Assembly: GCA_003156805.1 (NCBI GenBank)
Contig: PMHV01000071.1
Location: forward strand, 1-45,640
Reading direction: 5' to 3'
Origin: Acidobacteriaceae bacterium
GTDB lineage: Bacteria; Acidobacteriota; Terriglobia; Terriglobales; Acidobacteriaceae
DNA: 45,640 nucleotides
The notes below the pieces were generated by a model, which was not told the DNA's origin, did not search any database, and worked only from the letters and a program-made list of their open reading frames with translations. This document shows positions 1-45,640 of this stretch, in pieces; positions within the stretch are counted from its first letter, which is position 1, and each line of letters opens with the position of its first letter. The position numbers were made by a program, and so were the translations under genes.

Positions 1-1164
1 CGGAAACGGCTGCCGACGCCGGAGGAGGTGGAGGTAGGGCGTGAGTATGAGGGGCCGCGGACGGTGGAAGAAAAGATTCTGTGCGGGATATGGGAAAAGG
101 TTCTGAAGCGGGAGAGGGTGGGGGTGAAGGAAGACTTTTTCGAAGCAGGAGGGCACTCAATGAAGGCAGTCCATCTATCTGTACAAATCGCGAAGAAGTT
201 TGGCAGGGAAATTCCTGTACGTCTTGTTTTCGATAAAACCACAATCGAGAAGCAAGCCGAATTCTTACGGGGAGAGGCTCTGCTTAGTGTCCCCGCATCC
301 CTCGTTCCCATTCGAAGCAACGGCCCGCGCTGTCCACTGTTTTGCGTGCACCCATTCTTTGGCTTGGCGCACTGCTACCGGGAGTTGTCGGATTTGCTTG
401 GGCCGGATCAGCCTTTTTATGGCCTACAGTCACAAGGTTTGGAAGAAGGGCAGCAACCTCTCACCTCGATTCCTGAGATGGCGTCCTTTTATCTCAAAGC
501 TATCCGTTCAGTTCAACCCTTCGGCCCGTATCAGCTTGCAGGTTGGTCAATGGGCGCCCTCATTGCCTATGAGATCGCGCAGCAGCTGCTGGCAGTCGGG
601 GAAACGACGTCGTTCCTCGGTTTGCTGGAAGGGCGGCCTCGTTTGAATGCCATCCTTTCCCCTGAAGTCTCGCCGCCAGCAGAAGGTCAGTTCCCCGTGT
701 CACGGGAAACGCGCGAGAAACTGGTTGATATCAGCACGAGTGACGTTGGGATCTCAGAAAACGAGTCGATCAGAACGATGCGTGAGGCTGGCATCAACCC
801 ATATTTCCTGGACGGAGAAGAAACTCATCCAGTGCCCGTACCCTTGTCAGCGAACCAACTCCGTCGACTCATGGCCGTCGTTACACTGAACCTGCGCGCA
901 ATCGGGACTTACATGATGAAACCCTATGCCGGAAGAGTATGCCTTTTTCGAGTTCCTGTTTCAGATCACGAAGATGAAAGCTATGGCTGGTCACAACTGG
1001 CATTAGGCGGCATTCAAATCAACGAAATCAGCGGCACACATGAAACGTTTCTGGCGGCGCCCTCTGTGAACATGATAGCCACGCAGTTGAATCGCTATTT
1101 AGCGTCCGGTCAGCCTGATTCACGTTCCGAAGAAACTGCACATGCCGATTTAACCATGCCCTGA
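1..1164 (+). CDS. C-terminal end of a nonribosomal peptide synthetase (A-domain end, PCP, thioesterase); 5' end outside window
   Basis: The frame is open from base 1 and begins with RKRLPTPE, which resembles the last residues of an NRPS adenylation domain (A10 region). A peptidyl carrier domain follows, with DFFEAGGHS; Ser53 of the visible protein (bases 157-159) is the expected phosphopantetheine attachment site. From about residue 100 a type I thioesterase is visible, with the nucleophile motif GWSMG (Ser183, bases 547-549) and a C-terminal GTHE histidine (bases 1039-1041). By family knowledge this terminal PCP-TE hydrolyses or cyclises the finished peptide. No condensation or epimerisation domain lies between PCP and TE, so this is the end of the last module. 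A GTG at 28 is in frame but is not a credible start, because the homology runs through it to the window edge. The product cannot be predicted because the adenylation pocket lies upstream. Confidence 0.9.
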   Translation, partial: RKRLPTPEEVEVGREYEGPRTVEEKILCGIWEKVLKRERVGVKEDFFEAGGHSMKAVHLSVQIAKKFGREIPVRLVFDKTTIEKQAEFLRGEALLSVPASLVPIRSNGPRCPLFCVHPFFGLAHCYRELSDLLGPDQPFYGLQSQGLEEGQQPLTSIPEMASFYLKAIRSVQPFGPYQLAGWSMGALIAYEIAQQLLAVGETTSFLGLLEGRPRLNAILSPEVSPPAEGQFPVSRETREKLVDISTSDVGISENESIRTMREAGINPYFLDGEETHPVPVPLSANQLRRLMAVVTLNLRAIGTYMMKPYAGRVCLFRVPVSDHEDESYGWSQLALGGIQINEISGTHETFLAAPSVNMIATQLNRYLASGQPDSRSEETAHADLTMP

Positions 1165-1394
1165 TCGAAATTTGAGGGCGAGGTCCTTTTCTTCTTTACG
1201 GCAACCTTGAGCCCAATAGGGCGGCCCGGCGCCCTTAACTCGAAAATCAAGACTTTCTGAGAAGTCATCTTCGCAGGGAATTCCGTGTCTAACCTCAGCC
1301 AGACTAAAAAGCAACATGGTGTGTTCAAGCACCATTCCGTAAATCATCACTGTCGAGCGTAGTAGATATCAATAGAACATCCTCGGAGTGGACT

Positions 1395-2327
1395 ATGGAA
1401 GTCATTGGCAATCAGCGTGCGTCCCTTGGTCAGGATATTCATGATTTACTCCTTCGAACAGGGAAGGGCCAAAGCATCGGCCAGTTCGGTGAAATATTCC
1501 AGGGACAAATAGAAGACCAATTCCAGAGGTTAAGGCGGTGCCTGGTGAGCCTGCCTTGTAGCTCGATCTATTCCCGAGCCACCTTTGCACCGATAAAGTA
1601 TGCCCGCCTCAGAGTCAGGCCGGCCCACAAGCAAAAAGCTCTCAAAGTTACACAACTTGTCCTTGCCCGCTTGAATGCCGCCAGAATCGGCGGAACCATA
1701 ACCATCGAATCGACGGTACCGGAAGCCAAAGGCTGCGGCAGTTCGACAGCCGACTGCATTGCGGCGGCAATTGCGGCCGCAGACGCAGTTGGCCAGCAAC
1801 TGAGCGAAGAAGAGATGGGATCGCTGGTGGTAGAGGGTGAAGTCGCGAGTGATAACTTTATGTTCCAGCGCGCAGTGCTGTTTGCGCACCGTGAAGGCAT
1901 CGTTTTGGAAGATTATGCGCGCAATTTGCCAAAACTTGAAGTGCTGGGATTTGATACGGCGCAAGATGCAATTGTGGAGACTCTGAAACACCCGCCAGCG
2001 GCATACTCATGGCGGCAGCATCAGTCATTTTGCACCCTGTCAGTGGCCCTGCGCCGGGCGATTTGGGAGGACGACGTCGGCCTGCTGGGCCGGGTGGCCA
2101 CAGCGAGCGCGTTCATCAATCAACTATTCTTGCCGAAACCGATGTTCAGTGAGATTCACAGCATGGCAGAGCGTTCCGCTGCCCTCGGCATAGCTGTTGC
2201 CCATTCAGGCACCGTCATGAGTATTCTGCTGGACCCCACGGATCGCCGGCTAGAAAACAAAGTCGAAGAAATTAAAGCAAATCTTCTGAACCTTGGGATT
2301 TCAAACGTGCTGCATTTTCAAACTTAA
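1395..2327 (+). CDS. GHMP kinase, PduX-like (L-threonine kinase family)
   Basis: A 310-residue GHMP-superfamily small-molecule kinase. The N-terminal motif SIGQFGEIFQG (about residues 27-37) matches the start of PduX/threonine-kinase proteins, and the phosphate loop AKGCGSSTADC (111-121) matches the GHMP motif-2 consensus as found in PduX. Known family members phosphorylate the side-chain hydroxyl of L-threonine using ATP, normally for the cobalamin aminopropanol linker. No cobalamin gene is visible here. The gene lies 230 bp after the NRPS and 25 bp before a PLP beta-substitution-type enzyme. I therefore infer that it activates Thr or another beta-hydroxy amino acid as an O-phosphate for peptide precursor synthesis. 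The ATG at 1395 has a weak purine-rich site (cggag) just upstream. Substrate identity is not shown by the sequence. Confidence 0.8.
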   Translation: MEVIGNQRASLGQDIHDLLLRTGKGQSIGQFGEIFQGQIEDQFQRLRRCLVSLPCSSIYSRATFAPIKYARLRVRPAHKQKALKVTQLVLARLNAARIGGTITIESTVPEAKGCGSSTADCIAAAIAAADAVGQQLSEEEMGSLVVEGEVASDNFMFQRAVLFAHREGIVLEDYARNLPKLEVLGFDTAQDAIVETLKHPPAAYSWRQHQSFCTLSVALRRAIWEDDVGLLGRVATASAFINQLFLPKPMFSEIHSMAERSAALGIAVAHSGTVMSILLDPTDRRLENKVEEIKANLLNLGISNVLHFQT

Positions 2328-2352
2328 ATACTTGTTATCACTGAAGGAAAAC

Positions 2353-3384
2353 ATGACTGCGCAAGATGTGACCGTTCTCGATTCTTACAAGCCGAAGCTG
2401 GTGAAAGTTGAGGACAATTTAACGGCTGCGGCATTTCGATTTATGAAGATCTTTCCAGCAGCGTTTTGCCTGCGCCGTGTTCAGGAGGAAGGCTGGACCG
2501 AGACGCAGCCTCTCATTATGCAAACCTCGTCATGCAACATGGCGTTGGGGGCGGCTATGATCTGCAATTTACATGGCTTTCCTCTCACAATAATCAGCGA
2601 TTCTGTCTGCGGCGACCTGTTACGCATACGGCTGGAGGGTTTGAACGCAACTCTGATCACTCTTGCTGAGCCGGGCGTCGGATCGGAATGCCAAAAGACT
2701 CGAATCGATCAAATCGAGGAGGTCCGCGCAAGAATACCCAATCACTGGTGGGTAAACCTGTCTGACCATCCCGGCAATCCGGGTGCGTACGGCTTTTTCG
2801 CAGCGCAATTGATTGAGGAGCTGGGACAAATTGACTATTTAGTTGGTGCAGTTGGTTCGGGAGGGTCTGTCTGCGGCACCGCTGGTTTTCTGCGTGAATT
2901 ATTTCCTGAAATGCTGGCTGTAGGTGTAGATACTTTTGGGAGTGTGCTGTTTGGACAGCCGCGGCAGACCAGAAGACTGCGTGGTATCGGCAGTGCGGTC
3001 TTGCCGCAGAATCTGGACCATTCCCTTTTTGACGAGGTTCATTGGGTAACGGCCGCTGAAGCATACAAAGCGACGCGGAGACTTTATCAAAAGACATTTC
3101 TATTCTGCGGCGAAACCAGCGGTGCGGCATGGCTGGTCGCGAGTTATCTGGCAAGAAAGAACAGTAAGGCCCGCGTAGTCTGTATCCTTCCGGACGATGG
3201 GGAGCTTTATCGAGGTACTGTCTACAATGATCAATATCTCAGGCGGGAAAATCTCTGGCTGGCGCATCTGCCGGAAGCCCCGCGCGAGGTTGCTTTTCCG
3301 GCTGACGCCGGCCCCGGCTGGTCTTTTATGCATTGGGGAAGGCGCGAATACGCAGAAGTGATTCGGTGCGAGAACCCTTTGTGA
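2353..3384 (+). CDS. PLP-dependent fold-type II enzyme, cysteine synthase/SbnA-like
   Basis: A 343-residue protein of the tryptophan-synthase-beta/cysteine-synthase fold. Lys32 aligns by spacing with the PLP Schiff-base lysine of cysteine synthases (K to the helix-end G is 15 residues in both). The substrate loop is SSCNMALG (59-66) instead of TSGNTG, the phosphate-binding glycine loop is GAVGSGGSVCG (165-175), and the C-terminal GETSGA (253-258) matches the usual GxSSGA. Family members exchange a leaving group on the beta-carbon of Ser or O-phosphoserine for S or N nucleophiles; SbnA uses O-phosphoserine with glutamate. Next to the kinase, an O-phospho amino acid is the likely substrate (inference). 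The sequence around Lys32 (FRFMK) differs from the common SVKDR, so substrate binding may differ. The start is set by the ATG at 2353 with AAGGA upstream; an in-frame TTG at 2293 would overlap the kinase. Confidence 0.82.
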   Translation: MTAQDVTVLDSYKPKLVKVEDNLTAAAFRFMKIFPAAFCLRRVQEEGWTETQPLIMQTSSCNMALGAAMICNLHGFPLTIISDSVCGDLLRIRLEGLNATLITLAEPGVGSECQKTRIDQIEEVRARIPNHWWVNLSDHPGNPGAYGFFAAQLIEELGQIDYLVGAVGSGGSVCGTAGFLRELFPEMLAVGVDTFGSVLFGQPRQTRRLRGIGSAVLPQNLDHSLFDEVHWVTAAEAYKATRRLYQKTFLFCGETSGAAWLVASYLARKNSKARVVCILPDDGELYRGTVYNDQYLRRENLWLAHLPEAPREVAFPADAGPGWSFMHWGRREYAEVIRCENPL

Positions 3385-3386
3385 AT

Positions 3387-4613
3387 ATGAGCAACCCGTG
3401 GCTAGTTTTTGTTGAAAGCAATACCAGCGGTACAGGCCGACTTTTCGCGAAAATAGCTTCGGACTGCGGATACCGTCCCGTGCTGCTGGCGGAGCGGCCT
3501 GAACGGTACCCTTATCTGAAGGCGGATTCTGTTCAGTATCTGAAGTGTGACAGCAGTTCTTCTGAGTCCCTGTATAACGCCATGCAAGGCCTTTCTCAGG
3601 AAGCGCCGGTCGCGGGCGTGTTCTCCAGCTCAGAATATTTCATTGAAATGGCTGCGACACTGGCGGAGCTCTGCGGCTTATCGGGCGCTGATCCAGTCGC
3701 GTTACGCACATGCCGCAATAAGTGGCTGCAACGGCAGCGATTGCAAGCTGCCGGTTTCAATACTCCAAAATTCGAATGTGTGACCTCTTGTGAGAAGGCA
3801 GGGGAGGCCCTGCGGCATATTCCTTTGCCGGTGATTGTCAAGCCGACGATGGGCACGGGGAGTGTTGGTGTAAGGCTGTGCAGAACGACCAATGAGGTTA
3901 TGGATCATGCTGCTGTTCTTCTGAATCGAACTGTGAATGAAAGAGGAATGCCCATACTTCCAGAGGTACTGATTGAAGAGTATGTAGTCGGGCTGGAGTA
4001 TTCTGTAGAAGTATTTGGCGGAGTCGCAGTCGGGATCACGAAAAAGCACGTGTCGGCAGAGCCCTTTTTTGTGGAACTGGGGCACGATTTTCCTGCGCCT
4101 CTCTCAGGCGCTCTCCGGGAAAGCATCGGCACAGTGGTTCACGACGCCGTTCGATCCCTGGGGTTGATGTGGGGGCCTGCCCACGTGGAGCTGCGTCTTG
4201 CGGCAGAAGGACCGACAATTATCGAAATCAACCCGCGTCTTGCAGGCGGCTTCATTCCCGAGATCGTACGGATCGCTTGTGGAATCGATCTGGTAAAAGA
4301 GACAGTCAGGCTGGTGGCGGGTGAAGATCCAAGGATTGTCCCGGACCCTAAGGCCCATGCATCAATTCGCTTTGTTGAAGTACCGGGAGCCGGAACCATC
4401 AAAGGAATCGAAGGGGTCGGGGAAGCCGTTGCAATCGAGGGCGTCGTTGACGCCCAAATCTATAAGAATGTGGGCGACTGGGTGCAGAGAGAGAATGACT
4501 TCCGCGACCGGATCGGACACGTCATCGCCTCTACTGATTCAGAAGTTCAGGCCGCGGCCCTGGCTGAGCTAGCATGCAGCAGAATCCGCGTTCAGTTGCG
4601 CCATGATGAATGA
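3387..4613 (+). CDS. ATP-grasp carboxylate-amine ligase
   Basis: About 408 residues. The N-terminus (WLVFVESNTSGTG, residues 5-17) is typical of stand-alone ATP-grasp ligases in peptide antibiotic clusters. The ATP-grasp core shows PVIVKPTMGTGSVG (148-161, nucleotide-binding Lys152 and glycine loop), a LIEEYVVGLEYSVEV strand (195-209) and the Mg-binding signature EINPR at 280-284. The family activates a carboxylate as an acyl phosphate and couples it to an amine, giving an amide or dipeptide. In this unit it probably joins the unusual amino acid to a partner (inference). The previous gene stops at 3382-3384, so ATG 3387 follows almost directly and translation is probably coupled. GTG 3381 overlaps that stop and TTG 3333 lies further upstream; both are less likely. 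Substrates are unknown. Confidence 0.85.
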   Translation: MSNPWLVFVESNTSGTGRLFAKIASDCGYRPVLLAERPERYPYLKADSVQYLKCDSSSSESLYNAMQGLSQEAPVAGVFSSSEYFIEMAATLAELCGLSGADPVALRTCRNKWLQRQRLQAAGFNTPKFECVTSCEKAGEALRHIPLPVIVKPTMGTGSVGVRLCRTTNEVMDHAAVLLNRTVNERGMPILPEVLIEEYVVGLEYSVEVFGGVAVGITKKHVSAEPFFVELGHDFPAPLSGALRESIGTVVHDAVRSLGLMWGPAHVELRLAAEGPTIIEINPRLAGGFIPEIVRIACGIDLVKETVRLVAGEDPRIVPDPKAHASIRFVEVPGAGTIKGIEGVGEAVAIEGVVDAQIYKNVGDWVQRENDFRDRIGHVIASTDSEVQAAALAELACSRIRVQLRHDE

Positions 4614-4657
4614 ATTTTGGAGCACTGTTGTTTCACGAAGACCGGGAGAAACCACAG

Positions 4658-5737
4658 ATGATCGAGCTTCGTAGCGACACTTTTACAATGCCGACTCCGG
4701 AAATGCTTGCAGCCATTGTCAGAGCGCCTCTCGGAAACGATGGATACAGGGAAGATCCGACGGTGCGTGAATTGGAAGAACTGGCGGCAGCAAGAATGGG
4801 CAAAGAAGCGGCCTGTTTGATGCCCAGCGGTACGATGGCAAATCTAGCCTCAATGATGGCCCACTGCATCTGTGACAAGAATGTAGTGCTGCTGGGTGAC
4901 AAGTCCGACATACACATCTATGAGTCAGGCGGGGCAGATCTATGTCCTGGCATTGTATTTTCTGCGCTGGATACCCAGGCCGATGGTACGATTCGCATCG
5001 GCGATCTGGAGCGTGAATTCCAGAAGTGGAGGGACGGTTCCTCTTCGAAAATTGCCCTGCTGTGTCTTGAAAATCCACATAATCTTTGTGGTGGAGTCGT
5101 CCTGCCGAGGGGCTATGTTCGGGCGGTGGCGGATTTTGTCCATTCCAGAGGCGTTAAGTTATATCTGGATGGGGCCAGAATCTTTAACGCCGCCATTGCG
5201 TCGAAGACCGACGTTGCAGAGATAGTTAAGGACGTTGATTCACTCCAGTTTTGCCTCTCGAAAGGTCTTGCTGCTCCGGTTGGGTCCGTGGTCGTCGGAG
5301 AATCACAATTTGTCGGGAGAGTTCGTAAGAGCCGCAAGATCTTAGGAGGAAACATGCGTCAGGCGGGTATTATTGCCGCTGCGGGGATCGTCGCCCTGCA
5401 GCGAATGGTTGATCGATTAGAAGAGGATCATATCAATGCCTGCCGCTTGGCGGAGGGCATTTCCGCGATGCCGGGTGTTCAGGTGGATCTTAGTACGGTT
5501 CAGACAAATACGGTCGTGTTCCGTGTTGTGGATGAGCGCTTTAGTTGCGAAAGTTTTATCGCATCTGCCCGCCGCTATGGGCTGAATCTTAGTGAATTTA
5601 GATATGGAAGAATTCGAGCGGTTGTCCATCATGGCACGGATGCGGAACAGATTCAGGAGGCTTTGCGAATTACCGCGCAGGTGCTTGAGGAAGGGCCGGT
5701 TGAAGAAGCATCCTATTGTGCTGAGAGCCATGCCTGA
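4658..5737 (+). CDS. Threonine-aldolase-like PLP enzyme (low-specificity L-TA / GntG-like)
   Basis: 359 residues from ATG 4658, which has GGGAGA about 8 bp upstream and gives the family-standard start MIELRSDTFT. ATG 4610 overlaps the ATP-grasp stop as ATGA and would add 16 residues without family similarity; it may only serve coupling. A fold-type I beta-eliminating lyase: His86 (HIYESGG), Asp171 (YLDGARIFNAA) and the PLP lysine Lys202 (LSKGLAAPVGS) are all in place. Family members split L-threonine or L-allo-threonine and related beta-hydroxy amino acids into glycine and an aldehyde, or run in reverse. Being last in the four-gene unit, it may make the beta-hydroxy amino acid that the kinase phosphorylates, or adjust its stereochemistry (inference). 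Key residues appear intact, so I expect an active enzyme. Confidence 0.87.
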   Translation: MIELRSDTFTMPTPEMLAAIVRAPLGNDGYREDPTVRELEELAAARMGKEAACLMPSGTMANLASMMAHCICDKNVVLLGDKSDIHIYESGGADLCPGIVFSALDTQADGTIRIGDLEREFQKWRDGSSSKIALLCLENPHNLCGGVVLPRGYVRAVADFVHSRGVKLYLDGARIFNAAIASKTDVAEIVKDVDSLQFCLSKGLAAPVGSVVVGESQFVGRVRKSRKILGGNMRQAGIIAAAGIVALQRMVDRLEEDHINACRLAEGISAMPGVQVDLSTVQTNTVVFRVVDERFSCESFIASARRYGLNLSEFRYGRIRAVVHHGTDAEQIQEALRITAQVLEEGPVEEASYCAESHA

Positions 5738-5871
5738 TGCAGCCGAAAATTGCGGCTTCGTGAACTGATGTTTCTTACGAATGTATTAACGCTGGGCGCC
5801 CTTGATAAGCTGGTTTTAGGGGTACTCTGCGGATATGCCTGCTGATCCTATTAGAGTTCCGAGAGAAACCC

Positions 5872-8319
5872 ATGCACGTGCTTATCCAAGATATTCGCTA
5901 CGCGCTTCGAATGATGCGTAAGACTCCCGGCTTGACAATCGTAATTGTGCTTTCTCTGGCGATTGGAATCGGGGCAAACACCGCTGTGTTCAGCGTAACC
6001 AATGCGCTGCTGCTGCGGCCCTTGCATTATCCTCAGCCAAACAGGCTGGCGATTCTATGGCTCCGTTCGCCAGGTGTCGGTATTTCGCAGGATTGGCCCT
6101 CCCCAGGGGAGTACATGGATATAAAGAGCCAGAACCATGTCTTTGAGGAGACGTCGATTGCGATCGGATCGCGCTTCAATTTAACCCGGCTTGCGCAGCC
6201 GGAGCGAATCGAGGGGTTGCGCGCTTCCTCCAGCTTGCTTCATATGATGGGAGCACAGCCCTTGATGGGGCGGATTTTCCTGCCTGAAGAGGACGCCCCG
6301 GGCAAACCGGCCACCTGCGTACTCAGCTATGGTCTGTGGACACGGGTATTCGGGGCCGATAAGCAAATTCTTGGCCGGAGTCTCACGCTGAATGGGCAGC
6401 AGTATGAAGTGGTAGGCGTATTGCGGCCGGATTTTGTATTAAACAACGAAGTGATTCCCACTGTCGCCGGAATTGATAAGGTGGAAATTTTAGTGCCGTT
6501 GCCCATGGGAGCCGATGCCGCCCAGGACCGCAGAAACGAAAACTTCAATGTTCTGGCCCGATTGAAACCGGATGTCACTCTTAGGCAGGCACAGTCAGAC
6601 ATCGATATAATTGCCCAACATATCAAAGACGCAGATAAACGGGATCCTACCTTCACAATCAGCGTAGTGCCCCTCCTCGATCAGGTGGTTGGCAAAGCTC
6701 GACGCATCGTGCTAGTACTGCTGGGTTCGGTGACCCTCGTCCTTCTGATTGCTTGCGCGAATGTGGCTAATTTATTGCTCACTCGCCTGCCCAGGCGCCA
6801 GAAAGAAGTGGCCCTTTGCAGCGCCCTGGGCGCTAACCGTGCGCGAATCTGGCGGCAGTTGCTGACTGAGAGCGTCCTGTTCGGATTGCTGGGCGGAGCG
6901 GCGGGTCTGCTCATCGCAAGTGGCGGGCTTTTTTTCGTGCGGGCGATCAATCCGGGCAATATTCCCAGATTGGACGAAGTAAGGCTTGATGCGAGTATGC
7001 TGATCGTCACCTTCGGCCTTTCCATCGTTACAGGAGTTTTTTTTGGCATGGTGCCGGCCTTCCGATTGTCGCGCGTTGATTTGACTTCGGTTCTCAATGC
7101 AGGCAGCCGGGGTTCTTATGTTGACGGTGGGCTGGAAACGAAGCGCTACGGCATCCGCTCTCTGCTGGTAATTGCTGAATTTGCGTTTTCCCTTATGCTG
7201 CTGATCGGCGCTGGTCTGTTGGTCAGAAGCTTTATACGGCTGGCGATGGTATCTCCGGGATTCAATCCTGAAAACGTTATCTCCATCCGTGTGTCAGCAG
7301 GGGCGCGATATGTGGACTCTCATGCCTTGGTGCAGTTTTATGAGAATGTAGGCGAACGCATCAGCCGGCTGCCCGGCGTGCAGGCCCAGGGAGCGGTTTC
7401 GGCGCTGCCCTTTACGTCTTCTGTCGGATGGGGATCTATGGCGGTGGAAGGCTATACGCCTCCCCCGAACGAACCAGAGGTGCAGGCAGACCAGCGCATG
7501 GCGACGCCGGATTATTTCCGGACGATGGGAATTCCTCTGATAAGAGGCAGGTTCTTCACTGAAAACGATGCCTTAGGTACTCCGCCTGTTGCGCTGATAG
7601 ACGAAAAGGTAGCGCAGCGTTTCTGGCCGAATGGGAACCCGATCGGCAAGCATCTGCGGCCCGGCGGTCCCACCGATCCGTGGATCACCATCGTCGGCGT
7701 CGTGGGAGCCGTGAAGCAATATGGCCTCGAATCGGAGAGTCGCATGGGCGTGTACTATCCTCACAAACAGTACCCGATTAATAGCATGTATATCGTGGCT
7801 CGTTCTACAACTGACCTCTCAAGCATGGCGAGCACCATTGTGCGTGATATTCACAATCTCGATCCCGACGTTCCCTTGTATGATATCGGTACCATGCAGG
7901 AGCGGCTCTACAGCTCGACGGCCCGGCAGCGGTTCTCAGCCGCAATATTAGGCGCTTTTGCCGGTTTTGCCTTCATTCTTGCACTAATCGGAGTTTATGG
8001 CGTTCTGTCACATCTGGTTGCACAGGGCACGCGCGATATCGGTGTTCGCCTTGCGCTGGGCGCACAGAAACGTGACATTCTCCGTCTGGTGATGCGTCAG
8101 GGAATCGGCATGGCATTGATTGGCATCATCGGAGGGATTCTTGGTGCGGTAGCTTTGACGCGTGTCATGCAAAACCTTCTATTTGGGATTGGTGCAATGG
8201 ATGCCCCGACATTTTCAGCGACCACACTGCTTTTGTTCATTGCCGCCCTGTTGGCTTGCTATATACCGGCGCGCCGGGCAATGAAACTGGATCCTTTGAT
8301 CGCATTACGGTACGAATAA
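5872..8319 (+). CDS. ADOP-type ABC permease (duplicated FtsX/MacB-like permease without ATPase)
   Basis: 815 residues starting MHVLIQDIRYALRMMRKTPG, the standard opening of the acidobacterial duplicated orphan permeases. The N-terminal transmembrane segment (about 20-42) is followed by a large periplasmic MacB-like domain. Two FtsX blocks are visible, each with three membrane helices: one around 275-400 (LLIACANVANLLLTRLPRR) and one around 690-815 (ALIGVYGVLSHLVAQGTRDIG). A second periplasmic domain lies between them. No Walker motifs are present and no ATPase gene is adjacent. ATG 5872 has GAGAG upstream. Family members are thought to work with a separate MacB-like ATPase in export or envelope remodelling; the substrate is unknown. 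Its place inside the peptide cluster suggests a link to product export or self-protection, but ADOP genes are very numerous in Acidobacteriota and may be bystanders. Confidence 0.88.
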   Translation: MHVLIQDIRYALRMMRKTPGLTIVIVLSLAIGIGANTAVFSVTNALLLRPLHYPQPNRLAILWLRSPGVGISQDWPSPGEYMDIKSQNHVFEETSIAIGSRFNLTRLAQPERIEGLRASSSLLHMMGAQPLMGRIFLPEEDAPGKPATCVLSYGLWTRVFGADKQILGRSLTLNGQQYEVVGVLRPDFVLNNEVIPTVAGIDKVEILVPLPMGADAAQDRRNENFNVLARLKPDVTLRQAQSDIDIIAQHIKDADKRDPTFTISVVPLLDQVVGKARRIVLVLLGSVTLVLLIACANVANLLLTRLPRRQKEVALCSALGANRARIWRQLLTESVLFGLLGGAAGLLIASGGLFFVRAINPGNIPRLDEVRLDASMLIVTFGLSIVTGVFFGMVPAFRLSRVDLTSVLNAGSRGSYVDGGLETKRYGIRSLLVIAEFAFSLMLLIGAGLLVRSFIRLAMVSPGFNPENVISIRVSAGARYVDSHALVQFYENVGERISRLPGVQAQGAVSALPFTSSVGWGSMAVEGYTPPPNEPEVQADQRMATPDYFRTMGIPLIRGRFFTENDALGTPPVALIDEKVAQRFWPNGNPIGKHLRPGGPTDPWITIVGVVGAVKQYGLESESRMGVYYPHKQYPINSMYIVARSTTDLSSMASTIVRDIHNLDPDVPLYDIGTMQERLYSSTARQRFSAAILGAFAGFAFILALIGVYGVLSHLVAQGTRDIGVRLALGAQKRDILRLVMRQGIGMALIGIIGGILGAVALTRVMQNLLFGIGAMDAPTFSATTLLLFIAALLACYIPARRAMKLDPLIALRYE

Positions 8320-8400
8320 GCAGTTGTCATCCGGCATTCGCACAGCCGTTTCGTCCTGCCAGAAATAGAGAAAATCGCAATTGGAAGCTGTCATACCGCA

Positions 8401-8784
8401 ATGGCAGTGGCCAAGTATAGGACCTTTTTCCGTTGCAAAGAAGTTTATGTGTATGCGATGGGGTATGAGGATGACTGGGTTATTAATGCCGATTTAATCA
8501 GGGAGGCGATTATGAGTCAAATGAGCAAGTATTGCAAAGCATTTTCCGTTGAAAGGTTTAAAGAATTCGCCGGTTGGCCGGAGGCCATAGTAACTTCTTC
8601 GACGCCTGAGGTAAATAGCGAAAAAGCGGGCTCCGACCGAGCCTGCAGCTATTTCTTTGTTCATGACGATTACAGGGTCACAAAGGGCATATATCTGGAT
8701 GAAGATATCGTGCTGAACAACGCGACAACTGAATGGATCGCATTTTGTAAAGATAAGCTTCAATTCGAAGTGCCTTCATTTTGA
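8401..8784 (+). pseudogene. Fragment resembling the C-terminal part of the cluster's MBL-fold protein plus an unrecognised domain
   Basis: A 127-codon reading frame. Residues 9-21 (FFRCKEVYVYAMG) are nearly the same as LFHCREVYVYAMG close to the C-terminus of the complete MBL-fold protein at 12151-13791, but the whole catalytic N-terminal part is missing. The rest (YFFVHDDYRVTKGIYLDED, NNATTEWIAFCKDKLQFEVP) is not a family I can name. The tail has a relative further on: translation of 8956-9020 reads EILFDDVTPEWSQFC. This looks like remains of a larger gene broken by deletion and duplication, although a short translated protein cannot be excluded. No convincing ribosome binding site lies before ATG 8401. 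Confidence 0.5.
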
Positions 8785-8925
8785 TTGAGCATCACGTCAG
8801 ATACCGGATAAGGGTAGCTCTGTATGTTACATAGTGACCTTTGTCTAAACGATCAGCGTTGCCACTCGCCCACTTGCCGCGCTCACGAAACCACCATGGT
8901 AAGTGACATCCCCATGTCGAAATAG

Positions 8926-9150
8926 CGGGGCACAGCGGGTGTCGTCGTCGGCCGGGAAATTCTATTCGATGATGTTACGCCCGAGTGGAGCCAGTTTTGC
9001 ACGGAGAGTGTCGCCTTCTATCCGGAAGAATTCGGCGCAACGAAATCGTTCCTGCGGACCGCATGCGGAGAAGCCCAACTAGCTGGGTCAACCAAACATA
9101 CTGCCCAACATCTAATAGCCATTCGTCTGTATTTGCCAAACGGGTCGAAT
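8926..9150 (+). pseudogene. Second remnant of the unrecognised domain, in frame with the racemase
   Basis: After an in-frame TAG at 8923 the frame is open up to and through the racemase gene. It encodes GREILFDDVTPEWSQFC and then SVAFYPEEFG, which aligns with DEDIVLNNATTEWIAFC and KLQFEVP at the end of the 8401-8784 frame. It lacks a start codon with a ribosome site, so it is probably a decayed partial copy of the same domain rather than an N-terminal extension of the racemase. The 470 bp between 8785 and the racemase start hold nothing else I recognise. Confidence 0.4.
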
Positions 9151-9252
9151 AGAATCCAAAGCTCGTGCCCGATGGTGTGCTCTCTATTGAAAAGAGCTCG
9201 CTGTTTCTTTCTGGGTGCTCTCAGCCGGAGCGATAGAGACGAGGAGAAGCCG

Positions 9253-10053
9253 ATGAGTAAAGCAGTAGAGCAGGAGAAAACCGACCATGGAAGTAGTGAA
9301 GTGTGGGGTGTCCTGGGAGGGATGGGGCCGCTCGCGTCCGCGGAGTTCATGAAGAGCATTTATGAGCAGAACACCGGCGGCAAAGAGCAGAATTCCCCGA
9401 TCGTTTTCCTGTTGTCGGATCCTTCGATCCCCGATCGAACAGAAAGCCTGCACAATGGCACAGACAAAATTCTTCTTGCTCGTTTGTCCTCTGGGATCAG
9501 CCAGTTGATCTCGGCTGGCGCTACCAAAATTGTCATGTGTTGTGTCACGGCCCACTATTTGATGTCGCAGTTGCCCGCGCCCATGCGGGCAAAAATTGTA
9601 TCGCTTGTGGATTTGATCTTCGCCGCTATTCTTCAAGGCGGTGAGAAGAGCTTGCTTTTGTGCACTGAAGGGGCGAGAGCGGTGGGAATCTTCCAGACCC
9701 ATGAAGCTTGGTGCGATGCTCAAAATTTCGTGGTTCTTCCGGACAGGCAGGATCAGGCCTCCGTTCATCAACTGATTTATGAAATCAAGAGCAACCATAC
9801 GGGTGACCGGCAACTCCGGTTCATCCAATCGCTAATGCGGAAATATGGGGTGAGTTCTTATACAGCAGGATGCACGGAACTGCACATTCTGGCCAGGGAA
9901 CAGGCGCGGGTTACTGGTCGCAAAGCGTGTGAGTTCTGTGTCGATCCACTGGCTATAGTTGCAGCGATGATGTCACACGCTGCGCCCTATCCCGAGTTAG
10001 CTCGCGCCTCCATTTCCTCTTCAGGTCTAAATCGCGCAGTGTCCTCGTTCTGA
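9253..10053 (+). CDS. Aspartate/glutamate racemase family protein
   Basis: 266 residues from ATG 9253, chosen because GAGGAG lies 6 bp upstream and the conserved N-terminus WGVLGGMGPLAS begins at residue 18. The Asp/Glu racemase fold has two catalytic cysteines: Cys97 in CCVTAH (the family usually has PCNTAH, so the Asn is replaced by Val98) and Cys207 in AGCTEL. The family interconverts L- and D-Asp, L- and D-Glu or related acids without a cofactor. It lies between the biosynthetic unit and the exporter, so it probably supplies a D-acidic amino acid for the peptide (inference). The changed first-cysteine motif may shift substrate preference. Confidence 0.85.
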   Translation: MSKAVEQEKTDHGSSEVWGVLGGMGPLASAEFMKSIYEQNTGGKEQNSPIVFLLSDPSIPDRTESLHNGTDKILLARLSSGISQLISAGATKIVMCCVTAHYLMSQLPAPMRAKIVSLVDLIFAAILQGGEKSLLLCTEGARAVGIFQTHEAWCDAQNFVVLPDRQDQASVHQLIYEIKSNHTGDRQLRFIQSLMRKYGVSSYTAGCTELHILAREQARVTGRKACEFCVDPLAIVAAMMSHAAPYPELARASISSSGLNRAVSSF

Positions 10054-10082
10054 AACGACGTGCGATAGAGGCTCACAGTCCC

Positions 10083-11747
10083 ATGAATCTCATCAAGTTT
10101 CTTCTGCGAAATTCTCCTCGACTGATGGTCTGGAGCCTGGTTGCTGGGATTGTCAGCGGCGTCAGCAACTCCATCCTGCTTGCTATTATCAGTTCAGTCC
10201 TGAAACTTAACGGAGCTGCCAGCCGTGTCTTGCTTTCAGGATTTATCGGACTGTGCATTGTGCTTCCGGCGTCAAGATATGTCTCCGAACTCCTCTTGAG
10301 CAGGTTAGGCCAGGGCGCTCTATACAGCCTGCGCATGGAACTGAGTCGCCAGATACTTGCCGCGCCCCTGCGTCACTTGGAACAGCTCGGGACCGCGCGG
10401 CTCATGGCTGCCCTGACTGACGATGTGCCCACCGTCGCCGGAGCAATCATGACCATTCCGTTACTTTGGGTGAGCGCCACCGTCGTCATCGGCTGCCTGG
10501 TTTATATGGGGATCATGTCACCGGCGTTGCTGGCGATTGTGCTGGTATTCATTGTGGTGGGCGTCATTGGCTATCAGTTTCCAATGCTGAGAGCGCAGGG
10601 TCTTTTCAGAAAGGCTCGTCAGGACGCTGAAGCATTGCTGGAACATTTCCGGGCCATCACACAAGGTACAAAGGAACTCAAGATTCATAGTGACCGCCGC
10701 CGCACATTCCTGCGGGACGTGCTTAGCGCGACCGCCACCTCGCTGAGGCGTCACAACATCTGCGGGATGAAGATCCACACGGTTGCCACGAGCTGGGGAC
10801 AGACCCTGGTTTTTGCCGTGATTGGATTGATCGTCTTCGCCCTTCCGTCTTTGATGCATGTGAATGGCCTGATGCTGACGGGATACACGTTGGCGCTCTT
10901 GTACATGATGTCCCCACTGCAGGTCATCATGAACTCGCTTCCGATGCTCTCACGTGCCAATGTTGCCCTCAGCCGAGTCCATGAGCTGGGGTTTTCATTG
11001 ACCAGCAAAGAAGCAGAAGAAACATCCTGCGTGCAGGCGCCTGTAAGAGATTGGCAAGCGCTGGAGTTCATTTCAGTTACCCACTCATATCGCGGTGAAG
11101 ATGAAAATTACATCTTTACCCTGGGGCCGATTTCAACTACCTTTCACGCTGGAGAACTGGTATTCATTACCGGCGGTAACGGCAGCGGCAAGACGACGTT
11201 GGTCAAATTGCTTTGCGGACTCTATGCTCCTGGGAAAGGGGAAATATGCCTCGATGGGCAGCCTGTCAGCAGCCAGATGGAGAGGGAATCTTACCGGCAG
11301 AATTTTGCGGTGGTATTCTCCGATTGTTTTCTGTTTGAGCGCATGTTTGGACTGTTTGATCCAAAGCTGGATGAACGGGCGTTAGAGTGTCTGGCAAAAT
11401 TGGAACTGGCCGACAAAGTACAGATAAAAGACGGCCGGTTGTCGACCCTGAATTTGTCGCAAGGGCAGCGAAAACGGCTTGCCCTTTTGACCGCTTTCCT
11501 CGAAGACCGCCCGATCTATTTGTTTGATGAATGGGCTGCCGACCAGGACCCACACTTCAAAGCAATATTTTATTTGCAGTTGCTGCCGCAGCTCCGGGCT
11601 AGAAACAAAACAGTCTTTGTAATTACCCATGATGACCGGTATTACACTTGTGCGGATAGACTCATCAAGCTCGATGCGGGAGAGATCGTAAGCGATACGA
11701 GAAGAGTTCCACAGAACCATGAGAATGTGATGATGACGCAGCTCTGA
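10083..11747 (+). CDS. Cyclic peptide export ABC transporter, SyrD/PvdE-like (fused permease-ATPase)
   Basis: 554 residues: six predicted membrane helices in residues 1-310, then one nucleotide-binding domain. Walker A is GGNGSGKTT (364-372), the signature is LSQGQRKRLALL (458-469, LSxGQ as in SyrD/PvdE rather than LSGGQ), and Walker B is IYLFDEWAADQDP (478-490). The EWAADQDP ending is characteristic of the cyclic peptide exporters that carry pyoverdine precursors or syringomycin across the inner membrane. It probably works as a homodimer exporting the NRPS product or its precursor to the periplasm. It starts 30 bp after the racemase, so the two are likely cotranscribed. Confidence 0.92.
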   Translation: MNLIKFLLRNSPRLMVWSLVAGIVSGVSNSILLAIISSVLKLNGAASRVLLSGFIGLCIVLPASRYVSELLLSRLGQGALYSLRMELSRQILAAPLRHLEQLGTARLMAALTDDVPTVAGAIMTIPLLWVSATVVIGCLVYMGIMSPALLAIVLVFIVVGVIGYQFPMLRAQGLFRKARQDAEALLEHFRAITQGTKELKIHSDRRRTFLRDVLSATATSLRRHNICGMKIHTVATSWGQTLVFAVIGLIVFALPSLMHVNGLMLTGYTLALLYMMSPLQVIMNSLPMLSRANVALSRVHELGFSLTSKEAEETSCVQAPVRDWQALEFISVTHSYRGEDENYIFTLGPISTTFHAGELVFITGGNGSGKTTLVKLLCGLYAPGKGEICLDGQPVSSQMERESYRQNFAVVFSDCFLFERMFGLFDPKLDERALECLAKLELADKVQIKDGRLSTLNLSQGQRKRLALLTAFLEDRPIYLFDEWAADQDPHFKAIFYLQLLPQLRARNKTVFVITHDDRYYTCADRLIKLDAGEIVSDTRRVPQNHENVMMTQL

Positions 11748-11773
11748 ACGCGCGCTTTTGGTGTATCGGATTG

Positions 11774-12093
11774 CTAGGCGTTCGCGCATGAGGATAGCCG
11801 GTGCAGCGGCTGCCCCGATTTACACGAGTAATCAAAACCCTTGCCATCTGGCGTCGCCGGCGGACAATGACGGCGCTCTTCCAGCGTGGTCAGATCGTAG
11901 GAATCATGACGCCGCTGCCGGCGATAGAGTGTCTGCCGGAGCTGACGCCAAAGTGCCGGCAGGTACGGGCCATGTTGCCACTGCGACGATAGAAATCCAT
12001 CCAGGCCAACCGCACCCGAGCTTCCCGGCTTAACTCCACCCCGATCTCTGCCAGTCGGCCAGAACCGGGCGCTTTTCCTTTGCGAATCTGCAT
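11774..12093 (-). pseudogene. Frameshifted IS481-family transposase remnant (N-terminal HTH region)
   Basis: On the minus strand one frame (11890-12093) encodes ARVRLAWMDFYRRSGN and MARTCRHFGVS, the N-terminal helix-turn-helix of IS481-type transposases. A second frame (11774 to about 11960) continues with LYRRQRRHDSYDLTTLEERR, the next conserved block. The two parts are separated by a frameshift and the DDE catalytic core is absent, so this is a dead remnant of about 110 codons. It lies between the exporter and the MBL gene. Confidence 0.75.
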
Positions 12094-12096
12094 TTC

Positions 12097-12115
12097 GACA
12101 CTCTATTCGAGTGTC
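12097..12115. repeat. Short inverted repeat at the edge of the IS481 remnant
   Basis: GACACTC at 12097-12103 and GAGTGTC at 12109-12115 form a perfect 7-bp inverted repeat with a 5-base loop, just outside the transposase start on its 5' side. It may be part of the element's end. It also lies 35 bp upstream of the MBL gene and could act as a transcription signal there. Confidence 0.4.
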
Positions 12116-12150
12116 ACCAATCATTCTGAACTAGAGCAGGAGACACAGTG

Positions 12151-13791
12151 ATGAATCATGAAAGTTTTTATCTCCGTCAGAACATTCAACTTGAACCTCT
12201 GATCGATCATTGGTATGCCTGGCCTCATCTCATTCCGCCTGCAACGGCTGCGCGCAATATCACCGAGCGGCACCTAAAGATCATGGACTCCTACATCAGC
12301 AGTCCGCAAATTCATGCGAATGCCGTAAAGAACCCTAAAATGCTGGGCGGTCCTTTTATTGATTACGGTGGCAAGCGTGTGGATGAGATTCGGGTACTGC
12401 GCGACGGCATCAAGAAAGAGCGTGCCCATCTGCTGGGGTTATCGGCGGCGCTGGCCGCGCTGGATGCGATGTTGCGGGAAGGCGCCAAAGGACATTCTCT
12501 CCAGTCTCTTTATCCGAAAGTGCCTGAGATTTTGCGGGGCTACGTTGAACTGGCTTACGACCTGAACAATCATCCGTCATTTCGGCTGGTGGAACCGCTG
12601 CTCTACCGGAGCAAGTATTTTGATCGATCGCAGCAGAGCTTATTTCTATCGGTCATCCAGAATGATGCTCGTCCTTTTGTCTTGAGCACGCCCCGGCTTG
12701 AATCCGATGACACGCTGCACCTGCGGCGGACGTTCGACGATGAGGCTGTTGACCGCCTGTTCCGGCTCAAAACTGAACCGCAACCCTGGCATGTAATCAA
12801 AGAAACATTGCAAGTGGGCGACGCGTACGATAGCTTGGTCCGGTCTTTCCTTACCACAGAACCTCCCCCGCCCTATGTGCCTTACACAGGACTAGGAGTG
12901 CGGTGGCGATACTTCGGCCACGCCTGCATTCTCATTGAATCCAATGGGATGTCGATGCTCTTCGATCCGGTATTGAGCTACACGTATGAAAACGATATTT
13001 CGCGCTATACCTATCTCGATCTGCCGGATAAGATTGATTATGTGCTGATTACACATAATCATCAGGACCACGTGCTGTTTGAGACACTCCTGCAGATCCG
13101 GCATAAGGTGAAGAACATTGTTGTTCCGCGCAATGGGGGCGGGCATCTTCAAGACCCCTCGCTCAGATTGCTTCTGGAAAATTGCGGGTTCCGAAATGTA
13201 ATTGAGATCTCAGAAATGGACGAGATTCGCGACAGCAAAGTACGCATCACCGGCCTGCCTTTCTTCGGCGAGCATGCGGACCTGGACATCCAGAGCAAAC
13301 TGGCCTGGTTGGTGAAGATCGGGCCGAACACGCTCCTGTTTGCGGCCGATTCCTGCAACATTGAACCCCGGCTCTATGAGCACATCCACCGTGAAATCGG
13401 GGACGTGGATGCGTTGTTTCTCGGCATGGAGTGTGATGGCGCGCCTCTGAGCTGGCTTTACGGGCCACTGCTCACGCAACGCGTGGAGCGTTCCATGGAC
13501 GAATCGCGGCGCCTGGCTGGTTCCAACTGCGAACAGGGCAGGAGCATCGTGGATCTGTTCCACTGTCGGGAAGTCTACGTATACGCCATGGGCCAGGAAC
13601 CATGGCTGAATTACATTATGAGTATCAAGTACACCGCAGAGTCCCGTCCTATTATTGAATCAGACCGGCTGATCCAAGCATGTCAGGAGCAAGGCATCAT
13701 TGCAGAAAGGCTATTTGGAGAGAAGGAGATTCTGTTGGAAGAATCCGGTGATTATAGTTCCACAGTAACGCCAGCTGTGGCCCATTCCTAG
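12151..13791 (+). CDS. MBL-fold metallo-hydrolase of a peptide cluster
   Basis: 546 residues from ATG 12151, with AGGAGA 7 bp upstream (GTG 12148 is too close to that site). The first 250 residues are helical and not recognisable. The metallo-beta-lactamase fold begins near WRYFGHACILIESNGMSMLF. Metal ligands are visible: THNHQDH at 301-307 (H302, H304, D306, H307), a GEH histidine at 375 and D400 in FAADSC. The C-terminus contains the REVYVYAMGQE motif that is repeated in the broken copy at 8401. The fold covers hydrolases, oxygenases and lactonases, so the reaction is open; a tailoring or hydrolytic role in peptide biosynthesis is inference. It has its own ribosome site and follows the IS remnant, so it may have its own promoter. 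Confidence 0.8.
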   Translation: MNHESFYLRQNIQLEPLIDHWYAWPHLIPPATAARNITERHLKIMDSYISSPQIHANAVKNPKMLGGPFIDYGGKRVDEIRVLRDGIKKERAHLLGLSAALAALDAMLREGAKGHSLQSLYPKVPEILRGYVELAYDLNNHPSFRLVEPLLYRSKYFDRSQQSLFLSVIQNDARPFVLSTPRLESDDTLHLRRTFDDEAVDRLFRLKTEPQPWHVIKETLQVGDAYDSLVRSFLTTEPPPPYVPYTGLGVRWRYFGHACILIESNGMSMLFDPVLSYTYENDISRYTYLDLPDKIDYVLITHNHQDHVLFETLLQIRHKVKNIVVPRNGGGHLQDPSLRLLLENCGFRNVIEISEMDEIRDSKVRITGLPFFGEHADLDIQSKLAWLVKIGPNTLLFAADSCNIEPRLYEHIHREIGDVDALFLGMECDGAPLSWLYGPLLTQRVERSMDESRRLAGSNCEQGRSIVDLFHCREVYVYAMGQEPWLNYIMSIKYTAESRPIIESDRLIQACQEQGIIAERLFGEKEILLEESGDYSSTVTPAVAHS

Positions 13792-13979
13792 TTTCTGTCG
13801 ACTAAGCTTGGAATTCTTGATACTGCCGTGCCTCTCGGGAATTTCCATCTGTTCGAGAAAGTTGCCAGGACTTACGAATCTGAAACTTGATAGTCCAAGT
13901 TGAGGAGTATCTGGTAGAGTCACTAGACTCACTTACATTTGGATCAAAAGGTAAAGACAACAAGGGCGATCTAACTTTC

Positions 13980-16328
13980 ATGAACACTGCCCAAATGAGC
14001 TCCCGACCCGCGCCCAGTGCGCAGCAGCGGGAGTTGTCATCAGCATCATTGTTGGCTGCTTTTGCGGTATGGTGCTTTGTTTTTCTATCCGCAACTTTGG
14101 CAATTGTCGAGCTGAAAGCGCCGGATGCCGTGCCAGCGACCTCACCTCAGGATGAATTGTCTGCCGAGCGGGCGCTTACTCACGTGCGAGCCATTGCCCG
14201 TGCGCCGCATCCTATCGGATCCAGCGCCAACATTGCAGCCAGAGAGTATGTTGTGGCCCAACTCGCGGCATTGGGTATGGAACCGGAAGTGGCGACGGGC
14301 GTCGGTATTTATGACCGTTCTGGAAATATCATCGCCGGAAATACTCACGACATTGTTGCGCGGCTACGAGGTATCGCGAACTCCCAAGCGGTTCTGCTGA
14401 TGAGCCACTATGATTCTGTCCCGAGCGGTCCGGGTGCAGCAGATGATGCGGCGGGAGTGGCCGCTATTCTGGAAGCGCTTCGCGCATTGAAAACGGGATC
14501 TCCGCTAAAAAACGATCTGATCGTGCTGGTCACTGATGGAGAAGAGGCTGGCCTGCTGGGGGCGGAAGCCTTTGTTGCTTCGCACCCCTGGATGAAAGAT
14601 GTTGGCCTAGTAATGAACTTTGAAGCGCGCGGGAACCATGGCCCTTCGTTGCTTTTCGAGACCAGCACGAACAATGCTTCCTTGATCGGCGAAGTTGCGC
14701 GTGCTGCCCCTTATCCCGTCGGCTCTTCCCTGTTTTATGCGTTTTACAAGTTGCTGCCCAATGATACCGACTTCACCGTGTTTCGTCCTAGAGAGATTCC
14801 CGGACTCAATTTCGCCTTTGGTGGCGATTTTGAAGCCTACCATACATGGCTGGACACGGCAGACAATCTGGACCCCAAGTCTCTTCAACATCATGGTTCA
14901 TATGTGTTGGCGCTGGTACGCCGGTTCGGTCAGATGGATCTGAGCCAGTTCAAGCAGCAAAGCGGTGATGACATCTTTTTTGACTGGTTTGGCAGCCACC
15001 TGATCGCCTACAGTGAACACTGGGTCGTGACTGGTGAGGTTGTTGCCACGGTGCTGCTGGCCTTGATCATTGGTTTAAGCATTCGGCGTGCAGAAATAGG
15101 GACGGGGAACCTTGTCAGGGCAGTGTTTGTCTGTATCGTCGTGCTACTTACCGTTCCAATGACTATGGCTGCGGCAGGGTGGCTGCTTCTCCAGTTTCTC
15201 GGCGGACGCATGATTCGTGGTGACGCGCCGGCCAATTCTTTTCTGCTGATCGGTCTAACTGTACTGGGGGCGGCTGTAGGATGTGCCGTTCTGGGAAAGC
15301 TTCGGAGACGTTTCAACCTTCAAGAACTCTCACTGGCGGGGCTGGTGGTTGTGTGTGTCATGAGCTGGACTGTTGCCCTACTGCTCCCCGCAGGTAGCTA
15401 TGTTTTGTTCTGGCCGCTGTTATTCACCACGATAGGACTTGTGGTGCTCAGTTTGCTAAAAGCCGAATCTCTACGTGCCCAAGTGCTGGGCACACTGGCG
15501 GGAGCGGGACTAGCGATTCTGCTTTTTGCACCGATTGCTTATCTCTTGTATGTGTTTCTTACTCTGAATCTGCTGAGCATCGCTGCTGCGGGGTTGCTTC
15601 TGGGGATCTTTTTCATCATTTGTATTCCGTTGATCGACGTGGCTGCTCTGCAACCCCCATGGAGGATAGTCGTTTTGCTCCTGCTCGCAGGAGCCGGCGT
15701 TTGCCTGGCAGCGGGAATCGTGCAATCCCACTCGAGTGTTCAGCACCCCCGGCAGGACACCCTACTCTACAGCGTCAACGCAGACGACCACAACGCCGTT
15801 TGGGTCAGCTACGAGAACGCGTTGGATGCATATACGGAACAGTTTATTTCCGGCAGAACAGCCAATCGCCAGCCGATCCCGAACTTTCTGACAGGGTCGC
15901 AGCGTCAGGTTCTCTCCGGGCCGGCGCCAGTAGTTGATTTGCGGCCTCCAATCAGCGAAATCAAAGCGGACAAACAAGAAGGAGACTCTCACAACGTTCA
16001 CATGAACGTGAGGTCGCAAAGAGATGCAGACTTGATGGTGGTTAGATTCGACCCAAGCGTGAAGCTGATCTCCGTTAAAGTTTCCGGGCGCACCATGAGC
16101 CTTAGTCCGAATTCAGCCAGCAGCCGGATACTCTTGTATGGAATGGGTACGCAGGGTGCAGACTTGGAGCTTACGCTCACTGCGCCCTCAAGTGTCTCAT
16201 TCTGGATCAGTGACTACTCGGTCGGCCTGCCGACAACCCAACGACGCCCCTCGAACCTTATTGCCGCACAAATCAGTGATGAGACACTGGTATGCCGGAA
16301 ATACGAGTTGGGAATGGCGGTGAAATAA
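13980..16328 (+). CDS. Membrane-anchored M28 family zinc peptidase
   Basis: About 782 residues from ATG 13980; in-frame codons back to 13887 are probably leader. There is an N-terminal membrane segment (about 20-45). The M28 aminopeptidase domain (about 60-330) shows His143 (LLMSHYDSVPSGPG), Asp155/156 (AADDAAG), Glu188/189 (TDGEEAGLLG), NFEARG and the last zinc His in FEAYHTWLDTADNL. About eight membrane helices and a C-terminal soluble domain follow, a layout like the Fxna/ER-metallopeptidase group. The active site faces the periplasm if the N-terminal helix is an in-out anchor. It may process or degrade the exported peptide (inference), or be an unrelated neighbour, since it lies at the edge of the cluster. 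Confidence 0.85.
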   Translation: MNTAQMSSRPAPSAQQRELSSASLLAAFAVWCFVFLSATLAIVELKAPDAVPATSPQDELSAERALTHVRAIARAPHPIGSSANIAAREYVVAQLAALGMEPEVATGVGIYDRSGNIIAGNTHDIVARLRGIANSQAVLLMSHYDSVPSGPGAADDAAGVAAILEALRALKTGSPLKNDLIVLVTDGEEAGLLGAEAFVASHPWMKDVGLVMNFEARGNHGPSLLFETSTNNASLIGEVARAAPYPVGSSLFYAFYKLLPNDTDFTVFRPREIPGLNFAFGGDFEAYHTWLDTADNLDPKSLQHHGSYVLALVRRFGQMDLSQFKQQSGDDIFFDWFGSHLIAYSEHWVVTGEVVATVLLALIIGLSIRRAEIGTGNLVRAVFVCIVVLLTVPMTMAAAGWLLLQFLGGRMIRGDAPANSFLLIGLTVLGAAVGCAVLGKLRRRFNLQELSLAGLVVVCVMSWTVALLLPAGSYVLFWPLLFTTIGLVVLSLLKAESLRAQVLGTLAGAGLAILLFAPIAYLLYVFLTLNLLSIAAAGLLLGIFFIICIPLIDVAALQPPWRIVVLLLLAGAGVCLAAGIVQSHSSVQHPRQDTLLYSVNADDHNAVWVSYENALDAYTEQFISGRTANRQPIPNFLTGSQRQVLSGPAPVVDLRPPISEIKADKQEGDSHNVHMNVRSQRDADLMVVRFDPSVKLISVKVSGRTMSLSPNSASSRILLYGMGTQGADLELTLTAPSSVSFWISDYSVGLPTTQRRPSNLIAAQISDETLVCRKYELGMAVK

Positions 16329-16329
16329 T

Positions 16330-16960
16330 TCAGGGCTTGGGTAAACCACTGGTTCGATCCGCGCGACTTGAACAGGTTTGACCGTTCAGGAAATCATCGC
16401 CATAATCGTGCATGATGAGTTCAAGAGGCAGAACCGGCGCAGAACGCAGGTTTCTCCACTCCTGCGGCGTGCCCGCGCCAAGAGTTTCCGCAAAACCAGG
16501 CTCAAGTTGAAAGGGCCCACATGGATCAGGTGCCGCTGCAGAATGTTTTCGTGTCCGCGCAGATGGCAACGCCTCATGCCGCCCGTCTCGTAGCAGTGCG
16601 CGAAGCTACGCTCGACCAACTCGCCGCGCCGCCGCAATAAACTCTTGCCATACTCGCCCCGCGCCCGCCGCCGGTTTGCATCCATCGCTTGTTGTTCTTC
16701 AGCCTCGCCCGCCCAGTTCCGCCGCCCCTTTTGTTGCTTCTCCGGAATGTAGCTGCGCCCACCGTACGTCTTCATCCGCTTCACCACCGCGCCGCTTTGA
16801 TAGCCGGCGGCGCTTCGTCGGGCCGCAACTCCGCCTCGCGCCCCACCTGCTCCTCCACAGCCATCCCGGCCTCGCACAGCGTCTCATCCAGCGTGGTCGT
16901 GTCGCCTAGACCAGCGAAGAACGTGCTTCTCCATTTCAGGCTGGCCCACGCACACTCTCC
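16330..16960 (-). pseudogene. Degenerate DDE transposase remnant (IS1182/IS5-like)
   Basis: The minus strand carries transposase blocks in three frames. Near 16790-16905 it reads GDTTTLDETLCEAGMAV; at 16386-16877 it reads KRMKTYGGRSYIPEK, then RARGEYGKSLLRRRGELVER, SFAHCYETGGMRRCHLRGHE and HVGPFNLSLVLRKLL; at 16330-16569 another frame continues with LGAGTPQEWRNLRSA. At least two frameshifts and the loss of the 5' part make it non-functional. It fills the whole gap between the M28 peptidase and the lycopene-cyclase-like gene and may mark the right edge of the peptide cluster. Confidence 0.85.
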
Positions 16961-16962
16961 AG

Positions 16963-17940
16963 TTAAGAGCCTTGCTCCACACCCAGCAGGGCGTCGCGTA
17001 TGGTGCGTTCCGATGCCAGCCAGACCTTTACGATTTCAAAGATGATTGCCGTGGCGTAGGTGACAGCGATCCAGACACAGACTCCTTCGATGGGCAGGCC
17101 GGACCAGGCGCCGATAAAGAGACCGCTCATCTGGCGGTGCTGGTAGTTCCACCAGTTGTAGGGAACAGCGAGGGTAGCTTCCCAGACCAGGCTGACGAGC
17201 AGCATAAAGAAAAGCGTCAGGCTGAGGGCGCGCCAGTTGATGAAGCGCCGCGCCACCGGAAAAGAAATCACGGCTGGAAGCAGGGCCCCGACGACGAGAA
17301 AGGTGAAGTAGCCGGGAAAGCCTGCCTGGTCTTCAGGAAGGGCAAAATGCTTCTTGTAAAACCATGCGGCACCAATCAAGACCACGGCCAGGATCAGGGA
17401 GATGGGATGAAACTGCAGAAGGCGGCGCATCTTCCTGGCTTCGCCAGGGTAATCGAGCACGTTGTAAGCTGCCAGCCAGAACTCGCCGAGCCATACGTAC
17501 AGAAGAAGAACTGCGAGAAATCCAGTCAGATAGAAAACGTATTCTTCGATGGGAACTGGCCGGCCGAGCGCGGGAGCGTGGATGCCCAGGGTCGCTCCAA
17601 CGTTGGGATAGTCGAAAAACCACTGTGCGAAAACGAAGTCGAGCAAGCAGCCCAGCGGGACGAGAATGGCGAGGGTCCACCAGAAAGCGCGCTGCGGAAT
17701 GTGCAATCCCTCGCTGGGCAGGAACCATCCTGCGATGAACGCGACGGGAAAGATAAACAGCAGAAGGCTAAAGGTGTAGCCGTGCGGTGTGGCGTTCTGG
17801 TTGACCGGCATGAACGGGGCGGGGACGTGGACGGTTTGCAACGTAACGGCCGCCGGAATAACGATCATCGCCAACATGGCAATGACAATCCCGGCGCAAA
17901 CGCTGGAGCTGGGGAGTCCGTGAGAGCGGAGTCCGGGCAT
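16963..17940 (-). CDS. Lycopene cyclase domain (CrtYcd/CarR-like) membrane protein
   Basis: 325 residues from the ATG complementary to 17938-17940, chosen because GGAGG stands 6 bases before it; an in-frame ATG at 17982 lacks such a site. About eight hydrophobic helices. The first half contains FDYPNVGATLG followed by GRPVPIEEYVFYLTG, matching the PxEE motif of the small membrane lycopene cyclase subunits (CrtYc/CrtYd, CarR). The second half has a weaker repeat, AWSGLPIEGVCVWIA, in which the second Glu is Gly. The family cyclises the ends of lycopene to beta-carotene type rings in the membrane. No other carotenoid gene is in the window, so the substrate is unproven. Confidence 0.65.
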   Translation of the reverse strand: MPGLRSHGLPSSSVCAGIVIAMLAMIVIPAAVTLQTVHVPAPFMPVNQNATPHGYTFSLLLFIFPVAFIAGWFLPSEGLHIPQRAFWWTLAILVPLGCLLDFVFAQWFFDYPNVGATLGIHAPALGRPVPIEEYVFYLTGFLAVLLLYVWLGEFWLAAYNVLDYPGEARKMRRLLQFHPISLILAVVLIGAAWFYKKHFALPEDQAGFPGYFTFLVVGALLPAVISFPVARRFINWRALSLTLFFMLLVSLVWEATLAVPYNWWNYQHRQMSGLFIGAWSGLPIEGVCVWIAVTYATAIIFEIVKVWLASERTIRDALLGVEQGS

Positions 17941-18325
17941 GACCTGCCTCCGGTTTCGTGGCGGTGGTTGAACCTCCGACACGGAATTTCTGAAACGCCA
18001 ACAATTCTACGCTTGTTTCGGGAGATCACTGGGGTGACCGCAGCTTGTCCGGAAGCTGGAAACCAGAGAGGATCTGACTGCGGGCATTGCTTGGCAAGGC
18101 GTCGTGGCCTCCCCGTGCCTTGCGATACTGAGGGCTCAGCCGCTCCCTGCGGGCTGGCTCTTGCGCTCAATTTCCGTCATTCGAGATCGCGAGGTGGCGA
18201 GAATTCCAGTGCGAATCAACAGGGTTGCGCGGCACGCTGCTCCACGTTCATTCCTCCTACGGTGCTACATCCTTCGGGAAATGTGCTACGCTAATCGCTA
18301 ATTGTCGGATGAGAAGAGGGTATTC
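17941..18325. other. Intergenic region between divergent lycopene-cyclase-like gene and nikR
   Basis: 385 bp with no credible gene. It must hold the promoters of both divergent genes. The only structure I see is the pair of GTGCTAC repeats near nikR, listed separately. Confidence 0.5.
18262..18289. promoter_or_regulatory. Putative NikR sites in front of nikR (two GTGCTAC direct repeats)
   Basis: GTGCTAC occurs at 18262-18268 and again at 18283-18289, 21 bp (two helical turns) apart, 37-64 bp upstream of the nikR start. The same half-site occurs as an inverted pair before the receptor gene on the other side of nikR. This suggests autoregulation by NikR. The sites differ from the E. coli GTATGA consensus, so the assignment rests on position and recurrence. 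Confidence 0.5.
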
Positions 18326-18784
18326 ATGGGAGACCTTAGCCGCATCGGAGTGTCGATCGATTCGGAACTACTACGACGCTTCGATTCGTTCATAGCGGAC
18401 AAGGGCTACGAGAACCGCTCGGAGGCGTTTCGCGACTTGATTCGTGACCGCCTCGTGGGCTCGGCGGTTATCGCTGCAAAGGCGCTTGTCGTGGGCACAG
18501 TCACCCTCATTTACGATCATCACACTCGTTTGCTGCCGGAGAAGCTTACCGATCTCCAGCACGAGAATCACGCAATCGTCATTTCCACCTTGCATGCGCA
18601 TCTCGACCACGAGAGTTGCCTGGAAGTCGTCGTACTTCGCGGCAAGTCGAGAAGCGTGCAACGGCTAGCGGACCGGCTCATCAGCACAAAGGGCGTGCAG
18701 CATGGGCGCCTCGTTATGAGTTCCCCAGAGACGTGTCGCGTCATCCCCACCACGCCGTCGACCCAACTAACGGGAAACCCCTAA
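18326..18784 (+). CDS. nikR: Nickel-responsive transcriptional regulator NikR
   Basis: 152 residues from ATG 18326, with a GAAGAGGG ribosome site just upstream. Residues 5-45 form a ribbon-helix-helix DNA-binding domain (SRIGVSIDSELLRRFDSF), followed by a C-terminal ACT-like nickel-binding domain. The four high-affinity nickel ligands of E. coli NikR (H76, H87, H89, C95) are matched by H79, H90, H92 and C98 in LQHENHAIVISTLHAHLDH and ESCLE, with identical spacing. NikR binds DNA when loaded with nickel and represses uptake genes. The next gene, 138 bp downstream, is a TonB-dependent receptor with a matching operator-like palindrome, which fits a nickel uptake regulon. Confidence 0.92.
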   Translation: MGDLSRIGVSIDSELLRRFDSFIADKGYENRSEAFRDLIRDRLVGSAVIAAKALVVGTVTLIYDHHTRLLPEKLTDLQHENHAIVISTLHAHLDHESCLEVVVLRGKSRSVQRLADRLISTKGVQHGRLVMSSPETCRVIPTTPSTQLTGNP

Positions 18785-18863
18785 AAGGGGGCCGGGGAAG
18801 TCCTATATAACCCCTAAGCTTTTCGAATAAGGCGTCGATCAGCTTTACAAAACGCGTTCTCTG

Positions 18864-18906
18864 TAGCACGATTCCAAGAGTCGTGCTATGTCGTGTGGTA
18901 GCACGA
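18864..18906. promoter_or_regulatory. Putative NikR operator before the TonB-dependent receptor
   Basis: TAGCACGA at 18864-18871 and TCGTGCTA at 18881-18888 are a perfect 8-bp inverted repeat with a 9-base spacer. A third TAGCACGA stands at 18899-18906, 17 bp before the receptor start codon. A TTTACA at 18844-18849 could be a -35 box, placing the palindrome over the -10 region as expected for a repressor. The half-site equals the repeats before nikR. Confidence 0.6.
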
Positions 18907-18922
18907 ATGGAGAGAACGTAAT

Positions 18923-21900
18923 ATGCCAAGGATCAAGGCTGTCATTTTGTTCTTGCTCCTCAGCATTTGGGGCAGTGTGATTCTGGTTTGTTCGCCGGTG
19001 TCGTTATGGGCAGCAGCCAATGGCAGCCTCTCCGGAACGCTTAAGGACCCGAGCGGCGCGGTTCTCCAGGGCGCAAAGATCACTTTGGTCAACACCGCTC
19101 TTAGGTCGGAGTATAAAGCGATTTCAAACGAACAGGGATTCTATTCGTTCCTGGCTCTTCCGGTCGGTCATTACGATCTGACGATTGAAGGCACGGGGTT
19201 CAAGACCCAGAAGAAAACGAACTTGACGGTCGACACCGATGCAGCGCTCAAACTGGACGCAGTGCTCACAGTGGGCCCGCACTCGGAGACTGTAACCGTA
19301 GTGTCCGGAGCGGCCACCATTGAGGAGCAAGTCGATACGGTGGCAACTCATCTGGGCGAACTCGTGACAGGCGCACAGATGACGGCCCTACCATTGAACG
19401 GCCGGAGCTATACCGATCTACTGCCAATCCAGCCCGGGGTTGTCCCGGTATCAACCTTGCTGCCCAATTCAGTGATCATGGCAGGTGTGACGGGAGGTCT
19501 TTCGCCCTCCGGCGATTTGAATCCGGGAAATTTGTCCATTGACGGCCAGAGAGAATCGTCGAACGGCTTTTTGGTGAACGGAATTGATGTGCAGGAGCAC
19601 ATGAATGGGGGAACGTCCATTGTTGCGAACCTGGACTCGATCGATGAATTCCGCGTTCTGACGAACAATTTCGATCCCGAGTACGGCAACTATAACGGCG
19701 GCATGGTCACCGTGATCACGAAGTCGGGAAGCGATTCGTTCCACGGTAGTGCATTCGAATTCTTGCGCAACACGGCTTTGGATGCCCGCGGCTACTTCGA
19801 TCCAAGCCGGCCTGTCTTCCGGCAGAACCAGTTTGGCGGAACGCTCGGCGGTCCGGTGAGGCATCAAAAAGTTTATTTCTTTGGAGATTATCAAGGCACG
19901 CGGACAAACGAAGGTGTGGAAACGGGAGATATCTCGGTTCCGTCCCTGCAAGATCGGGCGGGCAATCTGTCGGATCAGGCCGCGTCATTCGTGACCACAG
20001 ATGTCAGTGGAAACACGATCCCTACGTCCGTGAGCGGTTCGTCCCTGGCCGGCATCCTCTCGCAAAAGCTCGGTTATGGAGTCTCTCAGGGAGAGGCATA
20101 CTACACGCCGGGATGCATGAGCAGCGGTCCGCTCTCAACTCTATGTGTTTTTCCGGGAGCGGTCATTCCCATGAGGGCATGGTCGGCGCCGGCACTCGCC
20201 TTGCTGCAATACATTCCTTCGCCCGATACTGGCGCCGATCAGTTTTCCACGTCGGCTTATTCGGAGACAGTACGCGACGATAAGTCTTCCGGGCGGATCG
20301 ACGCCAACAGCCGATGGGGCCAGCTTTCCGCATACTATTTTTTTGACGAGTACCGCGTCGATAATCCGTACCCAGGGCCGCAAGGCGGAGCCAGCATACC
20401 CGGCTTTGACGCGCTCACGTTCGGACGTGCCCAGCTCGTCAGCTTGGGGGACACAAAGGTTTTCGGGGAAGGCACCGTCAACGAGTTCCACGTGGGGTAT
20501 CTCCGAAACGCCAATGTCATTGGACAACCGCGTGGCGGGCTGGGTGTAAGCCTGGCGGCTCAGGGCTTCCTGACCAGTACGGGGGCGCCCAGTTTCGCGG
20601 TGCAGGCGCCACAGTTCTTGGGGGTGGAAAACATTGTTTTCCCTTCCTTCGTAATGGGCGTTCCGATCACCAACGAAACGCAGATCAACAACACGATGTA
20701 TGTAAGTGACACGGTCTCGAAGGTGATCGGAACTCACACCTTGAAATTTGGCGGACAGTTTCATGTGGATCAGGTGAACGAGCATCCCAACGCTACGTTC
20801 AACGGAACTTTCAACATCGACGGCACCGAAACCGGCTCTGCCTTTGCCGATTTTCTGATCGGGGTGCCGAGTAATTTTACGCAATCGTCGGGCGAGCCTT
20901 TCTATTTGCGAAATCGATATGAGGGAGTGTTCGTTCAAGACAGTTGGCGGGCGCGAAGCGACTTGACGATCAATGTCGGGCTGCGCTGGGATTACATCAT
21001 GCCGTTCTGGGAGAAGTACAACGAAGTGCAGACGATCATCCCGGGAAGGCAGTCCGTGCTCTATCCGGATGCGCCCGGAGGGTTGATGGTTCCCGGCGAT
21101 CCAGGAATCCCAAGTACGATTTCGCCGTCGAAGGGAGATAACTTCGCTCCGCGAATCGGTTTTTCGTACGCCCCGAGATTCGATCACGGAATTCTGAAAG
21201 CAATGTTTGGAAACAGCGGCAAGAGCAGCATTCGGACGAGCTACGGGATCTTCTATACGGCGTTTCCGGGGCTGTCGGCTGGCGTCATGTATGCCGTGCC
21301 TCCGTTTGGCTATAACTACCTCACTCCCGAGCCACCGCTGTTTGCGACGCCTTTCGTCAACGCTGCGGACGGCGGGCAGAATACGAATCCATTTCCATTG
21401 ACGTTTCCTCCGCATAACGTTTCGGCGAAGAATCCGGATACCACGTTCGATTGGTCGCCTGTAATCCCCATCACCGCCGACCCTTACTTTTATTACCGCA
21501 ACGCCGTTCCGTACACAGATAATTACATGCTCTCGTTCGAGCGACAGATCACAGCAAGCGCACTGCTAACCATGAGTTATGTAGGAAACCAGGCACACCA
21601 CATTCTCGCAGTAGTCTCGACGAACCCAAGCAACCAGGCTCTTTGCCTCAGCCTAAGCCAACCAACGGAGGCTGCGCCCAACAGCCCTACCTGCGGCCCT
21701 TTTGGTGAAGATGCGCTTATAACCAGCAGCACCGGCCATGTACATCAAGGAACGCGAGTAGGCTTAGGACCCAACTACGGAGAGGATGCCGCTCAAAAGA
21801 CGATTGCGAATTCGAGTTACAACGCGCTGGAGACCACTTTGCGCTATGTCGGGAAGAGATCGGATTTTCTGCTGGGATACACCTACAGCAAGTCGATTGA

Positions 21901-22537
21901 TCAAGGCTCGAACCTGGGCGAACAGCTCAATCCGTTGGATATCAGGGCGACCCGGGCAATTTCGGCTTGGGATATGAGGCATAACTTTGTGGCGAGCTAC
22001 AAGGTGGCCCTGCCTTTCGATGTGCTTTTTGGACGCGCGGATCGCTTAACGGATGGATGGAGCATAGCGGGCACTACCCGTTTCAGTACCGGCCTGCCCG
22101 TTACTCTGTACGACGACTCGGACAATTCGCTGCTGGGAACGCTGGGGAATGGCATAAACAATTACCTGCTGGATACGCCGGAGTATCATGGGGCGCCGCT
22201 CGATATCAATACCAACCCGAGGAACGGACGGCCCGAGTTCAATAATTCGCCGGCGGCGTTCACGACGGAAGCGCTTGGGCAATTGGGGAATGTTCCACGG
22301 CGATTTTTCTATGGTCCGGGGATTAATAACTTTGACATGACGCTGACAAAGCTGCTGCGAGTAACCGAGTCGAAATCGTTTGAATTCCGAATTGAGGGAT
22401 TCAACGTATTCAATCACGCTCAGTTCTATGGCGCCGCCTCGGTGGATGGGGAAGTGAATAATGATCCCCATTTCGGACAAGTCGTCAGCGCGGCGGCTCC
22501 ACGTTTGGTCCAGATCGCGGCGAAATTCAGTTTCTAG
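18923..22537 (+). CDS. Oar-like TonB-dependent receptor with N-terminal carboxypeptidase-regulatory domain, candidate nickel transporter
   Basis: 1204 residues from ATG 18923, with GGAGAG 8 bp upstream. A signal peptide (about 1-33) is followed by a carboxypeptidase-regulatory-like beta-sandwich (about 34-120: GSLSGTLKDPSGAVLQGAKI). Then come a TonB plug (about 150-265: LPLNGRSYTDLLPIQPGV, YGNYNGGMVTVITKSGSD) and a long outer-membrane beta-barrel ending in the aromatic terminus AAKFSF. This architecture is greatly expanded in Acidobacteriota, where most members are assigned to glycan or unknown uptake. Here the adjacent nikR and the shared operator half-sites suggest nickel or nickel-chelate uptake (inference). 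No TonB/ExbBD genes are nearby. The gene is intact. Confidence 0.9.
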   Translation: MPRIKAVILFLLLSIWGSVILVCSPVSLWAAANGSLSGTLKDPSGAVLQGAKITLVNTALRSEYKAISNEQGFYSFLALPVGHYDLTIEGTGFKTQKKTNLTVDTDAALKLDAVLTVGPHSETVTVVSGAATIEEQVDTVATHLGELVTGAQMTALPLNGRSYTDLLPIQPGVVPVSTLLPNSVIMAGVTGGLSPSGDLNPGNLSIDGQRESSNGFLVNGIDVQEHMNGGTSIVANLDSIDEFRVLTNNFDPEYGNYNGGMVTVITKSGSDSFHGSAFEFLRNTALDARGYFDPSRPVFRQNQFGGTLGGPVRHQKVYFFGDYQGTRTNEGVETGDISVPSLQDRAGNLSDQAASFVTTDVSGNTIPTSVSGSSLAGILSQKLGYGVSQGEAYYTPGCMSSGPLSTLCVFPGAVIPMRAWSAPALALLQYIPSPDTGADQFSTSAYSETVRDDKSSGRIDANSRWGQLSAYYFFDEYRVDNPYPGPQGGASIPGFDALTFGRAQLVSLGDTKVFGEGTVNEFHVGYLRNANVIGQPRGGLGVSLAAQGFLTSTGAPSFAVQAPQFLGVENIVFPSFVMGVPITNETQINNTMYVSDTVSKVIGTHTLKFGGQFHVDQVNEHPNATFNGTFNIDGTETGSAFADFLIGVPSNFTQSSGEPFYLRNRYEGVFVQDSWRARSDLTINVGLRWDYIMPFWEKYNEVQTIIPGRQSVLYPDAPGGLMVPGDPGIPSTISPSKGDNFAPRIGFSYAPRFDHGILKAMFGNSGKSSIRTSYGIFYTAFPGLSAGVMYAVPPFGYNYLTPEPPLFATPFVNAADGGQNTNPFPLTFPPHNVSAKNPDTTFDWSPVIPITADPYFYYRNAVPYTDNYMLSFERQITASALLTMSYVGNQAHHILAVVSTNPSNQALCLSLSQPTEAAPNSPTCGPFGEDALITSSTGHVHQGTRVGLGPNYGEDAAQKTIANSSYNALETTLRYVGKRSDFLLGYTYSKSIDQGSNLGEQLNPLDIRATRAISAWDMRHNFVASYKVALPFDVLFGRADRLTDGWSIAGTTRFSTGLPVTLYDDSDNSLLGTLGNGINNYLLDTPEYHGAPLDINTNPRNGRPEFNNSPAAFTTEALGQLGNVPRRFFYGPGINNFDMTLTKLLRVTESKSFEFRIEGFNVFNHAQFYGAASVDGEVNNDPHFGQVVSAAAPRLVQIAAKFSF

Positions 22538-22689
22538 GATGATTCACAAGGGAGAACTTACCGCGGCTGAGAAATCGCTGCTGAGGCCGTGCGGTGCACG
22601 GCGAAAGCGGCTCTAGCCGTCTCTGCCTTCATCACTCCGAAACTTGTCCTGTTGTTTCCGTTTGACGCGCAGCCGTACTCTTAAGGGCT

Positions 22690-25374
22690 TTACGTGTTGG
22701 GGCGCATGTCGCTCGAGGTTCCACCGGCGGCGGGAACGTAGCATTGCAAGGTGTAATCCATCACCATGCGATCTGCGTTGAATCGCCAGCCGAGCGTGCG
22801 GATAGTGCGCTTCATGCGCTTGATCCAGCCCCGGGGCAGGCCGTCTCGATCGCGCTGATAATAGAGGGGAATTACTTCCTCACGCAGCGTGCGCAGCAAA
22901 TCTTCTCCGTCGCGCGTGTCGTGAACGCTCATATTGGAGTGAGTGCGTCCGGTTCCGATGGCGAAACCGTTGAACCCGTCGTAGGCCTCCGCCCACCAAC
23001 CATCCAGCACCGAGAGGTTCAGTCCGCCGTTCAATACGACTTTCTGACCGCTGGTTCCCGAGGCCTCCAGAGGACGGCGCGGATTGTTCAGCCAGACGTC
23101 GACTCCCTGCACAAAATGACGGCCGACGTTGATGTCATAGTCCTCAACGAAAACAAACTTGTCAGAGAAGCGCGAGTTGCGCATCAGTTCGGCGATCTGT
23201 TGCAGCACCCGCTTGGCCGGTTCGTCGAGGGGATGAGCTTTTCCGGCGAACACAAATTGCACCGGCCGTTTCGGATCGTTCACCATGGAAGCCAGTTTCT
23301 CGATATCGGCCAAAATCAGATTCGCCCGCTTGTAGGTGGCGAAGCGGCGGGCAAATCCAATGGTGAGCGCATCGGGACTAAGCACGCGGCCCAATTCCAG
23401 CAATGTTTCGCGCGGTTCGCCACGGCGCTCGGCTTGCTCGACGGCGCGCCGCCGCACAAATTCGAGAAGCCGGGACTTCAGAATAAGATGGGTTTCCCAC
23501 AGTTCGCCATCGTCGACGTCGTCGATGCCGTCCCAGATGCGAGCCTCGCTGCTGCGCTGGTGCCAACCCGTTCCCAGGTGCCGGTCATAGAGTCGAAACA
23601 TTTGCGGCGCCAGCCACGATGGAACATGGACCCCGTTCGTGATGTGCCCGATAGGAACCGAGTCTTCCGTTTTTCCCGGAGACAATCCCGTCCACATGGC
23701 ACGGGAAACCTCGCCGTGCAGCGCAGACACGGCGTTGGCGTGGCGCGAGAGCCGCAGCCCCAGTACCGTCATGCAGAAGGTTTCATCCTGGTTGTTGGGA
23801 TTCTCACGGCCGAGTCCCATTAGACTTTCATGGGAGAGACCCAGTGCTTCCCGGAGTGGCCCAAGATGCTCTTCGATCATCTCGCTGCTGAAGCGATCGT
23901 GTCCGGCGGGCACCGGAGTATGAGTGGTGAAGACCACCTCGCGAGAAACCCGCGGCACAGCGGCATAAAAAGCGATGCCTTCTTCTTCCATGCGCATGCG
24001 AATTGCTTCCAGCACGGCAAACCCGCTGTGGCCTTCGTTGAGATGAAGCACGCCGGGCGTGATGCCCAGCGCTTTCAGCGCACGCAGACCTCCTACGCCT
24101 AGAAGCAGTTCCTGGCGAATGCGGATGCGGGCGTCGCCGCCGTACAGGCGCGATGTGAGCTCGCGGTCTTCGGGAGCGTTTCCTTCCACGTCCGAATCCA
24201 GCAGGAACAGGTCACAACGGCCGACCTCGACACGCCAGACTTTGGCCCGGATCGTCCCATGCCGGGTATCGATTTGTACCACTACCGGCCTGCCGTCGGC
24301 GCTGATCGCGGGCTCCATGGGCAACTGCTTTACGTCGGTCTTAAGATATTCTTCCTGCTGCCAGCCACTGATATCGAGCCGCTGGCGAAAATATCCCTGC
24401 CCGTAAAACAAGCCGATGCCCACCAGCGGAACATCCAGGTCCGACGCGCTCTTGATGTGATCGCCGGCCAGCACACCTAGGCCACCGGAATAGACCGGCA
24501 AGGACTCGTGCAGCCCGAACTCCGCGGAAAAATAGGCCACGGGCCGGGGCCGCAGGACTCCAGCGTGGCGCGCTCCCCAGGTGCGCTCCGCTTCCATGTA
24601 TTCGCGCAAGCGGCGGTAGGCGTAGTTGATGCGGCTATGCAGCACCAGTTGTGCCGCCCGGCTTTCCAGCTTGGACAACGGAAATTCCGCCAGCAGCGAA
24701 ACCGGATTGTGATTCAATTCGCTCCAGCGCGCCGGATCGAGATCGAGAAACAAACCCGTGGAATCATGATCCCAGCTGCCCCATAGATTACGGGCCAGCG
24801 CCCACAGCCTCTCCTGCACGGGCGCGATAAATCGGTCGAGCGCCCGGGCCTCGCTGACCACCGGGGCGACCTGCGCCGCGGCCTTCGTCAGCATTCGGAT
24901 CTCGTCTTCGCGAAAGACCCTGGCCTCAACCGTTTGCACCACGAGCACGCCCTGCAGCACTCCCCGATGAATGAGGGGAACACCCAGGAACGACTGGTAG
25001 GCGTCTTCCCCGGCTTCGCTGAAATATTTGAAGCGCGGATGCCGGTTGACCTGCTCGACGGCCACGGGACGAACCTGTTCGGCAACCAGTCCGGCCAGCC
25101 CTTCGTGAACTCCCATCCGAAGATTGCCGACGCATTCGCGGCGAAGTCCCAGAGTCGCCGCCAGCACCAGATTGGCGCGATCCGGTTCCAGCAGATATGC
25201 CGAGCACACGTCGGTACCGAACCTCTTGGCGATGAGGGCCACGACGTTCATCAGCGTTTCCGCCGGTTCGCCGCCTTCGGCCGCGAGATTGGTGATTTCA
25301 TCCAGCGTCAGCACATTCATGGCGCTGGTGGAGCGGGCGGTGGGAACCCCATCCTCAATCAGTTTGTTTTCCAA
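22690..25374 (-). CDS. Alpha-glucan (glycogen/maltodextrin) phosphorylase with N-terminal GAF domain
   Basis: 894 residues. A GAF domain (about 25-185; TLDEITNLAAEGGEPAETLM, PLIHRGVLQGVLVVQT) resembles the sensor domain of PtsP. It is followed by the DUF3417 segment typical of the short alpha-glucan phosphorylases (NLWGSWDHDSTGLFLDLDP), then the GT35 catalytic part (FSAEFGLHESLPVYSGGLG, FARRFATYKRANLIL, EASGTSGQK). Lys778 in that last motif is the expected PLP lysine. The enzyme splits alpha-1,4-glucan with phosphate to give glucose-1-phosphate. The GAF fusion implies control by a small ligand (inference). The start appears to be TTG (complement of 25372-25374) with GGAGG about 10 bases before it; an ATG at 25320 is the alternative but would cut into the GAF domain. 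Confidence 0.9.
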   Translation of the reverse strand: MENKLIEDGVPTARSTSAMNVLTLDEITNLAAEGGEPAETLMNVVALIAKRFGTDVCSAYLLEPDRANLVLAATLGLRRECVGNLRMGVHEGLAGLVAEQVRPVAVEQVNRHPRFKYFSEAGEDAYQSFLGVPLIHRGVLQGVLVVQTVEARVFREDEIRMLTKAAAQVAPVVSEARALDRFIAPVQERLWALARNLWGSWDHDSTGLFLDLDPARWSELNHNPVSLLAEFPLSKLESRAAQLVLHSRINYAYRRLREYMEAERTWGARHAGVLRPRPVAYFSAEFGLHESLPVYSGGLGVLAGDHIKSASDLDVPLVGIGLFYGQGYFRQRLDISGWQQEEYLKTDVKQLPMEPAISADGRPVVVQIDTRHGTIRAKVWRVEVGRCDLFLLDSDVEGNAPEDRELTSRLYGGDARIRIRQELLLGVGGLRALKALGITPGVLHLNEGHSGFAVLEAIRMRMEEEGIAFYAAVPRVSREVVFTTHTPVPAGHDRFSSEMIEEHLGPLREALGLSHESLMGLGRENPNNQDETFCMTVLGLRLSRHANAVSALHGEVSRAMWTGLSPGKTEDSVPIGHITNGVHVPSWLAPQMFRLYDRHLGTGWHQRSSEARIWDGIDDVDDGELWETHLILKSRLLEFVRRRAVEQAERRGEPRETLLELGRVLSPDALTIGFARRFATYKRANLILADIEKLASMVNDPKRPVQFVFAGKAHPLDEPAKRVLQQIAELMRNSRFSDKFVFVEDYDINVGRHFVQGVDVWLNNPRRPLEASGTSGQKVVLNGGLNLSVLDGWWAEAYDGFNGFAIGTGRTHSNMSVHDTRDGEDLLRTLREEVIPLYYQRDRDGLPRGWIKRMKRTIRTLGWRFNADRMVMDYTLQCYVPAAGGTSSDMRPNT

Positions 25375-26118
25375 CCTTAGCTAGCCTCCGTTGGCCTTCG
25401 AACAGCCGGCTGCTTTTCGATCCACGGTCATTGCTTGAACTCAAGCCACCGGACTGTCAACAGACTACCTTCCGATCTGGCAAGACGACAATTGCGCCGT
25501 TCTCTCGCGGACCGGCCCGCGCTGAAGTGAGCGTCGCCTCATCGCATGTTCTTTCACTTTTACCAGACTGTAGGCTCTGGTTTTTCCTCAGTCCAATTCA
25601 AATTGTTTATGGGCCGGATAAGGCGTCCTGCGCGTAACCATGCGCCCGGACGGCCTTTCCCGATCCATAGTCTCTGGGTACGCAGTCTAGGGTAAAGGGA
25701 AACTCTCCTGGCCGTGAGAAGGGACTTTCACATCAGGTTACGAAAGATCGGCCGCCGGCGAGGAACGTCCGAAGTTCAAAATGGAACTGCTTCAGCCATC
25801 CCGCTTTGCATCTCTACACGGCCGTCATCAGCGAAGCGACAGATCGCCGAGCTCGCCCTCGCGCGTGGCAATCAGAAGCGAGCTTGTTCACTTCCTTGAT
25901 TTACAATGTCGGGTTCCATAAGATGTTTCGCAGCGAGGTTCTCTTGCCGTCAAGGGACCTCGCCATCATCGAAGAAAAGTAGCTGAACATCCAGGGCAAT
26001 CTTAGGATCTTGAGGCAAGCAGTAACTGTGTGGGGACAGCCGCCCCCGGGTTGTCCAGGCGAGCGAAGCTCGGCGGTTCCACTGGACATCGACAAGAATG
26101 CCGCGATCGTCGAGAATC
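25375..26118. other. 744-bp intergenic region between divergent phosphorylase and HAD genes
   Basis: No reading frame here has recognisable similarity or a good ribosome site. The only structure seen is the double hairpin at 26034-26072. The rest is unexplained. Confidence 0.4.
26034..26072. repeat. REP-like double hairpin
   Basis: GGACAGCC at 26034-26041 pairs with GGTTGTCC at 26049-26056 (one G-T pair), and CGAGC/GCTCG at 26060-26072 forms a second stem with a GAA loop. I know the pattern of a GGGGACAGCC hairpin followed by GAGCGAAGCTC from intergenic repeats in acidobacterial genomes, but there is only one copy in this window. Confidence 0.45.
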
Positions 26119-26784
26119 ATGCCCCAAGTCCATTGCAGTGCTCTCTTATTTGATCTCGATGGCGTGCTCATCGACTCCACGCCCGCCGTGGCGCGAGTGT
26201 GGCGCCGTTGGGCCATCGAACACGGCTTTAATCCCGGGGAGGTCATTGCCCGCGCGCATGGCCGTCCCAGCCTCACCACAGTGCAGGAATACTTGCCCCT
26301 CGCCGATCATGAGGCTGAAAACCACAAGGTCGAGCTCCGGGAAATCGAAGACCTCGAGGGTGTCGTCCCCTTGCCGGGCACGCTCGAGCTCCTGTCCAGC
26401 CTGCCCGTGAATCGCTGGACCATCGTTACTTCTTCCACGCGTCCTCTGGCGGAAGTTCGCATCAAGGCCGCAGGCCTGCCACTTCCGCCGCTTCTGATCA
26501 CTTCCAGTGACATTACCCACGGCAAGCCCCATCCCGAGCCTTATCTGAAGGCTGCTTCGCTGCTGGGTTTTTCTGCCAACGATTGCATCGTCGTGGAAGA
26601 TGCTCCCGCGGGGATCGAGTCGGGCAAAGCCGCTGGGGCGCGGGTTGTGGCATTTCTTACTACGGTTGCGACCTCCGTTCTGCGCAGCGCCGGTCCCGAC
26701 TGGATACTGAACAATTGTGCCGATATTCGCTTGGTCAGCTCAAACGCCCGCCTGCAATTGAGCTTGACCGAATCGGCAGTGTAA
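26119..26784 (+). CDS. HAD-superfamily sugar-phosphate phosphatase/phosphoglucomutase-like
   Basis: 221 residues from ATG 26119 (an ATG at 26098 is also in frame). Motif I is LLFDLDGVLID, with nucleophile Asp and acid Asp, motif II is IVTSSTRP, motif III Lys is in THGKPHPEPY, and motif IV is VVEDAPAGIESGKAAG. A helical cap sits between motifs I and II. This is the subfamily of beta-phosphoglucomutase, glycerol-3-phosphatase and 2-deoxyglucose-6-phosphatase. The exact substrate cannot be told from sequence; divergence from the glucan phosphorylase makes a sugar phosphate plausible. Confidence 0.85.
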   Translation: MPQVHCSALLFDLDGVLIDSTPAVARVWRRWAIEHGFNPGEVIARAHGRPSLTTVQEYLPLADHEAENHKVELREIEDLEGVVPLPGTLELLSSLPVNRWTIVTSSTRPLAEVRIKAAGLPLPPLLITSSDITHGKPHPEPYLKAASLLGFSANDCIVVEDAPAGIESGKAAGARVVAFLTTVATSVLRSAGPDWILNNCADIRLVSSNARLQLSLTESAV

Positions 26785-26965
26785 TCTCGAATGCTTCCAG
26801 CCGGAGTCGAGGAGACCGTCTCTATGCCTTGACCTTACCGCAGGTTCGCGCTGGCTTGCACCGTGGTGCTGGTCTTTCTTCTAGGGGCTTGTGCCATGAA
26901 TCAATTTGTCGGCACAACAGCAAGGGGCGCAATCGCGCCCCTGCTTTACAACAATCGATCGAGCC

Positions 26966-27205
26966 CTACTGCTTTGTTGACTTCTCGCGTACCTTTGCCC
27001 AGCGCTTTCTTTGAGCTGCCGCGATACGCTCGCGGGCCGCTGCCGACAACCGGTGCCCTCCAGGTTTGGCATAGCGGGATGGCGTTCCTGTCATTCCCGC
27101 CATCTCCACCAGCACCGCAATCACCTTGTCCAGCTGTCGCAGTTCCCCTTCCGTACGTTTTCGTTCTTGCTTCAACTGTTCTAGAACCGCATCTAGATCA
27201 GCCAT
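26966..27205 (-). CDS. Small coiled-coil protein with basic C-terminal tail
   Basis: 79 residues from the ATG complementary to 27203-27205. Residues 1-40 (MADLDAVLEQLKQERKRTEG and on) are a charged heptad-like coiled coil. The tail LSAAARERIAAAQRKRWAKV is a Lys/Arg-rich motif seen at the C-terminus of many small acidobacterial proteins and reminiscent of nucleic-acid-binding tails. I do not know a proven function. Longer in-frame starts up to 27346 add low-complexity sequence without a better ribosome site. Confidence 0.7.
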   Translation of the reverse strand: MADLDAVLEQLKQERKRTEGELRQLDKVIAVLVEMAGMTGTPSRYAKPGGHRLSAAARERIAAAQRKRWAKVREKSTKQ

Positions 27206-27559
27206 GCACGCTCCCGCTACAGGGATTAATTGATCGTCTGAGGATACCCGATTCTCTCTTCTCTTGTCAGCGAGAAACGCCCGGTCCTCCCGTGCCCCCG
27301 GCAGGGCTGCGGCAACCCAGGGCGGATATTCCCCGGTGGCCCGCACTGCCGGCTCGGCTCCGGCTTCGCCACTAACGAATCTACAACTTAGTAAGTAATA
27401 AGTTAATGTCTACCACTTATGTGTCATGTGTCTTATCTTCAATAGTAACCAGTCTTATTCTACGGTGCTTATTAGTTTGACAGTAGCCGCGCTAGTGCTC
27501 AACTATGGCGCTGTGGCGACTTATCATTGTTTTCCAAAGCTACCGAGGATTATTGAATA
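27206..27559. other. 354-bp intergenic region
   Basis: The left part is GC-rich and the right part (27380-27559) is clearly AT-rich, with no coding pattern. It probably holds the promoter of the small coiled-coil gene. No further signal was identified. Confidence 0.35.
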
Positions 27560-27856
27560 ATGAGCTATATACTTATGGTTGGAGTGGCCATATTTAGCTC
27601 CGCGAGCGGGGCTCTGCTGGTTGTGGTCGTCGGCCTGGCGCGGAGCGAAAGATTCGGAACGCTGACCAATCTAAAGACGTCTTCCGGGGTCGGGCAGGAA
27701 CCGCACGAGTATCTGGAGAGTTTGGGTTCCGAGCACACGATGGTCCGCGAAGACGCGGCATCGATGCCGGATAGGCCTGCTAGCCCACGGTCGGGGGCTT
27801 GCTTCGCCGGGCCTCCCCAAAATGTTCCGGATTCGGGAGCGGGGATTTCAAAATGA
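27560..27856 (+). CDS. Hypothetical small single-pass membrane protein
   Basis: 98 residues. Residues 1-30 (MSYILMVGVAIFSSASGALL and on) form one membrane helix; the rest is polar and unrecognised. GAGGA stands about 11 bp before ATG 27560. No family is known to me, and the gene may be spurious. It lies 80 bp before the PilZ gene on the same strand. Confidence 0.4.
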   Translation: MSYILMVGVAIFSSASGALLVVVVGLARSERFGTLTNLKTSSGVGQEPHEYLESLGSEHTMVREDAASMPDRPASPRSGACFAGPPQNVPDSGAGISK

Positions 27857-27938
27857 AGATCCTGCAAAATTCCGAAGTGAGCGGGGAAAGCGACCAGCCT
27901 CGACGGTATAATGCACACGCCCGGAATTGGAGTTGGCA

Positions 27939-28688
27939 ATGACAAAAATCGCGGATCCGGCGCCGGCGGGAACAGCATTAGTGTTTTGCGGCGATGCGTC
28001 CGCCGTCCGCTTAATCACAGAATCTCTAAAGCCACTCGCGATACGCGCGGAGAGCTGCGACAAAGCGTTGACGGTGAGCAGTCTGTTGAACAAGCGGAAA
28101 TTCGAGGCCGTCATTGTGGACCTGAAGCTGGGGGAGGAAGCCCGGCGAGTTATGGAGCGACTCCGTCTTTCGCCTGCGAACCGCACTGCGGTTACCTTTA
28201 CGATCGCTCCTCGAGACGGGACGCCGCAGTCGGCGTTGCGGTCGAACTCGACCTTCGTGTTCCAGCGGCCGCTCTCTGCTGCTTCGGTCACTAACACTCT
28301 GCGCGCCGCATACGGACTGGTAGTGCGCGAGCGGCGCCGTTACTTCCGGTGTCCCGTCCAGGTTCCCGCCGTCGTGCGGGCGAGTATGCCCCAAGATCTC
28401 TCTTGCCTGACCGTAAATATCAGCGAGGGCGGGATGGCTATCAGCGCTCCCGCGGATCTCGATGCGGGCCTGTCCGTCGCAATACGGTTTAACCTGCCCG
28501 GCTGCACCGGCCAGCTGTTCGCCGAGACGAAGGTATGCTGGCGCGGGGATGGAGGCCAAGTGGGGCTGGAGTTCCTATCGCTTCCTTTGCAGCAGAAGTC
28601 GGAACTGCAGGAATGGCTGGCGCGAAAGCTCGATGAAACCCTCCCGGAAAGCGTCGTCGCTATGTTCCGGAGCGCTGCTCCATCCTAA
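27939..28688 (+). CDS. PilZ-domain protein with N-terminal receiver-like domain
   Basis: 249 residues from ATG 27939, preceded by GGAG and, further up, a TATAAT at 27907-27912. Residues 10-125 look like a degenerate response-regulator receiver fold (VIVDLKLGEEARRVMERL). A PilZ domain follows (about 130-225) with RRRYFRCPVQVP (the RxxxR c-di-GMP motif) and NISEGGMAI (the [DN]xSxxG motif). PilZ domains bind cyclic di-GMP and act on motility, polysaccharide or gene expression. Both binding motifs are intact, so ligand binding is likely. The output partner is unknown. Confidence 0.82.
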   Translation: MTKIADPAPAGTALVFCGDASAVRLITESLKPLAIRAESCDKALTVSSLLNKRKFEAVIVDLKLGEEARRVMERLRLSPANRTAVTFTIAPRDGTPQSALRSNSTFVFQRPLSAASVTNTLRAAYGLVVRERRRYFRCPVQVPAVVRASMPQDLSCLTVNISEGGMAISAPADLDAGLSVAIRFNLPGCTGQLFAETKVCWRGDGGQVGLEFLSLPLQQKSELQEWLARKLDETLPESVVAMFRSAAPS

Positions 28689-28703
28689 GTCCGGCAATTC
28701 GCC

Positions 28704-30398
28704 CTACTGCACCGGCGCATTCAATGCCGCCACCAACTCCAGAAAACTATTCGCACTTACCGCTTGATCCACTGCTTCCTTGTGACTGAACAACTCGCTG
28801 GCGTCTCCCAGCAAATCGTGCTGCGATTGGTTGTCGCCGGTAAGAATCATCATAATGAGCTTCGACGGTTTTCCGTCGCGCGCATCGAAGTCGATTCCCT
28901 CCGCCGATTTTCCCACCACTACCAGCGGGCGGGTCAGCCCGTTAATGCGCGCATGAGGCACCGCCAGCCCGTTCTCCCAGCCGCTGGCCAGCACGCGCTC
29001 GCGTTCCGAGACGATGCGAAACAATCTGTCCGGCGCATTGCTCACCGCCTCCGCCGCAATCTCGCACAACTCTCGCAGCGCTCCCAGCCGGGTTGTTGCC
29101 GCAACGCTGGGCAAAAACAGTTTGCTTGCCACCACATCTTTCAGCGTCAGCGTCCGCCTTCTGCGGATTAAGAAGTGGATGGCCGGCGCCGACAGCAGCG
29201 ACGTAAACAGCGCCATGACTACCAGCGCCACAAACATGTGATCGCGAATCAATCCCGCTTGCAGCGCAAGAATCCCCAGAATGATTTCCATCGCGCCGCG
29301 CGCGTTCATGGCCAGCCCCACCGCCAGCGCAGAATTGCGGTCCATACCTCCGAGGCGCGCGCCCCAGCCCGCTCCCAGCAGTTTCCCCACGCAGGCTACA
29401 CCGATCACCGTCGCCGTCAACCCCAGATGAAAGTTGGCGGCGAAGTTGATTCGCAACCCTATGCTGGCGAAGAAGAACGGCGCGAACACGTTGGTGACGA
29501 TTTGATGAATACTCTCCGAAGTCCGCTTGCGCAGATGTCCCGATTCCCCGATCGCGATTCCGAGGATGAATGCGCCAAACACCGCGTGAATTCCGGCATA
29601 CTCTGTGAATGCCGCTCCCGCCAGCGTCAGAGTGAAAATGAAACCCAGCACGCCGCCGGGCCAAGTCGTATGCGCCTGTAACACGGGCAAAATCTTGTCG
29701 ATCAGCCATCGCCCCAACGTCAGCGTAAGTCCCACGAACAACAGCACCAGGACGATGGTGTGTTTCGTGCTGGTGGCCAGGCTGCCTCCCGCGGCCGGAT
29801 GCATCATCCCCAGCACGAACGAGAACAAGATCCATCCCACCAAGTCGTCGAACATCGCCGAAGAGATGATGACCGTTCCCATCTCCGTGCGCAGAAGATT
29901 CAGGTCCATCAAAATCTTTGCGATCACCGGCAACGCCGAAATCGAAAGTGCCGTGCCCACGAATAGCGCGAAAATCAGCGTGTCCGCGCCGGCTTCCGCT
30001 CCCATGTAATTGGGAAAAGTTCCGGCCGCCGCGAAACCGGCCACGAAAGGAAACGCCACGCCAAAAACGCTCACCAGCAGCGCGCTCTTGCCTTGCCGGA
30101 AGATGCTGCGCAAATCGATCTCCAAGCCCGCCGTCAGAAGAAAAAACACCACTCCCAGCGTGGTCACGGTGTCGAGCACGATCGGCATCGGCCCGGTCGT
30201 GGGAAACAGCGCCTCGTACAGATGGGGTCGGTAGTGGCCCAGCACCGTCGGCCCCAGAAAAATCCCCACAGAAATCTCGCCCAGAATCGAAGGCTGGCCA
30301 ATCTTATGCATCAACTCGGCTGCCAGCTTGGCGCAGCCCAGCAGCGTAGCCAGCGCGGCAAACATCGTCATCACGTCATGCGGATTCAAATGGGGCAT
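28704..30398 (-). CDS. CPA2-type cation/proton antiporter with C-terminal PTS EIIA-like domain
   Basis: 564 residues from the ATG at 30398 (MPHLNPHDV); an ATG at 30467 adds a non-hydrophobic leader. Residues 10-395 form the membrane domain of Na+(K+)/H+ exchangers, with about 12 helices, KIGQPSILGEISVGIFLGPT near the N-terminus and the internal LGMMHPAAGG and AGIHAVFGAFILGIAIGESG segments. Residues about 415-560 form a PTS EIIA type-2 (fructose/nitrogen) domain with the phosphorylatable His in NGLAVPHARING. The fusion suggests that antiport is controlled by phosphotransfer or by interaction with HPr (inference). Confidence 0.88.
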   Translation of the reverse strand: MPHLNPHDVMTMFAALATLLGCAKLAAELMHKIGQPSILGEISVGIFLGPTVLGHYRPHLYEALFPTTGPMPIVLDTVTTLGVVFFLLTAGLEIDLRSIFRQGKSALLVSVFGVAFPFVAGFAAAGTFPNYMGAEAGADTLIFALFVGTALSISALPVIAKILMDLNLLRTEMGTVIISSAMFDDLVGWILFSFVLGMMHPAAGGSLATSTKHTIVLVLLFVGLTLTLGRWLIDKILPVLQAHTTWPGGVLGFIFTLTLAGAAFTEYAGIHAVFGAFILGIAIGESGHLRKRTSESIHQIVTNVFAPFFFASIGLRINFAANFHLGLTATVIGVACVGKLLGAGWGARLGGMDRNSALAVGLAMNARGAMEIILGILALQAGLIRDHMFVALVVMALFTSLLSAPAIHFLIRRRRTLTLKDVVASKLFLPSVAATTRLGALRELCEIAAEAVSNAPDRLFRIVSERERVLASGWENGLAVPHARINGLTRPLVVVGKSAEGIDFDARDGKPSKLIMMILTGDNQSQHDLLGDASELFSHKEAVDQAVSANSFLELVAALNAPVQ

Positions 30399-30495
30399 CG
30401 AACGCCTCGCTTGAAATCGAACCCGGCAGTCGAATCCGATCCATCCGGTTCGACCAAGTCCGGTCACCTAAATAAAGAATCAGGAGAATTTCAGA

Positions 30496-30681
30496 ATGGA
30501 AGCTTACACCGTTGCAAGAGAATGGCCACCCGCAGGATCATCCGTTCGTGCCATTCCATTGATCACAAAGGAGATATCCTACAGCGAACAGCTGCAACAT
30601 TTTACAGGATTAACCTCAGAGACCAATTTTTCCGATGATGGTAGAAATTCTATGGTTGAAGATCTGCTGGCGGCAGTTTAA
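30496..30681 (+). CDS. Hypothetical small protein
   Basis: 61 residues with a strong ribosome site (AGGAG at 30482-30486, 9 bp before ATG 30496), divergent from the antiporter. The sequence MEAYTVAREWPPAGSSVRAI is not a family I recognise. The good ribosome site is the main argument for it being real. Confidence 0.4.
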   Translation: MEAYTVAREWPPAGSSVRAIPLITKEISYSEQLQHFTGLTSETNFSDDGRNSMVEDLLAAV

Positions 30682-30786
30682 GAGGCATATAGCCTGGCGC
30701 TTGCGTGCCATCGCATTGCGTTAAAATGATGTGCTGGCTTAGTCGTGAGGCGTTTTCTCCTGCTGACTCTGAGTCTTGAGGTGGCC

Positions 30787-31242
30787 ATGAAACGATTCGT
30801 AGTGTTCCTGTTCCTGTCGGTTCTAATGGCAGATGCGCTGGCCCAGCGGCCCTGCTCAAACTTAGCTCCCGTCGGTCAGGCTGGAGTTCCCGGTTCGCAG
30901 TCGATCGCCTGTTCCACGTTGCTGCAGCCCCAGCCTCTGGCGCAGCAGCCGCAGCCGCTGCCCCCTCCCGACAACAAGGGCGGACGGCAGTCCGATCCTA
31001 AGGATCAGCCTGCGCAAGAATCCCAGCCTCCGGACGCGGGGAAAGCCGCAGCCGACAGCTTCACCGGAACCATCCTGAAAGTGGGCAACAAGTTCGTTCT
31101 GCAAACTGCCGCCAAGGCGAACTATCGGCTCGACGATCAGGAAAAGTCAAAACCATTTGCGGGCAAGCGCGTGAAAGTTTCCGGCACTCTGGATTCCGCT
31201 ACCAGCACGATTTACGTGAGCAGCATTCAACTGCTCTCCTGA
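30787..31242 (+). CDS. Secreted DUF5818-like protein
   Basis: 151 residues from ATG 30787 with GAGG shortly before. A signal peptide (MKRFVVFLFLSVLMADALAQ) is followed by a Pro/Gln-rich linker (about 45-95), then a small beta domain: FTGTILKVGNKFVLQT and VKVSGTLDSATSTIYVSSI. The domain resembles DUF5818 (an OB-like fold), common in Acidobacteriota secreted proteins. Its function is unknown; a cell-envelope or periplasmic location is likely. Confidence 0.72.
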   Translation: MKRFVVFLFLSVLMADALAQRPCSNLAPVGQAGVPGSQSIACSTLLQPQPLAQQPQPLPPPDNKGGRQSDPKDQPAQESQPPDAGKAAADSFTGTILKVGNKFVLQTAAKANYRLDDQEKSKPFAGKRVKVSGTLDSATSTIYVSSIQLLS

Positions 31243-31387
31243 TCTGGCTGGGGTCGTGCCACTTATGCTTCTGGTCGCCGCCTTGAGGATATTTCGCAGG
31301 CGGATCGGTTCGGAACAGGCTGCTTTTCATTCCCGGCGACCGAAGGTTTGAAGCGAAGAGTTTGAAAGCGAAGAAAAGAGAGGCGTT

Positions 31388-31945
31388 ATGCAGCACCGCA
31401 CATTCACATTCGTTGTTGCTCTGTTCGCAGTGGCCGTTTTTAATCTCTCCCCTGCCACCGCCCAGGACGCCCGCGACCAGGTCTCGGCTCGCGCCCAGGA
31501 ACGCATCCAGAGAGAAGTCCGCCACGAACTGCTGATGCTGCCCTGGTTCGGCGTCTTCGACAACATCGCTTACAGAGTAGATGGCGGCACCGTCACCCTG
31601 CTCGGCCAGGTGGTCCGCCCTTCGCTCAAGTCCGATGCCGAGAACGCCGTCAAGCACATTGAAGGAGTGGAACACGTCGTTAATCAAATTGAAGTTCTGC
31701 CTGCCTCGGGCATGGATGACCAGTCGCGCATGCGCCTGTACCGTGCCATTTACGGCTATCCGATGCTGGAAAAGTACGCTCTCGGGGTGCAGAAGCCCAT
31801 CCGCATCATCGTCAAGAACGGGCATGTCTCGCTCGAAGGCGTCGTCGATAACGAAACCGATAAGAACGTCGCCGGGCTGCGTGCCAACGGCGTCTCCGGC
31901 ATTTTCTCGGTCACCAATAACTTGCAGGTGGTGCCGTCGAAGTAG
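31388..31945 (+). CDS. Secreted protein with two BON domains
   Basis: 185 residues with a signal peptide (1-25, ending SPATAQ). Two BON repeats follow: about 45-100 (AYRVDGGTVTLLGQV, EGVEHVVNQIEVLP) and about 110-183 (RIIVKNGHVSLEGVVDN, VFSVTNNLQVVPSK-like end). BON domains bind phospholipid or stabilise the envelope under osmotic stress (OsmY type). It is probably periplasmic. AAAGAGAGG lies before the ATG. It converges with the next gene across a hairpin terminator. Confidence 0.85.
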   Translation: MQHRTFTFVVALFAVAVFNLSPATAQDARDQVSARAQERIQREVRHELLMLPWFGVFDNIAYRVDGGTVTLLGQVVRPSLKSDAENAVKHIEGVEHVVNQIEVLPASGMDDQSRMRLYRAIYGYPMLEKYALGVQKPIRIIVKNGHVSLEGVVDNETDKNVAGLRANGVSGIFSVTNNLQVVPSK

Positions 31946-32062
31946 GCTAGCTTCTTAGAGAGCTGGGGTTCGAACCACGAGGGCAGAAGGTCCCCACCAA
32001 GGGAACAGCATTGGTTGTACGTACTCCCAAGAGCCTCTAACAAGACCCTGCTGCAAAGCAAA

Positions 32063-32086
32063 AGCCGCCTCGACGAGGAAGCGGCT
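32063..32086. terminator. Hairpin between convergent genes
   Basis: AGCCGC at 32063-32068 pairs with GCGGCT at 32081-32086, and CCTCG/CGAGG pairs inside it. An AAAA run on the left and CTCTTG on the right make it a plausible, imperfect bidirectional terminator between the BON gene and the GloVer-repeat gene. Confidence 0.6.
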
Positions 32087-32105
32087 CTTGCATTCGGCCT
32101 AACTG

Positions 32106-33638
32106 TTATTCCGCCACGCGGAATTTCACGTTGCTCGAAAGCGTGCCCTTGGAGGTTACCACCTTGACTGTGCCGGTGGTTGCGCCGGTGGGCACGGTGG
32201 TCGTGATCTCTGAACTCGACGCCACTTTGAAGACCGCAACCGTGCCGTTAAACGTAACGCTGGTCGCACTCGTCAAGTTCGTTCCCAGAATCTTGACGGC
32301 CGTTCCCACCGTTCCTGAGGTGGGCTGCGTTTCCACGAACGGCCCCAGACCCACAGACAGGCTGAAGACCGTCCCATACCCCGTCCCCGGCGGCGTACAG
32401 CTAGTGCAGGTGGCGCTGGTCCCGCCCAGCCACGTTGTCCCGTAGAAGTTTCCATTGGTGTCCTGGACCGGCGCAGCCAGGGGGCCGTAGCCATCCTTGC
32501 AATCGGTTTGGGAGCAAAAGCTGTAAAGCGTGGTCAGCGTCCCGGTGGGAGTGATTTTGTAGATCGTGCCACCTATGCCGTTAGCGCCGCCGCCCTGTGT
32601 AGCGCCGTAGAGGTCCCCGTCGGTGGCCTGGATCAGCCCCGCCGTCGGCCATATACCGTCCGTGTCGTCAAAACTGAGTAGCGTCGTTAGCGTGCCAGTT
32701 GGAGTCATCCTGAAGATCGTGCCGTAGCCGTAGGGGGAATTGTAGGCCCCGCCGTAAAACGTGGTCCCGTAGAAATCCCCATTGGTGGCCTGGACCAGCC
32801 CCGCATTGGGGTTTTTGCCGTCGGTGTAGTCGAAGCTGTGCAGCGTGGTGAGCGTGCCGCTTGGGGTGACTTTGAAGGCCGCGCCGTCGCCGTTCGCCCC
32901 ACCGCTGACCGTGGCTCCGTAGAAATCCCCATTGGTGCCCTGCACCAATGCCCCGTAGGGCGCTTGGCCGTCTGCGCAACCGCTTTGCGGACAAAAGCTG
33001 TAAAGCGTGGTCAGTGTGCCGCCCAGGGTGATTTTGTAGATCGTGCCCTGGCCGTAGGCCCCGCCGAAGTACGTTGTCCCGTAGAGGTCACCATTTGTGG
33101 CCTGGACCAGCCCGCCGCTGGGGTCGGCGCCGTTGCTGTTGTCGAAGCTGAGCAGCGTGGTCAGTGTGCCACTCGGCGTGATCTTATAAACCGTGCCCTG
33201 GCCGTCGGTTCCGCCGCTGGTCGTTGTCCCATAGAAGTCCCCGTTGGTGGCCAGGACCAGCGCCGCGGGAGCGGGGTAGCTACCGTCCGTGCAACCGCTC
33301 TTCGAGCAAAAGCTGTAAAGCGTGGTCAGCGTGCCAGTTGGGGTGACCTTGAAGACTGCGCCGCAGCCCGCCGCAGCTCCATAGAACGTGCAGTCATCGT
33401 TGGCCCCACCCACCTGAGTTGTCCCGTAGAGGTCCCCGTTGGTGGCCTGGACGAGGCTTGCCTCGGGCGAATAGCCGTCCGTGCCGTCAAAGCTGTGCAG
33501 TGAGTCGAAGGTTTGCGCTCTCGCCACCTGGGTCGCAATCACCGGCGCCACCAGCACGACCGCCAACGCCAGCGCGGTACCTGCCGCCCGCAGACGCCTC
33601 TTCCGAATCCAGCCCTGATGTTGCATCCAGTTCGACAT
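32106..33638 (-). CDS. Secreted GloVer-repeat (TIGR03803-type) protein with C-terminal IPT/TIG domain
   Basis: 510 residues from the ATG complementary to 33636-33638, chosen for the GGAGG 6-7 bases before it. A signal peptide ends about residue 42 (QVARAQ). Seven tandem repeats of about 50-60 residues follow, each with a QATNGDLYGTT core and most with a GTIYKITPTGTLTTLYSF-like core, alternating with cysteine-containing CSKSGCTDG-type insertions in repeats 2, 4 and 7. The last 85 residues are an IPT/TIG Ig-like domain (TSGTVGTAVKILGTNLTSAT). The repeats probably form a beta-propeller at the cell surface. No enzymatic function is known. Confidence 0.85.
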   Translation of the reverse strand: MSNWMQHQGWIRKRRLRAAGTALALAVVLVAPVIATQVARAQTFDSLHSFDGTDGYSPEASLVQATNGDLYGTTQVGGANDDCTFYGAAAGCGAVFKVTPTGTLTTLYSFCSKSGCTDGSYPAPAALVLATNGDFYGTTTSGGTDGQGTVYKITPSGTLTTLLSFDNSNGADPSGGLVQATNGDLYGTTYFGGAYGQGTIYKITLGGTLTTLYSFCPQSGCADGQAPYGALVQGTNGDFYGATVSGGANGDGAAFKVTPSGTLTTLHSFDYTDGKNPNAGLVQATNGDFYGTTFYGGAYNSPYGYGTIFRMTPTGTLTTLLSFDDTDGIWPTAGLIQATDGDLYGATQGGGANGIGGTIYKITPTGTLTTLYSFCSQTDCKDGYGPLAAPVQDTNGNFYGTTWLGGTSATCTSCTPPGTGYGTVFSLSVGLGPFVETQPTSGTVGTAVKILGTNLTSATSVTFNGTVAVFKVASSSEITTTVPTGATTGTVKVVTSKGTLSSNVKFRVAE

Positions 33639-33944
33639 CGTTATCCTCCCTGTAAGCGCCTCACATCGTACTCCACGGGCGGAGCCTGTCAATGAGGACT
33701 TTCGGCCTACCTCAGAAGACCCCGAAGCCGGGAAGTGCTCATGGATCGTGCGTTTCGGCGGTCAAGGTCTGCGGGAAAGCTGGCCGCAAATGGTTTGTTT
33801 AGGGTTTCTAAGCACGCTGGCTAGTTCAAGACTTGGTTTCCAAACCGCAAACCCTAAACCCAATCTTCTGACGGTAGGGCTGCGCGATCACACTTCCCTG
33901 CGTATAATGCGGATGGCAAGTCCGCACCGCACTGGAGAAACGCC
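33639..33944. other. Intergenic region between divergent GloVer-repeat and isomerase genes
   Basis: 306 bp without a gene. TATAAT at 33903-33908 is a likely -10 box for the isomerase gene, although no matching -35 is seen at the right distance. Confidence 0.45.
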
Positions 33945-34826
33945 ATGCCCACACGCCGCACTTTTCTCGCTCAATCTGCTGCCATCGCCACCGCCGCTCT
34001 TTTTCCTGGCCGCTTCAGTTGGGCCGCAGCCGACCGCAAGCTTGGCAACATCGGCGTGCAGCTCTATACCGTGCGCGATCAGATGAAGCAGGATTTCGAC
34101 GGCACTCTCGCCAAGGTCGCCGCCATCGGCTACAAAGAAGTCGAATTCGCCGGCTACTTCGACCACTCCCCCAAAGATGTTCGCGCCGCCATCGACCGCC
34201 ACGGCCTGGTCTCGCCCGCGTGCCACGTTCCCTATGACGTGCTCGGCGACAAATGGCCAGCTCAGATCGAGTCCGCAAAAACCATCGGCCAAAGCTACAT
34301 CGTTTGTCCCTGGATTCCCGAAGAAATCCGCAAGCAGCCCGACGGCTGGAAGCAGGCCATCGAAACCTTCAACCGCGCCGGAGAAGCCAGCCACAAGGCC
34401 GGCATTCAGTTCGCCTACCACAACCACTGGTTTGAGTTTCTCCCCGTCAACGGCAAACTTCCCTACGACACGCTGCTCGAGGAATGCGATTCCAATCTGG
34501 TGAAGATGGAACTGGATCTCTGCTGGATCATTGTTGGCGGTGGCGATCCACTCGTGTACTTCAATCGCTATCCCGGACGCTTCCCCCTGGTCCACGTCAA
34601 AGACATGAAAAAGCTCCCTACAGTCTCTCAGGCGGGCGGCCAGGATTTCGGAGACACGCTCAAAGATATGACTGAGGTGGGCAGCGGCGTCATCGACTGG
34701 AAGCGCATCTTTGCCCAATCGAAGAAAGCCGGAATCAAGCACTACATCGTCGAGCACGACAAACCCGCCGCTGCCTTTGACAGCCTCCAGACCAGCTACC
34801 AGTATCTGCGCCAGTTGCGCTGGTGA
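33945..34826 (+). CDS. Tat-exported sugar phosphate isomerase/epimerase (xylose-isomerase-like TIM barrel)
   Basis: 293 residues with a twin-arginine signal (MPTRRTFLAQSAAIATAALF) ending near residue 28. The AP-endonuclease-2/xylose-isomerase barrel follows: GNIGVQLYTVRDQM, AYHNHWFEF, ELDLCWIIVGGGDP, VHVKDMK, GSGVIDWKRI and YIVEHDKP, with the usual metal-ligand positions (Glu, His, Asp, Glu). Such exported isomerases are common beside sugar-degradation genes and probably act on sugars or inositols in the periplasm. The substrate is unknown. GGAGA lies 8 bp before ATG 33945. Confidence 0.85.
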   Translation: MPTRRTFLAQSAAIATAALFPGRFSWAAADRKLGNIGVQLYTVRDQMKQDFDGTLAKVAAIGYKEVEFAGYFDHSPKDVRAAIDRHGLVSPACHVPYDVLGDKWPAQIESAKTIGQSYIVCPWIPEEIRKQPDGWKQAIETFNRAGEASHKAGIQFAYHNHWFEFLPVNGKLPYDTLLEECDSNLVKMELDLCWIIVGGGDPLVYFNRYPGRFPLVHVKDMKKLPTVSQAGGQDFGDTLKDMTEVGSGVIDWKRIFAQSKKAGIKHYIVEHDKPAAAFDSLQTSYQYLRQLRW

Positions 34827-34838
34827 CGTGCTGTAGAA

Positions 34839-35927
34839 TCAGTGGCGCTCCACGCAGCCCGCAATCATGTGATCGCTGATCGCCATGAATCCGTTTTCGC
34901 CCTGCGGGGTTACACCGCTGCTAACTCCTTCGGGGCCTGTGCAATTGTCGATTCGAGTCACGGAGTAGTCGGCGGTTTGCCGGGAGCTGGTGAACTGCTC
35001 ATAGAAAAATTCTCCCTGCGCGGCGGAATTGTTTTGCACCGTATCGACGTTGCTGCACAGCCAGCCCGCCAAAGCCGTTTGCGGATAGCTGAAGCTCGGA
35101 TTGTTGGTGCCGTCCACGATGCTCATCTCTTTCCAGGTCGAGTTTTCAATTTCCGTGGTGGTTTTTCCTTTGTTACAACTCTGCTGGCCCGACCATTGCC
35201 CAACATTGCCCTGGTCGCCATCGACGTAGGCGGGACTGTCCGGCCACTCTGCTCCATCGCAGCCATACTGTCCCGTGGCGCACACGTTCACCGTGGGTGC
35301 GTTGGGCACCACGCATCCTTGCTCGATATCCCCGAACACCGGACCCGACAGCAATTCAACGTTATCCAGATAGCTCGCGCTTCCGAACCACGCCAGCGAA
35401 TAGCCCACAGCCCCGGAGCCCGCGCTGTCTCCCTGGGCGCACATTCCGCCCCGGCTATAAAGATTCTGGTAGACGTAGTTGAGGAATGTAGCCGGGCGGC
35501 ACGCCGCATTCTTAATGCTGGTTCCCGAGTTTCCGTCGCTGAATTCCCAATCTGTATCCCATGCCAGATACACCACTTGATAGCCATGCTCAAGATATTT
35601 TTGTGCGTAGCTCGGGTCCAGGTAGGCGCTGGTGCCGCCTCCGCCTTCGAGGAACACTACGGTTCCCACCACTTCCTCCGCCGGGTTCTTGTACCCGTAG
35701 GTGAAGCCAAGGTTGACCGCGCTCGGGCAATCCGCTACTTCACCCTGGAAGCAGGTCATGCCCGGGTAATATCCGCTGGGGCAGAACCGCAATTGCAGGA
35801 TCCCTTTCTTGTTAATGGTGCCGAGCGGCAGTGGCGCCTGCTGCGCGCGAGCCGGAATCGCGCTCAAGATGAGCGCCGCAAAAGCCGCGCCCAGAGCGAA
35901 AAACATCCAGTTTCTCATGGTTGACAT
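34839..35927 (-). CDS. Secreted pectin-acetylesterase-like (Notum-type) hydrolase, copy 1
   Basis: 362 residues with a signal peptide (ending ARAQQ at about 30). The alpha/beta-hydrolase features of the pectinacetylesterase/Notum family are present: a FLEGGGGTSAYLDP oxyanion region, nucleophile Ser in CAQGDSAGSGAVGYSLAW, and a C-terminal ISDHMIAGC histidine. Cysteines are frequent and probably form disulfides. Members remove acetyl or acyl groups from polysaccharides or proteins. It is a tandem duplicate of the gene at 36065-37153; the two proteins are identical over long stretches and differ mainly near the N-terminus and in the residue before the catalytic Ser (Asp here, Ser there). It converges with the isomerase gene, 12 bp apart. 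Confidence 0.75.
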   Translation of the reverse strand: MSTMRNWMFFALGAAFAALILSAIPARAQQAPLPLGTINKKGILQLRFCPSGYYPGMTCFQGEVADCPSAVNLGFTYGYKNPAEEVVGTVVFLEGGGGTSAYLDPSYAQKYLEHGYQVVYLAWDTDWEFSDGNSGTSIKNAACRPATFLNYVYQNLYSRGGMCAQGDSAGSGAVGYSLAWFGSASYLDNVELLSGPVFGDIEQGCVVPNAPTVNVCATGQYGCDGAEWPDSPAYVDGDQGNVGQWSGQQSCNKGKTTTEIENSTWKEMSIVDGTNNPSFSYPQTALAGWLCSNVDTVQNNSAAQGEFFYEQFTSSRQTADYSVTRIDNCTGPEGVSSGVTPQGENGFMAISDHMIAGCVERH

Positions 35928-35964
35928 TGCCCCATTATCCTAGGACACTGGCTCCTCCGGAGCC

Positions 35965-35991
35965 ACCCCACCGAGGTGTGGGGTCTTTTTT
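35965..35991 (+). terminator. Hairpin with T-run between the two esterase copies
   Basis: ACCCCAC at 35965-35971 pairs with GTGGGGT at 35978-35984, followed by CTTTTTT on the plus strand. It has the shape of an intrinsic terminator for plus-strand transcription, yet both neighbours are on the minus strand. On the minus strand it lies in the leader of copy 1. Confidence 0.5.
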
Positions 35992-36064
35992 CTCTCACAC
36001 CAGTGGACACAGGTCATCCGCACTCGAATCTGGATTCGGTGCGCTCCGTCCAATCCACCAAGTT

Positions 36065-37153
36065 TCAGTGGCGCTTTACGCAGCCTGCAATCATGTGGTC
36101 GCTGATCGCGACGAATCCGTTTTCGCCTTGCGGAGTTTCCCCGTAGGTGACTCCCTCGGCGCGGAGGCAATGGTCAATTCGCGTCACCGAGTACTCCGCA
36201 GCTTGCCGGGAGCTGGTGAACTGCTCATAGAAAAATTCGCCCTGCGCGGCAGAATTGTTCTGATCTGTGTCGACATTGCTGCACAGCCAGCCCGCCAAAG
36301 CCGTTTGCGGATAGCTGAAGCTCGGATTGTTGGTGCCGTCCACGATGCTCATCTCTTTCCAGGTCGAGTCGGCAATTTCCGTTGTGGTTTTTCCTTTGTT
36401 GCAACTGGGCTGGCCCGACCATTGCCCAACGGCGTTCTGGTCGCTATCGATGTAGGCGGGACTGTCCGGCCATTCCTCCCCATCGCAGCCATACTGTCCC
36501 GTAGCGCACACGTTCACCGTGGGCGCGTTGGGCACCACGCATCCTTGCTCGATATCCCCGAACACCGGACCCGACAGCAATTCAACATTATCCAGATAGC
36601 TCGCGCTTCCGTACCATGCCAGCGAATAGGCCACGGCCCCGGAGCCCGCGCTGCTTCCCTGCGCGCACATTCCTCCCCGGCTATAAAGATTCTGGTAGAT
36701 ATAGTTGAGGATTGTCGCCGGACGGCAGGCCGCATTCTTAATGCTGGTTCCTGAGGCCCCGTTGCTGAATTCCCAATCTGTATTCCACGTCACATACACC
36801 ACTTGGTAGCCCTGTGCGAGGTACTTTTCCGCATAGTTTGGGTCGGAGTACGCGTTGGTGCCGCCTCCGCCTTGCAGGAACACTATGCTTCCCATTACCT
36901 CCTCCGCCGGATTCTTGTACCCGTAGATGAAGCCGAGGTTGACCGCGTTCTGGCAGCCCGCTACTTCGCCTTGGAAGCAGGTCATTCCCGGATAATATCC
37001 GGAGGGGCAGGATCGCAATTGGACGATCGCTCCTTTGTTAATGGTGCCGAGCGGCAGAGGCGCCTGCTGCGCGCGAGCTGGAGCGGCGCTTAATGTGAGC
37101 GCCGCAAAAGCCGTGCCCAGTGCGGAAAACAGCCAGTTTCTTATCGTTGACAT
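36065..37153 (-). CDS. Secreted pectin-acetylesterase-like (Notum-type) hydrolase, copy 2
   Basis: 362 residues, the same length as copy 1 and the probable tandem partner. It has a signal peptide (ending ARAQQ), FLQGGGGTNAYSDP, nucleophile Ser in CAQGSSAGSGAVAYSLAW (the more typical GxSAG form) and ISDHMIAGCVKRH at the end. The leader before its start shares CCTAGG and an A-rich tract with copy 1, so the duplication included upstream DNA. Function as for copy 1: ester hydrolysis on an extracellular polysaccharide or other acylated substrate, not proven. Confidence 0.75.
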   Translation of the reverse strand: MSTIRNWLFSALGTAFAALTLSAAPARAQQAPLPLGTINKGAIVQLRSCPSGYYPGMTCFQGEVAGCQNAVNLGFIYGYKNPAEEVMGSIVFLQGGGGTNAYSDPNYAEKYLAQGYQVVYVTWNTDWEFSNGASGTSIKNAACRPATILNYIYQNLYSRGGMCAQGSSAGSGAVAYSLAWYGSASYLDNVELLSGPVFGDIEQGCVVPNAPTVNVCATGQYGCDGEEWPDSPAYIDSDQNAVGQWSGQPSCNKGKTTTEIADSTWKEMSIVDGTNNPSFSYPQTALAGWLCSNVDTDQNNSAAQGEFFYEQFTSSRQAAEYSVTRIDHCLRAEGVTYGETPQGENGFVAISDHMIAGCVKRH

Positions 37154-37356
37154 CGCCCCATCATCCTAGGGCGCTCACTCTCCGAAGTCACGGCACGCAG
37201 GTGGAGGGTCTTTTTTCTCTGCTCCTTGCTTAGAGACGCGAGGGAGCCGTCAGGGGCTTGACCCTCGACAAAGGGAACGTCCTCTACTGCACGACGACAG
37301 GCGGGGGCAAGTTCGCAAGAGGGGTTGTGTGTGCGATTCGCCCTTAGTGCGGAGCT

Positions 37357-38673
37357 TCACGCTTTCCCGAACGGATCTTCCAGCGACAAACTCTGCGGCG
37401 TGAACAACTCCGCACCGCTTTCCGTGATGTGCATGTCGTCTTCGAGGCGGATGCCGAATTCGCCGCGAATGTAAATGCCCGGCTCATTGCTGGTGGTCAT
37501 GTTCGCGGCGAGTTTTGTCGCATTGCCGCGAACCAGGTACGGCCACTCGTGTCCGTCCATGCCCAGACCGTGGCCCAGGCGATGAGCAAAGTATTTGTAA
37601 TCAGGTCCGTAGCCAGCATCGGCAATCACTTTACGCGCCGCCGCATCGACTGCGCCGCACTCCACTCCCGGACGCGCCGCAGCCAGCGCCGCTGACTGCG
37701 CGCCATGCACGATGTCGAAGACTCTTTTCATTTTGTTGCCGGATTTTTCCGGAACCTTGCCCAGCACGAACGTGCGCGTGATGTCCGATTGATAGCCCTC
37801 GACGGTGCAGCCGTCGTCGATCATGACGATCGAACCTTCGCGAATCACCTGCGGCGTCGTCGAGCCGTGCGGATACGCAGTGTATTCGTCCACTTCCACG
37901 CTGGCTTCTCCGGGAAATCCCAACTGCCCGTAAGCGGCTGAAATCAAATCCGCGACATGGGCCTGTGTCATGCCCTCGCGTAGGGCGCGATAAACCGCTT
38001 CGTACGCCGACAAAGTCACCTGCGCCGCCAGACACATCAGCGCGATCTCATGTGTGCTCTTGATCATGCGGCAGCCTGCGGTGACCGGAGTCGCGCTCGT
38101 GAGCGTTGTCTGCGGAGCGGCTTTTGCGATTCCGTCGGCGAAGAAGAAGCGCACCGTTTCTTCAATTCCCAGCTTGCCCGTGGCCATCCCGCGTTCGCTA
38201 AGTCCCTGAGCGAGCAAGTGGTACGGGTTCTCGTCTTCCTGCCAGGTGCGCACATCGGCGCGCTCGGCGTCGGGAGAATTGGCGATCTGTTCGCGCGCGC
38301 GTCCCTCTTCGAAAGCCGGACACACATAAAACGCCGCACCCTTCGCCGGCAGCAGCAGCGCGAACAAGCGCTCGCCGCCCCACCAGCGGATGCCGGTGAA
38401 ATAACCCAACGACGTGCCTTCCATGAGCACGATGGCGTCGATCCCGTTTTCGCCCATCAACTTGCGTGCGTGCTCCTGGCGCGCTCCGCGCTCTTCGCGA
38501 GTGATCGGCACGGCCTCGCTCTTGCGCGACTTCAGTTGCGCGAGAGACGGCGGCAGCGGCGAATGGCTGGACTGCTCCGGCACCGCGACCAGCGGACGAG
38601 AAGCGGCCGCAACTCCCGCTACTGCAAATCCCGTTGCACCACCAACCTCCAGAAACCGCCGCCGCGAGATCAT
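37357..38673 (-). CDS. Tat-exported M24 family metallopeptidase (Xaa-Pro peptidase-like)
   Basis: 438 residues from the ATG complementary to 38671-38673, with GGAGG before it. A twin-arginine signal (MISRRRFLEVGGATG) is followed by a creatinase N-terminal domain (about 65-195) and the pita-bread M24 catalytic domain. The metal ligands are visible in order: Asp/Asp in IVMIDDGCTVEGYQSDITR, His in HRLGHGLGMDGHE, Glu in TSNEPGIYI and Glu in GIRLEDDMHI. It probably removes N-terminal residues before proline from peptides in the periplasm. Confidence 0.9.
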   Translation of the reverse strand: MISRRRFLEVGGATGFAVAGVAAASRPLVAVPEQSSHSPLPPSLAQLKSRKSEAVPITREERGARQEHARKLMGENGIDAIVLMEGTSLGYFTGIRWWGGERLFALLLPAKGAAFYVCPAFEEGRAREQIANSPDAERADVRTWQEDENPYHLLAQGLSERGMATGKLGIEETVRFFFADGIAKAAPQTTLTSATPVTAGCRMIKSTHEIALMCLAAQVTLSAYEAVYRALREGMTQAHVADLISAAYGQLGFPGEASVEVDEYTAYPHGSTTPQVIREGSIVMIDDGCTVEGYQSDITRTFVLGKVPEKSGNKMKRVFDIVHGAQSAALAAARPGVECGAVDAAARKVIADAGYGPDYKYFAHRLGHGLGMDGHEWPYLVRGNATKLAANMTTSNEPGIYIRGEFGIRLEDDMHITESGAELFTPQSLSLEDPFGKA

Positions 38674-38832
38674 GAAGCCTCCAGGATTCGACGGAATGAA
38701 TCGAGCCATGAACCGCTATTATAGGGATTCGCGATTTCCCGTTGCCAATTCATTTTGCGCAAGCGGGACGCCACTCAAATCAGACTCCGGGATCGCTGAT
38801 TTTCAACCTCGAAATCAGGATTCAAAGTAACC

Positions 38833-38855
38833 GAGGTCCGACGTCTGAGGTCCGA
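38833..38855. repeat. Dispersed short repeat, copies at 38833-38855 and 40786-40798
   Basis: GAGGTCCGA occurs twice in tandem here (38833 and 38847), and the 13-mer GTCTGAGGTCCGA (38843-38855) recurs inverted at 40786-40798, in another intergenic space. This points to a small family of intergenic repeats. Confidence 0.5.
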
Positions 38856-38887
38856 ACGTCCTCTCGGACGTGAGAGATAATTGCCTC

Positions 38888-39067
38888 ATGGAAGCCGGAT
38901 TTCAATGCGCGGGTTGCGGTGAATGGAACTCCACCGCGGTGGATGAATCCGTGGGACGGCGGCAGGACTATGTCGAGGACTGCCAGGTCTGCTGCAAACC
39001 CAACATTCTGCACATCGAGTACGATGCGTCGACGGAGGAATTCTTCGTCCGCGCCGAACTGGAGTAG
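38888..39067 (+). CDS. CPXCG-motif cysteine-rich small protein
   Basis: 59 residues from ATG 38888. It has two cysteine pairs, FQCAGCGEW near the N-terminus and DCQVCCKPN in the middle, and the acidic ending [13 protein letters not shown]. This matches the CPXCG-motif family of single zinc-ribbon proteins (CxxC...CxxC). It probably binds zinc; the cellular role is unknown. Confidence 0.8.
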
Positions 39068-39186
39068 CAAGTCGGGCTTCGGACTTTCTCGGAGGTCTGG
39101 CTTCAAAATATTCGCCCCGATTGCGCACTCGCGCTATAGTTACCTCGCCGGGGCTTTCGGAAAACAATCAAGAGAGGGACAAGCGA

Positions 39187-39552
39187 ATGGCAACTAGCTA
39201 CGCAGGCGGCGGACGAATGGTGGCGCACAACATGGTCACGACGCAGTTCGAACTCGACGGCTTTCGGGTGACGCGCACGCTAGGTGTGGTGCGCGGCATC
39301 GTGGTGCGCTCGCGTTCGATTTTCGGAACCATCGGCGCGGGATTGCAGACGCTGGTCGGCGGCAACATCACGCTGCTCACCAATTTGTGCGAGAAGACGC
39401 GCCGGGAAGCCTTCGACCTGATGCTGCAGCACGCGGCCGAACTGGGTGGAAACGCGGTGGTCGGCGCACGCTACGACGCCACTGAAGTCATGCAGGGCGT
39501 CACCGAAGTGCTGGCCTATGGCACGGCCGTGTTCGTCGAGCCGGCGAAGTAA
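39187..39552 (+). CDS. YbjQ-family (UPF0145) heavy-metal-binding-like protein
   Basis: 121 residues from ATG 39187, with AGAGAGGGA 8 bp upstream. Conserved YbjQ features are [41 protein letters not shown] and ARYDATEV. Members form a pentameric dodecin-like fold; metal binding is suggested but not proven. No partner gene is evident. Confidence 0.85.
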
Positions 39553-39559
39553 GCATCTA

Positions 39560-39642
39560 CACCACGGAGACACCCTTCGACTCCGCTCAGGGCAGGCTCC
39601 GGCACGAAGAAAGAACAAACCTCTCTGTGTCCTCTTGTGGTG
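39560..39642. repeat. Intergenic repeat: imperfect inverted repeat around a CTTCGACTCCGCTCAGG motif
   Basis: CACCACGGAGACA (39560-39572) is an imperfect inverse of TGTCCTCTTGTGGTG (39628-39642). Between them lies CCTTCGACTCCGCTCAGGGC, a sequence I know from dispersed repeats in soil bacterial genomes (it gives spurious 'ACPERSRR' peptides on the other strand). Only one copy is in this window. Confidence 0.5.
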
Positions 39643-39754
39643 AGGCGTCCTCTCTGGTGAAGTGCCGGCGTTCTGTCCCATCAGCCTGCCGCCATTCATG
39701 TTCACCTTCCAGCCGTGCAGGTGGCGAGAGACCTCGCGGTATAGTCGGGAAGCC

Positions 39755-40738
39755 ATGAGACTGTCGGAAGTGCTGTCACAGATTCTTCTTCTGGGTATTT
39801 GCAGCGGCGTCGCCGTCGCGGCTTCCTACAAATACAAGCGCCTGGGCAATGCGCAGGACGCGCAGGCCCACGCCGAAGCCGGAATCGCCATGATGGGCGG
39901 GGGCGCTGACCTCGACGAGGCGTTCCGCTGGCTGTGCGGCAAGGCCAACGGCGGTGATTTTCTGATTCTGCGCGCGCACGGCGGCGCCGACTACAACCCC
40001 TACGTCGCCGGACTGTGCCAAGCGAACTCCGTGGCGACGCTGATCATTCCAAGCCGGAAAGCGGCGCAGGAGCCTCGCGTAGCCGCAATCATCGCGCAGG
40101 CCGAAGCTATCTTCATCGCGGGGGGCGATCAGTCGCGCTACGTCAACTTCTGGAAGGAAACGCCCGTTCAGGATGCCATCAACGCACATGTGGCAGCGGG
40201 CAAGCCCATTGGAGGAACCAGCGCGGGGCTGGCGGTGCTGGGCCAGTTTGTGTATGGCTCGATGGCGGACAAAGGATATAAACGCGATCTTTCGTCGGCT
40301 GAGGTCCTCGCCGATCCCTACATGAACCGGATTACACCGGTGCGCGATTTTCTGAAGGTGCCCGGCCTCGAGAATATTCTTACCGATAGTCATTCCATGA
40401 AGCGCGAGCGCCTGGGGCGCAGCCTGGGATTTCTGGCACGCATTGTGCAGGATGGCTGGTCGAAAACACCGCGCGAAATTGCCATCGACGAGAAATCGGC
40501 ATTGCTGGTGGAAGCCAGCGGCCGCGCGAAAGTGGTGGGCACGGGCATGGGCGTCTATTTCCTGCAGGTGACGGAAGCACCGGCGGTGTGCAAACCCGCG
40601 CAGGCTTTGACCTTGCGCAACGTCGCCGCATATCAGGCGCCGACGGGAGCCGTGTTCGACGTGCGCGCCTGGAGCGGGGAGGGTGGAGAGTCATACTCGA
40701 TCTCGGTGGAGGCGGGAGTAATTCACAGCAGCCGCTAG
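39755..40738 (+). CDS. Cyanophycinase-like S51 family peptidase, exported
   Basis: 327 residues from ATG 39755. A signal peptide or anchor lies at 4-24 (SEVLSQILLLGICSGVAVAA). The class I glutamine-amidotransferase-like fold of cyanophycinases is visible: GIAMMGGGADLDEAF, IFIAGGDQSRYV and nucleophile Ser156 in PIGGTSAGLAVLG, with a DSHSMKRERLGR His region later. Cyanophycinases cleave Asp-Arg dipeptides from cyanophycin; a signal sequence suggests an extracytoplasmic form acting on external polymer or other beta-Asp peptides. No cyanophycin synthetase is in the window. Confidence 0.85.
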   Translation: MRLSEVLSQILLLGICSGVAVAASYKYKRLGNAQDAQAHAEAGIAMMGGGADLDEAFRWLCGKANGGDFLILRAHGGADYNPYVAGLCQANSVATLIIPSRKAAQEPRVAAIIAQAEAIFIAGGDQSRYVNFWKETPVQDAINAHVAAGKPIGGTSAGLAVLGQFVYGSMADKGYKRDLSSAEVLADPYMNRITPVRDFLKVPGLENILTDSHSMKRERLGRSLGFLARIVQDGWSKTPREIAIDEKSALLVEASGRAKVVGTGMGVYFLQVTEAPAVCKPAQALTLRNVAAYQAPTGAVFDVRAWSGEGGESYSISVEAGVIHSSR

Positions 40739-40824
40739 ACTCAAAGGTGCCGCACGGCTGGGCCCGGCGAGTCAGCCCTCCGGCGTCGGACCTCAGACAC
40801 TTGGGAGTCCAGCCCGCGCCGGGA

Positions 40825-42378
40825 TTAGGCCACGTTGTTGCCCGCCGATCCCGAAGAAACGGGCAGGGTAGCGCGGACCACGGTGCCGCGACCGTTCGAC
40901 ACGATGTCCAGGGAACCGCCGAGCAGGCGCACGCGTTCGCGCATGCCGCGAATGCCGATGCCGATGCGGCCGTGAGAATTCAATACCGCTTGCCGGGCTT
41001 TAGAAATTCCTTTGCCGGCATCTTGCACTTCCACGGCCACGCGGCCGTTCTCGGGATAGACGCGAATGCTGGCGGTTTCGCTCTCGGAATGGCGATGGAT
41101 GTTGGTCAGGCTCTCCTGCACGATGCGGAACAGCGTGATCTCGGAATCACGGTGCAGGCGGTCGATTCCGGCGATGTGAAGATCGACGCGGATGTTGCTA
41201 CGCTCGGAGAAACCGTCAACATACCAGCGCAGGGCCGAAGCCAGTCCCACTTCATCGAGCAGGGGCGGATGCAAGAGATGGGAGATGGTGCGGATTTCGC
41301 GGTTCGCCTGATCGAGCAGAGCGGCGCTTTCGTCGATCGTCTTGGCAAGTTGTGAATCCGGCTGGTGTTGCTCGTCGCGGAGCAGGGCAATGTTCATACT
41401 GAGAGCGGCCAGCAACTGGCCGACACTGTCGTGCAACTCGCGCGCAATGCGGCGGTGTTCTTCGTCGCGGATCAGCAGCAGGCGCGCGGAAAGCTCGCGC
41501 AGACTTTCGTTGGCCGCGCTGAGCTCGGCGGTGCGCTCCTGCACGCGCTTTTCCAGTTGATCGCGGGCCTCGCGCAGAGCTTCCTCGGCGCGCACGCGCT
41601 CGGTAATGTCGAAGGACTTGACGCCCAGAAGAATACGGCCCTCCGTATCGGTGAGAGGGAACTTGATGCTGAGCCAGTCGTGCCTGCTGCCGTCGGAGGC
41701 GATGGTTTGCTCCAGGAACTCCATGGGTTTGCCCTCGCGCAGCACGTGCATGTCGTGCTCGCGATAAGCGGCAGCCAACTCCGGGGGATAGACGTCGAAA
41801 TCGGTCTTGCCCACCAGATCGGGAACGCTGGTTAGGCGGGCGGCGGTGCGATTGCAATAGACGTAGCGGCCGTCAGGATCCTTGATGTAAGCCGCCCCCG
41901 GACTGTTATCCATGAAGGCTTCGAACTGAATACGGACTCTGTGTGCCTCGAGTTTGGCTTCAGCCTGTCTAGCGGTGGCGCGGCGGCTGGCTTCGCCCAG
42001 CGCCACAATCACCCCGGCGAAGATGAGGAAGCTGAACATTCCGGGAATTCCGGTGGAGGAGATGTTGGTGTAGGGCACCCCGGGAATGTGAAAGGAAATG
42101 GCGAGCAATCCGAGGATGGTCGAAACGATGGACGGACCAACTCCGTAGCACAACGCGGAAAAGGCAATGGCGGCCCAGATGGCGTGGTACGGGACGTTTG
42201 CGCCGAACAATGGCGACAGCAGGACACGCAGGCAGATGGCAAACACCATGGCCAAGATGGAGAACGTGTAACGACCCACGGCGGTGGGAGGTCGCAGGAT
42301 GGAAGAGAAGCGCTCTGTCATTGTCCGAGGCGAAAAACCTGACGAAAGAACAGGTAGTGCCAACCTGACATCTTTCAT
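40825..42378 (-). CDS. Orphan NarL-type sensor histidine kinase with PAS domain
   Basis: 517 residues. Three to four membrane helices (about 38-130) are followed by a PAS domain (about 150-262: AAYIKDPDGRYVYCNRTAARL, SFDITERVRAEEAL), a coiled coil, a HisKA_3 dimerisation domain with phospho-acceptor His316 (RIARELHDSVGQLLAAL) and a HATPase_c domain (TNIHRHSESETASIRV, DAGKGIS, GIGIRGMRERV, GRGTVVRATLP). This kinase type usually signals to a LuxR-type response regulator, but none is adjacent. ATG 42378 lacks a strong ribosome site; ATG 42321 is an alternative that keeps all domains. Confidence 0.88.
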   Translation of the reverse strand: MKDVRLALPVLSSGFSPRTMTERFSSILRPPTAVGRYTFSILAMVFAICLRVLLSPLFGANVPYHAIWAAIAFSALCYGVGPSIVSTILGLLAISFHIPGVPYTNISSTGIPGMFSFLIFAGVIVALGEASRRATARQAEAKLEAHRVRIQFEAFMDNSPGAAYIKDPDGRYVYCNRTAARLTSVPDLVGKTDFDVYPPELAAAYREHDMHVLREGKPMEFLEQTIASDGSRHDWLSIKFPLTDTEGRILLGVKSFDITERVRAEEALREARDQLEKRVQERTAELSAANESLRELSARLLLIRDEEHRRIARELHDSVGQLLAALSMNIALLRDEQHQPDSQLAKTIDESAALLDQANREIRTISHLLHPPLLDEVGLASALRWYVDGFSERSNIRVDLHIAGIDRLHRDSEITLFRIVQESLTNIHRHSESETASIRVYPENGRVAVEVQDAGKGISKARQAVLNSHGRIGIGIRGMRERVRLLGGSLDIVSNGRGTVVRATLPVSSGSAGNNVA

Positions 42379-42574
42379 TGTAATCCCAAAGTTTGGAGTG
42401 AAGGTGCGAGACGGTGATGAATTTCGGGGAGACCGTTGGTCTACAGGAATTACCTGATGACTAAATGGTACCGAAACTGCATTGAGGATTCATGGGTTCA
42501 CTCTATGTGCATTGCATGCTGGAAGGCGATAAAAGGTCTGTGCTTCTACCCAGGGTCGACGAGGAGGAATGGTC

Positions 42575-42778
42575 TTGTTAAAGCCAGAAGACGATCCCAA
42601 TTTCCGGGAACTCTGTGAACGGGCCTCTAAAGAGCAGGATCACGAGACGCTAATGCAACTGGTAAGACAGATCAATGAGATGCTAAAACAGAAAGAAAAA
42701 CATCAGCCGCAGCGACCCGGGCTGGAGGGTGAGAACCAGAAGCAATCGCGCCCGGCGAATGTGCTCGCACGAGCGTGA
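42575..42778 (+). CDS. Small acidic coiled-coil protein, TTG start
   Basis: 67 residues, beginning LKPEDDPNFRELCERASKEQ after the start and continuing DHETLMQLVRQINEMLKQKE. I know closely similar small proteins from other Acidobacteriota, without a function. GAGGAGG at 42561-42567 is 7 bp before TTG 42575 but only 1 bp before ATG 42569, so the TTG is the likelier start. It is probably helical and may dimerise. Confidence 0.65.
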   Translation: MLKPEDDPNFRELCERASKEQDHETLMQLVRQINEMLKQKEKHQPQRPGLEGENQKQSRPANVLARA

Positions 42779-42986
42779 GCCTTCCGCGTCGCGCCGGGCT
42801 TCTGGAGCTTTTTTCCACAAGAAAGTCCGCGCTGGGCGCGGAGTGCAAGCGGAAAGTTAGCGAAGAAATGGCGAATGAACATAAAGTGTAAACCCAACTG
42901 CTTGTGGTCGTTCGAGTGGTTAACCACAAGTCCTCGTAGTTTCTGAAGCCTGCCCTGGAGTTGGACTGTCACCTTCAAGTTTATGC

Positions 42987-43014
42987 TTGACAATAAACGA
43001 CTTACGGCTAAGAT
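42987..43014 (+). promoter_or_regulatory. Sigma-70-like promoter of the mraZ/dcw cluster
   Basis: TTGACA (42987-42992) matches the -35 consensus exactly; TAAGAT (43009-43014), 16 bp later, is a 4/6 -10 box. Transcription would start near 43020, inside the GTGGT repeats. Confidence 0.65.
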
Positions 43015-43039
43015 GTGGTACAAAGTGGTACAGAGTGGT
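43015..43039 (+). promoter_or_regulatory. Putative MraZ operator: three GTGGT repeats, 10-bp period
   Basis: GTGGT at 43015-43019, 43025-43029 and 43035-43039, separated by 5-base spacers ACAAA and ACAGA. MraZ in E. coli binds TGGG-type repeats with 5-base spacers upstream of its own gene; the same geometry here, at the +1 of a promoter leading to mraZ, strongly suggests autorepression. Confidence 0.65.
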
Positions 43040-43303
43040 CTGGACAATTAAGGTCGTGGGAGCGAAAAGCCGATAACGAGGAGCCGGTGGGAAACCGACC
43101 CGAAAGCACGATAAACAGCCCGAACCGACCGAGTTTGACCAAACTTTGCGCCGCTCTTACCTCCCTTGTTGTGGTCGTAGCTCATAAGGGAGCGCGCCAA
43201 ACCCGCGATTTGTTCGCCCGCAAAGAACGCGGTCGATTCGCGCGGCGCGCCCAGATCCTTCGGCGACCAAAACCAAGTCGCCTGAGGATGACACAGAAAG
43301 AAC

Positions 43304-43744
43304 ATGTTTCGCGGCAATCACCCAACTCGCGTCGACGAAAAAGGACGGTTGAAGGTCCCGGCCGAGTTCAAGCGGGTGATCGACGAGAAATACGGGAAAC
43401 AATTTTACATCACAAGTTTGGATGGGGATGTTGCTCAAGTGTATCCCTTCGAGGAATGGGAGCGGATCGAGCAGAAGTTGGCCGGGCTCTCTACCTTCAA
43501 TCCTACGAAGAAAAAGTTCTTGAGCAAGGTGAACTATTGGGGACAGGTCGTCGAGATGGACGGGCAGGGAAGGCTGCTCATTCCGCAACTGCTGCGCGAG
43601 GCGGCGCAGATCAAAGGCGAGGTCGCTGTGAGCGGGTATCAGACCTACTTGGAAGTGCGCAACATCGAAGCGTATCAGCAGAAAGTTCGGGAAGAAAAGT
43701 TCACGCCTGACGATGAGAAGACGCTCGACGAACTGGGCATCTAG
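43304..43744 (+). CDS. mraZ: Transcriptional regulator MraZ
   Basis: 146 residues with the two SpoVT/AbrB-like repeats of MraZ: MFRGNHPTRVDEKGRLKVPA at the N-terminus and YWGQVVEMDGQGRLLIPQLL in the middle (each with the DxxGR motif). MraZ forms ring-shaped oligomers and represses the dcw operon. It is the first gene of the division/cell wall cluster, and its stop overlaps the rsmH start (TAGTG). It likely binds the 10-bp repeats at 43015-43039. Confidence 0.95.
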   Translation: MFRGNHPTRVDEKGRLKVPAEFKRVIDEKYGKQFYITSLDGDVAQVYPFEEWERIEQKLAGLSTFNPTKKKFLSKVNYWGQVVEMDGQGRLLIPQLLREAAQIKGEVAVSGYQTYLEVRNIEAYQQKVREEKFTPDDEKTLDELGI

Positions 43745-44700
43745 TGGGCGAGGGTTCAACAGACACCCCTCAGGGGGTTGGGCATGGTGGCGGCAGCGGA
43801 GCAAGCCATGTTCCGGTTCTTTTACAAGAAGCGATCGACTTTTTAAACGTGCGGCGTGGCGGGACTTATATCGACGCCACGGTGGGCTTGGGCGGGCACA
43901 GCTTAGAAATCGCAAGACGCCTCGGCGCACCGGGACATTTGATTGGGCTCGATAAGGATCCGGCGGCGCTGGCAATCGCGCGAAGGAAACTCGTCGTTGG
44001 TCGTTCGTCGTTAGCCGCTGGCGAAACCGACTGGCCGGCGATTACGTTGCTGCATCGATCGTTCGCAGATCTGGCGAACGACCAACGACCAGCGACTATC
44101 GACGGTCTACTGGCCGACATCGGATTGAGCAGTTTGCAGTTGGACGATGCGGCGCGCGGATTTAGTTTTCAGGCGGAAGGACCGCTCGACATGCGGATGG
44201 ACCCGCAGTCGGAGCGTACCGCCGAACAAGTGGTAAACCACCTCGACGAGCGCGAGCTTGCCGATGTGATTTACGAATTCGGAGAGGAAAGGAGGTCGCG
44301 GAGAATCGCCAGAGCCATTGTCCGGTCGCGGCCGATACGATCTACCGCACATCTTGCGGATGTCATATCAGCCGCGGCCCGGCCAATGAATTCTGAACAA
44401 AGGCGAATTCATCCGGCGACCCGAACTTTTCAGGCGCTCCGAATCTTCGTAAACCGCGAACTGGACGATCTGAGGGCGCTGCTGGACGCGGCGCCCCGGG
44501 TTCTGAAGCCAGGGGGACGCGTGGTGGTGATCAGTTTTCACTCGCTGGAAGATCGCATCGTGAAAGATGCCTTCCGCGATGGAGCGAAGCAGGGTTACTT
44601 CAGTTTGCTGACGAAGAAGCCGCTGACGGCAACTGAAGAAGAGAGCGATCGCAATCCGCGGGCGCGCAGCGCGAAATTGCGGGTGGCGGAAAAAGTTTAG
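43744..44700 (+). CDS. rsmH: 16S rRNA (cytosine-1402 N4) methyltransferase RsmH
   Basis: 318 residues from GTG 43744, which overlaps the mraZ stop. Motifs: HVPVLLQEAIDFL, the SAM-binding YIDATVGLGGHS, LIGLDKDPAALAIA, LADIGLSSLQLDDAARGFSF, GPLDMRMDP, and the C-terminal RVVVISFHSLEDRIVKD. It methylates N4 of C1402 in the 16S rRNA P-site. Between LDKDP and the IDGLLADIG motif the coding sequence contains a 15-bp inverted repeat (43993-44007 and 44075-44089), and the encoded segment there (VVGRSSLAAGETDWP) is somewhat longer than in E. coli. The start codon is the only one near the overlap; some 25 N-terminal residues are Gly/Ser-rich. Confidence 0.95.
   Translation: MGEGSTDTPQGVGHGGGSGASHVPVLLQEAIDFLNVRRGGTYIDATVGLGGHSLEIARRLGAPGHLIGLDKDPAALAIARRKLVVGRSSLAAGETDWPAITLLHRSFADLANDQRPATIDGLLADIGLSSLQLDDAARGFSFQAEGPLDMRMDPQSERTAEQVVNHLDERELADVIYEFGEERRSRRIARAIVRSRPIRSTAHLADVISAAARPMNSEQRRIHPATRTFQALRIFVNRELDDLRALLDAAPRVLKPGGRVVVISFHSLEDRIVKDAFRDGAKQGYFSLLTKKPLTATEEESDRNPRARSAKLRVAEKV
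43993..44089. repeat. Inverted repeat inside rsmH (15-bp perfect arms)
   Basis: GTCGTTGGTCGTTCG at 43993-44007 and its exact inverse CGAACGACCAACGAC at 44075-44089, 67 bases apart, lie in frame within rsmH. The arms encode VVGRSS and ANDQRP, in a region that varies among RsmH proteins. It is probably a REP-like insertion tolerated in the gene. Confidence 0.65.
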
Positions 44701-44723
44701 GCTCCGGAAAACCTGCCGGAGTC

Positions 44724-44752
44724 CCCGGCACAGCTGTAATAGGCGTGCCGGG
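44724..44752 (+). other. Hairpin in the rsmH to small-gene gap
   Basis: CCCGGCAC (44724-44731) and GTGCCGGG (44745-44752) form a perfect 8-bp stem with a 13-base loop, without a T-run. It lies in the 173-bp space after rsmH and may tune mRNA stability or transcription within the dcw operon. Confidence 0.45.
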
Positions 44753-44873
44753 CGTTCAAATTCTGGAAAGGCGGACGAAGATCCGCCGGCAGAAAACTCC
44801 GGAGGCCGAAAGTCGGTCGCCGGAGGCCGGGTTCTGGGGTTCCGTGGTGGGAATCCAAAATTGAGGCTGGAAA

Positions 44874-45035
44874 ATGTATACGGGCACATTGATTAAGGAC
44901 TTGATGGCGACGGTGGAGCGGGCCGAACGGGGCGCTCAACGAAAACGCATCGTCGATGAAATGGAACTGCGGCGGCTTTTTGAGTTGCAGGTTCCGCAGT
45001 TGCAGAGTGAACAGGTTCTCGTAGGAGCGGCATAA
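44874..45035 (+). CDS. 53-residue hypothetical protein between rsmH and ftsL
   Basis: ATG 44874 with GAGG about 7-10 bp upstream; the frame ends in TAA directly followed by the ftsL ATG (TAAATG), so the two are translationally coupled. The protein (MYTGTLIKDLMATVERAERG, then RKRIVDEMELRRLFELQVPQ) is amphipathic and helical with no membrane segment. I do not recognise a family. Its place, ribosome site and coupling argue that it is a real, small dcw gene. Confidence 0.6.
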   Translation: MYTGTLIKDLMATVERAERGAQRKRIVDEMELRRLFELQVPQLQSEQVLVGAA

Positions 45036-45503
45036 ATGGCGGCAGCAGCGGCGGCAATTCGGAGCGCAATCCCGGCGGCCCGGCGAAATACGTTCTTTAC
45101 CGGAACACCGGAAATTTATTTTGCCAAGGCGATCGACAATTCGCGGCTGGTCAAAGTGGAAGACCCTGGGCACAATCGCGAGATGAAGCAGTTTGGCACG
45201 GCCCTGGCATGCCTGTTCCTGCTGGTGTTCACTTATGCCTGGCAGCATTTCCGGGCGATTGAATATGGTTACCTGAACGAGTCGTCGAAGCGCACGCTCA
45301 ACGATCTGACGGAGATGAACCGGGCGCTGCGGTTGGAGGATGCGTCGCTACGTGATCCCGAACGAATTGATGTGATGGCGCGGCGGATGGGGCTGGTGCC
45401 ACCGGAACCGGGACAGGTGATCCGCATGGATAACGCCTCAGTGGATTCGAATGTTCCGGTTATGGCGAGCGCGGAGCCAATGATGGTGATCGCGGGGCAG
45501 TAG
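45036..45503 (+). CDS. ftsL: Cell division protein FtsL-like
   Basis: 155 residues with the FtsL layout: a cytoplasmic N-terminus (1-50), one membrane helix (about 54-70, ALACLFLLVFTYAWQHF), a periplasmic coiled coil (about 72-105) and the conserved end RIDVMARRMGLVPPEPGQVI. FtsL forms a complex with FtsB and FtsQ that activates septal cell wall synthesis. It has the usual position after rsmH. The sequence after it (45504-45640) is probably the leader of the next dcw gene (expected ftsI), which starts outside the window. Confidence 0.85.
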   Translation: MAAAAAAIRSAIPAARRNTFFTGTPEIYFAKAIDNSRLVKVEDPGHNREMKQFGTALACLFLLVFTYAWQHFRAIEYGYLNESSKRTLNDLTEMNRALRLEDASLRDPERIDVMARRMGLVPPEPGQVIRMDNASVDSNVPVMASAEPMMVIAGQ

Positions 45504-45640
45504 AGGCAGCGGCAGAAAACAGCCGAGCGTTTTTTGCGAAAGACAGGCTCGACATGGACGGGTCAGAGACCGGTCCCCACGAACTTATCTGGCGGTCCGC
45601 CTCAAGGGTGGTCCGCCATGTTTGTCTAAGAACAGAAAAC

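Follow-up and report, generated by a model that had tools for sequence, protein, structure and literature searches.

The window, by which we mean the whole stretch of 45,640 nucleotides that was analysed, starts with the first base of its contig (C5), and the NRPS at its left edge is therefore truncated. A kinase gene starts 230 bp past the end of the NRPS and is followed by genes for a PLP enzyme, an ATP-grasp ligase and an aldolase (Table 1), all four intact and on the same strand when their ORFs and Pfam matches were checked. The first-pass annotation had described these as tightly packed, and its gaps of 25 bp (kinase/PLP enzyme) and 2 bp (PLP enzyme/ATP-grasp) are as claimed; the junction of the ATP-grasp and aldolase genes, which it saw as overlapping or near-overlapping, is a 4-bp overlap with ATG 4610 as the aldolase start, but a 44-bp gap with ATG 4658. 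The second of these, which has GGGAG upstream and lies close to where the family match begins (residue 16-17 of the long form), is likely the true start. Further downstream, the racemase-family protein, the ABC transporter and the CmlA-type hydroxylase are likely members of the same biosynthetic cluster.

Table 1. Features of the window, with positions, strand and profile matches.
Feature	Position	Strand	Match
NRPS C-terminal end (A-domain end, carrier protein, thioesterase)	1..1164	+	PF00550 E 2.6e-13; PF00975 E 1.2e-29
GHMP-family kinase, putative L-threonine or allo-threonine kinase (to the O-phosphate)	1395..2327	+	PF00288 E 1.1e-10
SbnA-like PLP enzyme (fold type II); diverged paralogue of the C52 copy	2353..3384	+	PF00291 PALP E 8.3e-31
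ATP-grasp ligase, L-amino-acid-ligase type	3387..4613	+	PF13535 ATP-grasp_4 E 3.7e-20; PF18603 LAL_C2 E 3.2e-19
GntG-family PLP aldolase, L-allo-threonine-aldolase-like	4610..5737	+	PF01212 beta-eliminating lyase E 8.3e-85
Asp/Glu-racemase-family protein	9133..10053	+	PF01177 E 2e-19; TIGR00035 99 bits (cut-off 93)
Cyclic-peptide export ABC transporter	10083..11747	+	TIGR01194 499 bits (cut-off 286)
CmlA-type diiron beta-hydroxylase	12148..13791	+	PF18456 306 bits

The kinase had been called PduX-like, a label that the profile comparison does not appear to support: in a comparison that did not include PduX, its best NCBIfam kinase models were homoserine and mevalonate kinase (39.4 bits against a cut-off of 168), and its best solved relatives are mevalonate kinases. 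It is 31-48% identical to 71 kinases from related cassettes, and of the 30 positions at which 95% or more of these agree it deviates at one. The aldolase belongs to the GntG family (NF041359, 381.5 bits; cut-off 230), with the L-allo-threonine aldolase 2fm1 as its best solved relative (265 bits).

The best solved relative of the ATP-grasp enzyme is the L-amino acid ligase 3vot, and its match to a fusion family leads to a gene outside the window. Against NF002563, the 890-position model of the PRK02186 fusion, the ATP-grasp enzyme scores 372.6 bits over positions 5-398, and a lyase of the argininosuccinate-lyase superfamily encoded on another contig of the genome, C52, scores 427.4 bits over positions 412-884. 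The two proteins thus correspond to the two halves of this ATP-grasp/lyase fusion family, encoded here by separate genes rather than as one fused protein above the cut-off of 625. The C52 lyase falls just below the cut-off of the ArgH model TIGR00838 (276.8 against 279.5 bits). Its family profile also aligns nearly full length (7-496) with 6g3d/6rx8, listed as argininosuccinate lyase, which we take to be EDDS lyase, an enzyme that acts on N-succinyl amines; the C52 lyase alone, however, scores higher to ordinary argininosuccinate lyases (188 vs 160 bits). Deviations at conserved positions number 3 of 59 in the ATP-grasp enzyme and 0 of 53 in the lyase. The four genes of the window, read at first as one tight unit, lack a member of the set that this genome keeps on C52.

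Beside the lyase, C52 carries a second SbnA-like PLP gene and an NRPS that breaks off at the contig end, so that kinase, PLP enzyme, lyase, ATP-grasp enzyme and NRPS are all encoded in the genome, with the kinase, ATP-grasp enzyme, aldolase and one PLP enzyme on C5. We infer that C52 and C5 are parts of one cluster, against which stands that no exact overlap of at least 15 bases was found between them; the ends of C52 and a further contig, C4, share their last 23 bp. In the C52 NRPS, the code of the fourth A domain is DIWEINTDD, whose acidic residues could bind a second amine. Codes of the class D-x-W-[E/Q]-x-x-x-D-D are found in this NRPS and in 14 of 80 related loci, several of them near-identical Streptomyces. 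Counting related loci separately, 15 of 103 A domains near cassettes have such a code and 1 of 33 controls does, some of the latter not being NRPS domains. This enrichment is not significant (Fisher p 0.12), and we rejected the codes as proof of a diamino acid, keeping them as a hint.

The PLP gene of the window is SbnA-like, as had been proposed, but of the two copies it is the one that has diverged; the standard residues are found in its sister in the PLP tree, the C52 copy. SbnA is the best solved relative of both (104 bits for the window copy, 139 for the C52 copy) and belongs to the same fold family; it uses O-phosphoserine and Glu in the 2,3-diaminopropionate route to staphyloferrin B, with SbnB as its partner. 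The present enzymes differ in that their partner is a lyase, not SbnB, and the window copy scores 172 bits with the SbnA model TIGR03945, below the curated cut-off of 349.95. The window copy differs at 15 of 63 conserved family positions and the C52 copy at 1 of 63. In the motif blocks of the window copy the family residues Gln136, Tyr137, Gly61, Thr62 and Asn139 are replaced, and the PLP lysine, the glycine-rich loop, the Arg132 equivalent and an intact frame are retained. In the available text of PMC12414870, Arg132 and Tyr152 of SbnA select O-phosphoserine and Gln151 contacts the carboxylate. The C52 copy and the cassette family have retained equivalents of all three; the window copy has no equivalents of Gln151 and Tyr152. 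Substrate and catalytic residues are thus kept in the kinase, the ATP-grasp enzyme, the lyase and the C52 PLP enzyme and fail in the window PLP copy, and the C52 copy is probably the working enzyme.

A lack of co-occurrence in other genomes had been set beforehand as a refuting outcome, and the families do co-occur. In loci anchored on the ATP-grasp enzyme alone (the best 80 of 232 relatives), 78 encode the PLP enzyme and the lyase on the same strand and no more than 6 kb away, the exceptions being two loci (L057 and L070) with neither nearby. The kinase is present in 68 and absent from 12, and 67 have kinase, PLP enzyme, ATP-grasp enzyme and lyase together. The aldolase is less constant (17/80), lying after the lyase gene in 13, in the order kinase, PLP enzyme, ATP-grasp, lyase, aldolase. 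An NRPS domain occurs in 51 of the loci. When the same models were run on control sequence taken for the most part from the same genomes (51 stretches, 374 kb in all), there were no matches to kinase, PLP enzyme, lyase or aldolase and one weak match to ATP-grasp. Cassette records come from Actinomycetota, Pseudomonadota, Cyanobacteriota, Planctomycetota and Acidobacteriota. Comparing the distance matrices of these four families alone gives r of 0.90-0.94 over 70 loci, a correlation to which shared species history may contribute; the correlations for genes of the present genome are lower (0.09-0.73). Of the six plasmid neighbourhoods inspected, three (L013, L015 and L017) pair a kinase with a PLP enzyme but have neither ATP-grasp nor lyase, so that kinase and PLP enzyme alone are no proof of the pathway.

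A close parallel in gene order is on a plasmid of Streptomyces sp. NBC_01707 (NZ_CP109191), where the cassette directly follows an NRPS in the same order bar the lyase and with the same aldolase; it differs in that the lyase gene is in place, after that of the ATP-grasp and ahead of that of the aldolase, that the inspected stretch has a single PLP gene and that an MFS transporter follows. The friulimicin- and amphomycin-type lipopeptide clusters carry dabA-C, a kinase/PLP/lyase-type set for 2,3-diaminobutyrate (DABA), a likeness that we take as a lead. The gausemycin parallel is mixed: according to the available text of PMC12471526 gausemycin contains 2,3-Dab, and the B188M101 cluster has cysteine synthase and lyase genes and the INA-Ac-5812 cluster does not. 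The available portions of PMC11427300, on ATP-grasp in beta-lactone peptides, and PMC12305651, on kasichelin KasC, have no bearing on the cassette.

The set had been put forward as one for which no described pathway was known, and here the uridyl peptide clusters (pacidamycin, napsamycin, mureidomycin type) are instructive. Their marker PF00351 was sought in 35 genomes from the 80-locus set and found in five; one of the five places has the cassette (L114, contig C73 of genome G568, that of Streptomyces wedmorensis, reached through L057), and the other four have none in the stretches read. L114 encodes, one after another, the lyase, the kinase, an 813-aa protein that fuses PLP enzyme and ATP-grasp, and an aldolase of the GntG family. 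Also encoded there are a protein that matches Pac13 (5NJN, 217 bits across 120 residues), an FAD-binding oxidase and a biopterin aromatic hydroxylase, and the NRPS pieces of the locus are dissociated. The same functions as in our genome thus stand beside NRPS genes in a Pac13-marked cluster whose product class contains DABA, as stated in the available text of PMC10643210 and PMC4858918. That of PMC10714638 derives this DABA from threonine and ammonia, with Asp not named. The arrangement differs, since PLP enzyme and ATP-grasp are one protein in L114 and separate genes in ours, where the PLP gene is duplicated and the lyase is on the other contig. The L114 proteins are also distant (the ATP-grasp enzyme of the window is ~41% identical), and the fusion forms a deep, distant clade of the PLP tree (branch 1.52), so that the substrate could differ. 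No description of kinase, PLP enzyme, ATP-grasp and lyase as one pathway turned up in the open-licence literature, a scope too narrow to prove novelty.

Together, these observations lead us to favour, with a probability of roughly 0.7, the reading that the four genes belong to a cassette, split between C52 and C5, that provides the adjoining NRPS with a 2,3-diamino acid, DABA being the most likely one. The core of the first-pass proposal, a precursor pathway in which a kinase and an SbnA-like beta-substitution give a 2,3-diamino acid, remains the best reading; it erred in calling the set undescribed and in missing the lyase. In the scheme that we propose, the aldolase would supply or adjust L-(allo-)threonine, the GHMP kinase would convert threonine to O-phospho-threonine, the SbnA-like enzyme, mainly the C52 copy, would replace the phosphate by the amine of L-aspartate, and the C52 lyase would remove fumarate to leave the diamino acid. 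The nucleophile of the beta-replacement is probably Asp; we infer all substrates and products, this donor included, and the pathway is most likely a known kind of route to DABA. The ATP-grasp enzyme would form a carboxylate-amine bond at some step inside the route. Ligation of the finished product, as first suggested, was a guess: among the best 80 of 232 relatives the enzyme is fused to the PLP enzyme in eight loci and to the lyase in seven, and these fusions suggest a step inside the pathway.

Of the alternatives, the one that fares best, although we consider it unlikely, is that the two PLP copies serve two products, the C52 copy a diamino acid and the window copy a second unusual residue. 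The retained PLP lysine, glycine-rich loop, Arg132 equivalent and intact frame, next to the loss of Gln136, Tyr137 and Gly61, would fit this, but the window copy could equally be weakened or regulatory. It is improbable, in our estimate, that the cassette starts from a beta-hydroxy amino acid other than threonine (serine, for instance, or an aldolase product) and yields 2,3-diaminopropionate or some further 2,3-diamino acid instead of DABA. The closest solved PLP enzyme, SbnA, acts on O-phosphoserine, and the loci that lack the kinase would fit a supply of O-phosphoserine from primary metabolism; against this, the window kinase would be needed for Thr, not Ser, a threonine-aldolase relative is present, and the Pac13 cluster points to DABA.

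The simple DABA route leaves no role for the ATP-grasp step, conserved though it is. One speculative reading, which we likewise consider improbable, is that the enzyme builds an amide from the amino acid or from the Asp adduct, so that part of the chemistry would run on a carboxylate-masked compound that the lyase frees. In the window PLP copy the groups that contact an unmasked alpha-carboxylate, namely Gln136, Tyr137 and the Gly61/Thr62 loop, would then have been lost because the enzyme acts on a masked or NRPS-carrier-bound substrate, and the aldolase, in the subset of cassettes that has it, would set the threo or erythro diamino acid via L-allo-threonine. Slightly more doubtful still is a PurC/PurB-like pair, in which the ATP-grasp enzyme joins Asp to a carboxylate and the lyase expels fumarate to give a carboxamide, with kinase and PLP enzyme making another compound. 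It would account for the ATP-grasp/lyase fusions, in the related loci as in PRK02186, and would give the otherwise unplaced ATP-grasp a role; PLP enzyme and lyase, however, occur together in 78 of 80 loci, which with the ATP-grasp/PLP fusions ties all of them to one product, and the Pac13 parallel calls for DABA. That the genes serve ordinary cysteine or threonine metabolism and neighbour the NRPS by chance is very improbable, as the matches of the window PLP enzyme to cysteine synthase models (108-111 bits) lie far below their cut-offs (344-351 bits) and the cassette recurs as a unit, often with an NRPS domain.

If the 2,3-diamino acid reading is right, ATP-grasp, SbnA-like PLP enzyme and lyase, usually with a GHMP kinase and sometimes with an aldolase, provide a countable signature for clusters that likely make such residues, and for the present genome they predict a lipopeptide with a diamino acid residue. 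The gene set itself is not new; here it is split over two contigs and has a second, altered PLP copy. The ATP-grasp enzyme is as constant as the lyase, and the simple three-enzyme scheme leaves it unexplained; the natural pair of PLP enzymes, with standard and altered substrate residues, offers a handle on the requirement for its step. We also note that, of 200 genomes of the class, the present one alone has matches to the PLP enzyme at E <=1e-40, and that matches to the kinase at E 1e-10 occur in 2 of 396 genomes of the phylum, a rarity among relatives that would fit acquisition.

The cassette of this genome, comprising a GHMP kinase, an SbnA-like PLP enzyme, an ATP-grasp ligase, a lyase of the argininosuccinate lyase superfamily and a GntG-family aldolase, is best read as a 2,3-diaminobutyrate (DABA)-type set that is split and in which the PLP enzyme has been duplicated and altered: a variation on a known type of pathway rather than a new one. 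The four genes that the first-pass annotation had described as one tight unit are indeed present in the window, although the overlap at the last junction holds only if the aldolase starts at 4610 and not at 4658. What that four-gene set overlooked is the lyase, which is encoded on another contig, C52. We take the type of permease that follows the aldolase to be typical of Acidobacteriota.

Features of the split cassette and its surroundings (L004 is a stretch of contig C52)
Feature	Location	Remarks
NRPS end (carrier protein + thioesterase)	window start	base 1 of contig C5
GHMP kinase	window 1395-2327	begins 230 bp after NRPS end
SbnA-like PLP enzyme	window 2353-3384	
ATP-grasp ligase	window 3387-4613	
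GntG-family aldolase	window 4610-5737	alternative start 4658
ADOP-family duplicated permease	window 5872-8319	TIGR03434, 924 bits
Lyase, argininosuccinate lyase superfamily	L004:11328-12818	C52
Open frame	L004:12886-13767 (- strand)	between lyase and TauD-type gene; no Pfam match
Second PLP gene	L004:15707-16783	C52

A search of the genome with the PLP enzyme found the second copy on C52, 52% identical to that of the window, and nearby are also a TauD-family dioxygenase and a fatty-acyl-AMP ligase, as well as an NRPS with a frame that stays open up to the contig end. Another, only 30% identical lyase is encoded on contig C43 and is presumably the housekeeping enzyme, so that the C52 lyase looks dedicated. 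On the fusion model PRK02186 (890 positions), the window ATP-grasp enzyme covers positions 5-398 (372.6 bits) and the C52 lyase 412-884 (427.4 bits). Judged by eye, the open frame between the lyase and the TauD-type gene resembles a transposase remnant.

Conversion of a phosphorylated beta-hydroxy amino acid by beta-substitution to a 2,3-diamino acid, as first proposed, remains the best reading. Going by the enzyme families, the kinase would make O-phospho-threonine, the PLP enzyme would swap the phosphate for an amine and the lyase would free fumarate; because fumarate is released, aspartate is the likely amine donor. At all 53 positions that at least 95% of 81 relatives share, the C52 lyase has the conserved residue. 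The lyase profile spans almost the entire length of 6g3d/6rx8, a protein we take to be EDDS lyase, which acts on N-succinyl amines, whereas the C52 protein alone scores higher to ordinary argininosuccinate lyases. For the kinase, a member of the GHMP family, the solved relatives are all distant (mevalonate and homoserine kinases), and the aldolase, 44-54% identical to 18 cassette aldolases, has L-allo-threonine aldolases as its nearest solved structures. In SbnA, an excerpt of one study reports that Arg132 and Tyr152 select O-phosphoserine and that Gln151 contacts the carboxylate (PMC12414870); alignments show the equivalents of all three kept in the standard cassette PLP enzymes. The ATP-grasp enzyme is of the L-amino-acid-ligase type and, with 3 deviations at 59 conserved positions, should be active, yet the proposed kinase-PLP-lyase route does not need it, and this is the main gap of that route.

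The PLP enzyme of the window unit, initially cast as the central enzyme, turned out to be the unusual copy. Across 81 cassette PLP enzymes, 63 positions reach at least 95% conservation; the window copy departs at 15 of them and the C52 copy at one. Among the changes in the window copy are Gly61Cys, Thr62Asn, Gln136Leu, Tyr137Ser and Asn139His (protein numbering); the lysine that binds PLP, the glycine-rich loop and the counterpart of Arg132 are retained. The two copies group as sisters in the tree (support 100/97); the branch of the window copy, at 1.02 versus 0.47 for C52, has twice the length and was flagged as a long branch of unsure placement. Given the changed positions and the long branch, the window copy is the less likely performer of the diamino acid chemistry; it may have a different substrate or an assisting role, or may be failing.

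The notion of an undescribed pathway gave way to a parallel in Streptomyces wedmorensis. At locus L114 of this genome, a 121-aa protein matches Pac13 from pacidamycin biosynthesis (5NJN, 217 bits), accompanied by an FAD-binding oxidase, a PF00351 hydroxylase and separate condensation and A-T-TE proteins. The gene row reads lyase, kinase, PLP/ATP-grasp fusion, GntG aldolase; this uridyl peptide antibiotic-type locus has the same enzyme families as our cassette, but with PLP and ATP-grasp enzymes fused (813 aa). PF00351 (phenylalanine-hydroxylase-type), sought in 35 of the cassette genomes as a marker of uridyl peptide antibiotics, was present in five, and L114 is one of these five places. According to excerpts of the respective papers, 2,3-diaminobutyrate is the core of these antibiotics (PMC10643210, PMC4858918) and is said to derive from threonine and ammonia (PMC10714638), and mureidomycin requires a gene proposed for its 2,3-diaminobutyrate residue (PMC4572928). 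Gausemycin also contains this residue, and its clusters, as far as the excerpt describes them, have cysteine-synthase and lyase genes in one producer and lack them in another (PMC12471526), a mixed second parallel.

The ATP-grasp alignment was used to scan 84,980 species genomes; it gave 232 relatives, and the best 80 were kept. The profiles for the cassette families were each built from 2 to 7 sequences. Among these best 80 loci, 78 have a PLP enzyme and a lyase on the same strand and no more than 6 kb away, 68 a kinase, 67 all four and 17 an aldolase, and in 51 an NRPS domain lies in the locus; at two (L057, L070) PLP enzyme and lyase are absent nearby. ATP-grasp and PLP enzyme are encoded in one open frame in 8/80 loci, ATP-grasp and lyase in 7/80. 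A control set of 51 stretches (374 kb), taken largely from the same genomes, had no match to the kinase, PLP enzyme, lyase and aldolase profiles and one weak match to the ATP-grasp profile. Cassette loci come from records of Actinomycetota, Pseudomonadota, Cyanobacteriota, Planctomycetota and Acidobacteriota; such a kinase occurs in 2 of 396 genomes of our organism's own phylum, and the cassette is rare among its relatives.

Six plasmid neighbourhoods were also read. The order in Streptomyces sp. NBC_01707 is NRPS, kinase, PLP, ATP-grasp, lyase, GntG aldolase, and Streptomyces sp. ITFR-16 has the same order without the aldolase; Azospirillum ramasamyi has the four genes and a DMT transporter, with no NRPS annotated in the stretch, and the remaining three have kinase and PLP enzyme only. 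On the Mesorhizobium (L013:10894-12543) and Paraburkholderia (L017:9256-10881) plasmids, the PLP enzyme carries a C-terminally fused GNAT acetyltransferase domain, and neither ATP-grasp nor lyase lies within the stretch viewed. L057:8935-11248, from the S. wedmorensis genome that has the complete distant set in L114, holds an adjoining kinase and ATP-grasp and, in the locus, lacks both PLP enzyme and lyase. A genome of our organism's phylum has, on a 3071-bp contig, a distant kinase (150 bits) and after it a lyase (374 bits) that is cut off by the contig end (L009:263-3071). Six Streptomyces loci (L074, L075, L077, L082, L083, L094) have PLP enzyme, lyase and ATP-grasp without kinase and adjoin a stand-alone A-domain protein with the code DIWQSTADD; these may use O-phosphoserine.

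Condensation domains occur at 11 places in our genome, on C52, C26, C4, C13 and C17, those of C13 and C17 far from contig ends. C26 (3720 bp) and C4 (3658 bp) have an NRPS frame open end to end, and the NRPS is cut at the end of C52 and the start of C5. The final 23 bp are identical between C52 and C4, and C26 and C4 show 84% similarity at their heads across 106 bp, as expected for assembly breaks at repeated modules; comparison of contig ends found no overlap that orders C52, C4, C26 and C5. These four contigs likely form a single cluster.

The A-domain codes, taken from alignment columns, are DAWTIAAVC, DASTVAAVC, DLTKVGHVG and DIWEINTDD on C52, DLTKVGHVG on C4 and DARHLALMV on C26; we take the first three of C52 to look like Phe, Tyr and Asp, and that of C4 like Asp. 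Codes parallel to the fourth C52 code, which contains acidic residues, occur in 14 of the 80 related loci and in the L114 A-T-TE protein (DIWQGTADD); the excess of such codes near cassettes over controls was not significant. The cluster has an Asp/Glu racemase-like protein, hydroxylases of two kinds, a cyclic-peptide exporter and a fatty-acyl-AMP ligase, and with these it resembles one for an acidic cyclic lipopeptide. Of the C52 A domains (stretch L005), the second has an inserted methyltransferase domain of Methyltransf_25 type and the third one of FkbM type (PF05050), and the C4 A domain (L008) has, by eye, a similar insert.
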